Virus record (IMG/VR): IMGVR_UViG_3300031277_000009
Span: 1-41,711 of that record
Source: a virus
DNA length: 41,711 nucleotides
Direction: 5' to 3' (one strand)
Shown here: positions 1 through 41,711 of the stretch, piece after piece
Position numbering within the stretch: position 1 is the first letter of the stretch
How the letters are laid out: each line of letters opens with the position of its first letter
Notes under the pieces: model-generated
Told to the model about the DNA's origin: nothing
The model's input: only the letters and a program-made list of their open reading frames with translations
The model's database searches: none
Program-made: the position numbers and the translations under genes

Positions 1-50
1 GGTTTTTTGCCTGACCAATTTTTCAGTACTCCAAGAGCTGCCCCCGTGTG
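1..50. repeat. 50-bp terminal direct repeat, copy 1 (contig circularity)
   Basis: Bases 1-50 are identical to bases 41662-41711. An exact overlap of this length at the two ends is what a circular molecule gives when an assembler opens it, so the window is best read as a closed genome. A short physical terminal redundancy cannot be excluded from sequence alone. Confidence 0.95.
23..39. repeat. 17-bp inverted repeat, left arm
   Basis: TCAGTACTCCAAGAGCT at 23-39 is matched in inverted orientation at 272-288 with one mismatch. The two arms enclose the small minus-strand gene at 65-241. Confidence 0.7.
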
Positions 51-63
51 GGGGCTTTGCTCT
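34..63 (-). other. GC-rich intergenic hairpin
   Basis: A perfect six-pair stem GCCCCC/GGGGGC (40-45 with 50-55, loop GTGT) is extended by AGAGC/GCTCT (34-38 with 59-63). It lies between the minus-strand genes at 65-241 and 41231-41644. Neither side has a run of T, so it is not a classical intrinsic terminator. A leader structure or mRNA-processing hairpin is more likely. Confidence 0.6.
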
Positions 64-64
64 G

Positions 65-241
65 TTACGCATTATCTTTGATGTACTGTTCTGCTTCTTT
101 TTCTGTTTCAAACCAATCGCCTTTTTCTGTGTTTTCTTCCCCGTCGGGGAGAACAACATAATAATGAGCAGGAGACGTAAACTCTCCATCATCATTTGTG
201 CTTCTCTCAAAATCTGCAACTCTTGTTTTACGTATATGCAT
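65..241 (-). CDS. Small acidic hypothetical protein (58 aa)
   Basis: No family is recognised. The protein is short and acidic, with a C-terminal stretch GDWFETEKEAEQYIKDN that looks like a small helical domain of the kind common in phage accessory proteins. The start is well supported by the Shine-Dalgarno sequence AAGGAGGTG seven bases before ATG. It would be the first gene of the leftward block, reading away from the control region at 242-607. A 17-bp inverted repeat encloses it. The function is unknown; a host-takeover role would only be inference from position. Confidence 0.75.
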   Translation of the reverse strand: MHIRKTRVADFERSTNDDGEFTSPAHYYVVLPDGEENTEKGDWFETEKEAEQYIKDNA

Positions 242-271
242 AATAACACCTCCTTGATATTTTGAGCTTAA

Positions 272-288
272 AGCTCCTGGAGTACTGA
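272..288. repeat. 17-bp inverted repeat, right arm
   Basis: AGCTCCTGGAGTACTGA is the reverse complement of 23-39 at 16 of 17 positions. It lies in the leader of the 58-residue gene, just upstream of the palindrome GAGCTTAAAGCTC. Confidence 0.7.
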
Positions 289-381
289 CATCCTTCTCTA
301 TCCACTTTCGCGCCCCGGACGTGGCTGACTACTGCCTCACTATTCCCCGGCCGGCGTGACTGTTATTGTCACTCTGATTCT

Positions 382-410
382 AAACTACATTATTTCTGTA
401 GTATTGTCAA
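382..410 (-). promoter_or_regulatory. Candidate leftward promoter with internal dyad
   Basis: On the minus strand TTGACA (410-405) is followed 17 bases later by TAGTTT (387-382), a weak -10. Between them lies the dyad ACTACA-N7-TGTAGT (384-402), placed as a repressor operator would be. It is the only good -35 upstream of the leftward gene at 65-241. Confidence 0.4.
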
Positions 411-573
411 GAAGAAAATACAGAAAAAAGTAAAGAAAAAGAAAAATAATTGCAAAAAAGCACTTAACAGAGTACTTAACAAGTCTTTACAATCATTTAC
501 ATTCGGAAATATGAGGGAGCAAGGCTACCTAATCGCCTGTATGATAAAGTATACACTAAAATAAAGAAAAATA

Positions 574-603
574 TTGACAAGATAACGGCCGGCGTGATAT
601 AGC
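574..603 (+). promoter_or_regulatory. Probable late-operon promoter
   Basis: TTGACA at 574-579 is a perfect -35, and TATAGC at 598-603 is a four-of-six -10 at 18-base spacing. The CGGCCGGCGTGA repeat lies in the spacer. The promoter points into the terminase genes. Confidence 0.5.
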
Positions 604-608
604 GGAAA

Positions 609-630
609 TGTGTATAGAAAAATATACACA
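609..630. promoter_or_regulatory. Perfect 8-bp inverted repeat, operator candidate
   Basis: TGTGTATA-GAAAAA-TATACACA lies immediately downstream of the promoter at 574-603. A related half-site, GTATACAC, sits upstream at 549-556. The arrangement suits a repressor operator or a leader hairpin. Confidence 0.5.
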
Positions 631-654
631 ACTGTGTGGGGGGAACTATAGAGT

Positions 655-1197
655 GTGCTTACGCCAACGGACAAGCGGCGCCTGGATATTTGCGCTGATC
701 GCATTGCTGATCCTACTATCAGCCAAGCAGACCTCGGGAAAAAATATAATCTATCCCGGCAATCAATTGTCGTTGCTCTCAATTGGGGCAGAGACCAGGG
801 ATTTTTTACCGCCGATTCCAGCCGGAAACTTAACGAGCACATACTCCGGCTCACGCGGATCCGCGACGCCCTGGTTGACGAAATGCTACACGCCATCAAA
901 AAAGCGCGAGCAAAACCTCCCAAAAATAAAAAACTCCACCTTGTCGACGATACCTACAATTACCAAAAAAATATTGTCAGACTGTCCAAATCAATTATGG
1001 ATTACGAAACCCGTATCATGGAGCTCGAGAACATATACCACAAAATACACGTACACGAGATTGTGGGGAAAGTCGAACACAAGCACGGGCTTAGTGATGC
1101 CCTGCAGCAAGAACTTGAAAAAATCACAGGAGAAAAATACAAACCGAATGGTAACGGAGAACGAAACGTTACACACAGTATCACCAATAACGATTGA
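655..1197 (+). CDS. terS: Probable terminase small subunit
   Basis: This 180-residue protein probably recognises phage DNA for packaging and recruits the large subunit. The first 50 residues read as a helix-turn-helix (around SQADLGKKYNLSRQSIVVAL). The middle is helical and likely the oligomerisation region, with a basic patch at KKARAKPPKNKK. Length and position directly before the large terminase gene fit TerS. The start is GTG with only a G-rich stretch (638-643) upstream, so the start is less certain than the frame. It overlaps the large subunit gene by 50 bases. Assignment is by HTH and context, not by a recognised signature. Confidence 0.75.
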   Translation: MLTPTDKRRLDICADRIADPTISQADLGKKYNLSRQSIVVALNWGRDQGFFTADSSRKLNEHILRLTRIRDALVDEMLHAIKKARAKPPKNKKLHLVDDTYNYQKNIVRLSKSIMDYETRIMELENIYHKIHVHEIVGKVEHKHGLSDALQQELEKITGEKYKPNGNGERNVTHSITNND

Positions 1198-2722
1198 TCG
1201 CGAGAACGCGCATGCGAGTTACCGGCATTTGCTCAGCATGGCCAGGTATGAGGGGCCGGAAACCGTACGCGAGGTAATGCGCGAGCTTAACCGTCGCGAC
1301 CTGTTTTATTTGCTGGTGTACACGCTCAACCGCCAGGATGCGGACAGGGATTTTGTATTTGCGCGATGCCGGGAGGTGCAGGCCGACCCCTATGGACACC
1401 TTGATCTGTGGGCACGTTATCATTATAAAAGCACAATAATTAGTTTCACAAAAACAATACAGGATTTTATTATATATCCTGATTGGCCGGTTGTGATAAT
1501 GTCATTTAACCGGCCGACAGCCAAAAAGTTTTTACGTCAAATTAAGTTTGAATTGGAAAATAATCAAAAACTTAAAGATTTACATCCGGAAGTATTTTGG
1601 CAAGATCCGAAACATGAAGCCCCGAAATGGTCGGAGGATGACGGGCTGTACCTTAAACGTGCAGGCAACCCAAAAGATGCAAGTCTGGAAGCCTACGGCA
1701 TGGTAGATAGTCAACCGACATCGGCGCATTATGAAAAGCGCATATATAATGACATCGTCAACAGAGCTGCCGTGTCAACTCCGGACATGATCAAAAAAGT
1801 CACGGATGCATGGGAACAGTCATTGGCATTAGGCACCGAAACAGGAGTAGTACAATACGAAGGCACACGGTGGCATTTTGCCGACACGTACAAAACAATC
1901 ATAGGCAGACGGGCGGCCAAACCCCGGATATATCCAGCGACAGAAGACGGGACACTTACCGGCAAGCCGGTTTTATGGACTCCGGAACACTTGCATGAAC
2001 AAATCCGTTTAATGGGCCCATATACTGCGGCTTGTCAGTTGTTCCTTAATCCTATTGTGGAAAATAAAGAGGGATTTTTACAGGAATGGTTGCAATATTG
2101 GCCGGCGACACATTACAAAAACATGAATCTATACATACTCTGCGATCCGGCGAATGAAAAGAAAAAATCAAATGATTACACCGTTTTTATGGTGGTTGGA
2201 CTCGGACAGGATAGAAATTATTATGTAATTACTATGATTCGTGACCGGATTAATCTCCGGGAACGCACGAATATACTTTTTACATTCCATCAGACATACT
2301 CCCCGAAAAATACCGGTTATGAAAAGTTCGGCAAGGATAGCGATAAAGAGCATTTCGAGGACCGCATGAGTAGGGATAATTACCGGTTTAATGTTGAGGC
2401 ACTCCATGAAAATGTACCCAAAAACGACCGGATCAAACGCCTCATTCCGTTGTTTGCTGAGGGCAGAATATATCTACCGGAATCATGTGTTCGCACGAAT
2501 TACGAAGGCGTTTCCGAGGATTTGACGAAAGTATTTGTGCAAACCGAATATTCCGATTTTCCATTTTCCGAGCATGACGACATGCTCGATTGTTTGGCAA
2601 AAATACTTGATCCTAATTTACAAGCTACCTTTCCCATGGGCCCCCCCGAAAAAACCCACGGGCTTGAGAAAAAATACGAAGACGAACTCAAAAACTACGA
2701 TCCCCTGGGGAGGAACACATGA
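1148..2722 (+). CDS. terL: Terminase large subunit (ATPase/nuclease)
   Basis: This 524-residue protein is the packaging motor. The N-terminal ATPase domain has an atypical Walker A, RYHYKST (about residues 90-96), and an IYNDIVN stretch (about 199-205) at the Walker B position. The C-terminal RNase H-like nuclease domain begins near LYILCDPA (about 328-335), with D333 a likely metal ligand, and ends with the typical acidic cluster EHDDMLD. The frame is open further upstream, back to 608, but that extension lies almost entirely under terS in another frame. ATG at 1148 with AGGAGA upstream is therefore preferred. Its stop overlaps the next ATG. Confidence 0.92.
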   Translation: MVTENETLHTVSPITIDRENAHASYRHLLSMARYEGPETVREVMRELNRRDLFYLLVYTLNRQDADRDFVFARCREVQADPYGHLDLWARYHYKSTIISFTKTIQDFIIYPDWPVVIMSFNRPTAKKFLRQIKFELENNQKLKDLHPEVFWQDPKHEAPKWSEDDGLYLKRAGNPKDASLEAYGMVDSQPTSAHYEKRIYNDIVNRAAVSTPDMIKKVTDAWEQSLALGTETGVVQYEGTRWHFADTYKTIIGRRAAKPRIYPATEDGTLTGKPVLWTPEHLHEQIRLMGPYTAACQLFLNPIVENKEGFLQEWLQYWPATHYKNMNLYILCDPANEKKKSNDYTVFMVVGLGQDRNYYVITMIRDRINLRERTNILFTFHQTYSPKNTGYEKFGKDSDKEHFEDRMSRDNYRFNVEALHENVPKNDRIKRLIPLFAEGRIYLPESCVRTNYEGVSEDLTKVFVQTEYSDFPFSEHDDMLDCLAKILDPNLQATFPMGPPEKTHGLEKKYEDELKNYDPLGRNT

Positions 2723-2925
2723 GCGACGTGAGTGATACGATCCTTACCGCTATGCCGCCTGCAGCACAGAAAATATACAACCAGGCAGTCGTAGAATACG
2801 GGGATAAGGGATATTTGAAGGCCAAGCTGTTGTTGGAGCAACTGAAACGTGATTACCCCAAATACGCGGGACATAAAAATATTTTGCAACTGGAAAAAAA
2901 ATTAAAATCCAGGATTGGAGAATAA
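2719..2925 (+). CDS. Small hypothetical protein in head operon (68 aa)
   Basis: No family is recognised. The protein is basic and helical with a TPR-like feel (AQKIYNQAVVEYGDKGYLKAK), no membrane segment and no cysteines. It starts with ATGA overlapping the terL stop, behind GGGGAGGAAC, so translation is probably coupled to terL. Position between terL and portal suggests a packaging or head-assembly accessory. Confidence 0.75.
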   Translation: MSDVSDTILTAMPPAAQKIYNQAVVEYGDKGYLKAKLLLEQLKRDYPKYAGHKNILQLEKKLKSRIGE

Positions 2926-2926
2926 A

Positions 2927-3454
2927 ATGAGTGACTTGACATCAACGGCCCTGACCGGGATTTCCTACCAGAACGAATTGCGCGATAAATTGCACAAAAT
3001 ACACCTTGATACGATTTACGGTCCGGGTATCGAGCCGGCTTTCCGGTCCTTTGTCGAGGATAAGCTTATGCAGCCGGAAGCAAGCAAGGAGGATTTTTAC
3101 CAGTTTTTTCGCGATCGTCATAAAGATAAAAGCATGTCTCGCCATCCCAGAAAACCGCAAATGGATGACAACGAAAAAAAGCTGGCAGAAAAGGCCTATA
3201 AATTATACCAGGAATATTACAGTAATCCGGGATGGACAAAGCGGCGGGAAATGGAAATGACTCAAAAACTGCGTCAGGTCGGCGAAAAATCCGGGAAAAC
3301 ACTATTAACGGCCATAGACCAAAAATCCAACCGCGCGGATTATGTATACAGCAAAAAAAAGAGCGGCATGATCCGGCGTCGTCTCAAAGGTATAGGAGAA
3401 AAACCTGATATGGTTTGGGACGAAGAGAAAGGGGAATACGTAGAGGTCTGGTAA
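2927..3454 (+). CDS. Hypothetical head-operon protein (175 aa)
   Basis: This is a highly charged helical protein with no recognised domain. The C-terminal third is basic (KKKSGMIRRRLKGIGEK), suggesting nucleic-acid contact. The ATG at 2927 follows TTGGAG at a good distance; an in-frame start at 2915 would lie inside the previous gene and is less likely. The stop TAATG overlaps the portal start, so it is probably translated with the portal. Confidence 0.75.
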   Translation: MSDLTSTALTGISYQNELRDKLHKIHLDTIYGPGIEPAFRSFVEDKLMQPEASKEDFYQFFRDRHKDKSMSRHPRKPQMDDNEKKLAEKAYKLYQEYYSNPGWTKRREMEMTQKLRQVGEKSGKTLLTAIDQKSNRADYVYSKKKSGMIRRRLKGIGEKPDMVWDEEKGEYVEVW

Positions 3455-5139
3455 TGGAAGAACGACAGCTGGTACGAAAAATCATTGAACGACAAGGGAG
3501 ACTCGAAGAAAAGCGTAGCAAATGGGAAGAGGTCTGGAAAGAAATCACCGAGCTGGTCATCCCCTACTTTGACATGTATATCCAGGAAGACACCGGCAAA
3601 CGTGGCCAGAAGCTGGGATCAAAGGTTTTTAACGGGATCCCGGTCAACGCGGCCCAGTTTTTTGCAAACGGACTGCAGGGGTACACCTGCTCGCAGTACA
3701 TGAAATGGTTCATGTCAATTCTGGAGGACGAAAAACTCAACGATCTGGCGGAAGTCATGGAATGGTCGCAGGAGCTGGACAAGCTGTTTTATTCCGTATT
3801 CCAGAAAAGCAATTTCTATTCCAGTATCAACGAAATGTTCCGGGTGGGGGGAACAATTTGTACATCTACGCTATATGTCGAGGAAGATATACAAAAAGAC
3901 ATGATTCTCTTCAACACCCGGCACCCGATTGAAATATATATCGATGTGAACAAATACAACCAGGTTGATACGGTATACCGGAAGTTCAAGGTATCGGCGC
4001 GCGTGGCAATTCAGATCTTTGGGGAGGAAAACCTTTCACCGGAGCTGGTAAGAACCAATAAATCGAATCCGGACACGGAATTTGAATTCCTACACGCGGT
4101 GGAACCCCGGGAAGATCGCAAGGAATGGAAGCGGGACGCGAAGAATAAACGGATTGCCTCGTACTACATCGAACTGGGGAAAGAACGGCTGATTACCAAC
4201 AAGCTTGCCCGCGAGTCCGGTTATGATCTCATGCCGTATCTGGTGTGGCGTCCGGAGAAAAACTTCCACCAGGTGTACGGCGGTGGTCCGGGGATGAATG
4301 CGCTTGTAGATATCTCTGGCCTCAATCAAATTTCGAAGGACCTTTTGCACGCAGCGGAATTGTCAATCAAACCGCCAATGCAGGCTAATGAAAGGATGCG
4401 GGGTCTTATACGCGTAATTCCCGGCGGTATTTCGTATTTTGAGAAACCGGAGGATGTCCTCAAACCGGTTTACGACCCGATAAATTTTCCCGTCGGAGTT
4501 GAACGTGAAGAAAAAATAGAAACAATCATCCGGAAACACTACTTTGTTGATTTCTTCATGCTGGTGGCCCAGGCGGAAAAAGAGCGGACCGCAACGGAGA
4601 TCAATTATATTCAGGGCGAAAAATCGGTAATGCTCGGTCCGATGATCGGGAACCTGAGTAATGATGTCCTTAATCCGCTTTTTGATATTGTATTTTCAAA
4701 ACTCCTGGCCGCTGGGAAAGTTCCCCCGCCGCCGCGGGTGCTGGAAAAATACGGCGGGAAAGACATTATCAAGATCGATTACCTGGGGCCGCTGGCACAG
4801 GCCCAGAAACGCCTGTTCCGCAGCCAGGGAATAACTGCCGGCATGCAGTCGATAGAACCGATATTGCAGTTCAAGCCGGAGCTCGCGGATATTATCGACT
4901 GGGATAAAGTGATCCGTGAAATGTTGGAAGCACAAGGGATGCCGCAAAAGGTTATCCGATCCCCCGAAGACGTAAAAAAAATACGTTTTGCACGGGCCCA
5001 GGCACTGCAGCAGCAGCAGGCGCTTGAGGCCATGGATAAAATGGCGAGTGCAGCCGGTAAGATCAACAAGCGCACGGAAGAAGGAAGCTTGCTGGAAAAA
5101 GTAGAGGGCGAAGCTACTAAGGCGCTCAAGGGGGCGTAA
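3454..5139 (+). CDS. Portal (head-tail connector) protein, T7 gp8-like
   Basis: This 561-residue protein would form the dodecameric portal through which DNA enters and leaves the capsid. It matches the podovirus head-tail connector family in length and in the conserved segment EKERTATEINYIQGEK (about residues 375-390). A long Gln/Ala-rich helical tail near the C terminus (ARAQALQQQQALEAMDKM) would make up the barrel or crown. The start used is the ATG overlapping the preceding stop; 13 further in-frame upstream residues lie within the previous gene. It is followed without a gap by small head genes. Confidence 0.93.
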   Translation: MEERQLVRKIIERQGRLEEKRSKWEEVWKEITELVIPYFDMYIQEDTGKRGQKLGSKVFNGIPVNAAQFFANGLQGYTCSQYMKWFMSILEDEKLNDLAEVMEWSQELDKLFYSVFQKSNFYSSINEMFRVGGTICTSTLYVEEDIQKDMILFNTRHPIEIYIDVNKYNQVDTVYRKFKVSARVAIQIFGEENLSPELVRTNKSNPDTEFEFLHAVEPREDRKEWKRDAKNKRIASYYIELGKERLITNKLARESGYDLMPYLVWRPEKNFHQVYGGGPGMNALVDISGLNQISKDLLHAAELSIKPPMQANERMRGLIRVIPGGISYFEKPEDVLKPVYDPINFPVGVEREEKIETIIRKHYFVDFFMLVAQAEKERTATEINYIQGEKSVMLGPMIGNLSNDVLNPLFDIVFSKLLAAGKVPPPPRVLEKYGGKDIIKIDYLGPLAQAQKRLFRSQGITAGMQSIEPILQFKPELADIIDWDKVIREMLEAQGMPQKVIRSPEDVKKIRFARAQALQQQQALEAMDKMASAAGKINKRTEEGSLLEKVEGEATKALKGA

Positions 5140-5321
5140 TGGATACTGTTGATTTAAAGACTTTAGACAATTCAGGGATTATAGCCCTTAGGGCTGCTCT
5201 CTCAAAAGAAAGTGCTGACATGGAAGATGGGGTGTTTTACGAGCCAAGCGATGCGATGGCGCGACACTTGGAAGATCCGATAATTTGGCATTATTTACCG
5301 AAAGCAACAAGAAAGGTTTAA
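5139..5321 (+). CDS. Small hypothetical protein (60 aa)
   Basis: No recognised family. It starts at the TAATG junction with the portal stop, which implies translational coupling. The protein is acidic with no membrane segment. Genes of this size between portal and scaffold vary from phage to phage. Confidence 0.65.
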   Translation: MDTVDLKTLDNSGIIALRAALSKESADMEDGVFYEPSDAMARHLEDPIIWHYLPKATRKV

Positions 5322-5328
5322 TGTTTAA

Positions 5329-5631
5329 ATGGCCTTAGGTTTATTCGGCCAGGATAGGAAGAAAGACAACGAGCTCATCCGGGAATACCGGAAAACCTTT
5401 TTAACGGCAAGCGGCCGTAAGGTCCTGGCACATATGCTGACTGAGCTGGGCATGTTTGACCAGGGAACGGAGTCCGATGAGGAGCGCACCAGGCAGGATT
5501 ACGGCAAGCGCCTGCTTATGTTTCTGGGGATATGGAATGAAGGCAACATAGAGCAGGTTGTAAATAAACTCATAAGCATCCCTGTGTTGTTGAAGGATGC
5601 TGACAAAAAGGAAGAAGGAGAAAAAAAATAA
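5329..5631 (+). CDS. Bbp19-like small head protein
   Basis: A 100-residue protein resembling the Bbp19-like family found next to portal genes in BPP-1-like podoviruses. The segment FLTASGRKVLAHMLTELG followed by a charged linker and RLLMFLGIWNEGN is the recognisable part. The role is not firmly established; association with the capsid or packaging complex is inferred from conserved synteny. It ends at TAATG shared with the scaffold gene. Confidence 0.65.
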   Translation: MALGLFGQDRKKDNELIREYRKTFLTASGRKVLAHMLTELGMFDQGTESDEERTRQDYGKRLLMFLGIWNEGNIEQVVNKLISIPVLLKDADKKEEGEKK

Positions 5632-6335
5632 TGGGTGATTTGGATACCAAAACAGTTGAGAAACCGGCATGGATGGCACAGCTGCCGGACGACCTTAAGG
5701 AAAACGAGAGCTTATCTCAGTTTAAATCTCTGGGGGATTTCGGAAAAAAGTTTATCGAGGTAAACGATATCGCCAGTAAGGCGGCCGATTCGGTGCATAT
5801 CCCAGGGGAAGACGCGACCGATGAAGAGCGTGCCGCATTTTTCGAAAAGCTCGGCCGGCCGAAGACCGAGGACGAATATGATTTACCCGCCCCGCAGCTC
5901 CCGGAAGGGATGAAGGTGAATGAGGAACTTTCCAAACAGTTCCGGTCCACCGCCCATAAGCTGGGTCTTTCCAACGCACAGACCAAGGAACTTTTTAATC
6001 TGTACAACACCACCATGGTCAACACGTTCACCTCGGTGGCCAAAGAAAGAGAAGCGGCGAAACAGACCGCGACCGCGAACCTAAAAACCGAATGGGGCAC
6101 GGATTACGATACGAACATGGCGGTTGTAAAGCGTGCCTATGACGAGTTCGGTGATGAATCGCTTACCAAATATCTTGATGAATCCGGAGAAGGGAACAAC
6201 CCGGTATTAATCAAGGCATTTTACAATATTGGTAAAAAAATGCTCGATGACAACATTGTTAATGGCAAACTCGGGCAGAAAAAAAATAACGAAGGAGGGT
6301 TTGAATATCCCAATAGTCCGGAATTAAAGGACTAA
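5631..6335 (+). CDS. Capsid scaffolding/assembly protein
   Basis: A 234-residue acidic, helix-rich protein directly before the capsid gene, the expected place for a scaffold. It begins with a WMAQLPDDLKENESL-type segment, often seen in podoviral scaffold proteins, and continues with a PEGM/LG-type repeat region and long helices. It has no protease motif. A scaffold would fill the prohead and be released before DNA entry. Confidence 0.8.
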   Translation: MGDLDTKTVEKPAWMAQLPDDLKENESLSQFKSLGDFGKKFIEVNDIASKAADSVHIPGEDATDEERAAFFEKLGRPKTEDEYDLPAPQLPEGMKVNEELSKQFRSTAHKLGLSNAQTKELFNLYNTTMVNTFTSVAKEREAAKQTATANLKTEWGTDYDTNMAVVKRAYDEFGDESLTKYLDESGEGNNPVLIKAFYNIGKKMLDDNIVNGKLGQKKNNEGGFEYPNSPELKD

Positions 6336-6482
6336 TAATAAGCAAACCAAACCTGTTAGCTTAACTTTTATTTGACCTGCATTGGGAAATTAAAAACAGG
6401 CTATATGGGAGTAAGAGGCTTATAAGGACCACCTGATTTATTTTGATGGGAGTCTTACGGGACAAACTCGTAGGAGGTCTTT
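6336..6482 (+). promoter_or_regulatory. Leader of the capsid gene
   Basis: This 147-base gap is long for the operon. It holds a six-pair inverted repeat (CCTGTT near 6352 with AACAGG near 6395) and a strong Shine-Dalgarno sequence GTAGGAGGTC at the end. No convincing promoter is visible. It may serve to raise capsid translation or act as an mRNA-processing site. Confidence 0.4.
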
Positions 6483-7439
6483 ATGGCAGCAGCAGACAGG
6501 TTAACACTCCTTGAACTCGCTAACCGTACCAACAACAAGGAAATAATCGAAATATCCGAGGTCTTGACCGAGGAAAACGATATTCTTAAAGACGCCGTTT
6601 GGGTAGAAGCAAATCAGTTCACTACTCATGTCCACACGAGGCGTACGACGCTTGCGTATGGTACTGTAACTCGGATCAACAAGGGTACTCCCAAGGAATC
6701 AACCACCACAAAGCAGATAGCGGAGCCTATCTGTATAGTTGAGGGTCGATCCGAGATTGACACAAGATTGCTCAGGATATCGCGGAATAAAATCAAGACT
6801 CGAACCGATGAAGACAAAGGGTTCCTGGAGGGTATGGGCCAAACGTTTGCCGATATTTTCTTTTACAGCACGAAGGTCGATAACCCCGACGGAGTTAATG
6901 GTCTGGCAACCAGGATGCCCAGCTTGGGCGGTACGGTTTTAGGTTGCAGCGGTACCGGTTCTGATTTGTCGTCTATTTACGCGGTGCAGTGGGGACAAAA
7001 TAAAGTCCACTTTATTTACCCTGCCGGATCTGAGACAATGGGAATTGAAAAACAAGATTTGGGTGAAATCGATGTTCTGGACGCAGACGGCTTACCGTTC
7101 CGTGCATATGTAACTATATTCCGATTTAACGTCGGAATTTCGGTGCACGATGACCGTTGCATGGGCCGCCTGGCCAATATCGAAACATCCGGTTCCACAA
7201 ATATTTTTGCGCCGGCTACGCTTAACAGTATGCTGAGTAAAATGAAAAACCGGGGAAAAGGTGTGACTCTCTATATGAATGACACCATTCTGACCCAGAT
7301 CGAAAATGCGGCGATGGATAAAGATAATGTCACATGGCCGGTTAAAATGCCGTTCGGTGACGAAGTCATCTCTTATCGAGGCCATCCGATGCGCCAGGCT
7401 AACGCTATCCTGGACACCGAAGACGCAATTACGGCGTAG
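6483..7439 (+). CDS. Major capsid protein (BPP-1 Bbp17-like)
   Basis: This 318-residue protein is the main shell subunit. It resembles the podoviral family exemplified by BPP-1 Bbp17, whose fold is a permuted HK97 topology. Length, position after the scaffold, the strong ribosome site (AGGAGG) and the following cement gene all agree. Recognisable stretches are the N-terminal LTLLELANRTNN and the C-terminal KMPFGDEVISYRGHPMRQ. No cleavage site is obvious. Confidence 0.88.
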   Translation: MAAADRLTLLELANRTNNKEIIEISEVLTEENDILKDAVWVEANQFTTHVHTRRTTLAYGTVTRINKGTPKESTTTKQIAEPICIVEGRSEIDTRLLRISRNKIKTRTDEDKGFLEGMGQTFADIFFYSTKVDNPDGVNGLATRMPSLGGTVLGCSGTGSDLSSIYAVQWGQNKVHFIYPAGSETMGIEKQDLGEIDVLDADGLPFRAYVTIFRFNVGISVHDDRCMGRLANIETSGSTNIFAPATLNSMLSKMKNRGKGVTLYMNDTILTQIENAAMDKDNVTWPVKMPFGDEVISYRGHPMRQANAILDTEDAITA

Positions 7440-7455
7440 GAAGGAGGGACAGAAC

Positions 7456-7833
7456 ATGTTGGACGAACTGTTAATTTTTTCTGACGATCAGGACATCTTC
7501 GATACTGACGACGACGTTGACTCTTCAGTTATCGACTTAGGAGTAGCTGATCCTAACCAGGGCCCCGGTAAAAAGAAAAAGGTTGTCGTCGAAGTAGGTA
7601 CGGCGGTGTCGGGGGGAACCAGCATTAAAGCCGGTCTATATGAAAGTGCCGACGCTTCCACCTATACCCTGGTAGCAGAAGGTCCGGTCGTTCTGGTAGC
7701 GGCAGCCCTTGCGGGCAAGAAATTGCTTGAGGTCATGCTGCCGGATACTCACGGTCGATATCTCAAGATTGTATATACGAACGCCGGAGCAAACACTGCC
7801 GGTACCGCATATGCGTACATAGACATTCCTTAA
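7456..7833 (+). CDS. Capsid cement/decoration protein (Bbp16-like)
   Basis: This 125-residue beta-rich protein resembles the Bbp16 family cement protein of BPP-1-like capsids, a jelly-roll that stabilises the shell. Typical features are the early DLGVADPNQGPGKKK segment followed by alternating strands with Gly/Ala turns. The start ATG at 7456 sits behind AAGGAGGGAC; an upstream in-frame extension would overlap the capsid gene. It directly follows the capsid gene, as in BPP-1. Confidence 0.82.
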   Translation: MLDELLIFSDDQDIFDTDDDVDSSVIDLGVADPNQGPGKKKKVVVEVGTAVSGGTSIKAGLYESADASTYTLVAEGPVVLVAAALAGKKLLEVMLPDTHGRYLKIVYTNAGANTAGTAYAYIDIP

Positions 7834-7858
7834 GGTCAGGCGAAAAGAAAAAAAATTA

Positions 7859-7890
7859 AGGGAGGGCTTTCGGGTCCTCTCTTTTAAAAA
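7859..7890 (+). terminator. Weak intrinsic terminator/processing hairpin
   Basis: GGGAGGGC and GGGTCCTCTC can form an eight-pair stem with two G-U pairs, followed by TTTTAAAAAA. It lies right after the cement gene. A partial terminator here would keep capsid and cement messages in excess over tail messages. The copy of GGTCAGGC at 7834 lies just upstream. Confidence 0.45.
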
Positions 7891-7912
7891 ATCAAAGAAG
7901 AAGGAGTATTTT

Positions 7913-8230
7913 ATGGCAATTAAACAATGCCTTTGCGTAACGGACTGCTGGTGGAAAGGCAGGCGTTACCGTGCCGATAGTTTCTATGATTTTCCTGAAA
8001 CCGTGGAGCTGACAAAACATTTCGTGGCCGTGGGTGGGGATAAACGGGAAAAAGTAGAAGCGGCTATCAAAAAATATGTTGCCGAGCTCAAAGAGCTGCA
8101 GAAGGACAAAAAGCCTCATCCCGCGACTCTAAACAAAATCGATGCCCTGAAACGCAAAATAGGCGTACTCAAGAAGTCGATCGGCATGAAGGATGAAGAG
8201 GAAGGCAAACCGAAAGAAGCCGGGGAATAG
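7913..8230 (+). CDS. Hypothetical virion-operon protein (105 aa)
   Basis: No family is recognised. The N-terminal half looks compact (CLCVTDCWWKGRRYRAD); the C-terminal half is a charged lysine/glutamate-rich helix, probably a coiled coil. It has a good ribosome site (AAGAAGGAG). Position between cement and tail-tube A suggests a head-completion or connector accessory. Confidence 0.75.
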   Translation: MAIKQCLCVTDCWWKGRRYRADSFYDFPETVELTKHFVAVGGDKREKVEAAIKKYVAELKELQKDKKPHPATLNKIDALKRKIGVLKKSIGMKDEEEGKPKEAGE

Positions 8231-8238
8231 GTGAATAG

Positions 8239-8817
8239 ATGGACATTTCGGCTGTTGATATCTGCAACCAGGCATTAGACGTCCTCGGTGAAAAAAACTT
8301 CATCGCCTCGTTTGATGATGGGACGGCGATTGCCAACCTTTGTAAGCGGGTGTATCCCCTGGCCCGGAATATTGTGCTTGAGGCACATGACTGGAATTGC
8401 GCGATTTCCAGGGAAACCCTCGCGCAGCTGACGGAAACACCGGATTCCGGGTATTCCTACCAGTATCAGCTGCCCATATCCCCGCTTTGTCTGCGTGTCT
8501 TGGAAATGACAAACGTTCAGGATGCGGAATACAGGATTGAAGGAGACAGGCTCCTTACGGATGAGGATGAATGTTCCATTCGGTATATTAAAGAGCAAAC
8601 TGATACAACCAAATATTCGCCGAAGCTGATACAGCTGATGGCGTACAAAGTTGCAGAAATGATTGCGTATAATATAACCGGGGATCGAAGTACGGAAAAC
8701 GCGATGAAACAAACGTATGAATACCATCTAAGCGAAGCAAAAGGTTTGGATAACGTCGAGGGTCAACAGCCGGATCCGGACGAGAAGAATACTTGGATTG
8801 AAGCGGGGAGGTCATAG
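8239..8817 (+). CDS. Tail tubular protein A-like adaptor (T7 gp11-like)
   Basis: This 192-residue helical protein would form the ring that joins portal to tail nozzle. The opening MDISAVDICNQALDVLGE and the following CKRVYPLARNIVLEAHDW match the podoviral adaptor pattern (short N-terminal helix, ALxxLG, then a helix ending HDW/HPW). It is followed two bases later by the tube B gene, the usual gene order. Confidence 0.85.
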   Translation: MDISAVDICNQALDVLGEKNFIASFDDGTAIANLCKRVYPLARNIVLEAHDWNCAISRETLAQLTETPDSGYSYQYQLPISPLCLRVLEMTNVQDAEYRIEGDRLLTDEDECSIRYIKEQTDTTKYSPKLIQLMAYKVAEMIAYNITGDRSTENAMKQTYEYHLSEAKGLDNVEGQQPDPDEKNTWIEAGRS

Positions 8818-8819
8818 CC

Positions 8820-10793
8820 ATGGCGAAGGCTTCCCCTATTATTACCAATTTCGCATCCGGGGAGCTGTCGGACCGGCTCGAGGGTAGAGTAGATATTCCT
8901 CAGTATTTCAACAGCTGCCGGATCCTGGAAAACATGCTTATCACCGCTCACGGTAACGCAGAACGCACGCCCGGCACCGCGCTTGCGACATCCTCAAAAG
9001 ATAGTTCCAAAAAAGCCAGGTTGATTGATTTTGTTAAGGACCAGGACAATCTCTATGTCTGTGAGTTCGGGGATCAGTATATACGATTCTGTAAAGATCA
9101 TGAACCGATTGAGAGTGGAGGGAGCCCCTATGAAATAGTAAGCCCGTACCTTGAAGCTGATCTATTTAAGTTGAAATATTACCAGATTTTGGACGAACTC
9201 TGGATAGTACATCCTTCGTATGCTCCCCGTAAATTAACCACAGCCAGTGATACATCATGGACGCTGGCATCCATTTCATTTACCGCCGGTGTCGACGAGG
9301 AAGATTTCAGCACAGCAGATCATTACCCGTCGTGCCTCACATTTTTCGAAGGGCGCGCGATATTTGCGGCCACAAACGCCGACCCGCATACGTGCTGGGG
9401 ATCAGTGAGTAATGATTATGACAATTTTACCCTGGGAACAAACGACGGAGATGCTTTCAAGTATGTGTTCCCCACAAAAAACAGGATACTCTGGCTGGCT
9501 TCCAAAAGCGACATCCTCGCCGGCGCGAATGGTGATGAATGGATATTGTCCGGAAACGGGGCTCCGCTCACCCCGTCGAATGTCAGCCTTAAACGACAAT
9601 CGGCGTATGGCAGTGCGGATATTCAGGCCGAGCCGGTGAATGAATCGGTTTTCTATGTACAGAAAGGCGGTAAGCGGATCCGGGAATATTCCTACAACCG
9701 GGATGTTGATTCATACATTTCCCCGGATTTAACTATTTTAGCGGAACACATCACCGAAAGCGGGATAGCCTGTTATGCTCTGCAGACAAATCCGAATACA
9801 ATATTCTGGTGTGTGCGAAATGACGGTGTTTTGATCGGACTTACTTACGATCGAATGTATAACGTCGTTGGTTGGCACCGGCATATCACTGACGGTGAAG
9901 TTGAAAGTATTGCCGTAATCCCTAAAACAGATGAAGACGAAATCTGGATTATCGTAAAGCGGGAAATTGACGGACAGACGAAGCGATATATTGAATATTT
10001 CAAATCGCGTGATTTTGGCAGCGACCAGGCCGATTGTTTTTATGTCCATTGCGGGCTGACGTTCGACGGAGGATCCGCAAAAGATATTACCGGCGCAACC
10101 CAGGCCAAGCCGGTTGTAATATCATCCACCGCGCACGGATTTGAAAATGACCAGTTGGTCCAGATTACCGGGGTCGAGGGTATGACGGAGCTTAATTACG
10201 GTGTTTACATGGTGAAAAACAAGACCGCTGATACCTTCGAGTTATACATGGAAGACGAATCCGATGAATTGGACGGGACCTTCTTCACGGCTTATACCTC
10301 AGCCGGCACTGTGCAGCAGGTATTTAAAACCTTAACCGGATTGGATCATCTTGAGGGAAAGACCGTTTCCATTCTGGGAGACGGGGCAACACAGCCGGAC
10401 AAGACGGTCGAATCCGGGGAAATTACCTTAAAATATTACTCCAATAAAGTGCACGTTGGGTTACCCTATACATCGAAGTTGAAGCCGCAGCGGCTTGAGG
10501 CGGGGTCTGCGGATGGGACTTCCCAGGGAAAAACAAAACGCATCAACAGGATAACCGTGCGTTACCGCCTGACAAACTCCTGCAAAATTGGCACAGATGA
10601 GGATCACCTCGAGGAAATCCTGTTCCGAGAAGGTACCGCTCTTATGGGGACTCCCACACCGCTTTACAGCGGCGACCAGGAAATAAGCTTTCCGGGTGGC
10701 TATGAAAAAGAGGGCAACATCATGATTGTCCAGGATAATCCCTTACCGTTGTGTATTGTGGCAATCATGCCGAGGGTGAGAACCAATGACTGA
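8820..10793 (+). CDS. Tail tubular protein B/nozzle (T7 gp12-like)
   Basis: This 657-residue beta-rich protein would form the tail nozzle. The start, SPIITNFASGELSDRLEGRVD, and the following ENMLITAHGNAERTPGT are hallmarks of the podoviral nozzle family, seen in many phages as NFaGGElSp...N...GG..RRPGT. The middle has a small domain of repeated strands (about residues 420-500) that may be an insertion. The next gene overlaps its last eight bases. Confidence 0.9.
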   Translation: MAKASPIITNFASGELSDRLEGRVDIPQYFNSCRILENMLITAHGNAERTPGTALATSSKDSSKKARLIDFVKDQDNLYVCEFGDQYIRFCKDHEPIESGGSPYEIVSPYLEADLFKLKYYQILDELWIVHPSYAPRKLTTASDTSWTLASISFTAGVDEEDFSTADHYPSCLTFFEGRAIFAATNADPHTCWGSVSNDYDNFTLGTNDGDAFKYVFPTKNRILWLASKSDILAGANGDEWILSGNGAPLTPSNVSLKRQSAYGSADIQAEPVNESVFYVQKGGKRIREYSYNRDVDSYISPDLTILAEHITESGIACYALQTNPNTIFWCVRNDGVLIGLTYDRMYNVVGWHRHITDGEVESIAVIPKTDEDEIWIIVKREIDGQTKRYIEYFKSRDFGSDQADCFYVHCGLTFDGGSAKDITGATQAKPVVISSTAHGFENDQLVQITGVEGMTELNYGVYMVKNKTADTFELYMEDESDELDGTFFTAYTSAGTVQQVFKTLTGLDHLEGKTVSILGDGATQPDKTVESGEITLKYYSNKVHVGLPYTSKLKPQRLEAGSADGTSQGKTKRINRITVRYRLTNSCKIGTDEDHLEEILFREGTALMGTPTPLYSGDQEISFPGGYEKEGNIMIVQDNPLPLCIVAIMPRVRTND

Positions 10794-11250
10794 ATTGCGT
10801 AATTTACAAGTTGTTCCGTTTGAGGTGCTCCACGGGTTGAACATGAAAGTCCAGAAAGAGGCGACTTTTCATATTCCCCGGACTCATGATCAGTTTAAGG
10901 CGTGGCTGAAATCCCTCCACAAAGCCGGAAATTGTTTCACTTGTATTTATGACGAGGAAGTTATTTTCTGCGGAGGAGTTAATGTGATTTTCCCACACAC
11001 AGGAGAATGCTGGATATTATGCTCAAAACGAATAAAAACTTTTGTGCGGGAAATATATCATTATTCCAGGATAGCGCTTAATAAAATTGTAAATGAAAAT
11101 AATCTATACCGGCTTCAAGCACATATCCGGCCTGATTGGAAGAACGCTATCAATTTTGTTGAAAACCTGGGGTTCGAGATTGAAGGACTGTGCCGGAAAT
11201 ATATCAACGGCCAGGATTATTATTTATATGCGAGATTGGAGGACTTCTAA
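10786..11250 (+). CDS. GNAT-like acetyltransferase-fold protein
   Basis: A 154-residue protein with GNAT-like architecture: mixed strands, a central GGVNVIF/GECWILC pair and a C-terminal INFVENLGFEIEGLCRKY segment, typical of the last GNAT motif (A..F..k.GF..eg). Genes of this type occur at this position in podoviruses, where T7 encodes gp13. Whether it binds acetyl-CoA or is a structural derivative is not decidable here. It overlaps both neighbours. Confidence 0.7.
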   Translation: MTELRNLQVVPFEVLHGLNMKVQKEATFHIPRTHDQFKAWLKSLHKAGNCFTCIYDEEVIFCGGVNVIFPHTGECWILCSKRIKTFVREIYHYSRIALNKIVNENNLYRLQAHIRPDWKNAINFVENLGFEIEGLCRKYINGQDYYLYARLEDF

Positions 11251-11747
11251 TGGCAGCAGCAGCAGCAGCTGTAATGGTTATAGGCACTGTGGTTAATTTT
11301 GTCGGACAGTATAATACCGCAAGGGCGCAGAAAGATGCCGCAAATAAGCAGGCCGATCTTATCGAGAAACAGGCAGCCACACAAGAGGAACAATTCCGCA
11401 GGAAAGGTAAAGCCCTGCAGTCACGGCAACAGGCATATCTTGGAGCATCAGGGGTGATGGTCGAAGGGACCCCAATGCTGGTCATGCAAGATACTGCTGA
11501 ACAATTGGAGAAAGACGCGCTCTACATCCGAGAGCAAGGGCAGGATGCCGCTGATCTTGCCAGGAAACAGGGAGACACGGCCTATTGGTCCGGTATGCTC
11601 AACTCCTTTGGAACGCTCTTAACCAGCGGCGCCCAGATTTATCAAGCATTAGGACCTAAGCCGCAGCAATACGGAGGGACAACTCCTCCGGCCGGTTCAT
11701 CATCATATCCCAGTATTAACCTTGGAGGTGGGTATGCAGGTACCTAA
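11250..11747 (+). CDS. Internal virion/ejection protein, gp14-like
   Basis: This 165-residue protein starts at the TAATG junction. The N-terminal Ala-rich hydrophobic segment (AAAAAAVMVIGTVVNFVGQ) is a membrane-active helix, followed by a Gln/Ala-rich coiled coil with QQAYLGASGVMVEGTP, a signature typical of podoviral internal core protein B. It is thought to be ejected and to form the outer-membrane pore of the DNA-ejection channel. A Gly/Pro-rich tail ends the protein. Confidence 0.8.
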   Translation: MAAAAAAVMVIGTVVNFVGQYNTARAQKDAANKQADLIEKQAATQEEQFRRKGKALQSRQQAYLGASGVMVEGTPMLVMQDTAEQLEKDALYIREQGQDAADLARKQGDTAYWSGMLNSFGTLLTSGAQIYQALGPKPQQYGGTTPPAGSSSYPSINLGGGYAGT

Positions 11748-13593
11748 ATATGACTCGGAACTGTCATATATTAAGGCCATGCCGCAACCGATTACCGTAG
11801 GTCCGGCTGTCGCGGGTCTGGGAAAGGTTTTAACTGATATTGGTGCGCATTTCGTGCAGAAATTACGGGAGAACCGTGAGGCCACGCAGTTTGCCAAGGC
11901 CCAGACGGATACAATAAATGCGTTTAATAAATTCCGCCTCGATCTTGAAAAAGATCCCGAATACCTGAAATATCCGGAGAAATATGAGGAGTTTAAACAC
12001 GCGGAATATGATTCAATTTTAAGAAGTATTTCCGAGCCGGGAGCGCAGGAGGCGTTCCAGATGTGGGTGGAGCGGGAATCTACAAAGCAGCAGCATGATG
12101 TTGACTGGCTGTCCCACAACAAGGAAGTCAAAGATCAGCTGCAGAGCTATGATAATGACATCCAGGAAGCGATTAAGCGGGGAGACCATCCCTTCGTTAT
12201 CGCGCGGACAAACGCGGCAATACGGGGCGGGTTGCTGCTCGAAAGCCAGGGGCAGGCCGTAATCGATAAATCAAAGCATCAAATCGATTATAACAATGCA
12301 TACAATAAATCCATGGCCCTCCCCATTCTTGAAGCTGAAGCATGGATCCAGAACTCGGAGAACACCCCGGACCTGACTCCCGATGAACGCGAACGGCTGT
12401 TGAAAGACAGGCGCTATGAAGATGGATATCAAAAAGCTCGCGCCCGCGAAGAACACGAGAAAGTTTATAATCAGGCATGGACCGATTGTGTAAAAGATTT
12501 TGATTCATTGAGTCTTACAAAAAATAAAATATACCAGAGATTCGATCCGCAACAAGACGCCTCCGCAATCGATCACTGGATAAATCTGCTTAATAGACGG
12601 GCTGAAGCGGCCCGGAAAAAGAAAGCCGATCCATTCAAGAAATCTGATCCAATGGTATACGCAGCCATAGCTAAGGTCGTTTATGATCCATATCGGGAAT
12701 GGGATGAGAAACGACAGATTGTCAACAAATATCACGGCCAGGGCTTAAGCACCGCGGATTACATTAAGTTCATGAACGAACTCGATACAAAGCGCGGCAA
12801 AGGTAATTTTGCGCTGGATACCGGGTTTAAGTTGTTCGACAAGGCATTTAAGGACGGGAAGATTAAAAGTGAAAAAGAGCTTGCCCTCCGGAAAAACGAT
12901 TACATGGATCGTTTGCGGAATGATCCACAACTCAGCGATGAGGAAAAAATACGCGTTGCCCAGAACCAGGTAGAGACTATTCAAAAAAACAATGGATTGC
13001 TTGGTACCGGATTATTTGGAGAAAGCAATATTGATTTTGTAAACAAAATCATGAAGGAAGGAAAACTCCTCGGGGCAGAGGATAATCCTGAATACAAAAA
13101 AGCAATAATGGCAGCTGAGGCTGAACGAGCGCAGAAGTTTGAAGACTTTTTATATCGTAAGATTGAATCAGATTTAGGATATGAGCATTTGGATGTTTTT
13201 CATACCGTTCCTTCGAGTCTCGAAGCTTCCCCGGATCTGGAAAAAATAAAAGAAGAGCTTGAAAACTATAAAGTAGATCGCCAGTTTGATTATCCCGGCG
13301 GGGATCCCGGGTATGAAGTCCTTAATTCAAAAACAGGGGAAAAGCAATATTATATCTGGAAAGACGGAGAATGGAAACGGTGGCATAAGCCGGTCATGCA
13401 GGAAGATAAGGCAACCATAATCTCCGACGCTGACAGATTCAAAAAGCAGTTCGGAGGATGGGACAGCCTGGCACAAACCGACGATGGAACAATCCTTTAT
13501 GTGAAGGACAATAAAACTTATAGGTATAAAAACGGGAAATTACAGGTTTATGTAGGAGCTACGGGACAATGGGTGACGGCGACCTCGTATTAA
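11734..13593 (+). CDS. Internal virion/ejection protein, middle subunit (gp15-like)
   Basis: A 619-residue, highly charged, helix-rich protein between the gp14-like and the very large ejection protein, the position of T7 gp15. The opening AMPQPITVGPAVAGLGKVL is shared by many podoviral core proteins. The C-terminal 60 residues are different and beta-rich (YRYKNGKLQVYVGATGQW) and may form a small separate domain. The start ATG follows TTGGAGGTG. Function as an ejectosome tube subunit is inferred from synteny. Confidence 0.75.
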   Translation: MQVPKYDSELSYIKAMPQPITVGPAVAGLGKVLTDIGAHFVQKLRENREATQFAKAQTDTINAFNKFRLDLEKDPEYLKYPEKYEEFKHAEYDSILRSISEPGAQEAFQMWVERESTKQQHDVDWLSHNKEVKDQLQSYDNDIQEAIKRGDHPFVIARTNAAIRGGLLLESQGQAVIDKSKHQIDYNNAYNKSMALPILEAEAWIQNSENTPDLTPDERERLLKDRRYEDGYQKARAREEHEKVYNQAWTDCVKDFDSLSLTKNKIYQRFDPQQDASAIDHWINLLNRRAEAARKKKADPFKKSDPMVYAAIAKVVYDPYREWDEKRQIVNKYHGQGLSTADYIKFMNELDTKRGKGNFALDTGFKLFDKAFKDGKIKSEKELALRKNDYMDRLRNDPQLSDEEKIRVAQNQVETIQKNNGLLGTGLFGESNIDFVNKIMKEGKLLGAEDNPEYKKAIMAAEAERAQKFEDFLYRKIESDLGYEHLDVFHTVPSSLEASPDLEKIKEELENYKVDRQFDYPGGDPGYEVLNSKTGEKQYYIWKDGEWKRWHKPVMQEDKATIISDADRFKKQFGGWDSLAQTDDGTILYVKDNKTYRYKNGKLQVYVGATGQWVTATSY

Positions 13594-16500
13594 ACAACAT
13601 AGATTTACCTCCTGGTGCTACGATTATTGAGAACGGCGAAGAATATCTGAAATCTTTGACCGAACCGGATAAAACTGCGCCTGAACTCCCGCCCGGTGCG
13701 ACCATGCAGGAGCAACCTCTTTATTTAAACCTTATGCCTGATGATCCGGTGGTGAAAGATAAATTTACCGAAATGATAAACAAAGCCGAAAACCCTCGGG
13801 AAGAAAAAGCCAAGATTGCAAATGCGCTTTACCTTAATAAAAAATATGGAATTGATCTCAGCTATGCTTATGACAACCAAGGTGAAATTATTCAGTGGTG
13901 GACAGGGAAAGAGATAAGTCCCGATGATTTTTTAGGAAGGCTTGGCAATTCCTGGAAGGCCGGGGAACTCAACGTTCAGATTGGGAAATTGAGATCAAAG
14001 CAGCTCATTGAATATATAACCACCGGTAAATTAAACGAGGACATTACTAACCAAATAAACGAGCTTAAAAAACAAATGCCGGCACAAAACCTGGTTGATG
14101 CCGGGATCCCGGAGCAGGCCTTAAACTATGCGGCCGGGCAACTTCCGATTTGGCTCACCGGCGCAAAGCGCGGGATTGAGCTCGGTCTTCCGATGGGAGT
14201 AGGCGGGGCTATAATGGCGGCAGGATATACCCCTACGGGTCCTCTCGGAAGAGGAATAACTTCGGCGGCGGCCTTCACTTCATTATTTTCTGTCGGCATG
14301 ACCTATGGGATGCTTGAGAGTATCGGCACAATCGAGGCGGGATTGTCTTTTGACGAAATGCTTGATTTGGGCATCGATCCCGATATCGCCGCGGCCGCAT
14401 CCCTGGGCGTTGGAGTTATAAACGCCGGTCTGGAAATGGTTCAGTTCAAAGGAATAATCGAACCTTTTAAGGCCGCCATAAAAGGCACGTCCGGGAAAGT
14501 GATGAGAAGCGGCGTATTGAAAAGCCTGGCAAAAAGCGCGATGCAGTATGGCGCCAGTGTGGGAGAGGAAACCCTGCAGGAGATTGCCCAGGAATCAGTA
14601 AATATTACCTTTGATGAGTTGGCCAAGGTCTGGATGAATGAGGCCCGGAAAAAGAACATTCCTTACGCAGATGCGAAACAAATATTTAACAGGCTGAAAG
14701 ATACCGCTTATCAGTCTGCCCTGGGATTTGCCGCACTCCAGTTGCCAGGACACACCATGAAAACAATCACCGGCGGGGAAAAGGGAGAGGTAAGCACAAC
14801 AGCTGCTAAAAAAGAGGCGCCGGCGGGTAAAGCTGTAAATATATCTGAAAAGGAAATTGCGACGCAGGAACCGGAAACACCCCGGATCGAGAAGGAAAGC
14901 ATCCGCGCCGGAAAGATTGAGGCCCGAGTCGCCCGGGTCAGCCAGGATTACCAAGAGCATATAGATTATTTTGAGAAGGTTATTAAAAAAGCCAAAGAGG
15001 GCACCGGTGAAGAACTGAAAACATACGTATCGGAGCTTAAAAATAAAAAGGCTGAACTGGAGGATATCGCCCGGGGGATCACAGACAGCAAAAACGTAGA
15101 TATCGCGGTGCACCTGGAAGAAACTGAAAACAGAATACAGGAACAGGAAAGTATTGCGGAAAAGATTTTACCTCACACACCGGAGGAATTGGTCAGTACT
15201 CTAAAATCCGTAGGGCTGGAACACGTAGATTTACAATGGTTTGCCGAAAAGGATATGTCCCGGATATGGCATTCGGCCGCGGATAAGGTTTCCAAGGGGG
15301 GGGAGCTCTCCGAGGTGGAAATCAACCGACTGCTTAATGACATCAGAAAGAACCCTACGAAGTTTCAGCGGTTGTTCGCTGAACTCTCAAATAATAAAGA
15401 GGTCATAAAAGCCCTGGACAAGATCGAATCGCTGGAATTACAGGAAAAGGATGTCATCGAGAACACGACCAAGAAAGCGGTTATCAAGCATATCGATGAG
15501 ATGAAAGACAAGATCCGGGCAGCCACCCAGATTGCAAAACGTCTGGAGATCGCCAAGGAAGTACGGGACGCACGGGAAAAGATGGCTATCCTCACCGGCA
15601 AGCACACAATCGGGGAATTACTCACCGAGGAAAAGGTGGAAAGCGCGATCAAGGCGGTGCCTCGGACAGTTAAAAAAGCTTTAAGCGAAGGAAAAAAAGA
15701 GGGCGTCATCACCGAGCGGCTGCGCAAAAAAAACCTGCTTGAAAAGGCGGCCGCAAAGAAAAAGCTCAAGGAATATGTACGGAACCTGGCAAGAAAAATA
15801 ACACGGCCGCCGGCGCATACGATCGACTTTTATTACCGCCAGGCCGTCGAAACGATACAGTCCGGAATTGATCCCAAGTTCCGGACCAAAAAGACCCTGC
15901 AGGCCAGAGAAAAACTATCTGCATTCTTGAAGGAGCATCCGGAGGCCAGGGAAAATATCTCTAAGAAGGTTTTGGACACATTAAGTAAAAAAGCCCTTAA
16001 TGATATGACGGTGGCCGACCTGGAAGATATTTATTCCGAGGTGCAGCGGCTTAAGCAGCTCGGGAGGCTTAAGAAATCCCTCAAGAAGGTACAGGAAGCT
16101 CGCCGGTTTGAAGCACTTAAGACTGAGTTTATTAATATCGTCACTAAGGGCAAAGGGCTCGAGGATGTAGTCGGTCAAGGCAAAGCAACCGGGAAAGAAG
16201 GAATCGGCAAGAAATTACTTGGAGCTCACCTTATCGCGCTGCGGCCGATGCGGATGTTCGACCTGTTCGACGGCGGGAAGAACTTTCGGGGGCCCATGCA
16301 TGAATTCTTTTATAACCGGGCAAATACAATAACCGACAACGAATACCGGGCGATCGATGAACGAATAAAAAAGGTGGACCTGCAGCAGAAGGAACTCGGC
16401 ATTAAAGCCAATGAGCTTTTTAAAACCAAAGAGATCGATGGAATAAAATACAGCGTGGATGAGATCATGGATATTTATTGCGCCATGAAAAATCCATTAA

Positions 16501-18029
16501 AGCGTGAAGCTGTTATTTATGGGAATAACCTGACCGAGGCCCAGGCTTGGGAGTTTATCAGTACGCTCTCTGATAAAGAAAAGACATACGCTGATTATAT
16601 AATCCAGGAATATGAAGATAATTACGAACGCCTCCGGGAAGCGCACATTGCCTATAAAGACGAGGACCTTGGAAAAGAAATCAACTATACCCCGGTAATT
16701 CGCAAAGATATTGATTACGATGGTCTGGAAATCGATATTGCAAAAGAATTGTCGGAGCAGGCGAACCTTAAGCGTGCTTATGCCAAGCGCGGTTTTACCA
16801 AGGGAAGAATAAAGATTTCGCCGGCACATCAGAAACCGATCAGGTTAGGCTTACTGTCAACCTGGACGGAGCAAGTCCATAAGCAGGAGCATTATATTCA
16901 TGGCGCACAGATCATTAAAGAATTGCAGCGCATGGCAAATGATAAGGAGTTCTCCCAGGCCCTGCGCCAACGGTATGGAAAAGAAGCGGTGAAGCTGACC
17001 AAGGATTATGTTAACAGGGTGGCCAATCCGAATATTTATAAATCTTTTGATTCGATAAGCAAAGTATCACGGCTCCTCCGGCAACACACGGCGATTGCCT
17101 ACCTTGCGTACAACGGGGTAACCATGATTAAGCAGTTGCCGTCTGTCGCCCTGTATCTGCCATACTCCGGACCAGGGCACCTGATATCCTCGGCATTTAA
17201 AACCGCCCTGCGTCCAATGCAAACCGTGGAGATGATCGAAAAACTGGACCCACAAATGAAACACCGGTCACTTGAAAGATTCACGGAAGAACTGCAGCAG
17301 GCGGATAAGAGCAGGTACGACCGGATCATAAAGAAAATCGGCCGCACCGGCATGGCCGGTATCTATTTCATGGACAAAGTCGCCACCACGATTGGCTGGC
17401 AGGCTGTATATGATAAATGCTTAAAACAGGGATTAAGTGAGGAAGAAGCTGTAACGGAAGCGCGGAACGCTACATTACGGACGCAACCGGCGGCGCACGC
17501 AAAGGATATAGCCAAGCTTTACGCCACAAACGAAGGTTTCAACTGGTTACTGATGTTCTCCAACCAGCTGAACCAAATATACAACATGATCACCTATGAC
17601 CTCCCCATGCAGCTGAAAATAAAAAAGTTCGGCCAAGCTGTCATGTCAGCCCTGGGATTGGGATTGTCCGGACTTATGATCTGGGCGATTTCAAAGAAGA
17701 GACTTCCGGAAGATGAGGAAGACGTGGGGAATGCTCTTGCGGACCAGGCGCTTAACTCAATTCCGCTTATTGGGAAAGAGATTGTCGCCCGGCGCCAGGG
17801 CTGGGTAAATACCGGGATCCCGGGAATCCAGGCAATACAGAACCTCGGCTCCGCGGTTGATATCAAGGACGAAGAATTACGGGTGAAATGGAGAAATATC
17901 CTGGAAGCGCTTGCTATAAGCTTGGGAGTCCCGTACACCGGGCCGAAACGTGTTATAAAAACGGCCGCCACCGGGGAACCGGCGGAATTGATCGGCGGTA
18001 AAGCAAAGGAGAAGAAAAAGAAGAAATGA
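13569..18029 (+). CDS. Giant internal virion/ejection protein (gp16-like, 1486 aa)
   Basis: The largest gene of the window. It should be the large ejectosome protein delivered into the host envelope. The N-terminal 180 residues begin with PPGATIIENG and PPGATMQ repeats. Residues about 190-300 are hydrophobic and glycine-rich (GVGGAIMAAGYTPTGPLG), suitable for membrane insertion. A very long charged coiled-coil region (about 450-820) and a globular helical C-terminal half follow. I see no clear transglycosylase motif at the N terminus, where T7 gp16 has one. It ends in a lysine run and overlaps a 43-codon gene at ATGA. Confidence 0.85.
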   Translation: MGDGDLVLNNIDLPPGATIIENGEEYLKSLTEPDKTAPELPPGATMQEQPLYLNLMPDDPVVKDKFTEMINKAENPREEKAKIANALYLNKKYGIDLSYAYDNQGEIIQWWTGKEISPDDFLGRLGNSWKAGELNVQIGKLRSKQLIEYITTGKLNEDITNQINELKKQMPAQNLVDAGIPEQALNYAAGQLPIWLTGAKRGIELGLPMGVGGAIMAAGYTPTGPLGRGITSAAAFTSLFSVGMTYGMLESIGTIEAGLSFDEMLDLGIDPDIAAAASLGVGVINAGLEMVQFKGIIEPFKAAIKGTSGKVMRSGVLKSLAKSAMQYGASVGEETLQEIAQESVNITFDELAKVWMNEARKKNIPYADAKQIFNRLKDTAYQSALGFAALQLPGHTMKTITGGEKGEVSTTAAKKEAPAGKAVNISEKEIATQEPETPRIEKESIRAGKIEARVARVSQDYQEHIDYFEKVIKKAKEGTGEELKTYVSELKNKKAELEDIARGITDSKNVDIAVHLEETENRIQEQESIAEKILPHTPEELVSTLKSVGLEHVDLQWFAEKDMSRIWHSAADKVSKGGELSEVEINRLLNDIRKNPTKFQRLFAELSNNKEVIKALDKIESLELQEKDVIENTTKKAVIKHIDEMKDKIRAATQIAKRLEIAKEVRDAREKMAILTGKHTIGELLTEEKVESAIKAVPRTVKKALSEGKKEGVITERLRKKNLLEKAAAKKKLKEYVRNLARKITRPPAHTIDFYYRQAVETIQSGIDPKFRTKKTLQAREKLSAFLKEHPEARENISKKVLDTLSKKALNDMTVADLEDIYSEVQRLKQLGRLKKSLKKVQEARRFEALKTEFINIVTKGKGLEDVVGQGKATGKEGIGKKLLGAHLIALRPMRMFDLFDGGKNFRGPMHEFFYNRANTITDNEYRAIDERIKKVDLQQKELGIKANELFKTKEIDGIKYSVDEIMDIYCAMKNPLKREAVIYGNNLTEAQAWEFISTLSDKEKTYADYIIQEYEDNYERLREAHIAYKDEDLGKEINYTPVIRKDIDYDGLEIDIAKELSEQANLKRAYAKRGFTKGRIKISPAHQKPIRLGLLSTWTEQVHKQEHYIHGAQIIKELQRMANDKEFSQALRQRYGKEAVKLTKDYVNRVANPNIYKSFDSISKVSRLLRQHTAIAYLAYNGVTMIKQLPSVALYLPYSGPGHLISSAFKTALRPMQTVEMIEKLDPQMKHRSLERFTEELQQADKSRYDRIIKKIGRTGMAGIYFMDKVATTIGWQAVYDKCLKQGLSEEEAVTEARNATLRTQPAAHAKDIAKLYATNEGFNWLLMFSNQLNQIYNMITYDLPMQLKIKKFGQAVMSALGLGLSGLMIWAISKKRLPEDEEDVGNALADQALNSIPLIGKEIVARRQGWVNTGIPGIQAIQNLGSAVDIKDEELRVKWRNILEALAISLGVPYTGPKRVIKTAATGEPAELIGGKAKEKKKKK

Positions 18030-18157
18030 CGCGTAAAAAAGCTTCAAAGCTCCTGTGGGACGAAGTAGCCGGGAAGATTGAAAATAGACCTGTTGTGTGT
18101 ACGCACAACGGCAACAAAATAGCTGTTAATGATGGGATAAAGGAGTGTTTTAAATGA
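18026..18157 (+). CDS. Small basic protein between ejection and tail-fibre genes (43 aa)
   Basis: A short gene overlapping its neighbours by ATGA at both ends (18026-18029 and 18154-18157), the signature of coupled translation. The protein is basic and contains the stretch PVVCTHNGN. The DNA of this stretch is duplicated almost exactly at 32008-32034. No family recognised. Confidence 0.6.
   Translation: MTRKKASKLLWDEVAGKIENRPVVCTHNGNKIAVNDGIKECFK
18087..18111 (+). repeat. 25-bp dispersed repeat with hairpin, copy 1
   Basis: The 18-mer GTTGTGTGTACGCACAAC followed by GGCAACA occurs here and near 32010-32034. As plus-strand RNA it folds into a seven-pair hairpin (one U-G) with loop GUAC. On the minus strand the wobble becomes a C-A mismatch, which favours plus-strand RNA if the fold matters. 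Confidence 0.75.
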
Positions 18158-19755
18158 TACCGACAATCACGAGCAAAAAACAATATAACTGTGACGGCAG
18201 CCAGACGGTTTTTTCATTCGATTTTAAGATTTTCAGTAAAACGGATATCGTCGTCATTCTCACAGACAGTGATGGAATAGAATCAATACTCACGTATATT
18301 ACGGATTATACCGTCTCCGCCACAAATAACGATTTTTCCCAGGGTGGTGATGTTACTACCGTGGCTACCTATGCATCCGGAAACAAAATTACTGTCATGC
18401 GTGTTATCGATTTTAAACAGGAAACGGATTATGAGAATAACGAGAAATTCGACGCCGCGGCCTTTGAGAACGACCTGGATCGCGCGGCGTGTAGGGATCA
18501 GCAGCTGCAGGAACAATTTGACCGGGTAATTCACACCCCGAGATCAGATGAAACGGCAGACCTTGAAATTCCGGCAAAAGATGCCAGGGCGGGTAATTTC
18601 CTCGCGTTTAATGACGAAGGTGAACCCATCGCGGCGGAAGCAGTATCCAGTGCACCGGTAACCAACTTTATGAAGACTGTTCTTGATGATGAGACTGCAG
18701 TATTGGCCAGGGCAACGCTGGGGGTCCATAGTCTCGCAGATTCACACAAAACTGTTTCCAGAATTATTGCTTCAACCGACTCTGATTCAGAATATCAAAA
18801 CAGGGCAGATACCGTGATAGATACGGACGATGACGCAGGAGCAGCGATAAATACAATCCTTTCAACCGTAAACGGGATGGGAGGAGGGATAGTACTTGTT
18901 CTCCCGGGGACTTACAATATTGAAACAACAATTACCCCGGCAAATTATGTAACACTCATGGGCATGGGATTTGGAACTTTATTTAAACGCATGGCGGCGA
19001 TACAATATGTCATAGATGTATCAGGATCTTCTTATTGTACGTTAAAAGATTTCCAGATCGATGGTAATAAATCATCTTTCTCGGGCGGAATTTATATAGG
19101 TATTTATGCCAATCTTAATTATACGAATAATAATCAAAATATCATTTCACATGATAATGATGATTATGGTTTTTATAAATGTTGTTTTCTTACAAATTGT
19201 TATGCTTATGGAAATACCTCGGGGATAAGCCAATGTAGGCAAATAAATAACGGTTATTCATATAATAATTCAGAATATGGGTTCGATACTTGCTTTAATG
19301 TATGTGCTTGTTTTTCTTATTCCAATATTAAAAGCGGATACTATAATAATAATCAAATAACGGCGTGCGAAGCTACCGGAAATCTTGAGAATGGATTTCA
19401 GACATGTGTTAACGTATCTTCTTGCTGGGCATATCAAAATCATAATGATGGTTTTTTGGGCGGCCGGTATATAAGCGGCTGCAATGCCGAGGATAATACC
19501 AATATAGGGTTTAATGGCGCATATCATCTTTCAAATTGTCTTGCGTCATCAAACGACTTACACGGCTTTTCCGGATGTGTAGGGATCACAAATTGTTTTG
19601 CTACCAATAACACTGGTTATGGTTATTCTACCTGTACTGCTTGTGGACATAATAGGAGTACCTTCAATACTGCCGGCAATTATAATACTTGTTATGCTGA
19701 TTATGCCGGTTCCGTAGCTGTGGCTGATACAGCAGCCGGAGGGTGGAATGGCTAA
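18154..19755 (+). CDS. Tail fibre/tailspike 1 with cysteine-rich beta-helix
   Basis: This 533-residue receptor-binding protein has an N-terminal T7 gp17-like tail-attachment domain (first about 150 residues, QYNCDGSQTVFSFDFKIF start), a linker with LDDETAVLARATLGV, and a right-handed beta-helix from about residue 220. The helix part has short coils of about 22 residues, each with Asn, Gly-Phe and Cys positions (for example NGFQTCVNVSSC), and unusually many cysteines. Base composition drops to AT-rich in 19070-19690, suggesting the C-terminal part was acquired separately. No catalytic residues are recognisable. Confidence 0.88.
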   Translation: MIPTITSKKQYNCDGSQTVFSFDFKIFSKTDIVVILTDSDGIESILTYITDYTVSATNNDFSQGGDVTTVATYASGNKITVMRVIDFKQETDYENNEKFDAAAFENDLDRAACRDQQLQEQFDRVIHTPRSDETADLEIPAKDARAGNFLAFNDEGEPIAAEAVSSAPVTNFMKTVLDDETAVLARATLGVHSLADSHKTVSRIIASTDSDSEYQNRADTVIDTDDDAGAAINTILSTVNGMGGGIVLVLPGTYNIETTITPANYVTLMGMGFGTLFKRMAAIQYVIDVSGSSYCTLKDFQIDGNKSSFSGGIYIGIYANLNYTNNNQNIISHDNDDYGFYKCCFLTNCYAYGNTSGISQCRQINNGYSYNNSEYGFDTCFNVCACFSYSNIKSGYYNNNQITACEATGNLENGFQTCVNVSSCWAYQNHNDGFLGGRYISGCNAEDNTNIGFNGAYHLSNCLASSNDLHGFSGCVGITNCFATNNTGYGYSTCTACGHNRSTFNTAGNYNTCYADYAGSVAVADTAAGGWNG

Positions 19756-20889
19756 ATGATTCCCACCACCATAAATAAAACACAGTACGATTGCAACGGC
19801 GTTCAAACCGTGTTTCCGTTTGCTTTTAAAATATTCAATGAGACTGATATTGTGGTGATTCTCCGGGATAGTGTCGGGAAGGAAACTACCCTTGAGTTCT
19901 TGTCAGATTATGATGTAACGGCGGAGAATGACGATTTTTCCGATGGCGGGAATGTAGAGACCTTTGAGACTTATGATTCCGGGAATAGTCTTACGATTAT
20001 GCGCGTATTGGAACTGAAGCAAGAGACGAAATATAAAAACCTGGAAAAGTTTCCGGCACAGACTTTTGAGAATGACCTGGATAAACAGACCTGCATTGCC
20101 CAGCAGATACTTGAAAAAATCTCCCGGGCAATTCAGACAGCCGTAACGGATGAGGAGACGTCCCTGGAGATCCCTTCAAAGCTCGAGCGGGCAGGTAACC
20201 TGTTCGGTTTCGATGCGGAGGGGCGGCCCATGGCCGTGACCGGTATCAGCGGTGCACCGACAACTGAGTTTATGGCAACGCTCCTGGATGATGAGACCGC
20301 GGCCGCAGCTCTTACCACCCTGGGTATTTCGGCTTTCATCCAAACCCTGCTTGATGATGCAAACGCAGCGGCAGCGCTTACTACCCTTGGCATATCGGCC
20401 TTTATACAGACCCTGCTTGTCGCGGTGAACGCGGGAGCAGCCCGTACTACGCTGGATGTTTATAGTAAAGTCGAAATCGACGGGATGGTTTATCAATGGA
20501 TTCCGGTTGCCGATCCTTCGCAGGGATGGTTGCAATCAGTTACCAGTTGGACTGGTACTGATGATTTTGATAATCACGGAGCAATAATTGATTTCTCTTC
20601 TGTTGTGCCGACAGGGACTATAGCTATACTCTGTACCGTCGGGCATTACTCACAGGGGGGAACCTCGATGTATAGAGGTAATGGGGATACGAATATATCG
20701 AATACTCCGTTTACAGACAATGAAAACAGCCACGTATTGACAGCGGAAAGTTCAAACGCGGACATTAGAAAACCACGGGAAATATGGCTCGGCGCAGATT
20801 ATAAAATACAAGTGACTATTAATCACACAAGTATTGATCTTCACTTTTCTCCCCCAATTGCGGTATATGTCCCGATAGGAGCGGCATAA
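19756..20889 (+). CDS. Tail fibre 2, paralogue of tail fibre 1 in its N-terminal domain
   Basis: A 377-residue fibre whose first about 190 residues align throughout with tail fibre 1 (MIPTTINKTQYDCNGVQTVF against MIPTITSKKQYNCDGSQTVF), including the attachment domain and LLDDETAAAAL linker. The linker is itself expanded: the unit TTLGISAFIQTLLDD-N-AAAAL is repeated nearly exactly. The C-terminal about 135 residues are an unrelated beta-rich receptor-binding head. Both fibres probably compete for or share the same tail sites. Confidence 0.85.
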   Translation: MIPTTINKTQYDCNGVQTVFPFAFKIFNETDIVVILRDSVGKETTLEFLSDYDVTAENDDFSDGGNVETFETYDSGNSLTIMRVLELKQETKYKNLEKFPAQTFENDLDKQTCIAQQILEKISRAIQTAVTDEETSLEIPSKLERAGNLFGFDAEGRPMAVTGISGAPTTEFMATLLDDETAAAALTTLGISAFIQTLLDDANAAAALTTLGISAFIQTLLVAVNAGAARTTLDVYSKVEIDGMVYQWIPVADPSQGWLQSVTSWTGTDDFDNHGAIIDFSSVVPTGTIAILCTVGHYSQGGTSMYRGNGDTNISNTPFTDNENSHVLTAESSNADIRKPREIWLGADYKIQVTINHTSIDLHFSPPIAVYVPIGAA

Positions 20890-20963
20890 TGATTAAAATG
20901 AAATATGATATTTGTTGGAAGTACGAAATCGATTTGATTAAGGGGATAAAGAAAAATGGCTAA
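20889..20963 (+). CDS. Possible 24-aa leader peptide
   Basis: An open frame of 24 codons starts at the TAATG of the fibre stop and ends overlapping the next ATG (20956). It fills the gap exactly and has coupling geometry at both ends, but no other support. It could equally be an upstream leader for the membrane protein gene. Confidence 0.3.
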   Translation: MIKMKYDICWKYEIDLIKGIKKNG

Positions 20964-21195
20964 AAAAAATGGATCGAAAAAGTTGACCTTTTGGTTGCTT
21001 GGGGCATTATTTGCGGCATTACTTGCAATCAGTGGTTATTTGTGGGCTGACACTCTGGGCAGATTGAAAGATACAGAAAAGCAGATTAATAACTGGCGTG
21101 AAGACCGTGGAATGATTTTGTCAGAAATTCAACATCTCAAAAAGGGCCAGGATGATATCAAAGATCTTTTACTAAAACACATGGACCGGAGGTGA
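20956..21195 (+). CDS. Small membrane protein of the lysis block (holin-like)
   Basis: A 79-residue protein with a short basic N terminus, one membrane helix (LTFWLLGALFAALLAISGYLW, about residues 10-30) and a charged coiled-coil C terminus. A single N-in membrane segment with a long periplasmic coil fits a class III holin or a phage-encoded anchor. Context in the lysis block is the main argument. Confidence 0.65.
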   Translation: MAKKNGSKKLTFWLLGALFAALLAISGYLWADTLGRLKDTEKQINNWREDRGMILSEIQHLKKGQDDIKDLLLKHMDRR

Positions 21196-21197
21196 TT

Positions 21198-21431
21198 ATG
21201 AATGGATTTTTCCAAGACTCAAAAGGTAATAGATCAATGGGAAGACTTCTGGCTTTTCCAGTCGTGATCACCGGCCTGGTTTTATGTTGTTTTGGAAGTA
21301 TATCCTTCTTTATAAATAAAGACTTTCCGTCTGCAGCTGTCATGGGTACCGGAATAACTCTTGTTACCCTGGGGCTCGGGGCAAAGGCCCTGCAGAACAA
21401 CACGGAAAGAAGAAATGGAGAAATCAAATGA
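21198..21431 (+). CDS. Holin-like protein with two membrane helices
   Basis: A 77-residue protein with two hydrophobic segments (about residues 15-37 and 45-63) separated by a short loop and followed by a charged tail, the topology of class II holins. ATG at 21198 follows CCGGAGGTG; a GTG two codons upstream is less well placed. It overlaps the next gene by ATGA. Holin function is inferred from topology and neighbours. Confidence 0.7.
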   Translation: MNGFFQDSKGNRSMGRLLAFPVVITGLVLCCFGSISFFINKDFPSAAVMGTGITLVTLGLGAKALQNNTERRNGEIK

Positions 21432-21772
21432 AAGGAGTATTGAAACATGCGGTGGTTTTTATTGGTGGCGTTATTCTTGGGGCTGTTCTTACCCTCTGTG
21501 TTACATGCGGAACAGACTCAGGAGGAAGCGTTAAAGAAATTAGAACAGAACTCAAAATCATCTACGGAGGTCTCCAAAGTGCGAGATCAGATATCGCAGG
21601 CGCTCTTGATTACAATCGACAACTTGGAGAGGATAATACAGAGGCAGAACGAGAAATTAAAAAAGCAAGAAATCTTATTGAAAAACTCAGACAGGAAGAT
21701 CGCAAAAGCAGAGAACTCGACACAGAGCGTACAGGGCTTATTCGACATCTACGTAAGGGAGCAGGAGATTAA
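21428..21772 (+). CDS. Rz-like inner-membrane spanin candidate (114 aa)
   Basis: One N-terminal membrane segment (about residues 7-28, ending LTLCVTCG) is followed by a long charged coiled coil (about 36-105), the build of i-spanins, which help disrupt the outer membrane. The two cysteines lie near the end of the hydrophobic segment but lack a good lipobox. The gene has its own ribosome site (GGAG). Almost the whole gene is overlapped in another frame by the 135-residue gene. Confidence 0.7.
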   Translation: MKGVLKHAVVFIGGVILGAVLTLCVTCGTDSGGSVKEIRTELKIIYGGLQSARSDIAGALDYNRQLGEDNTEAEREIKKARNLIEKLRQEDRKSRELDTERTGLIRHLRKGAGD

Positions 21773-21854
21773 ACAGAAAATCATGGTCGGAATTATTATT
21801 GTTGAAGCCGTGGCCGTGATTGTACTTGGAAGTAAAATAATTTTTAAATGGTAA
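21447..21854 (+). CDS. Overlapping secreted coiled-coil protein with C-terminal membrane helix (135 aa)
   Basis: This gene lies in a different frame over 326 bases of the i-spanin candidate. The product has a classical cleavable signal peptide (MRWFLLVALFLGLFLPSVLHA), a charged coiled coil, and a C-terminal membrane helix (IMVGIIIVEAVAVIVLGSKIIF). AAAGGAG lies nine bases before its ATG. The nested layout recalls Rz/Rz1 gene pairs, but the product has no lipidation cysteine, so it is not a standard o-spanin or u-spanin. It may be its partner or a variant. Confidence 0.7.
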   Translation: MRWFLLVALFLGLFLPSVLHAEQTQEEALKKLEQNSKSSTEVSKVRDQISQALLITIDNLERIIQRQNEKLKKQEILLKNSDRKIAKAENSTQSVQGLFDIYVREQEIKQKIMVGIIIVEAVAVIVLGSKIIFKW

Positions 21855-21869
21855 CCTTGGAGGGGAACT

Positions 21870-22403
21870 ATGTTTGTTGAAGGATTAAAAAAGCTGGCCC
21901 AGAAAGCGGCCGGCCGCCTGGACCGGTTAACTGTATATTGGCCGTTCCGGAAAAAAGACGGATGGAAATGGACCCAAACACAAGGGCTTTCTCAATTTTC
22001 GCAGAAGACCCCGCGGCCATATAGGGAAGGGCTTCATACCGGAAATGATTTTGCAAATAAGGGGCAAGCACCAATTGTCGAGGCGCCGATCAACGGCCTG
22101 GTAACGTGTTCGCAGGATTTCGGACCCCGTGATAAAGGCAAAGTGATTGTAATTCATGATGAGGAGCACGGGATCTCGGTAGAATGTTGTCACCTGGCAT
22201 CATTTATCGTGTATCGAGGCCAGAAAGTAAAACGCGGGGATCCCCTCGGCATCGAAGGCAATACCGGCTTTTCTACTTCAAAGCATACACATTTTGAGTG
22301 GATCATCGATCCGACAAACCAGTTCATCCAGGACCGTCTATTATACCTGGATGGCTTTGATTATTCCGAGGAAGACCGAGCACGGGCAAAAGCATACCCC
22401 TGA
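21870..22403 (+). CDS. M23-family endopeptidase (endolysin)
   Basis: A 177-residue zinc endopeptidase of the LytM/M23 type that would cut peptide cross-links in the cell wall. The metal and catalytic motifs are present: H56xxxD60 (LHTGNDF), H108 (CCHLAS) and H139-T-H141 (KHTHFEW). Glycines around GYxxxGDP (VKRGDPLG) match the family. There is no signal peptide, so it would depend on the upstream holins. It is the last late gene before attP and the terminator. Confidence 0.9.
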   Translation: MFVEGLKKLAQKAAGRLDRLTVYWPFRKKDGWKWTQTQGLSQFSQKTPRPYREGLHTGNDFANKGQAPIVEAPINGLVTCSQDFGPRDKGKVIVIHDEEHGISVECCHLASFIVYRGQKVKRGDPLGIEGNTGFSTSKHTHFEWIIDPTNQFIQDRLLYLDGFDYSEEDRARAKAYP

Positions 22404-22529
22404 TTGCATAGTTTATTGCATAGTTTATCAGGTAACTACAGGTAACTTCTGGGCGTTTTCGATCTGTTATAATAGTAGAATTATGCGTCAGGTAAACTCA
22501 GGTAAGTCCAGGGAAGATGCTACCTAACC

Positions 22530-22570
22530 CTTCCAAGCTGGAGATGCCGGTTCGATCCCGGTCGGACGCT
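22530..22570 (+). other. attP core: 3' half of tRNA-Gly(TCC)
   Basis: The segment contains an anticodon loop CTTCCAA (anticodon TCC), the 3' side of the anticodon stem, a T arm GCCGG-TTCGATC-CCGGT, a 3' acceptor strand CGGACGC and discriminator T. The 5' half is absent: the bases before the loop do not pair with GCTGG. This is the usual signature of a phage that integrates in the 3' end of a tRNA gene and restores it. Confidence 0.9.
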
Positions 22571-22606
22571 TTCCCAAGTCTTTACAAGATAAGGATTTAT
22601 AAATTG

Positions 22607-22628
22607 CCCCCCACAAGGGGGTTTTTTT
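22607..22628 (+). terminator. Rho-independent terminator of the late operon
   Basis: CCCCC-ACAA-GGGGG followed by seven T. It lies inside the attP P' arm and ends the late transcript from the lysis genes. Confidence 0.9.
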
Positions 22629-22629
22629 A

Positions 22630-22658
22630 TTGACAAAATTGCATATTTTTTGCATAGT
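22630..22658 (+). promoter_or_regulatory. Promoter for the integrase-remnant operon
   Basis: TTGACA at 22630-22635 and CATAGT at 22653-22658 are 17 bases apart. The -10 lies within the third TTGCATAGTTTAT arm site, so binding of integrase there would repress transcription of the downstream genes. Confidence 0.5.
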
Positions 22659-22664
22659 TTATTT

Positions 22665-22892
22665 ATGGAAAAACAATCGCCTGGGTCTATTATAATTCGA
22701 AATTGGAAAAGATTAAAAAGGGGTGTAATCGGTCTTTCAAGATTTGAGGTTTGGCATAGTAACAGCAAGTGTCCTCAATCTTTTAGATTATTAAAAAATA
22801 TTGAAATAATTAATAATAATGGTGTATTTGAGGCCACACTGCCTCCGGAGACTAAAAGATATATCCGGGTTGTGATGATAGACAATATTTAA
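22665..22892 (+). CDS. Small hypothetical protein (75 aa)
   Basis: A basic N-terminal half (IRNWKRLKRGVIG) is followed by a beta-rich C terminus. There is no recognised family. It ends directly before the integrase-like fragment (stop TAA, then ATG). By position it could be an excisionase-like or regulatory protein, but nothing in its sequence shows that. The ribosome site is poor, and a start at 22650 is possible. Confidence 0.5.
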   Translation: MEKQSPGSIIIRNWKRLKRGVIGLSRFEVWHSNSKCPQSFRLLKNIEIINNNGVFEATLPPETKRYIRVVMIDNI

Positions 22893-23018
22893 ATGAGTAA
22901 ACCATTCAAGGAATACTGCCTACATAAACCCGCCGGCCGAAATTATTGGTATTATAAACTCCCGGAAATGCTCAGGTACAAATCAACCGGAAAGAAATCA
23001 AAGACCGCTTTTAATTAA
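22893..23018 (+). pseudogene. Integrase N-terminal fragment (41 aa), catalytic domain missing
   Basis: The product resembles the N-terminal arm-binding domain of tyrosine integrases: PFKEYCLHKP, then NYWYYKLPEMLRYKSTGKKS, in place of the usual P(F/Y)xxYxRxxxxYY.(K/R)....STG.. pattern. The frame stops just after this domain, where a full protein would continue for about 300 residues. The stop overlaps the convergent stop of the secreted-protein gene, so an insertion or replacement probably removed the rest. It could survive as a small DNA-binding protein for the arm sites. Confidence 0.55.
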
Positions 23019-23656
23019 AAAGTTCCACCTGCTTTATTATCTATAGTGACGGAGATAATTACATCCATCCCGAGATTAAAAAAATCGCCCTCTCCATGGG
23101 CCCAATCCCAGCTTAAAAAAAGTTCATCTTTACCGCCATAAATAACTGATATTTCGACAAGCTTCCCTTTATAAATAAATCTTTTGGCGACTATGTATTG
23201 GGTCATGCCTCCGGCCTGTCGCTTGACATATGCTATTTGTTCAGGCTCACCGTTCTTTTCAGAAGTTCCAAGATTGTATACTTGAAGATGGTCTTTGAGA
23301 TTGGTTAAAAGAAATTCATCGGTCAACATTACTGAGGCAATTTCCTTATCCGTTTTGTTTTTCAATTCCGGCAAGATATCCCCTATGACGATCATACACA
23401 TTTTAGTTCTGCCGTCTTTCTCGCGGCTAAGAAATAATTTTACGATATTCATTTCCGAATCATTACTATTTTCCATTTTCCATGTTTCAGGGTATTCAAC
23501 AGTTAGGGCGATATCCCCGGCCCTGGGATCCCCGGCGGTAGAATATACAATCGTTTTATGTTCATTAAATATTTGCAAGTCTTCCGCGAGAGTCGTTTGA
23601 CTGTATGCAATTAAACATAGGAGTGATAAAATAAGAGCAAAGAACAACCTTTTCAT
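23015..23656 (-). CDS. Secreted protein, possible lysogenic-conversion factor
   Basis: This 213-residue protein has an N-terminal signal peptide (KRLFFALILSLLCLIAYSQTTLA, with cleavage near LAE) and a beta-rich mature part without a recognised domain. It is transcribed with the repressor, overlapping it by four bases, so it would be made in lysogens. That makes it a candidate moron that alters the host envelope or environment. Function unknown. Confidence 0.75.
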   Translation of the reverse strand: MKRLFFALILSLLCLIAYSQTTLAEDLQIFNEHKTIVYSTAGDPRAGDIALTVEYPETWKMENSNDSEMNIVKLFLSREKDGRTKMCMIVIGDILPELKNKTDKEIASVMLTDEFLLTNLKDHLQVYNLGTSEKNGEPEQIAYVKRQAGGMTQYIVAKRFIYKGKLVEISVIYGGKDELFLSWDWAHGEGDFFNLGMDVIISVTIDNKAGGTF

Positions 23657-24054
23657 GCCTGGCCTCCTGTAATAATTATACTGTATCCTGGGGCAATTTT
23701 CCAGGTTATTTCTCTTTTACAAAATAAATGCGGATATAAGCGGGTCGTCTTTTTCAGTATCATTTTTTTATTGAAAGCTTCTTTTAATCCCTGGATTTCT
23801 TCTCTCAGGCTTCTGGAAACAGGATTCTTAACCAGATCGGCCTCTTCAATATCATCAGTTAGGCCGAATAAATATCGCGGATCAATTTGAGTTTTTTCCA
23901 AAAATAATTTGATTTCGGCCGGACCGAGGCCGCCTTCACTTCCTTTTTCTTTTCGACCATAAGATGCCCCAGATATTTTGAAAACTTTAGCCATGTCCTC
24001 TTGTGTTAATTCACGATATTTTCTTATCTTTTTTAGGCGCTCAAATACATTCAT
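23653..24054 (-). CDS. XRE-family repressor (CI-like)
   Basis: This 133-residue protein has an N-terminal helix-turn-helix (LKKIRKYRELTQEDMAKVFKIS, then a GRKEKG recognition region) and a C-terminal part lacking the LexA/CI autoprotease Ser-Lys dyad. The likely role is prophage repressor, controlling the divergent early promoter. The minus-strand TATATTAT lies just before the ATG, which suggests a leaderless message as for lambda cI. No Shine-Dalgarno sequence is seen. Confidence 0.8.
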   Translation of the reverse strand: MNVFERLKKIRKYRELTQEDMAKVFKISGASYGRKEKGSEGGLGPAEIKLFLEKTQIDPRYLFGLTDDIEEADLVKNPVSRSLREEIQGLKEAFNKKMILKKTTRLYPHLFCKREITWKIAPGYSIIITGGQA

Positions 24055-24074
24055 ATAATATATACCAATAAAAT

Positions 24075-24089
24075 TAACGTATTACGTTA
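24075..24089. promoter_or_regulatory. Operator candidate OL-type: TAACG-N5-CGTTA
   Basis: TAACGTATTACGTTA is a dyad with seven-base arms around a central T. It lies 20 bases upstream of the repressor start, where binding could control repressor transcription. Confidence 0.6.
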
Positions 24090-24129
24090 CTTAATGCAAT
24101 AATTTTTCTAAAAAATATTAGAAAATAAC

Positions 24130-24157
24130 TTGACAATATAATTCATATCGTTAAGAT
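24130..24157 (+). promoter_or_regulatory. Early rightward promoter
   Basis: TTGACA (24130-24135) and TAAGAT (24152-24157) are 16 bases apart. The -10 is overlapped by the second operator-like dyad (24149-24163), as expected for a repressible lytic promoter. Confidence 0.6.
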
Positions 24158-24163
24158 ATAACG
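24149..24163. promoter_or_regulatory. Operator candidate OR-type: CGTTA-N5-TAACG
   Basis: CGTTAAGATATAACG has the same half-sites as the dyad at 24075-24089 but in the opposite order. It covers the -10 of the early promoter and ends one base before the start codon of the RHH gene. Confidence 0.55.
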
Positions 24164-24164
24164 T

Positions 24165-24338
24165 ATGGATCAACGCAAAACATTAAAATTACGACGTGAG
24201 AAGTCAACTGCAACCACAATAAGGTATTCTATAAAAAAGCGATTAGAAAAATATATTCGCTCACAATCTTATCCCCCAAAAGAAGTTGATATTGTTTCGA
24301 CTGCAGTAAATGAATTTTTAGACAGGAGGGGTGCATGA
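24165..24338 (+). CDS. Ribbon-helix-helix regulator (57 aa)
   Basis: The basic protein has a beta strand TATTIRYSI followed by two helices (KKRLEKYIRSQ and VDIVSTAVNEFLDRR), the Arc/MetJ/CopG fold. It is the first gene of the early operon, divergent from the repressor, so it is probably a Cro-type antagonist or autoregulator. It overlaps the next gene by ATGA. Confidence 0.7.
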   Translation: MDQRKTLKLRREKSTATTIRYSIKKRLEKYIRSQSYPPKEVDIVSTAVNEFLDRRGA

Positions 24339-24727
24339 TGACTCCCGTCCTGGCCCTGATTATCATCCTTGAGGGCGGATTTATGCCCCTGGATGATTTT
24401 GTCGTTTATAACAGATTAATCAGCGCGCCGCAGTTTTATACCAACATGTACGCAGAACTTGTCCTCATGGATACGTTTTTCTTAGGCGCAGGGATGACCA
24501 GTTATTTCAAAGACAATTCGGATACCCCGTATATGTCACCGCAGCGCATGAACTATTTATTTACCTTCGGCCTGCGCTGGGAATGGTTGGAACTCGGATT
24601 CCGGCACACCTGCATCCACCCGGTCGTAACATTAATTCCTACACCGCAACCTCTCTGGGAAGGTGCTTATGAAGAAATCTATATCCGTGCCGAGTTCAAG
24701 ATTGATCTTATTGGGGGCAGTAAGTGA
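24335..24727 (+). CDS. Predicted outer-membrane-like beta-strand protein (130 aa)
   Basis: A hydrophobic N terminus (MMTPVLALIIILEGGF) could be a signal sequence. The rest is alternating beta strands rich in aromatic residues (YAELVLMDTFFLGAGMTSYF, LFTFGLRWEWLELGFRH), ending with a charged strand, the pattern of a small beta-barrel. A phage protein of this kind in the early operon might act at the envelope, for instance in superinfection exclusion. That is inference. Confidence 0.6.
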   Translation: MMTPVLALIIILEGGFMPLDDFVVYNRLISAPQFYTNMYAELVLMDTFFLGAGMTSYFKDNSDTPYMSPQRMNYLFTFGLRWEWLELGFRHTCIHPVVTLIPTPQPLWEGAYEEIYIRAEFKIDLIGGSK

Positions 24728-24984
24728 GTGATACAAAGACGATAAGAAAACAGAAAAAAGAACTCACCACCTTCGAGAAGATCATTTCCATTCAGAACCG
24801 GCACATAGATATGTTTTTGAGCACCTTCTGGGAGCTCTCCGTTTACACGGGGATCCCTGAACGGACATTTCATAATCATCCTGAACTTGTCCCCCCGCGG
24901 CATTATTACGGTGGCAACAGGTGGCGGATCCGGGACGTGATTGAACATCTTAACAAATATTATGAGGAGCATAAAAAAGCATGA
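24724..24984 (+). CDS. Winged-HTH (AlpA/MerR-like) DNA-binding protein
   Basis: This 86-residue protein starts at GTG overlapping the previous stop. The segment VYTGIPERTFHNHPELVPPRHYYGGNRWRI followed by RDVIEHLNKYYEE matches the AlpA/MerR-type helix, turn and wing. Such proteins act as excisionases or activators in prophages. Given the nearby attP, a directionality factor is possible. Confidence 0.6.
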   Translation: MSDTKTIRKQKKELTTFEKIISIQNRHIDMFLSTFWELSVYTGIPERTFHNHPELVPPRHYYGGNRWRIRDVIEHLNKYYEEHKKA

Positions 24985-25220
24985 GCGGATATCCTAAACT
25001 CGACAAAGTCATAGAAAATATGAATTACCGTGAAATGTATAAAATCGTCTATGACGAATATTTGGAAAGAGCGATAGCCGCAAAACTTGTCGGTATTGAT
25101 CGTGATGAGTTTTTCCTTCAACAGGGTGCCAGAATAGCCAATTTTACACCGAAGGAAGTGATCGAATCAGCAATTTATTTTCACAAACCAATCATTCAAA
25201 AAGCATGGGAGGACGCATGA
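24981..25220 (+). CDS. Hypothetical early protein (79 aa)
   Basis: A helical acidic protein without a recognised family, overlapping its neighbours by ATGA at both ends. No membrane segment or metal site. Confidence 0.65.
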   Translation: MSGYPKLDKVIENMNYREMYKIVYDEYLERAIAAKLVGIDRDEFFLQQGARIANFTPKEVIESAIYFHKPIIQKAWEDA

Positions 25221-25366
25221 CCTCTCCTGTAATTTGTGTATTTTGCAAAAAAAAATTAAGAGAATTTGAATCGGATCACGGCATGCCGAGTCACGGCTTA
25301 TGCGCGCCGTGCGCCGAGCTTCATTATGGCATAAAAATAAATCAGCCGGAAGTTCAGACCGGTTGA
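25217..25366 (+). CDS. Small zinc-finger protein (49 aa)
   Basis: Two CxxC pairs (CVFC near the N terminus, CAPC near residue 35) with a histidine-rich spacer suggest a single zinc ribbon. It overlaps the upstream stop by ATGA. Function unknown. Confidence 0.65.
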   Translation: MTSPVICVFCKKKLREFESDHGMPSHGLCAPCAELHYGIKINQPEVQTG

Positions 25367-25378
25367 TATGGCGGGGCG

Positions 25379-25414
25379 GGCCCGGCTCCTCCTTGCCGGG
25401 CTTGCCGATTTTTT
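25379..25414 (+). terminator. Hairpin, probable attenuator before the recombination genes
   Basis: GCCCGGC (25380-25386) pairs with GCCGGGC (25395-25401), followed after seven bases by six T. This is a possible partial terminator between the regulatory genes and the recombination genes. Confidence 0.6.
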
Positions 25415-25433
25415 AAGGAGTTTTGAAAGAAAG

Positions 25434-25519
25434 GGGTGTAACTGCAGGTTAACGGGTGGCTCCGTTCCTGCATCTACACTCCATACAAAGGGAGCGCGTA
25501 GGCACGTCCGGGCGCTCCC
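25434..25519 (+). ncRNA. Structured leader RNA of the recombination operon
   Basis: Two strong hairpins lie in a row. The first is coaxial: GGTGTA/TACACT-CC, TGCAGG/CCTGCA and AACGG/CCGTT with loop GTGGCT (25434-25482). The second is a perfect eight-pair stem GGGAGCGC/GCGCTCCC with a 14-base loop (25490-25519). The ribosome site (TGGAGGG) lies 12 bases downstream. No T tract follows, so it is not a terminator. It may be an RNA switch, a processing site or an independent small RNA. I cannot match it to a known class. Confidence 0.6.
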
Positions 25520-25545
25520 ACTTATAAACCTGGAGGGTCAGTGAT

Positions 25546-26511
25546 ATGAAAATTGAAAATGATTTTTGCAAAGCCATCGCGGAGGTTGATAGCCTGGATC
25601 GCGATGAATGGCTGGAGCAGCGTAAAAAAGGTATAGGCGGATCCGATGCCGGGGCGATCATGGGAATGAACCCGTGGAAATCGGCGCTTATGGTATATCT
25701 GGATAAAATGGGGCTCGCGCCGAAGACGGAAGACAACGACGCCATGAAACATGGCAGACGAATGGAACCGGTCCTGCTTCGGGAGTTCCCTGAAATTTAT
25801 TTTGAGGCAACCGGCATAACGGGAACTACCGAACGTTCCCCGTATATCTATCAGTCAAAAAAACATCCATTCGTTTTAGGAAATATCGACGGTTTATTTC
25901 TCAAAGAAACAGCAGATCTCGACGGCGTTGAAATCAAGACAGCGAATCAATTCGCAGAAAAGGACTGGGATGAAGACGAAGTCCCGGACCAATACTACGC
26001 CCAGGTGCAGCACTACATGTATCTGACGGGTCTGGAAACATTTTTTATTCCCGTCCTCATCGGCGCCAGGTTCGATTTCCGGGAAGTCCCACGGAATGAA
26101 AAGTTCATTGAACAGATGATCAAGGCGGAGACCTGGTTCTGGAATGAGTGCATTTTAAAAAAGCAGATGCCGGCGCCGGCGGGCCTCGATAAAGAGGGTG
26201 ATTACCTGCTGCATTTATACGGATCAGGAAGCGATGAAGTCCTTGAATTACCACACCTTGAAAAGGATGTGGAGAAATATTTGGAAATCAACGGGAAAAT
26301 CAAGCTGCTCGATGCGGAGAAAAAAGAGCTGCAACTGCTGTTTAAAAGTGAAATCGGCGAGGCAAAGGGATTTGTAACCCCGAATCATAAAGCGACCTGG
26401 TCGCGTTTTAAAAAGACCAGCTTCCGGGCGGATGATTTCAAAAAACTGCATCCGGATCTTTATGAACAATTCAGTTCAAAAATATCGTCATCCAGATTGA
26501 CGATTAAATAG
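25546..26511 (+). CDS. YqaJ/lambda Exo-type recombination exonuclease
   Basis: This 321-residue PD-(D/E)xK nuclease processes DNA ends to single strands for RecT. The family motifs are present: GIGGSDAGAIMGMNPW (about 29-44), EP at 74-75, D115 in NIDG, E129-x-K131 in VEIKTAN, and Q153 in YAQVQHYMY. Its C-terminal third is a helical extension. It begins the recombination block and is followed by the ATPase, a DEDDh exonuclease and RecT. Confidence 0.92.
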   Translation: MKIENDFCKAIAEVDSLDRDEWLEQRKKGIGGSDAGAIMGMNPWKSALMVYLDKMGLAPKTEDNDAMKHGRRMEPVLLREFPEIYFEATGITGTTERSPYIYQSKKHPFVLGNIDGLFLKETADLDGVEIKTANQFAEKDWDEDEVPDQYYAQVQHYMYLTGLETFFIPVLIGARFDFREVPRNEKFIEQMIKAETWFWNECILKKQMPAPAGLDKEGDYLLHLYGSGSDEVLELPHLEKDVEKYLEINGKIKLLDAEKKELQLLFKSEIGEAKGFVTPNHKATWSRFKKTSFRADDFKKLHPDLYEQFSSKISSSRLTIK

Positions 26512-26522
26512 GGAGGTCAGGC

Positions 26523-27788
26523 ATGAAACTCATAGGATTATCTATTGAGAACTTAAGAAAAATTAAAGCGGCGCGACTTGATTTTGACGGGAAACATCTT
26601 GTCCAGATCAGGGGGGAAAACGGGGCGGGGAAAAGCACGGTTATTGATGCAATCAAATACCTCATCACCGGGTCCAAGGAGATCCCCGGAGATGTGGTAA
26701 CACACGGCGAAAGTAAGGCAAAGATAATCGGCCAGATCGATGAGTATACAATCAAGCGATCAATTACAACCGAGGGAAAGTCAACACTTACGATCGAGAA
26801 TAAAACCGGGAAAATGGGCTCTCCCCAGGCATTCCTGGATACCATCTCCGGAAGATTTCTGGATCCGGAATGGTTTGCGAATCTGTCAGGCCCCGAGAAG
26901 AAAAAGGTCTTAATGGATTACCTCGGGATCGATTTCACAGAGATTGATAAAAAGATTGCCGAGGCGGAACAGGATAGATTGATTGCCGGCAGGGAACTGA
27001 AAGCGATCGGCGAGGCGGTACCGGTGGAAAAGGTCGAGGAAAAATCACTGAAAGAACTGCTGCAGAAGAAAGGTGATATTGAGAAGTTCAACACAGAGCA
27101 GAAGGATAGGGAGAGGAAAATTGTCAAAGATATTTATGATCTTCGGGCCGAGATGGTATCAATTCTTAACGCCGGGCTTTATAAGGAACCTTCAAACATC
27201 GAGGCCTTTGAAAATGATTTATCGAAAATCAGCAAGCTTTATAAAGAGAAGTTTCCCGAGCTTAAAAAACTGCCCAAGCCTGAACCTGACAGAAATACAG
27301 AAGAAATTGAAAAGGAAATTGCCGACCTCGAAGAGAACAATCGTAAAGCACGAGCCTACCAGGAGTATCTGGATAAAAAGGAAGCCATAGAAGAAAAGGA
27401 AAACGAATATAAGGAACTGGATGAAGATGTTAAATCGCTCCGCCAGGAAAAAATAGACATGGTCGAAAAAGCGGAGCTTCCCGTTAACGGACTTTCAATC
27501 GGGGATGCCGGGCTTATTCACAACGGCGCGACTGATGATAACTGGTCTCAATCGGAAGCTTTGAAAATAGGCATTCTTCTGGCCGTGGCCTTCTCCGGAG
27601 AACTGAAAACAATCTACATAAAACGCGGCGAATCCATGGATACGCAAAGCCTCGGTAAGCTTAAGGAGTTGGCGGAGGCCCATGGTTTCCAGATCATCAT
27701 GGAGATAGTCGATGATTCCTATGCCAACAGCGGTGATGGAATCATTTATTTGGAAGAGGGGGAGATTGTCCCCGGAAAGGCTGGTTGA
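26523..27788 (+). CDS. SbcC/RecF-like SMC-type ATPase
   Basis: This 421-residue protein has Walker A GENGAGKST (31-39) at the N terminus, a coiled coil in the middle (about 150-310) and a C-terminal ABC half with an NWSQSEALKIGILLAVA signature-like segment. The Walker B region (IYIKRGESMD) deviates from the classical hhhhDE, as in other phage proteins of this kind. It probably acts with the adjacent YqaJ nuclease in end processing. Its ribosome site overlaps a GGTCAGGCA motif. Confidence 0.85.
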   Translation: MKLIGLSIENLRKIKAARLDFDGKHLVQIRGENGAGKSTVIDAIKYLITGSKEIPGDVVTHGESKAKIIGQIDEYTIKRSITTEGKSTLTIENKTGKMGSPQAFLDTISGRFLDPEWFANLSGPEKKKVLMDYLGIDFTEIDKKIAEAEQDRLIAGRELKAIGEAVPVEKVEEKSLKELLQKKGDIEKFNTEQKDRERKIVKDIYDLRAEMVSILNAGLYKEPSNIEAFENDLSKISKLYKEKFPELKKLPKPEPDRNTEEIEKEIADLEENNRKARAYQEYLDKKEAIEEKENEYKELDEDVKSLRQEKIDMVEKAELPVNGLSIGDAGLIHNGATDDNWSQSEALKIGILLAVAFSGELKTIYIKRGESMDTQSLGKLKELAEAHGFQIIMEIVDDSYANSGDGIIYLEEGEIVPGKAG

Positions 27789-27789
27789 T

Positions 27790-28368
27790 ATGAAAGTAGC
27801 ATGGATAGACGTTGAGACAACCGGGGTCGACCCTGTAAAGCATGGCATAATACAGCTGGCTTTGATTATTGAGGTTGATTATGAAGAAAAGGAAAGACAT
27901 AGTTTTTTTATTAAGCCGGATCCGCGGCTTGAGATAGAGGCGGAGGCCTTGGGGATAAATGGTATTACCGAGGAACAAATGGAAACATTCCCTCCCGAAA
28001 AAGAAACATATCATGTGCTTAAGGGAATATTTTGCTCGCATGTCAATCCATATGATCGGGCTGATAAGTTCTTATTCGGCGGTTATAACTGCCGATTCGA
28101 CATGGATTTCCTTTATAATTTTTGGAAGCGCCAGGGGGACAGTTATTTTTTCTCTCTGTTCTCATCGACCCTTGATGTCAAAGAAATGATCGCGTGTAAC
28201 GTCTGGTATAGACGCATCGCTCCGCCGGCAAATTACAAGCTTGGAACCGTTGCGAAATATTTTGGTTTTCCTTTGGAAAACGCACATAACGCCATGGCAG
28301 ATATAGAGGCTACCCGGGAGCTTGCTTACTTTTTAAAACCAACAAAATTACAGGAGGAAAAAATATGA
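27790..28368 (+). CDS. DEDDh 3'-5' exonuclease (DnaQ-like)
   Basis: A 192-residue exonuclease with all four acidic residues and the histidine: D7-x-E9 (WIDVETTG), D104 (YNCRFD), H166 and D171 (HNAMADIEA). It could proofread or trim 3' ends in recombination. It overlaps recT by four bases. The ATG at 27790 was chosen because the longer frame lies inside the ATPase gene. Confidence 0.88.
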   Translation: MKVAWIDVETTGVDPVKHGIIQLALIIEVDYEEKERHSFFIKPDPRLEIEAEALGINGITEEQMETFPPEKETYHVLKGIFCSHVNPYDRADKFLFGGYNCRFDMDFLYNFWKRQGDSYFFSLFSSTLDVKEMIACNVWYRRIAPPANYKLGTVAKYFGFPLENAHNAMADIEATRELAYFLKPTKLQEEKI

Positions 28369-29264
28369 AAGCAGACGGAAGTAACGTTAAAGAAAAGACA
28401 ACAGCAGTCGAGGCGAAAAAGCCCGAGACGATTGTCGACCTCATACAGAGGATGACGCCGCAGATCAAACTTGCATTACCTAAACATGTGACTGCGGATC
28501 GGTTGGCAAGGATTGCGGTAACCGCAATACGACAAAATCCCAAACTTGGACAATGTACCGCGATCTCCCTCCTGGGGGGAATCATGCAATCCGCCCAGTT
28601 GGGACTGGAACCGAATACTCCTCTTGGCCACGCTTTTCTGATTCCTTACTGGGATTCGAAGAATAGAGTTTTTGAGGCCAATTTCCAGGTTGGGTATCAG
28701 GGGATCATCGATCTTTGTTATCGATCCAATATCTACCAGGTTATCTACGCCATGGAGGTATACCAGAACGATCAGTTTGATTATCGTTACGGCCTGGATC
28801 CATACTTACAGCACAAACCCGCGAACCAACCGGAAGGCGAACCCATCTATTATTATGCCGTATATAAAACTTCGGAAGGCGGGAGTGATTTTCGGGTCTG
28901 GTCCAGAGAAAAAATCATCGCACATGCAAAACTGTATTCGCAAACATTCGCAAAAGATTTTTCTCCATGGAAAACCAATTTTGACGCCATGGCAAAAAAA
29001 ACCGTGTTGAAGGATCTGCTTAAATATGCGCGGAGAAGCGTTGAGCTGCAGCGAGCAATTTCTATTGACGGCTCGATAAATCGGGCCAACACAGAATCAG
29101 GGGAAATGATTATTGAAGCTGATTACGAAATTAGGGGAGAAGATCCTCCTCCTATGCCCGGTCCCAATGCGGCCGGTAAGAAAGAAACCAAGAAAGACGG
29201 AGCGAAGAAGACCGAGGCACCAAAGGCCGCCAAGCCCTCTGCGGAGAAATTGGACCTGTTTTAA
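28365..29264 (+). CDS. recT: RecT single-strand annealing protein
   Basis: This 299-residue protein matches RecT: the CTAISLLGGIMQSAQLGLEPN motif near residue 65, the following GHAFLIPY, and FQVGYQGIIDLCYRS in the core. A lysine/alanine-rich flexible tail ends in DLF. It would anneal the strand exposed by YqaJ, giving recombination and perhaps concatemer formation. Confidence 0.93.
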   Translation: MKADGSNVKEKTTAVEAKKPETIVDLIQRMTPQIKLALPKHVTADRLARIAVTAIRQNPKLGQCTAISLLGGIMQSAQLGLEPNTPLGHAFLIPYWDSKNRVFEANFQVGYQGIIDLCYRSNIYQVIYAMEVYQNDQFDYRYGLDPYLQHKPANQPEGEPIYYYAVYKTSEGGSDFRVWSREKIIAHAKLYSQTFAKDFSPWKTNFDAMAKKTVLKDLLKYARRSVELQRAISIDGSINRANTESGEMIIEADYEIRGEDPPPMPGPNAAGKKETKKDGAKKTEAPKAAKPSAEKLDLF

Positions 29265-29728
29265 TGATAGACATAATCGTGAGCTCGGAAATGTTAAGTG
29301 TGGCCGGTAGTTTGCTGCAGATCAAGATTCCCACGCCGCAGCAGCGGGTATACCTGGCCTATCTCCTCCAACAGACATCAGGGAAAAAAGTCAATGTCAG
29401 GATTGGACGCTGGTACCCGAAGCGAAGCACTGGGAGGTATTCTCAGTGCAACCATTTCCATGGGCATTGTCAACAGATTGCCGACCATACCGGGCACACT
29501 CTCGGCGAAATCAAGCAGTTCATTAAGGATGAGTGCAACGCCTGGCCCACGGAACGAATAGGCAAGCGGTTCGTTAAAATATCTGAATCAAAATTGAACA
29601 GCAAAGAGGAAGCGGAAGCGATAGAGGTTACCCACCGGATCGCCGCCGAGTTCGATATTCCTTTGATCGAGGGTGAATTTGAAGATCCACGGAGTACGTA
29701 TCAAAGCGTCTCCGGAGAAAGGAGCTAA
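29264..29728 (+). CDS. Hypothetical recombination-associated protein (154 aa)
   Basis: A basic protein with the segment RYSQCNHFHGHCQQIADHTGHTLGEIKQFIK, which recalls the (S)xN..(H/W)G...IA..TG...(E)E(I)...lK pattern of NinB/YbcN-type recombination proteins. The resemblance is weak. It follows recT with a one-base overlap (TAATG), so a role in recombination is plausible. Confidence 0.55.
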   Translation: MIDIIVSSEMLSVAGSLLQIKIPTPQQRVYLAYLLQQTSGKKVNVRIGRWYPKRSTGRYSQCNHFHGHCQQIADHTGHTLGEIKQFIKDECNAWPTERIGKRFVKISESKLNSKEEAEAIEVTHRIAAEFDIPLIEGEFEDPRSTYQSVSGERS

Positions 29729-29774
29729 GGTGCGGGGTTATAGTCCCCTCCCATAAGACTGTGGGCCTCGCACC
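29729..29774 (+). ncRNA. Compact three-way-junction RNA element
   Basis: Directly after the stop codon, GGTGCG (29729-29734) pairs with CGCACC (29769-29774). Two hairpins stand between them: GGG-TTATAGT-CCC (29735-29747) and CCCA-TAAGACTG-TGGG (29750-29765). There is no T tract. The fold lies ahead of a small operon and might be a switch or processing site. No known class is recognised. Confidence 0.5.
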
Positions 29775-29782
29775 ACTTTATT

Positions 29783-29905
29783 ATGGAGTGGTCAATTTAT
29801 CAGCTTTATTTTGTCAAACAGTTAATCAAAGAAAAGAAGATAGATGCCGCAGCGGATTTTATAGTCGCTGTTTGCGAGTTCCAGGAGAAAGTAAATCATA
29901 AATGA
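29783..29905 (+). CDS. Small hypothetical protein (40 aa)
   Basis: A short open frame after the structured element, overlapping the next gene by ATGA. The product is helical, without recognised features. Confidence 0.45.
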   Translation: MEWSIYQLYFVKQLIKEKKIDAAADFIVAVCEFQEKVNHK

Positions 29906-30087
29906 ACAAGCTTTGTGATGTCTGCATGAAAAAACCTTGGACGATCCAGCATACTGATGAGAATGATTCCGGTGTCCACCTCTTTCATTTTTGTAAGCAA
30001 TGTTACGAGGACCACGTTGTAAAAGAACATGGAACACAACCGGAATTATTTAGTCACAAGGAAATGCAGGGCTTTATTTATGAATAA
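29902..30087 (+). CDS. Zinc-ribbon protein (61 aa)
   Basis: CDVC and CKQC pairs separated by about 25 residues with histidines between suggest one zinc site. Likely a small nucleic-acid- or protein-binding accessory. Function unknown. Confidence 0.65.
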   Translation: MNKLCDVCMKKPWTIQHTDENDSGVHLFHFCKQCYEDHVVKEHGTQPELFSHKEMQGFIYE

Positions 30088-30154
30088 AGGGAACCCATTA
30101 AAACCTGTCCTGGGAAATCCGGGCGGTAAGAAAATATTTGAGGAGAAAGCCTGA
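30080..30154 (+). CDS. Possible 24-aa peptide gene
   Basis: The frame starts inside the end of the zinc-ribbon gene and stops at TGATG shared with the ParB-like gene. The product is basic. Overlap geometry at both ends supports it, but nothing else does. Confidence 0.35.
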   Translation: MNKGNPLKPVLGNPGGKKIFEEKA

Positions 30155-31806
30155 TGGAAAAAGAAATGATACAACAAATTAATCTTGAAGACATAAAGCC
30201 ACATCCGGGGAATCGTCGGGTCGGCGGATTCGACGAGGCCAAGCTGCTGCAGCTGGCGGAATCAATAAAGGCAGTCGGGGTACAGCAACCGGCAATTGTA
30301 CGCGCGGTAAATAAACATTACCAGCTCGTCGCCGGAGAGCGCCGGTGGCGTGCATCAAAGCTGGCCGGTAAAGAAACGCTGCCCTGCGTGGTCCGCGAGC
30401 TCGATGATCTCACGGTCCTGAAAATCCAAACAATCGAGAACCTGCAGCGGGAGGATATCCACCCGCTTGATGAGGCGGACGGATACGCGCGATTAATTGA
30501 CCAGGCCGGATATGGTGTTGAGCTCGTAGCCCAGGAACTTGGGAAAAGCATCAGTTATGTGTATCAGCGTTTGAAACTCCGGGACCTGATAAAGGAAGCA
30601 CGGACTCTGTTTGTCGAGGGTAAGATTACGGCCGGGCACGCGATACTCATTGCCCGCCTGGAGCCGGAACAGCAAAAAGAGATTTGTGAAAAGGGTTTAC
30701 GTGACTGGGGCGGTAATCTCGCTTCCGTGCGAGAATTGGGTGATTGGATCCATGAAAATATTTTAATGGAACTATCCAAGGTGACATGGAAGCTTGATGA
30801 TGCAGAACTTTTACCGGCTGCCGGATCCTGTCTTAATTGTTATAAACGATCCGGATATCACCCCGATCTTTTTGCAGACGTCTGCACAAATAAAAAAGAT
30901 TACTGCACGGATCGCCATTGTTTTGCTGAGAAAGGTGAAGCAATGGTCAGCCGCCGGAAAGAAGAACTAAAGGGCACTGAGTATGTGGAGGTTTGCGACG
31001 GTTATATGCGGAAAACACCTGAAAACGCATTGGACTATTATCAATGGACAGAATGCAAAAAAAAGGACCAGGGTGCAAAACGCATACTCGTTGTTGCCGG
31101 CAGAAGTCCCGGCCGGCTCACTTATGGGAGAATAAGCTCTTATCGTGGGTATGAAAGATCACCGGAAGAAAAAGCCAGGGAGAAAGAAGAGCGGAAAAAA
31201 GAGAAACAGCTATCACAAATAGCAGATGCGATTCGCAGGAATGTCTATGTTGAGGTCCTTCACAATTTATATAAAGATCTTGAGAAAAATAAATTCCCAT
31301 TTGAGATTCTTAAGCTCATTGTGTTAAAGGTTTGGGATCGATGGTATTATGATTCCAAAGCTGTTCTCGGAAGGCTGGAAGGATGGATTGATAAGCGAAA
31401 ATCTGAGATCTATGAAAAAGGCGATGAGAAGATTAAGGAAATGGATTTTGACCAGCTCATGGTATTTCTTTTTAAAATTATCGTCTGCGAAGAAATGGAT
31501 CCCCGCGGTCCTTATCAATATTCCCCACAGATAAGGGATAAAGAGGTACACGGAAATCTAAAAGAAGCTGCACTGTTTTACAACATCGATATAAAGCAAA
31601 TCAAAAAAGAAGTTAAAGCAGGTTTCAATAATAAACCCAAAAAGCCTAAGAAGCAAGAAAAGGTAACCTTCTCCGGCGTGTGCCAGGTGTGTGGTTGTAC
31701 TGATGATAACTGCACGCAGTGCATTGAGAAAACCGGGGAACCATGTCACTGGGTGAATGAAGAACACACCCTCTGCAGCGCCTGCTCGGGGGATGCGAAT
31801 GCCTGA
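30154..31806 (+). CDS. ParB-like protein with cysteine-rich C terminus
   Basis: A 550-residue protein with a ParB/Spo0J N-terminal nucleotide-binding domain (GERRWRA at 61-67, ENLQREDIHPLDEA near 94-107) and a KorB-like HTH (VAQELGKSISYVYQRLKL). A middle cysteine cluster (CLNCYKRSG...CTNKKDYCTDRHC) and a second C-terminal zinc-like cluster (CQVCGCTDDNCTQC...CSAC) are added. No ParA partner is visible nearby. A DNA-binding or clamp role in replication or transcription is more likely than classical plasmid partition. Confidence 0.85.
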   Translation: MEKEMIQQINLEDIKPHPGNRRVGGFDEAKLLQLAESIKAVGVQQPAIVRAVNKHYQLVAGERRWRASKLAGKETLPCVVRELDDLTVLKIQTIENLQREDIHPLDEADGYARLIDQAGYGVELVAQELGKSISYVYQRLKLRDLIKEARTLFVEGKITAGHAILIARLEPEQQKEICEKGLRDWGGNLASVRELGDWIHENILMELSKVTWKLDDAELLPAAGSCLNCYKRSGYHPDLFADVCTNKKDYCTDRHCFAEKGEAMVSRRKEELKGTEYVEVCDGYMRKTPENALDYYQWTECKKKDQGAKRILVVAGRSPGRLTYGRISSYRGYERSPEEKAREKEERKKEKQLSQIADAIRRNVYVEVLHNLYKDLEKNKFPFEILKLIVLKVWDRWYYDSKAVLGRLEGWIDKRKSEIYEKGDEKIKEMDFDQLMVFLFKIIVCEEMDPRGPYQYSPQIRDKEVHGNLKEAALFYNIDIKQIKKEVKAGFNNKPKKPKKQEKVTFSGVCQVCGCTDDNCTQCIEKTGEPCHWVNEEHTLCSACSGDANA

Positions 31807-31999
31807 ACAGAAAACGAAAACCGTCAAAATTACTTTGACTATCGATGACTATGACTACTACCTGGAACATGCGCTGGAAAAGGGGCGCACCCTGGCAAAT
31901 ATGGCACGATACTCGCTTAAGCGGTACTGCGCCATAAATCCCCTACAGCGCGAAAAAGAGGCAAAACGTAAAAGAATATCAGATCCGGGGGAAAGTTAA
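31799..31999 (+). CDS. Small RHH-like DNA-binding protein (66 aa)
   Basis: The segment TVKITLTIDDYDYYLEHALEKGRTLANMARYSLKRYC reads as a ribbon-helix-helix with a basic tail (KEAKRKR). The ATG at 31799 lies inside the end of the ParB-like gene behind GGGGGA. Probably an auxiliary regulator. Confidence 0.55.
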   Translation: MPEQKTKTVKITLTIDDYDYYLEHALEKGRTLANMARYSLKRYCAINPLQREKEAKRKRISDPGES

Positions 32000-32002
32000 A
32001 AA

Positions 32003-32086
32003 ATGACCGGTTGTGTGTACGCACAACGGCAACAGAAAGGCCGGTGCAGAAGCAAAACCCGAATGTATGATGAAACAGAGGAGTAG
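32003..32086 (+). CDS. Possible 27-aa leader peptide over the dispersed repeat
   Basis: A short frame spanning the second dispersed repeat; its last codons (GAG GAG TAG) carry the ribosome site of the radical-SAM gene. It may couple translation. The same DNA in another frame encodes PVVCTHNGN as in the 43-codon gene at 18026. Confidence 0.3.
   Translation: MTGCVYAQRQQKGRCRSKTRMYDETEE
32010..32034 (+). repeat. 25-bp dispersed repeat with hairpin, copy 2
   Basis: This is the same sequence as at 18087-18111, with GACC preserved upstream apart from one intervening base. It lies 14 kb from copy 1, just upstream of a radical-SAM gene. Confidence 0.75.
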
Positions 32087-32090
32087 GTAT

Positions 32091-32630
32091 TTGGGAAAAA
32101 AGGCAAGATTGATATTTACCAGGACATGTTTAAAACATTGTGACGGGTGCTGTATGAGGAATATTCCACAAGATGCTCCCAGAGAAATAAATATTAAACA
32201 GTTGGTCAATTATCAAGAAATCTGTATTACGGGCGGCGAGCCTATGTGTTTCCATCGTGAATTAAAAGATTTAATTTATTGTATCAAAAAAGAAAGCAGG
32301 ATTCATCGCCGGAAACCAAAAATAATATTGTATACAGCCAGCCCATATCCTGTTATTTCTTTTATCGATATTTTAAAAGAATTGGACGGCTGTACCGTGA
32401 CTTTACATGATGACCAAGATAAATGGGAGTTCTTTAGATCGCATTTAAATTTTATTGAACGCTTTCCTGAATCATCTTTAAAAAGTCTATGGCTTAATAC
32501 TTTTGTCTCTTTCTCAGAGAAAGAAATGTCTCTATGTACGGCATGGAAGGTGAGACAAAAAAAATGGTTGGAACACTGTCCTCTTCCTGAAGGAGAGGAG
32601 CTGGTAAGATTGAAGGGGCTGAATATTTAA
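32091..32630 (+). CDS. Small radical-SAM protein (179 aa)
   Basis: The cluster-binding motif C13-x3-C17-x2-C20 (TCLKHCDGC) and the SAM-binding GGEP (48-51, ICITGGEP) identify a radical-SAM enzyme. The barrel appears short, as in many phage members, and three further cysteines occur. TTG at 32091 behind AGAGGAG is chosen; the frame is open further upstream through a repeat, with poorer initiation signals. Substrate unknown. It is one of two radical-SAM genes in the accessory block. Confidence 0.75.
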   Translation: MGKKARLIFTRTCLKHCDGCCMRNIPQDAPREINIKQLVNYQEICITGGEPMCFHRELKDLIYCIKKESRIHRRKPKIILYTASPYPVISFIDILKELDGCTVTLHDDQDKWEFFRSHLNFIERFPESSLKSLWLNTFVSFSEKEMSLCTAWKVRQKKWLEHCPLPEGEELVRLKGLNI

Positions 32631-32729
32631 ATGAAATATAATTTAAGGCCAAGAAAGCGAGATTTAAAGGCCATTACGGAGCGGGGAAAACTTATGAGAT
32701 TCTATAATGATCTCCGCTCCACTTTTTAA
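32631..32729 (+). CDS. Possible 32-aa basic peptide
   Basis: A frame starting right after the radical-SAM stop; the product is strongly basic (RPRKRDLKA). It overlaps a terminator-like hairpin, so it may be chance. Confidence 0.3.
   Translation: MKYNLRPRKRDLKAITERGKLMRFYNDLRSTF
32678..32727 (+). terminator. Terminator-like hairpin with long loop
   Basis: GGAGCGGGGA (32678-32687) pairs with TCTCCGCTCC (32711-32720) with one G-T pair, followed by ACTTTTT. The 23-base loop is long for a terminator. Confidence 0.45.
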
Positions 32730-32740
32730 GGAGGAAGCAG

Positions 32741-33049
32741 ATGACTGAAAAGATAAAAGTGGAAATTGAATTAATAAAGTATCGTCTTGAACGGCAATAT
32801 ACAGAATATTTTGCTAACCCAAGATTAAGTTGTGATGAACATCGCAAGCAAGTAGATGCTATCCTCGCCGATCTGGTGGGGGAAGTGAGAAGGGAAACTG
32901 CTGAAAAAGATTTTAAAGCCGGGTATGATGCATGCATGGAAATATATGAGGATAAAATTGATCCAGATCAATATGCAGATAATTATTTTAAAAATTATTT
33001 ATATGAACACATGCGCCAAATAGAAAAAGAACTGGAGGACAAACCATGA
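32741..33049 (+). CDS. Accessory family protein A (102 aa)
   Basis: A helical acidic protein of a small family within this window: the start MTEKIKVEIE recurs at 35763, the middle ILADLVGEV resembles ILTDLVEEV at 36881, and the end QIEKELEDK recurs at 36881. No known domain. Confidence 0.7.
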   Translation: MTEKIKVEIELIKYRLERQYTEYFANPRLSCDEHRKQVDAILADLVGEVRRETAEKDFKAGYDACMEIYEDKIDPDQYADNYFKNYLYEHMRQIEKELEDKP

Positions 33050-33267
33050 ATGTCAAAAAAATAGTAAAAAAATATCTTAAGGAAAACGGTTATTACGGGC
33101 TTTATAATTTAGAGGGAGAATGCGGTTGCACAAAAGATGATCTTTTCCCCTGCGAAAGTTGCCCCGATGAATGCGAGGCTGGGTATTTAATCGATGATCC
33201 ACAAGAAAGCGGAGATGATTTTTATGGGATCGGGCCTAAAAAACAACAAGGAGGAATGCGTGATTAA
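33046..33267 (+). CDS. Cysteine-rich accessory protein (73 aa)
   Basis: A cluster CGCTKDDLFPCESCPDEC suggests a metal site. It overlaps the preceding gene by ATGA. The ribosome site lies within the last codons of that gene, in a 22-base stretch identical to one at 37154. Confidence 0.7.
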   Translation: MNVKKIVKKYLKENGYYGLYNLEGECGCTKDDLFPCESCPDECEAGYLIDDPQESGDDFYGIGPKKQQGGMRD

Positions 33268-33442
33268 AAAGATCAAAGCATTTTTGAAACATTTTTCTGT
33301 TTCTGCGGGGTGGTGCCCCGGCGAACCATTCAGATTGTTTTCAATTACGATTGGCGAGGATGGTGGGTATGCTGGTTTTATTACTATTTTTGATATTCAA
33401 ATAGCAAAATTGTTTTTTCAGATATCATACAATTTAAACTGA
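33260..33442 (+). CDS. Hypothetical protein (60 aa)
   Basis: GTG at 33260 follows AAGGAGG at ideal spacing; a longer frame inside the previous gene is less likely. The product is hydrophobic toward the C terminus (FITIFDIQIAKLFFQI), perhaps membrane associated. No family recognised. Confidence 0.55.
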   Translation: MIKKIKAFLKHFSVSAGWCPGEPFRLFSITIGEDGGYAGFITIFDIQIAKLFFQISYNLN

Positions 33443-33452
33443 GAGGGGATCC

Positions 33453-33893
33453 ATGGCGCGAAAAAGGATGATCGATCCGAATATCTGGACCGATGGCGGA
33501 GTCCAAAAACTTACGGACCGGCAGCTTTTATTATTTATTGGGCTTATTTCCAATGCTGATGATGAGGGTATCTTTGAGGCAGATTCGGACAGTATTTATT
33601 TTAGAATCGCGCGTAAAGATTATAAGGTAAGGGATATTGAAGTTGATTTACAAACAATTGCTTCGAATAAACTGATTTATTTATATGGCACCTACGGGTT
33701 TCTGCCGAACTGGTTTAAACATCAGAACTTAAAGGGACGAAAGCCTCAGCTCACGAAATACCGCCGGCCGCCAAAAAAAATAGTAGAATTATTTCCGGAA
33801 TATATTTCCGAATGGATAGCAACGTTTCTGTCAAGGGGAGACGGAAATCAGTACCCTTTTGCGTCATGTTACACCAGTGAGTCACCAGTGTAG
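33453..33893 (+). CDS. Replication-initiator-like wHTH protein
   Basis: This 146-residue protein has the N-terminal domain of phage replication proteins (MARKRMIDPNIWTDGGVQKL then LLFIGLISNADDEG), a winged-helix usually fused to a DnaD-like C-terminal part. That part is missing here: the gene stops right where the first iteron begins (33871). As in lambda O, origin repeats lie in or beside the initiator gene. It probably recognises the iterons. Confidence 0.75.
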   Translation: MARKRMIDPNIWTDGGVQKLTDRQLLLFIGLISNADDEGIFEADSDSIYFRIARKDYKVRDIEVDLQTIASNKLIYLYGTYGFLPNWFKHQNLKGRKPQLTKYRRPPKKIVELFPEYISEWIATFLSRGDGNQYPFASCYTSESPV

Positions 33894-33939
33894 CACTATA
33901 GTGACACACCGGTTGCACACCAGTGAGTCACCAGTGTGC
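33871..33939. repeat. Origin iterons: three 23-bp tandem units
   Basis: Units 1 (33871-33893) and 3 (33917-33939) share 21 identical bases beginning ACACCAGTGAGTCACC. The middle unit is degenerate (CACTATAGTGACACACCGGT). Each outer unit holds CACCAGTG twice at 11-base spacing around the palindrome GTGAGTCAC. Confidence 0.85.
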
Positions 33940-34025
33940 ATGAAGTGAAGTGAAATTAATAGAAGGGAGTGTATTAATACGTTACAGCAATCTTTAATAG
34001 TTAAGAGGACCGGAATCCTTAAGGT

Positions 34026-34034
34026 TGTGGATAA
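34026..34034 (-). promoter_or_regulatory. DnaA box
   Basis: TGTGGATAA on the plus strand is the exact consensus TTATCCACA on the minus strand. It lies 90 bases from the last iteron. Confidence 0.75.
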
Positions 34035-34084
34035 CCGGGAATACACTCACTCTTTTTTAAAAATATCGTTCCAGGAGGAGGAGG

Positions 34085-34483
34085 ATGCTTAATATACCGG
34101 CACTACTCGAGGCCACGGTAAACACCGTTGAGTTATACGCGGAGAATCCCAGGTTATGGGTTGCGCAGCATAAAGATAAAATAATCGGCCTGGCCCGCCA
34201 GTGGGGGATCGATGATTTTATTTCATCCCTACAGCTGTGTTGTAATCAAGGGTCAATTAACTTTTTCTTCAAGGGCGATGCCGGGAAGTGGCGAGCTGCG
34301 TACAGGAAATCCCTCAAAGAAAAGCCGGTGCATGCCGGCGCGAACAGTGAACCCAGGGAGCTGCGTGATGAAAGGCGCCGTGCACCTGATTCCGAAATAT
34401 TACGATGCAAGGATTTTTTCCGGAAGCTAAAAAAGAAATGTGAATCCGGGGAATTAGTCAAACCTAAACAAGCAAGGGGGTAG
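34085..34483 (+). CDS. Hypothetical replication-associated protein (132 aa)
   Basis: A basic helical protein directly downstream of the origin with a strong ribosome site (AGGAGGAGGATG). The position and charged C-terminal part suggest a helicase loader or DNA-binding helper, but no family is recognised. Confidence 0.6.
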   Translation: MLNIPALLEATVNTVELYAENPRLWVAQHKDKIIGLARQWGIDDFISSLQLCCNQGSINFFFKGDAGKWRAAYRKSLKEKPVHAGANSEPRELRDERRRAPDSEILRCKDFFRKLKKKCESGELVKPKQARG

Positions 34484-34485
34484 TT

Positions 34486-34749
34486 ATGTTTTTAGTATTT
34501 TTATGGCTTATGAGCGGCTTGCCGCTATTTACGGTTGCCGGCGTGATCTACGCATTTATTGTCTGTGGCCCTGTATTCATAGCGGGCCTGGTCCTGATAT
34601 TTTCACTCATCGGATTACAGCTCGTATATGCCAGGTGGAAGGTCCGTAGTCCGATATTTTATTTACTCACCGGGTTTTTTATGGGCCTGGTTATTTTTTC
34701 GATTTTGGGCATCCAGCAGATTGCTTGGCTGTTCGGGTGGGTGTTATGA
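34486..34749 (+). CDS. Small membrane protein (87 aa)
   Basis: Three hydrophobic segments cover most of the protein (about 1-22, 27-46 and 57-85). It overlaps the following phosphatase gene by ATGA. Function unknown. Confidence 0.65.
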   Translation: MFLVFLWLMSGLPLFTVAGVIYAFIVCGPVFIAGLVLIFSLIGLQLVYARWKVRSPIFYLLTGFFMGLVIFSILGIQQIAWLFGWVL

Positions 34750-35093
34750 TGAAAAAGGGAATTATAGCGGTTGATTTTGACGGTACAGTTGTCGAGAATA
34801 CGTTCCCGAATATTGGCGCTGAATTGCCGGGAGCGGTAGACACGCTTAAAAAATTGCAACAGTCCGGATGGCTTATAATTATCTGGACATGCCGGGCCGG
34901 GGACAAAATTAAAGATGCTGTAAGATGGTTAAGTGAAAAGGGATTTATTCCAGACAAGGTGAATGAAAACGTTGACGGAATAACAGATTATGCGAAAAGG
35001 AAAATATTTGCGTCATACTATATCGATGACAGAAACTTTCCGCCTTTTATGGGATGGGAATCTGTGCGCAAGTATTTTTTAGAGGAGCAGTAA
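34746..35093 (+). CDS. HAD-family hydrolase/phosphatase
   Basis: A 115-residue HAD protein with motif I AVDFDGTVVE (D10 and D12), motif II IIWTCRAG and a DDR motif (YYIDDRNFP) for the metal. The single domain without a cap fits the BT0820-like group. It probably dephosphorylates a small substrate such as a nucleotide or sugar phosphate. Confidence 0.85.
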   Translation: MMKKGIIAVDFDGTVVENTFPNIGAELPGAVDTLKKLQQSGWLIIIWTCRAGDKIKDAVRWLSEKGFIPDKVNENVDGITDYAKRKIFASYYIDDRNFPPFMGWESVRKYFLEEQ

Positions 35094-35094
35094 C

Positions 35095-35427
35095 ATGAAA
35101 GAAAATGAGTTACGAAAGCATTTAAAGTGCCATAAGTGTGGAAAGCTGCTTGGCGAAAGTTTCCGCGAAAACGGGACGTTACCTTTTTTTTGGACGCTTA
35201 AGGTGCAGAGATATGTTATCGATAGCGGCGCTGTGTCGCGGCAGCAAGGATTAACCATGATGCTCGGCGGTCATGCTGCGCTTGCGCAGGTTATTGGCCC
35301 GAATGAGGAAATGGCAACCCCTGTTTTTGAGAAGCCGGCCGAGATCACTTTGTGCGAACACTGTGCTGTTTCGAATAGAGTTGTGATAATAGGGCTCGTT
35401 GAAAAAATAAATAGGAGGATAAAATGA
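35095..35427 (+). CDS. Conserved phage zinc-type protein (110 aa)
   Basis: CxxC pairs (CHKCGK near the start, CEHC near residue 90) with GAVSRQQGLTMMLGGHAALAQVIGP between them, a pattern I associate with a widespread but uncharacterised phage protein. Its stop overlaps the next ATG. Confidence 0.65.
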   Translation: MKENELRKHLKCHKCGKLLGESFRENGTLPFFWTLKVQRYVIDSGAVSRQQGLTMMLGGHAALAQVIGPNEEMATPVFEKPAEITLCEHCAVSNRVVIIGLVEKINRRIK

Positions 35428-35588
35428 AGGACAAAATAATTTATTGGTTGACGAGAAGATTGCCCAAAAAACTTGTATATTGGTGCGGTATCAGGTTATG
35501 GGCTAATGCGACACAAGGTAAGTGGGCGCATTACGAGGCTCCGGCGGTTACTATGGACGAAGCTTTAAAAAGATTTTCAGATGACTGA
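35424..35588 (+). CDS. Conserved small phage protein (54 aa)
   Basis: IIYWLTRRLPKKLVYWCGIRLWANATQGKWA... ending AVTMDEALKRF is typical of a short conserved phage protein of unknown function. It overlaps both neighbours. Confidence 0.6.
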   Translation: MKDKIIYWLTRRLPKKLVYWCGIRLWANATQGKWAHYEAPAVTMDEALKRFSDD

Positions 35589-35766
35589 AAAGAAATGTGA
35601 AAAATGTGGGAAATGTGGAGTTGGCAAATATAATCATGGAGACGGAATCTATGATTATTATGACTGCGGTCATGCTTACCAAAAACCAATAGGGAAAGAA
35701 GACGGCAAGTGGATATATTTCAGGTCTCCTTATCATCCCAAAATATACAATGGGGGTGTAGCATGA
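35581..35766 (+). CDS. Cysteine-rich hypothetical protein (61 aa)
   Basis: Its N terminus CEKCGKCG gives a likely zinc site; the rest is charged and aromatic. The start MTEKK resembles the MTEKIK start of two neighbours. Confidence 0.6.
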   Translation: MTEKKCEKCGKCGVGKYNHGDGIYDYYDCGHAYQKPIGKEDGKWIYFRSPYHPKIYNGGVA

Positions 35767-36080
35767 CTGAAAAGATAAAAGCGGAGATTGAGAAAACATT
35801 ATATAGGATTGAACAAGGACCAGAACATAAATACCGGGATATCCTCACTGACTTTGCTGAGATATTGTTGAAAACAAAATGGATCAGTATTAAGGATAAA
35901 AAACCAATAGTGCTGGAAGATTATTGGTTTTTGCGAAGCGACAAAAAGATATTCCATGGTTTTGTGAGTGATTGTGCGGGGAAGATTATATTTAGCAAGG
36001 ACGACGATGATTATTTCCCTAACAAAAAAATAATTGCTTTTATGCCATATGTAAAACCACGGCCGCCTGAGGATGAATGA
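35763..36080 (+). CDS. Accessory family protein B (105 aa)
   Basis: It begins with MTEKIKAEIEKTLYRIE, nearly identical at DNA level to the start of the gene at 32741, then diverges into a different C-terminal half with a Trp/Asp-rich region. It looks like a mosaic of a shared N terminus and an unrelated domain (ISIKDKKPIVLEDYWFL). Confidence 0.7.
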   Translation: MTEKIKAEIEKTLYRIEQGPEHKYRDILTDFAEILLKTKWISIKDKKPIVLEDYWFLRSDKKIFHGFVSDCAGKIIFSKDDDDYFPNKKIIAFMPYVKPRPPEDE

Positions 36081-36122
36081 TGAGGATATGCAAAATCATT
36101 ATTCACATAAGGAGAATAAACC

Positions 36123-36287
36123 ATGAGTGAAAATAAACCATGCCCATTTTGTGGGGAAATATTTATAATGGATATTCAATTCGAGGGATATTGGCGGGCT
36201 GAATGTCCAATTTGTGGAGCTTGTGGGCCATTAGATTCTACAAAAGAACAAGCAAAAAAAAGATGGAATAATAGGGATAAATCATGA
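36123..36287 (+). CDS. Lar-like restriction-alleviation zinc protein
   Basis: A 54-residue protein with PCPFCGE near the start, AECPICGACGP in the middle and AKKRWNNRD at the end, the Lar-family pattern. Lar-type proteins alleviate restriction of unmodified phage DNA. It fits with the ArdC-like gene in the leftward block. Confidence 0.75.
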   Translation: MSENKPCPFCGEIFIMDIQFEGYWRAECPICGACGPLDSTKEQAKKRWNNRDKS

Positions 36288-36517
36288 CCGCAGTTGAACG
36301 AGCAATAATGGAGATTCAAAACCGGATCGTCTGCACGCCCGGGCAGGTGGAGCAGTTAAGGGTGATTCTAAAAGACATGGCCGAAAGCGTCTTTAAAGAA
36401 GGATGGGATAACGGGTGGATCGAGGCTGATCTTGAATCCGATATTTACACATTTTTAGAAAAAATAAGCGCCAAAAATCGTGATTGGAGGGATTATGAAA
36501 AAAGTATATCAAACTAA
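36284..36517 (+). CDS. Hypothetical accessory protein (77 aa)
   Basis: A helical protein beginning MTAVERAIMEIQNRI, related in style to the other short proteins of this block. It overlaps the upstream stop by ATGA. Confidence 0.6.
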   Translation: MTAVERAIMEIQNRIVCTPGQVEQLRVILKDMAESVFKEGWDNGWIEADLESDIYTFLEKISAKNRDWRDYEKSISN

Positions 36518-36884
36518 GTTTGGGACAAAGGGAAATTGCCTTCATGCGTGTATTGCCACGATACTGAATGTTGACTTAAAGGAGATTCCCGATATAGATG
36601 GAGACATTGATGAATGGGAAAAGCGTCTTGAGTTATTACAGGCTTATTTAATTCATAAGCATGGACTGTTTTTATTAACGAGTACAGTTAATGATGTTGA
36701 GTCTTTTACAAGAAATGTCTACGGAAGTATTGTGATTGTTTGTGGGGAATCGAGTAGAGATTTAAAACATGCAGTATTATATAAAAATGGGAAATTGTTC
36801 CATGACCCTTATCCTGGCAATACTGGAATTAAAAAGGTAGAGGAATGTGATATGTTGGTAAGATATTTTCTGGACAAATTATGA
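36495..36884 (+). CDS. Cysteine-protease-like (C39/papain-fold) phage protein
   Basis: A 129-residue protein with a Cys in KGNCLHACIATILN, a His in LKHAVLYKNGKLFHDPYP and an Asp two residues after the second histidine, the arrangement of a Cys-His-Asp triad seen in a widespread phage family resembling C39 peptidases. ATG at 36495 follows TTGGAGG. Substrate unknown. Confidence 0.65.
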   Translation: MKKVYQTKFGTKGNCLHACIATILNVDLKEIPDIDGDIDEWEKRLELLQAYLIHKHGLFLLTSTVNDVESFTRNVYGSIVIVCGESSRDLKHAVLYKNGKLFHDPYPGNTGIKKVEECDMLVRYFLDKL

Positions 36885-37204
36885 GCGAGATAATTAAGAA
36901 GGCGATAGCTAAAATAGTCGGCCAGTTTGATTATTGTGATCCATGCACCGGAGAACCAACTGATTATGCAGCAGGGGGCATGAAAATATTAACCAAAATC
37001 CTCACCGATCTGGTAGAGGAAGTGGAGAAGGATAAAAGAAAGGCAATTCAAGCAGCTAAAGCTTATCAAGAATTGTGCACTCATTATCGAATAGGGAAAA
37101 CCCCATCTGAAAAATTATTTAAAAGGCTTGATGCGGCAAATATGTTTTTAAAGCAAATAGAAAAAGAACTGGAGGGGAAAGATGAAAATATTACAAAGCA
37201 TTAA
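36881..37204 (+). CDS. Accessory family protein C (107 aa)
   Basis: It shares ILTDLVEEVEKD and the ending QIEKELEGK with family protein A. The DNA for the ending (37154-37175) is identical over 22 bases to that at 33017-33038 and provides the ribosome site of the next gene in both cases. Confidence 0.7.
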   Translation: MSEIIKKAIAKIVGQFDYCDPCTGEPTDYAAGGMKILTKILTDLVEEVEKDKRKAIQAAKAYQELCTHYRIGKTPSEKLFKRLDAANMFLKQIEKELEGKDENITKH

Positions 37205-38177
37205 AGTTCCGACAGGCGATATATTTATAGGCCAGGGAGAAAAAGGCAAGCTTGAGTTTTTGTCGATTGGCGATTACGGTAAAGAAAAAAATATAAAAGC
37301 CGATTTTCTGGGACTGCACAGAGAAATAAACGGAGTTCCTCACGGAGAGTTGCTGCCACTTACCGAAAAATGGGTGATTACAATATCGAGCCAATATGGT
37401 TGTTCCATGGGTTGTTCATTTTGTGATGTACCCAAAGTTGGCCCTGGAAGAAATGCAACATTTAAAGATTTAATCGAGCAAGTTAAAACGGCCCTTGCTT
37501 GGCATCCAGAAATAAATATAACAAAACGATTAAATGTCCATTTTGCAAGGATGGGTGAACCCATCTATAATAAAAATGTATTATACGCCACGACTTACCT
37601 GGCGGGGATGCTTAAAGAGAAGGCATGGGGATTCCATCCTGTAATATCTACAATAGTGCCGAGAGTAAACAGGGTGGAATCATTTTTATATGAGTGGCTT
37701 AGAATTAAAAATGATGTTTTAAATGGAGAAGCCGGATTACAGATAAGTGTAAATACTACTGACAAGCAAATACGTGAAAAAATAATGCCTTATGCCGTAT
37801 CGCTTGGAAAAGTTATGAACTTATTGGAAAAACCACTCAAGCAACATGGAATAAAAGGCAGGAAGATTGCACTCAATTTTGCCCTTACCAACGCCCCGGT
37901 AGACGCACATGAACTTTTTTGCTTGTTTGATCCTCAATATTTTATGTGCAAAATAACGCCCATGCATAAAACAAATGCGTGTATAAAAAATAAGCTAATC
38001 ACGGAAGATGGATATGATAAATATTATCCCTATAAACAGGTCGAAGAAGATTTAAAATCTAAAGGTTTCGATGTAATCGTTTTTATTCCGTCAAAAGAAG
38101 AAGATGAAAGCAAAATTACATGTGGCAATGCAATATTGAGCCAGAAGGAGGGGGGTCATGACAAAACAAGAGCTTAA
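37182..38177 (+). CDS. RlmN/Cfr-like radical-SAM enzyme
   Basis: This 331-residue protein has the RlmN/Cfr family layout: SSQYGC74-SMGC78-SFC81 for the iron-sulphur cluster, HFARMGEPIYN (120-130) for SAM, and a C-terminal ITCGN with C314 at the place of the methylated cysteine. The other catalytic cysteine, before SSQ (Cys118 in E. coli RlmN), is T67 here. So it may methylate by a changed route, act on another RNA, or do a different reaction. Its ribosome site is GGAGGGG at the end of the preceding gene. Confidence 0.8.
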   Translation: MKILQSIKVPTGDIFIGQGEKGKLEFLSIGDYGKEKNIKADFLGLHREINGVPHGELLPLTEKWVITISSQYGCSMGCSFCDVPKVGPGRNATFKDLIEQVKTALAWHPEINITKRLNVHFARMGEPIYNKNVLYATTYLAGMLKEKAWGFHPVISTIVPRVNRVESFLYEWLRIKNDVLNGEAGLQISVNTTDKQIREKIMPYAVSLGKVMNLLEKPLKQHGIKGRKIALNFALTNAPVDAHELFCLFDPQYFMCKITPMHKTNACIKNKLITEDGYDKYYPYKQVEEDLKSKGFDVIVFIPSKEEDESKITCGNAILSQKEGGHDKTRA

Positions 38178-38469
38178 CAGGTGGCGGGCCATAACAGCTG
38201 GCGCTACCATACTTTTGGGGATCGGGATAATTATTTCAGCATGTTGTGTTTTCCACAATATGTTTGCCAGCGCCGAGGCTGCGGCTATGATGATTTTTGT
38301 TTTCAGCCTTGTGGTAATTATTGTCGCGGGGCTGTGTTGGTTTCTGCGAGACCTGCAGGTCCGGTCCGTAGAGGATAATGATATCAGGGAGCTGCTCGAA
38401 AATATAACGGAGGTTAAAACAATCAACGTGGAGAAGCGGATCCCCGGGAGGGCGAGGAAGCATGGATGA
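38158..38469 (+). CDS. Small membrane protein (103 aa)
   Basis: Two membrane helices (about residues 13-35 and 42-64) and a basic cytoplasmic tail. The start lies inside the radical-SAM gene behind AAGGAGGGGG. Function unknown. Confidence 0.65.
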   Translation: MTKQELNRWRAITAGATILLGIGIIISACCVFHNMFASAEAAAMMIFVFSLVVIIVAGLCWFLRDLQVRSVEDNDIRELLENITEVKTINVEKRIPGRARKHG

Positions 38470-38638
38470 TTTTGAATATAATGCCGCTGCGGGGGTATTC
38501 GTGAGAAAAAAACCGATATGTGACGGATTTTGCCGGGGGTGTATTAATTTCAAAGCCTGGGAATCCCGCGAGTTCGAGGGTGAAGGCTGGTGCCGGAAAT
38601 ATCGGAAATGCGTAACCACGCAGGAGCTTGAATTATGA
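38462..38638 (+). CDS. Cysteine-rich hypothetical protein (58 aa)
   Basis: CDGFCRGC, then WCRKYRKC, suggest a zinc site. It overlaps both neighbours by a few bases. Phage proteins of this look are common near RusA genes. Confidence 0.6.
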   Translation: MDDFEYNAAAGVFVRKKPICDGFCRGCINFKAWESREFEGEGWCRKYRKCVTTQELEL

Positions 38639-38994
38639 TTATGGTGAAGTGGCAAGGATACGCAGCGTCCAGCAATAAGCGTCACACAAAAAGCAGGACC
38701 ACCGGAAATATTATTAATATGTCGATATATCGGGATTTTAAAATTAATCTGTCCTGGGCGATTAAGGCGGCCGCGGGGGCCACATGTTATGATAAAATAA
38801 GTGTCATTATAAATGTTTGCGTCAGTAAACGCATGGATCACCACAATCTGCATAAACCAATCATGGACGCGATCCAACTATCAGGTCTCCTCAAAAACGA
38901 CAAAAACATTTATTTCATAAACTGGACTCCTCCGGAATGGCATAAAGAGGGGGAGGTCGATACGGTATTTTTATTTTTAAGTGAGGTGAAGTAA
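38635..38994 (+). CDS. RusA-like Holliday-junction resolvase
   Basis: A 119-residue protein with the RusA arrangement: MDHHNLHKPIMDAIQLSGLLKNDKNI corresponds to the D-x-(D/N)N..K...D.L......DD region, with D, D and D/N metal ligands. It could resolve recombination or packaging intermediates made by the YqaJ/RecT pathway. Confidence 0.65.
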   Translation: MIMVKWQGYAASSNKRHTKSRTTGNIINMSIYRDFKINLSWAIKAAAGATCYDKISVIINVCVSKRMDHHNLHKPIMDAIQLSGLLKNDKNIYFINWTPPEWHKEGEVDTVFLFLSEVK

Positions 38995-39194
38995 TGAGCA
39001 CACGGCAAGAAAAGAAAATGAGGCGTTTATATCGGGAAGAGGTAAAGATTAAAGCCGCCGTAGATATCGCCGCGCTACTAAAGAAATACAAAAAGCTCCG
39101 GAAAAAAGAGACGGTAAAAACAATTGCTCTCTGTATGCTCTCGGTGGCCGTGGTGTTTTTAGGCTTGACTGTGATTTTGGGAGGCCTGCTGTGA
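38994..39194 (+). CDS. Tail-anchored small membrane protein (66 aa)
   Basis: A basic N-terminal half followed by a single C-terminal hydrophobic helix (TIALCMLSVAVVFLGLTVILGGLL). Function unknown. Confidence 0.6.
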   Translation: MSTRQEKKMRRLYREEVKIKAAVDIAALLKKYKKLRKKETVKTIALCMLSVAVVFLGLTVILGGLL

Positions 39195-39352
39195 GTGATG
39201 TAAAAAAAACAAAATTATTTTATCGGGGAAAACAAATTGATAAACTGACGAAGACCCAGTTAATAAATGCGCTCGAAAATATGTATGATTTTTATGAAGC
39301 ACGGATAGCCCATTTAACGGATCTCGCAAAGAAAATATTTTTAAGAAGGTAA
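39191..39352 (+). CDS. Hypothetical protein (53 aa)
   Basis: GTG start overlapping the previous stop; a basic helical protein. It is the last gene of the rightward accessory block. Confidence 0.5.
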   Translation: MSDVKKTKLFYRGKQIDKLTKTQLINALENMYDFYEARIAHLTDLAKKIFLRR

Positions 39353-39381
39353 TAATCAACCCTGCCGGCAGCCGGAAAAAA

Positions 39382-39419
39382 TGATTTTACTTTAGGGTTC
39401 CGGCCGCCGTACTGTTTGG
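39382..39419. repeat. Bipartite direct repeat, copy 1
   Basis: TGATTTTACTTT, 11 variable bases, then CGCCGTACTGTTTGG. The same two blocks with the same 11-base spacing occur at 39874-39911, on the other side of the 143-residue gene. It lies in a hairpin-rich gap between convergent genes. Confidence 0.8.
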
Positions 39420-39421
39420 GT

Positions 39422-39853
39422 TTAAACTAACGCGGAGCAGTAATCTGTTGGACTGGTATTACTGTAATGATTGTTTTCCCAAAACAGCTTTGCCCATTCG
39501 TTCAAGAAAAAAACCTGCGCTGCAGAAAGCTTCTCAATTTTCCCCGTGAATTCAACCAGGTCAACATCCCATTTTCCCGCCAGCTGCTCGTATTTCTCGC
39601 CGTCCTCGATCTCTTGCCTGGTAACGTCCCTGCGGATCATATACCGCGGGTCGAATATCTGGGTATTATACAGATCGATCAGGTAACAGAGCTCGCCCAC
39701 CGCGAATGTTTTTTTAAGCTCGTCCAGGGTTTCCGTGCGCAGGTATACCCACGCGTTAAGCGCCCGGTTTGCCGCGAAATTAAGAGACGGGTATATTTTC
39801 TCTAATTTTTCTACGGTCCGCGGTTCCGGTTGAAATGATGCTCGTTTTGCCAT
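39422..39853 (-). CDS. Hypothetical protein (143 aa)
   Basis: A mostly helical, soluble protein without a recognised domain. ATG at 39853 follows GAGGAGG at good spacing; an upstream in-frame extension is less supported. It is flanked by two copies of a bipartite direct repeat, suggesting it was added as a unit. Confidence 0.7.
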   Translation of the reverse strand: MAKRASFQPEPRTVEKLEKIYPSLNFAANRALNAWVYLRTETLDELKKTFAVGELCYLIDLYNTQIFDPRYMIRRDVTRQEIEDGEKYEQLAGKWDVDLVEFTGKIEKLSAAQVFFLNEWAKLFWENNHYSNTSPTDYCSALV

Positions 39854-39873
39854 TTTGGCCTCCTCAAAAAAAT

Positions 39874-39911
39874 TGATTTTACTTTTCATATTTTTTCGCC
39901 GTACTGTTTGG
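39874..39911. repeat. Bipartite direct repeat, copy 2
   Basis: See 39382-39419. This copy lies 20 bases upstream of the start of the 143-residue gene and could include its promoter or operator. Confidence 0.8.
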
Positions 39912-39924
39912 CGTAATTTTAATA

Positions 39925-40028
39925 TTGACAAAGAACGCATAAAAAAATAGACTTTAAAGTGACACCTTTGGGTTATGCCTGACCGTAAAGGAGTCTGTCG
40001 AGGGCGGCCGTAAAAAGCCGCTCTTTTT
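39925..40028 (+). ncRNA. Candidate small RNA (promoter to terminator)
   Basis: TTGACA (39925-39930), 17 bases, TAGACT (39948-39953) give a good plus-strand promoter. About 70 bases later GGGCGGC/GCCGCTC and five T (40002-40028) form a terminator. The transcript would be antisense to the leader of the 143-residue gene and holds the inverted repeat CCTTT/AAAGG. No gene fits inside. Confidence 0.5.
40002..40028 (+). terminator. Rho-independent terminator
   Basis: Seven-pair stem (one G-U) with loop CGTAAAAA, followed by TTTTT. On the opposite strand the T tract is absent, so it acts rightward. Confidence 0.65.
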
Positions 40029-40224
40029 ATGCCGGATCGTACCAGTCGTTTCTGACGCCGATGATCCGGTTAATCCGTTTTTGTATATGCGGTTTGGGCA
40101 CGGCCTTGCCGGCCATCCACCGTGATAATGCGGACCGGTGCACGCCGAGTTCGGCCGCCAGGTGCAGCGCATTAATATCATGATTCTGCAGATATGCTAT
40201 TATTTTTTGCTTTGCAATTGTCAT
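40027..40224 (-). CDS. Small HTH (Cro-like) regulator
   Basis: A 65-residue protein whose middle is a helix-turn-helix (ALHLAAELGVHRSALSRWMAGK). CAGGAG lies seven bases before the ATG. It probably controls the leftward block or the switch region. Confidence 0.75.
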   Translation of the reverse strand: MTIAKQKIIAYLQNHDINALHLAAELGVHRSALSRWMAGKAVPKPHIQKRINRIIGVRNDWYDPA

Positions 40225-40247
40225 TCTGTTTTCTCCTGAGCTCTCTC

Positions 40248-40307
40248 GACTCCCCGCAGGGAGCCGGAAGAGCCGGGCGCTTTTGCGCGCCCTTGCTCTT
40301 GCTCTTC
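40248..40307 (-). other. Twin-hairpin leader between ArdC-like and HTH genes
   Basis: Hairpin GGCTCCC-TGCG-GGGAGTC (minus strand, one G-U) and hairpin GGGCGC-GCAAAA-GCGCCC nested in GAAGAGC/GCTCTTC. The wobble pairs form only in minus-strand RNA, agreeing with leftward transcription. Confidence 0.6.
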
Positions 40308-40310
40308 AAA

Positions 40311-41135
40311 TTAAGCCGCATTCACTCGCCCATGGGCCGTTCCCTTGACAAAATCAAAAATCGCCATTACCCGTTCAACCGCCTTCCCGATCATAAAAGC
40401 AACGTGCTGTCTGCCGGCATAACTTTTGATGTATCTTTGTGTTCCGGCCATGTCCGCCTTGAGTCCGACCAGGTGGGCCAGGAAACACGCTGAGAGTTCC
40501 GCGACGACCTCGGCCATGGCTCGCTGATCGTGAGTAGGAAATTTTGGTAAATTACCGAGCCTGTGATCAATCGCATGACTGAGCTCGTGTAAAAATGTTT
40601 GCTGGTCATCGGTGGCAAGGGTTATCTTGCCACTGGTCGAGTATATCCCATAAGCAATTTTCGAAAAACCGGCGACTACGGGGATCCCCATTTTCCTTGC
40701 AACGTCAATGAGGGGTAGGGTTTCCATTTTTTGTGTACGCGTTTCAAGTTCTTTTTTGTAGGGGAGCTCTTCTCCTTCCGTATCCTCATACCGGAATACG
40801 GGAATGTCAACGAAATACAACCAGGTTTTTTCCTTTTCCTCTTTCTTGCCGTCATCGTTTACAACCGTTTCTGTCCTCTTCCCCTGTCTCGGCGCGAGAA
40901 TATAAAAGGCTTTGCTGCCTTTTTTTACGCTGCGGCCGGCTTCCATCCACTGCTTAAAGCCTCTTGCATCAATCGTGCCGCTAAGTAAAACGGTAAGCTG
41001 ATTTAAAAAACTCCATTTCGTGCAAGGAATATTTGGGGGCAGGTAAAGGGTTTTTTGCAAATACCCCGGTAAATTTTCTTGATTGATCAACTGATCAACC
41101 ATTTTGTTTAGTCTGTCTACGTCCATTTTTTTCAA
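40311..41135 (-). CDS. ArdC-like antirestriction protein with zincin domain
   Basis: The 274-residue protein has an N-terminal DNA-binding part with the ArdC pattern (FKQWMEAGRSVKKGSKAFYIL, WLYFVDIPVFRYEDTE) and a C-terminal metallopeptidase-like part with HELSH (183-187) and a following glutamate. ArdC proteins protect entering DNA against restriction. The best start is TTG at 41135, behind AAGGAGGTG; the longer frame back to 41222 would translate through two leader hairpins. Confidence 0.85.
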   Translation of the reverse strand: MKKMDVDRLNKMVDQLINQENLPGYLQKTLYLPPNIPCTKWSFLNQLTVLLSGTIDARGFKQWMEAGRSVKKGSKAFYILAPRQGKRTETVVNDDGKKEEKEKTWLYFVDIPVFRYEDTEGEELPYKKELETRTQKMETLPLIDVARKMGIPVVAGFSKIAYGIYSTSGKITLATDDQQTFLHELSHAIDHRLGNLPKFPTHDQRAMAEVVAELSACFLAHLVGLKADMAGTQRYIKSYAGRQHVAFMIGKAVERVMAIFDFVKGTAHGRVNAA

Positions 41136-41160
41136 TTGGACACCTCCTTGAAATAAAATA

Positions 41161-41169
41161 TGCCTGACC
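41161..41169 (-). promoter_or_regulatory. GGTCAGGCA leader motif
   Basis: The same nonamer lies at 16-8, 39984-39976 and 41169-41161 on the minus strand, and at 26514-26522 on the plus strand, with an eight-of-nine copy at 7834. Two minus-strand copies stand between a hairpin and a Shine-Dalgarno sequence. Confidence 0.45.
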
Positions 41170-41171
41170 TT

Positions 41172-41220
41172 GTCCCGGACTTCGGACCGGGACTGTGGTT
41201 TAATGCCCGGTTTCCCGGGC
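41172..41220 (-). other. Twin-hairpin leader of the ArdC-like gene
   Basis: Hairpin 41172-41193 is GUCCCGG/CCGGGAC. Hairpin 41205-41220 is GCCCGG-GAAA-CCGGGC in minus-strand RNA, with a GNRA tetraloop. They are followed by GGTCAGGCA (41169-41161) and the ribosome site. Confidence 0.65.
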
Positions 41221-41230
41221 ACCCGTCACC

Positions 41231-41644
41231 TTAATCGATATAACGAGCGGGCGAAAAATCATACCATTTCTCGTTACGCTGATACTGCACAACCTCGCGT
41301 TCAAGATCGAGCCGGAACGCTCTTTTTGTTGCACCGTATTTATTGCGGGAAAAAAGTGTTCCCGTAATATACCGCGGGGCATTCCGGATGACTTTGACGT
41401 CCTCATATCCGGGGAGATCAATACAATCTAAATCGGTATGCTGGCCTGTGTAACCAAACCGGCCGGAACTCGAAAAGGTGCCGTCTTCTACTGTAATTTT
41501 TCGATAAAGCACGCGTTCCATGTTTTCGCTGTCTGTCGATTCTCCGCGCTCGAAGCTGTACTGAGAAAACATAGGATAAATAGCTCCGTGCCTGCGATTT
41601 CCGGCAACATTGTTTTCTCTCGTGATCATTAATACTGTTCTCAT
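41231..41644 (-). CDS. Hypothetical protein of the leftward block (137 aa)
   Basis: A basic, tyrosine- and arginine-rich protein with no recognised family. Near the C terminus (REVVQYQRNEKWYDFSPARY) it looks like a compact beta-rich domain. A strong AAGGAGGT precedes the ATG. It lies upstream of the ArdC-like gene and may be part of the same anti-defence block. Confidence 0.7.
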   Translation of the reverse strand: MRTVLMITRENNVAGNRRHGAIYPMFSQYSFERGESTDSENMERVLYRKITVEDGTFSSSGRFGYTGQHTDLDCIDLPGYEDVKVIRNAPRYITGTLFSRNKYGATKRAFRLDLEREVVQYQRNEKWYDFSPARYID

Positions 41645-41661
41645 ATTGAATACCTCCTTAA

Positions 41662-41711
41662 GGTTTTTTGCCTGACCAATTTTTCAGTACTCCAAGAGCT
41701 GCCCCCGTGTG
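41662..41711. repeat. 50-bp terminal direct repeat, copy 2
   Basis: This is an exact copy of bases 1-50. The leftward gene block continues across this junction: the gene starting at 41644 and the gene at 65-241 lie on the same strand, separated only by this repeat and a hairpin. Confidence 0.95.

Follow-up and report, generated by a model that had tools for sequence, protein, structure and literature searches.

A tRNA-Gly attachment site without a recognisable integrase gene in the genome of an epsilon15-like podovirus

The window analysed in this study is the whole of IMG/VR virus record IMGVR_UViG_3300031277_000009, a virus genome of 41,711 bp that ends in a 50-bp terminal direct repeat and, judged from that repeat, appears to be complete. 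Profile matches were obtained for terminase, portal, capsid and tail proteins as well as for Bbp16, and on the sequence of its head and tail genes the phage is assigned to the podoviruses and grouped with the epsilon15/phiV10 (Uetakevirus) and HTVC010P-type phages, with which it shares homologous portal, capsid and tail genes. However, its portal shares only about 29–33% identity with those of the nearest named members of the two groups, and phiV10 differs further in possessing a full integrase. Alignment of the portal gave relatives of 45% identity or less, mostly short fragments, while the YqaJ nuclease and a 1486-aa protein, used as queries, returned no close relatives. An integrase was present in 4 of the 25 related records, so that lacking one is nothing unusual among the wider relatives, but many of these records are fragments.

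A bivalent attP spans positions 22403–22660, between the gene for an M23 peptidase lysin (21870–22403), its left neighbour, and a convergent gene that begins at 23015. The attP core (22530–22570, plus strand) extends from the anticodon loop to the discriminator base of a tRNA-Gly(TCC) and could be read directly: the anticodon loop CTTCCAA, a 4-nt variable loop, the T-arm GCCGG-TTCGATC-CCGGT, the acceptor strand CGGACGC and the discriminator T (U73). No whole tRNA was detected by ARAGORN, as expected of a half-gene core, and Rfam gave chance matches only. The best match in the phage collection was the tRNA-Gly/attP region of mycobacteriophages, with 90% identity over 41 bp to the tRNA-Gly of mycobacteriophage Serenity (E ~1e-5), which bears out the contention of the first-pass annotation that the attP has a tRNA-Gly(TCC) core, here the 3' half of the gene. 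The resemblance to a tRNA-Gly half is therefore clear; in a genome collection of 84,980 species, however, no match was obtained with the exact core or with a relaxed tRNA-Gly pattern (0 matches in ~85,000 genomes), and both the exact and the relaxed core were absent from the viral collection. A GCGTC at 22486, considered as a mimic of the 5' strand of the tRNA acceptor, was compatible with chance (estimated by hand).

Tyrosine integrases of the anticodon-loop sublocation exchange strands at the anticodon loop, and the centre of that loop was taken as the reference point for arm-site distances. The left arm-type sites P1 and P2 (22403–22426, plus strand) are tandem copies of (A)TTGCATAGTTT spaced by 12 bp and centred at −124 and −112, whereas the right arm-type sites P'1 and P'2 (22639–22660, plus strand) are TTGCATATTTT and TTGCATAGTTT, spaced by 11 bp and centred at +111 and +122, such that the two pairs lie almost perfectly symmetrically about the anticodon-loop centre. 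The TTGCATAGTTT pairs start at 22404/22416 and 22639/22650, with no other such pairs in the window; likewise, a TTGCATA-type tandem pair occurred in the window solely at 22404–22426 and 22639–22660 and in 0 of 100 dinucleotide shuffles. Arm-type repeats distinct from the core sites, the mark of a bivalent attP, are thus present on both sides as two symmetrical pairs. The phased arm-type repeats previously noted on both sides of the core stand as far as TTGCATAGTTT is concerned, but there are two repeat families, and the second, CAGGTAA, is confined to the left arm. Its copies start at 22429, 22439, 22489 and 22499, followed by a CAGGGAA variant at 22509 (22429–22515 overall, plus strand), at spacings that are multiples of 10 bp, and the four-copy pattern was found in the window solely at 22429–22505 and in none of 100 dinucleotide shuffles. 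With the left arm sites on one side and the core on the other, these repeats resemble the excisionase sites of L5-type attP and, to judge from this position, they are probably sites for excisionase (Xis) and not arm sites for Int.

An intrinsic-terminator-like hairpin (22606–22630, plus strand) separates the core from the right arms, in the same place as the terminator of CrimD (PMC3203893). The attP of L5, Giles and CrimD are likewise bivalent, with the core 5' of int (a tmRNA in CrimD) and paired arm sites on both sides, which in L5 and Giles are in direct orientation, as here; these phages are nevertheless unrelated to ours, their arm sequences are different, and our genome has no working int. 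A sigma70-like promoter, TTGACA-17-CATAGT (22630–22658, plus strand), overlaps both P'1 and P'2 and matches the consensus at 10 of 12 positions, although the attP region showed no clear excess of promoter-like sites over shuffles. It is presumed to be the int promoter, in a layout that would allow int autoregulation. A comparable arrangement has been described in the KplE1 prophage (IntS/TorI), where autoregulation is predicted from the overlap of the int promoter with the recombination and arm sites (PMC2951348); the difference is that int would be broken here, leaving the promoter unregulated by Int.

When the viral collection was scanned for the tandem TTGCATANTTT pattern, ten loci emerged, two of which (L097 and L100, mutually related but not relatives of this phage) were in records with a tyrosine integrase gene, in line with the reading of the motif as an arm site. 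In L097 the tandem TTGCATAATTT lies at 4483–4505, approximately 200 bp past the 3' end of the integrase gene, and in L100 it lies at 150–172, with the integrase gene in the same record; both tandems are possible attP sites with a related arm-site code. The other eight loci, mostly coding or low-complexity sequence, had no integrase match, so that the tandem arm pattern alone is not diagnostic.

Searches for a recombinase were negative. With stops read through, six-frame searches at E≤10 produced nothing for the tyrosine integrase profile PF00589, and hence no R-H-R-Y catalytic domain was found anywhere in the genome, in agreement with the earlier observation; the resolvase domain of serine integrases (PF00239) was likewise unmatched at the default threshold (E≤0.001). 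The rest of an int gene was found neither in another frame nor elsewhere in the genome, and the large ORFs left over are either otherwise assigned or too small, with none that could encode a recombinase. The site, its symmetry and these null searches together support the central claim of the first-pass annotation, a complete attP without a catalytic integrase, and in the absence of Int the attP is unusable by the phage itself. The proposal that host Xer might serve as a borrowed integrase is unlikely, since the best matches to a dif-like site (three consensus sequences compared) were no better than those in shuffles.

Downstream of the attP is a 75-codon ORF (22665–22892, plus strand) with no homologue, no Shine-Dalgarno sequence and a weak codon signal, which is possibly untranslated, and then a 41-codon ORF (22893–23018, plus strand). 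Searching all PDB sequences (177,635) with the 41-aa product by phmmer at a threshold of E≤10 returned one match, the N-domain of a CP4-like integrase (3jtz, E=1.2), and tblastn against 50,697 phage records returned one match at E≤10, a DUF4102 integrase N-domain (E=3), both in register. Of eight weak matches in a plasmid search, five fell on the same integrase stretch (three annotated integrases, two unannotated). Because these integrase matches all come from one protein family, they do not count as independent evidence, and individually none reaches significance; against the phage integrase N-domain the 41-aa sequence scored z ~10 relative to shuffles, though this pair was picked as the top database match. 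The other integrases tested here did not match the ORF, and a degenerate motif for the integrase N-terminus, STGKKSKTA, gave 16 matches with no integrase among them. The only match in a search for relatives of the 41-aa product (L123) was rejected because it fell within a terminase gene, in the wrong frame.

The integrase arm-binding N-domain is a three-stranded sheet packed on a C-terminal helix. AlphaFold2 modelling of the 41-aa product without an alignment gave three beta strands (pLDDT ~69) and no helix, the result to be expected if an arm-binding domain had been truncated ahead of its helix, while Foldseek searches with this model were uninformative. Codon usage in the ORF is coding-like, above that of 97% of out-of-frame windows. 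Since the sole PDB and phage matches land on the arm-binding domain of integrases, in the correct register, and the ORF lies beside the attP, we read it as a probable N terminus of int: it is quite likely to be an int remnant and probably holds the first ~38 codons of the gene. The similarity to an integrase N terminus reported earlier thus has moderate support, in that the frame exists and its sole PDB and phage matches (E=1.2 and 3) are arm-binding domains, but it does not extend to profiles, as Pfam, PHROG and NCBIfam gave no match (one uninformative PHROG, E=0.14). This lack of a significant profile match would also fit an ORF unrelated to integrase, either a separate gene or a chance frame at a place where int had never been or where the whole module had been replaced, as would the lack of a Shine-Dalgarno sequence, in contrast to the GGAGG of the neighbouring genes, a lack that also suits a dead int stub. 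Such an origin is rather unlikely, given that the ORF follows directly upon the attP and an int-type promoter, that its codon usage is coding-like, and that integrase arm domains are all that it matched in the PDB and phage searches. A present function of the remnant as a repressor of the arm sites or an excisionase-like protein, as previously suggested, is not supported, because the ORF ends before the helix that would complete the fold and has no Shine-Dalgarno sequence.

The stops of the presumed int stub and of the convergent gene overlap within a TTTTAATTAAAA palindrome, and a junction is presumed at 23010–23018. The convergent gene (23015–23656, minus strand) is preceded by GGAGG and encodes a 213-aa protein with no family match; its signal-peptide-like N terminus predicts a secreted protein, and it sits where the rest of int would be expected. 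Adjacent to it is a gene for a phage repressor-like HTH protein (23653–24054, minus strand). Only its location and, by eye, its C-terminal pattern make an 86-aa protein (24724–24984, plus strand) a candidate excisionase; it has no family match and a poor structure model.

Taken together, these features are best explained, with a probability of roughly 60%, by a temperate podovirus that has an intact attP and a destroyed int, and whose present genome is unable to integrate through its own attP; most likely, the phage has lost its own capacity for integration. Under this reading, two Int arm-site pairs lie symmetrically around a tRNA-Gly crossover core, with the int promoter under the right arms, such that Int would have repressed its own gene. 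A deletion, or replacement with the convergent gene at 23015–23656, would then have truncated int at approximately codon 38, so that the remainder of int came to abut the end of the 213-aa gene at the TTTTAATTAAAA palindrome, while the repressor-like gene was kept. We infer that the phage would now be a virulent or defective derivative, or would form abortive lysogens only. Several observations count against this loss reading: the similarity of the stub to integrases is not significant on its own, the core matches no genome searched, and an attP still intact after int was lost implies either that the loss is recent or that the site still has a use. Deletion in particular is weakened in that the full-length relative envisaged by the first-pass annotation did not emerge, no related phage with a full int at this place having been found.

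The nearest precedent for int loss, by analogy, is the Cluster K mycobacteriophage TM4, described as a deletion derivative of a temperate parent, in which int and attP were lost and xis was kept (PMC3203893). In both phages the integrase is gone and other genes of the lysogeny module remain, and both are presumed to be non-integrating. In TM4, however, int was lost along with attP over ~3.5 kb, whereas in our phage attP is intact, an int stub probably remains and the repressor-like gene has been kept.

The break at a palindrome, together with the origin of the record as an IMG/VR virus contig, probably a metagenome assembly, would also be consistent with a population or assembly effect, in which a full int is carried by most genomes of this virus, the record being a deletion variant or else a consensus misjoined at ~23010. 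This is improbable, as the record closes with its 50-bp terminal repeat and the convergent gene, which has a signal-peptide-like start and GGAGG, reaches its own stop at the joint.

The first-pass annotation had offered either an integrase borrowed in trans or a recent loss of integration, and of the two, loss is the simpler reading, although the data do not separate them, as a recent loss would leave an identical sequence. A resident prophage or other element could supply an integrase that shares the arm and core specificity of this attP and integrates and excises the phage, and such help would accord with an attP that looks complete and undecayed, with four near-identical and symmetrical arm sites, and with retention of the repressor; the tandem TTGCATA arm sites that adjoin integrases elsewhere imply that compatible integrases could exist. 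Against this, no host, lysogen or helper was found in the collections searched, and most hosts would need to harbour a helper whose arm and core specificities match, so we regard help in trans as unlikely. A stronger form, in which the phage is an integrase parasite whose attP is under selection, using the integrase (perhaps also the Xis) of a resident prophage that shares its arm-site code, with lysogeny dependent on co-infection, is distinctly unlikely.

Maintenance as an extrachromosomal prophage is suggested by a ParB (30154–31806) with ParB_N and HTH domains, which could have taken over from integration, given that ~20% of cluster A mycobacteriophages have parABS instead of an integration cassette (PMC7157519). 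In those phages, however, parABS replaces the cassette (PMC7157519), whereas attP is kept here; moreover, no ParA Walker motif was found in the genome and no obvious palindromic parS, i.e. palindromes of at least 12 bp, beside parB. In VarioGold and Aval, whose ParB proteins are the closest, a tyrosine integrase and a MerR/AlpA-type gene are present as well. With ParA missing and an integrase present in the closest ParB phages, ParB alone is no argument for a plasmid prophage, and this explanation is highly improbable.

If int was indeed lost, the locus would be a clean natural case of an attachment site that outlives its integrase, unlike TM4, in which both were lost together. A functional attP would offer a test of whether tailed phages use the integrase of another element for lysogeny; if the site is not functional, the genome would capture the loss of temperate life among epsilon15-like podoviruses at an early stage.

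Other features of the genome were recorded. The terminase ORF (608–2722) has an N-terminal extension of ~200 residues without similarity to terminases, and the true start may lie downstream. Two neighbouring tail fibre or spike genes (18154–20889) share a similar N-terminal virion-attachment region (~130 aa), which suggests a tandem duplication with different receptor ends. Before the M23 lysin gene, two overlapping ORFs with N-terminal membrane segments (21428–21854) have a spanin (Rz/Rz1)-like arrangement. There are two radical-SAM-type proteins, one distantly RlmN-like (37182–38177, 24–29% identity) and a second with weak 4Fe-4S/radical SAM likeness (32013–32630), and the minus strand encodes, at 40311–41222, an ArdC-like anti-restriction protein that contains a zincin-type peptidase domain.

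Follow-up and report, generated by a model that had tools for sequence, protein, structure and literature searches.

Phage-borne RlmN-fold radical SAM proteins without the Cys118 equivalent form a distinct clade with relatives in NAD-salvage operons

A radical SAM protein encoded by a tailed phage belongs to an uncharacterised and distinct RlmN-like clade that lacks Cys118, one of the two catalytic cysteines of RlmN, and relatives of this protein are linked to genes of NAD salvage. The protein, encoded in the IMG/VR virus record IMGVR_UViG_3300031277_000009 (positions 1 to 41,711; this whole stretch of 41,711 nucleotides is referred to below as the window), is read here, with a probability of about 0.5, as an active enzyme derived from the RlmN/Cfr fold, forming a separate clade, which would act on a small metabolite of NAD salvage, of the pyridine-nucleotide or nicotinate type. 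This reading is based on the fold, the motifs, the replacement of Cys118 by Thr or Ile, the retention of the other cysteine, the separate RlmN of the hosts, and the operon linkage of the relatives, and it suggests a new enzymatic step in the metabolism of NAD instead of the methylation of the ribosome.

RlmN and Cfr define the class A type of radical SAM methylation, and a natural clade that retains the methyl-carrying cysteine alone represents a direct test of the role of the second cysteine, and of the chemistry of the methylated cysteine (mCys) in its absence. If the link with NAD is true, one of the best-mapped pathways in biology would gain a radical SAM step, and the carriage of the gene by phages touches on the depletion and rebuilding of NAD, which is of central interest in phage defence.

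The window derives from a tailed phage, and encodes a terminase, a head-tail adaptor, a major head protein, tail proteins, RecE, and RecT. The open reading frame that encodes the radical SAM protein is a real gene (Table 1), and its product contains the Pfam radical SAM domain PF04055, which scores above its cut-off. The protein is a member of phrog_24834, a family with no assigned function, which it matches over its full length (residues 1-322, 384 bits, E 1.3e-114). None of the neighbours of the gene recurs in the flanks of the relatives, except for one weak ParB-like match.

Table 1. Coordinates of the radical SAM gene, its motifs, and the adjacent genes in the window.
Feature	Position	Strand	Evidence or remark
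RlmN-fold radical SAM protein gene (P0001, phrog_24834)	37182..38177	+	331 aa, starts with ATG at 37182
Likely ribosome-binding site, GGAGGGG	37171..37177	+	sequence
Codon of Thr67 (ACA), at the position of RlmN Cys118	37380..37382	+	alignment; T in 167/168 readable relatives
CxxxCxxC [4Fe-4S] motif, C74/C78/C81	37401..37424	+	alignment
MGEP SAM-binding motif, residues 124-127	37551..37562	+	sequence, alignment
Codon of Cys314 ("TCGN"), aligned with the methyl-carrying RlmN Cys355	38121..38123	+	alignment
Upstream gene, phrog_5845 (no assigned function)	36480..36884	+	no homologue in the flanking regions of the tested relatives
Upstream gene overlapping the start of the radical SAM gene	36881..37204	+	not conserved in relatives
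Downstream gene overlapping the end of the radical SAM gene; small, probably a membrane protein	38158..38469	+	translation has hydrophobic stretches; gene not conserved among relatives

Elsewhere in the window, a 550-aa protein with ParB N-terminal and HTH domains is encoded at 30154-31806 (+ strand), in a phage that also has RecE/RecT, and a ParB-like gene is also found near the radical SAM relative of the phage Versailles. An ArdC-like antirestriction protein is encoded at 40311-41222 (- strand), with an ArdcN domain above the cut-off and a zincin-like metallopeptidase domain just below it.

The AlphaFold2 model of the protein, obtained with 68 relatives as input, has a pLDDT of 93.4 and a pTM of 0.91. 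Its best matches among the solved structures are to the RlmN of E. coli (Z 24-26, with up to 276 residues aligned), including the C118A-tRNA complexes 5hr6 and 5hr7, together with the S. thermophilus structure 6fz6 (Z 25.5) and Cfr (Z 19.3), and are followed by other radical SAM families at Z 14.5 or less, such as spore photoproduct lyase, at Z 12. The likeness to RlmN (the 23S rRNA A2503 / tRNA A37 C2-methyltransferase, E. coli b2517, TIGR00048) thus covers the radical SAM fold, the CxxxCxxC and MGEP motifs, and the C-terminal CG with the equivalent of Cys355, whereas the window protein has Thr for Cys118, shares ~19-20% identity, has relatives in an NAD-operon context, and lacks the N-terminal helical accessory domain, given that the match begins at RlmN residue 80 and the model opens directly with strands. 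The fold and the motifs of the class A methylases are also common to Cfr (the 23S rRNA A2503 C8-methyltransferase), although the window protein has no equivalent of Cfr Cys105, and no sign of a resistance context was found. The protein scores well below the cut-offs of the models of both families, with 51.5 bits against 290 for the RlmN equivalog TIGR00048, and 31.7 and 35.5 bits against 550 and 530 for the Cfr models TIGR04432 and NF000424, respectively.

In the alignment with the E. coli RlmN, taken from MG1655, the cluster cysteines C74, C78, and C81 correspond to C125, C129, and C132, the MGEP motifs coincide, and C314, in "TCGN", falls on C355, in "ACGQ", so that the C-terminal CG is in register with the methyl-carrying cysteine. 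Thr67 occupies precisely the place of C118, each lying seven positions ahead of the first cysteine of the cluster (C74 and C125, respectively). The replacement is invariant in the 31 aligned members of the family, and Thr is found at this position in 167 of the 168 readable unique sequences of the phage and gut-bacterial relatives taken together, which shows that it is not a sequencing accident; the TCGN motif is present in 167 of 172 of these relatives. No conserved substitute was found by alignment among the cysteines that might have shifted into the space of Cys118, and C247, C256, and C267 vary among the relatives. The class A methylases of the RlmN/Cfr type have two conserved cysteines, which are considered to be indispensable (PMC9692996); the window protein has the single canonical radical SAM domain of this class, with its CxxxCxxC, and only one of the two cysteines is conserved. 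The original prediction of an RlmN/Cfr-like enzyme without one of its catalytic cysteines, with Thr67 in its place and the remaining motifs intact, is therefore borne out by the alignment, with an RlmN fold in the predicted structure, and it extends to the family as a whole, in which ~80 of the 331 positions, including the motifs, are invariant across 31 diverse members.

Two copies of the gene depart from the common pattern at the third cluster cysteine. In one relative (L019, 6001-6969), this cysteine is replaced by Trp (FWDVP), which represents either an error or a dead copy. In the Woesebacteria contig LBWB01000022.1 (2440-4725), the gene is broken just before this cysteine by an apparent split intein, in which the N-part ends in "...DEIISF" and the C-part in "...LLHN|C", with the Pfam Intein_splicing model just below its cut-off and an HNH-type open reading frame (2990-3850, recognised by eye) between the two halves; splicing would restore the CxxxCxxC. 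Intein sites of this kind are usually under strong constraint.

Viral contigs contain more than 50 relatives of the window protein, most of which share 47-67% identity with it, and a genome scan recovered two further groups, in addition to this phage group (group 1). Group 2, which also has Thr at the place of Cys118, is found in gut Clostridia, Alphaproteobacteria, and many viral contigs. Group 3, a sister clade, is distributed in the Thermoplasmata, Krumholzibacteriota, Zixibacteria, Bacteroidota, and others, including 47 of the 292 genomes sampled from the phylum of one archaeal genome. The residue at the Cys118 place in group 3 is Ile in 45 sequences, Val in five, Met in three, Thr in two, and Leu in one, with Cys in none of the 56, all of which keep the C-terminal CG. 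The loss of Cys118 is a trait of the entire clade, then, and not that of a single mutant. In a maximum-likelihood tree, the RlmN with Cys118 and a Vibrio phage protein are split from all the groups that lack this residue, with a support of 97/86, in an analysis in which the bootstrap had not fully settled and the place of the long Vibrio branch is unsure. Groups 1 and 2 are joined (100/100), and the window gene is placed with the viral sequences L001 and L004. The Vibrio protein (phage 249E41-1, 4872-5810) is RlmN-like, with both cysteines (CISTQTGC, GGGCGQ) and a seemingly short N-terminus.

A full RlmN that scores above the cut-off is found elsewhere in the genome in 40 of the 50 cellular genomes with a relative, and many of the remainder are archaea. 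Class-wide searches around one Firmicutes and one alphaproteobacterial genome recovered the gut clade only in the starting genomes, which indicates a sporadic distribution, as for a mobile gene; a plasmid search returned weak matches only, three of the four being annotated as ordinary RlmN.

The relatives repeatedly adjoin the genes of nicotinamidase (PncA), nicotinate phosphoribosyltransferase (NAPRT, PncB), NadE, NadD, and NrtR in phages, Firmicutes, Alphaproteobacteria, and one archaeal MAG. In a Firmicutes MAG, for example, the gene row is PncA-like hydrolase, PncB, NUDIX, radical SAM, NadE, NadD, and PncC, and in the alphaproteobacterial MAGs, PncB, PncA, radical SAM, NadE, DUF5662, and NrtR. 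Two group-1 phages carry comparable sets, one with PncA, PncB, NadE, and radical SAM, and the other with radical SAM, PncA, DUF5662, PncB, NadD, and NadE, and the radical SAM gene of the archaeal MAG is adjoined by PncA and NAPRT. In six genomes (G059, G061, G062, G064, G065, and G073), no PncB other than the linked one reaches a full score, which indicates that the operon is the salvage operon of the host itself. The PncBs of the phages belong to a NAPRT subfamily other than the cellular one that was scanned, and the pairing thus arose more than once.

The linkage of the relatives to PncA, PncB, and NadE is beyond chance and statistically solid, with P values that are indicative. The NAPRT, PncA, and NadE genes occur in the flanks of 16, 15, and 12 of the 172 unique loci, and lie within 1.5 kb of the radical SAM gene in 11 of 16, 11 of 15, and 10 of 12 of these loci, respectively, always on the same strand; the control genes, DnaB and those of a DNA methylase family, have a more even distribution along the flanks. 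Among the phage contigs that bear NAPRT, this gene and the radical SAM gene lie no more than 5 kb apart in eight of 12, where 1.17 would be expected (P 9e-7, or 1.5e-5 when similar contigs are merged, values that are indicative, given that the contigs are related to varying degrees). NAPRT is present in 12 of the 100 phage contigs with the enzyme, and in none of 26 other viral contigs, whose average size is smaller. The clustering of the neighbours of the phage loci alone recovered antisense artefacts and generic replication genes, and the link with NAD emerged once the cellular relatives had been added.

Most of the phage copies have no NAD gene nearby, and the window itself has no match to the PncA, NAPRT, NadE, NadD, NrtR, or DUF5662 queries, so that the link with NAD for the window gene is through its relatives, whose function it would share. 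Operon linkage, in turn, is no proof that the enzyme acts on NAD. The phage-borne NAD genes recall the NAD+ reconstitution pathway NARP1, with Adps and Namat (PMC12774641, PMC13232231), although the phages of some of the relatives have complete sets for the salvage of NAD from nicotinamide, using PncA, PncB, NadD, and NadE, together with the radical SAM member; radical SAM enzymes are not mentioned in PMC13232231. Of the open-access papers that the search covered, none describes the family or places a radical SAM gene within an operon for NAD. The NAD-salvage operons of phages and bacteria alike repeatedly contain the DUF5662 family (PF18907; L078, L080, L082, L083, L092, L147, and L264), which may thus be a part of NAD metabolism too.

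Other neighbours also recur. An FMN reductase gene directly adjoins the radical SAM gene in seven phage loci, and a thioredoxin-reductase-like flavoprotein without CxxC is encoded in 43 of the 56 group-3 loci; these adjacent flavoproteins are plausible electron donors. An amidohydrolase of the isochorismatase fold is a partner in 41 of the 56 group-3 loci. This protein lacks the DxH motif of the nicotinamidases and is better matched by models of the biuret/RutB type, and the NAD linkage is therefore not extended to group 3. The amidohydrolase, the flavoprotein, and the radical SAM gene form a conserved three-gene cluster (L100-L126, L182-L211) in the Thermoplasmata and many bacterial phyla.

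The retained motifs imply the cleavage of SAM, and the presence of C314 implies that the enzyme either follows the mCys route of RlmN or uses this cysteine as a hydrogen donor. Cys314 is probably involved in a reaction on a pyridine-nucleotide metabolite. A pyridinium ring accepts a carbon radical well, and would shed a proton more readily than adenine. In the proposed mechanism, a first SAM would methylate Cys314, a second would yield the 5'-deoxyadenosyl radical, and the resulting S-methylene radical would attack an electron-poor ring carbon of the pyridine or pyridinium. The proton may then leave without Cys118, considering that, on chemical grounds, the pyridinium adduct should be more acidic than the adenine adduct, which would account for the dispensability of the Cys118 base. 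During infection by a phage, the enzyme would sustain or change the NAD pool. A more speculative extension is that this widespread phage, bacterial, and archaeal lineage, with its single catalytic cysteine, makes a C-methylated or otherwise radical-modified pyridine nucleotide, that is, a new form of NAD or a new salvage step, by which the phages would keep a usable NAD pool, perhaps less open to the NADase defences of the host.

An alternative, itself rather doubtful, is an enzyme of the NAD pathway that is not a methylase, in which Cys314 would be a hydrogen-atom donor or thiyl site, and the reaction would repair, rearrange, or demethylate a damaged or modified pyridine nucleotide (of the N-methylnicotinate type, for example) for entry into salvage. 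An active-site cysteine has such a role in spore photoproduct lyase. The NAD linkage of the relatives would suit this chemistry, as would the single cysteine of an active-site type that is left once Cys118 is gone, the presence in the operons of enzymes able to take up the freed nicotinamide or nicotinate, and the NAD(P)HX-repair-like genes (NnrD/E, recognised by eye) found near two genes of the sister clade. However, both the place and the "CGN/CGQ" context of Cys314 match those of the methyl carrier, RlmN Cys355, and the fold is far closer to RlmN than to spore photoproduct lyase (Z 25 versus 12).

The RlmN fold itself, the isoelectric point of 8.9 of the window protein, and the genes found near some of the phage copies would be in keeping with an RNA methylase whose target is A2503, A37, or a different adenosine in the rRNA or tRNA, with Thr67 or a group of the substrate in place of the Cys118 base. 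RtcB lies within 1.5 kb in five of nine loci and Thg1 recurs, which would suit an RNA substrate, and RNA ligase genes are also found nearby in some large phages. This alternative is nevertheless unlikely, in view of the missing N-terminal domain, the low RlmN score, the RlmN that the hosts already possess, the group mean isoelectric points of 5.9-7.1, which are not basic, and the NAD operons of the relatives. Both cysteines are needed in the mechanism of RlmN, and the C118A enzyme remains cross-linked to the RNA (PMC9692996; PMC5130265), so the RlmN reaction would not be expected of an enzyme without Cys118. The original prediction had allowed for either an rRNA or tRNA target or another substrate, with changed chemistry, and the family-wide lack of the second cysteine favours the latter option. 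The A2503 option is not supported, in view of the absent domain, the score of ~51 bits, the separate RlmN in 40 of 50 genomes, and the NAD operons, and the effect on the antibiotic response of the host that had also been suggested is likewise not supported.

The operon linkage of the relatives would be equally well suited to an accessory role, in which the enzyme modifies a protein or another cofactor that serves the NAD operon, by activating a salvage enzyme, for instance, and protein modification is common among the radical SAM enzymes. The linked NAPRTs belong to two subfamilies, however, which makes a single conserved target protein improbable, and most phage copies lie apart from any NAD gene, so that a role of this type appears very unlikely. 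It is more improbable still that the protein is a degenerate or non-catalytic relative, such as a binder of SAM or nucleotides, as the loss of one catalytic cysteine of the parent family might suggest, given the extent of the invariant positions, which include the motifs, and the Woesebacteria intein, whose splicing restores the CxxxCxxC.

A more distant RlmN-like group, without either of the catalytic cysteines, is found in Moorella, Pectobacterium, and crAss-like phages (L058, L060, and L061). In these proteins, Gly is found at the place of Cys118, and the chain ends before the place of Cys355. The gene of L061 lies near an SPFH/band-7 gene.
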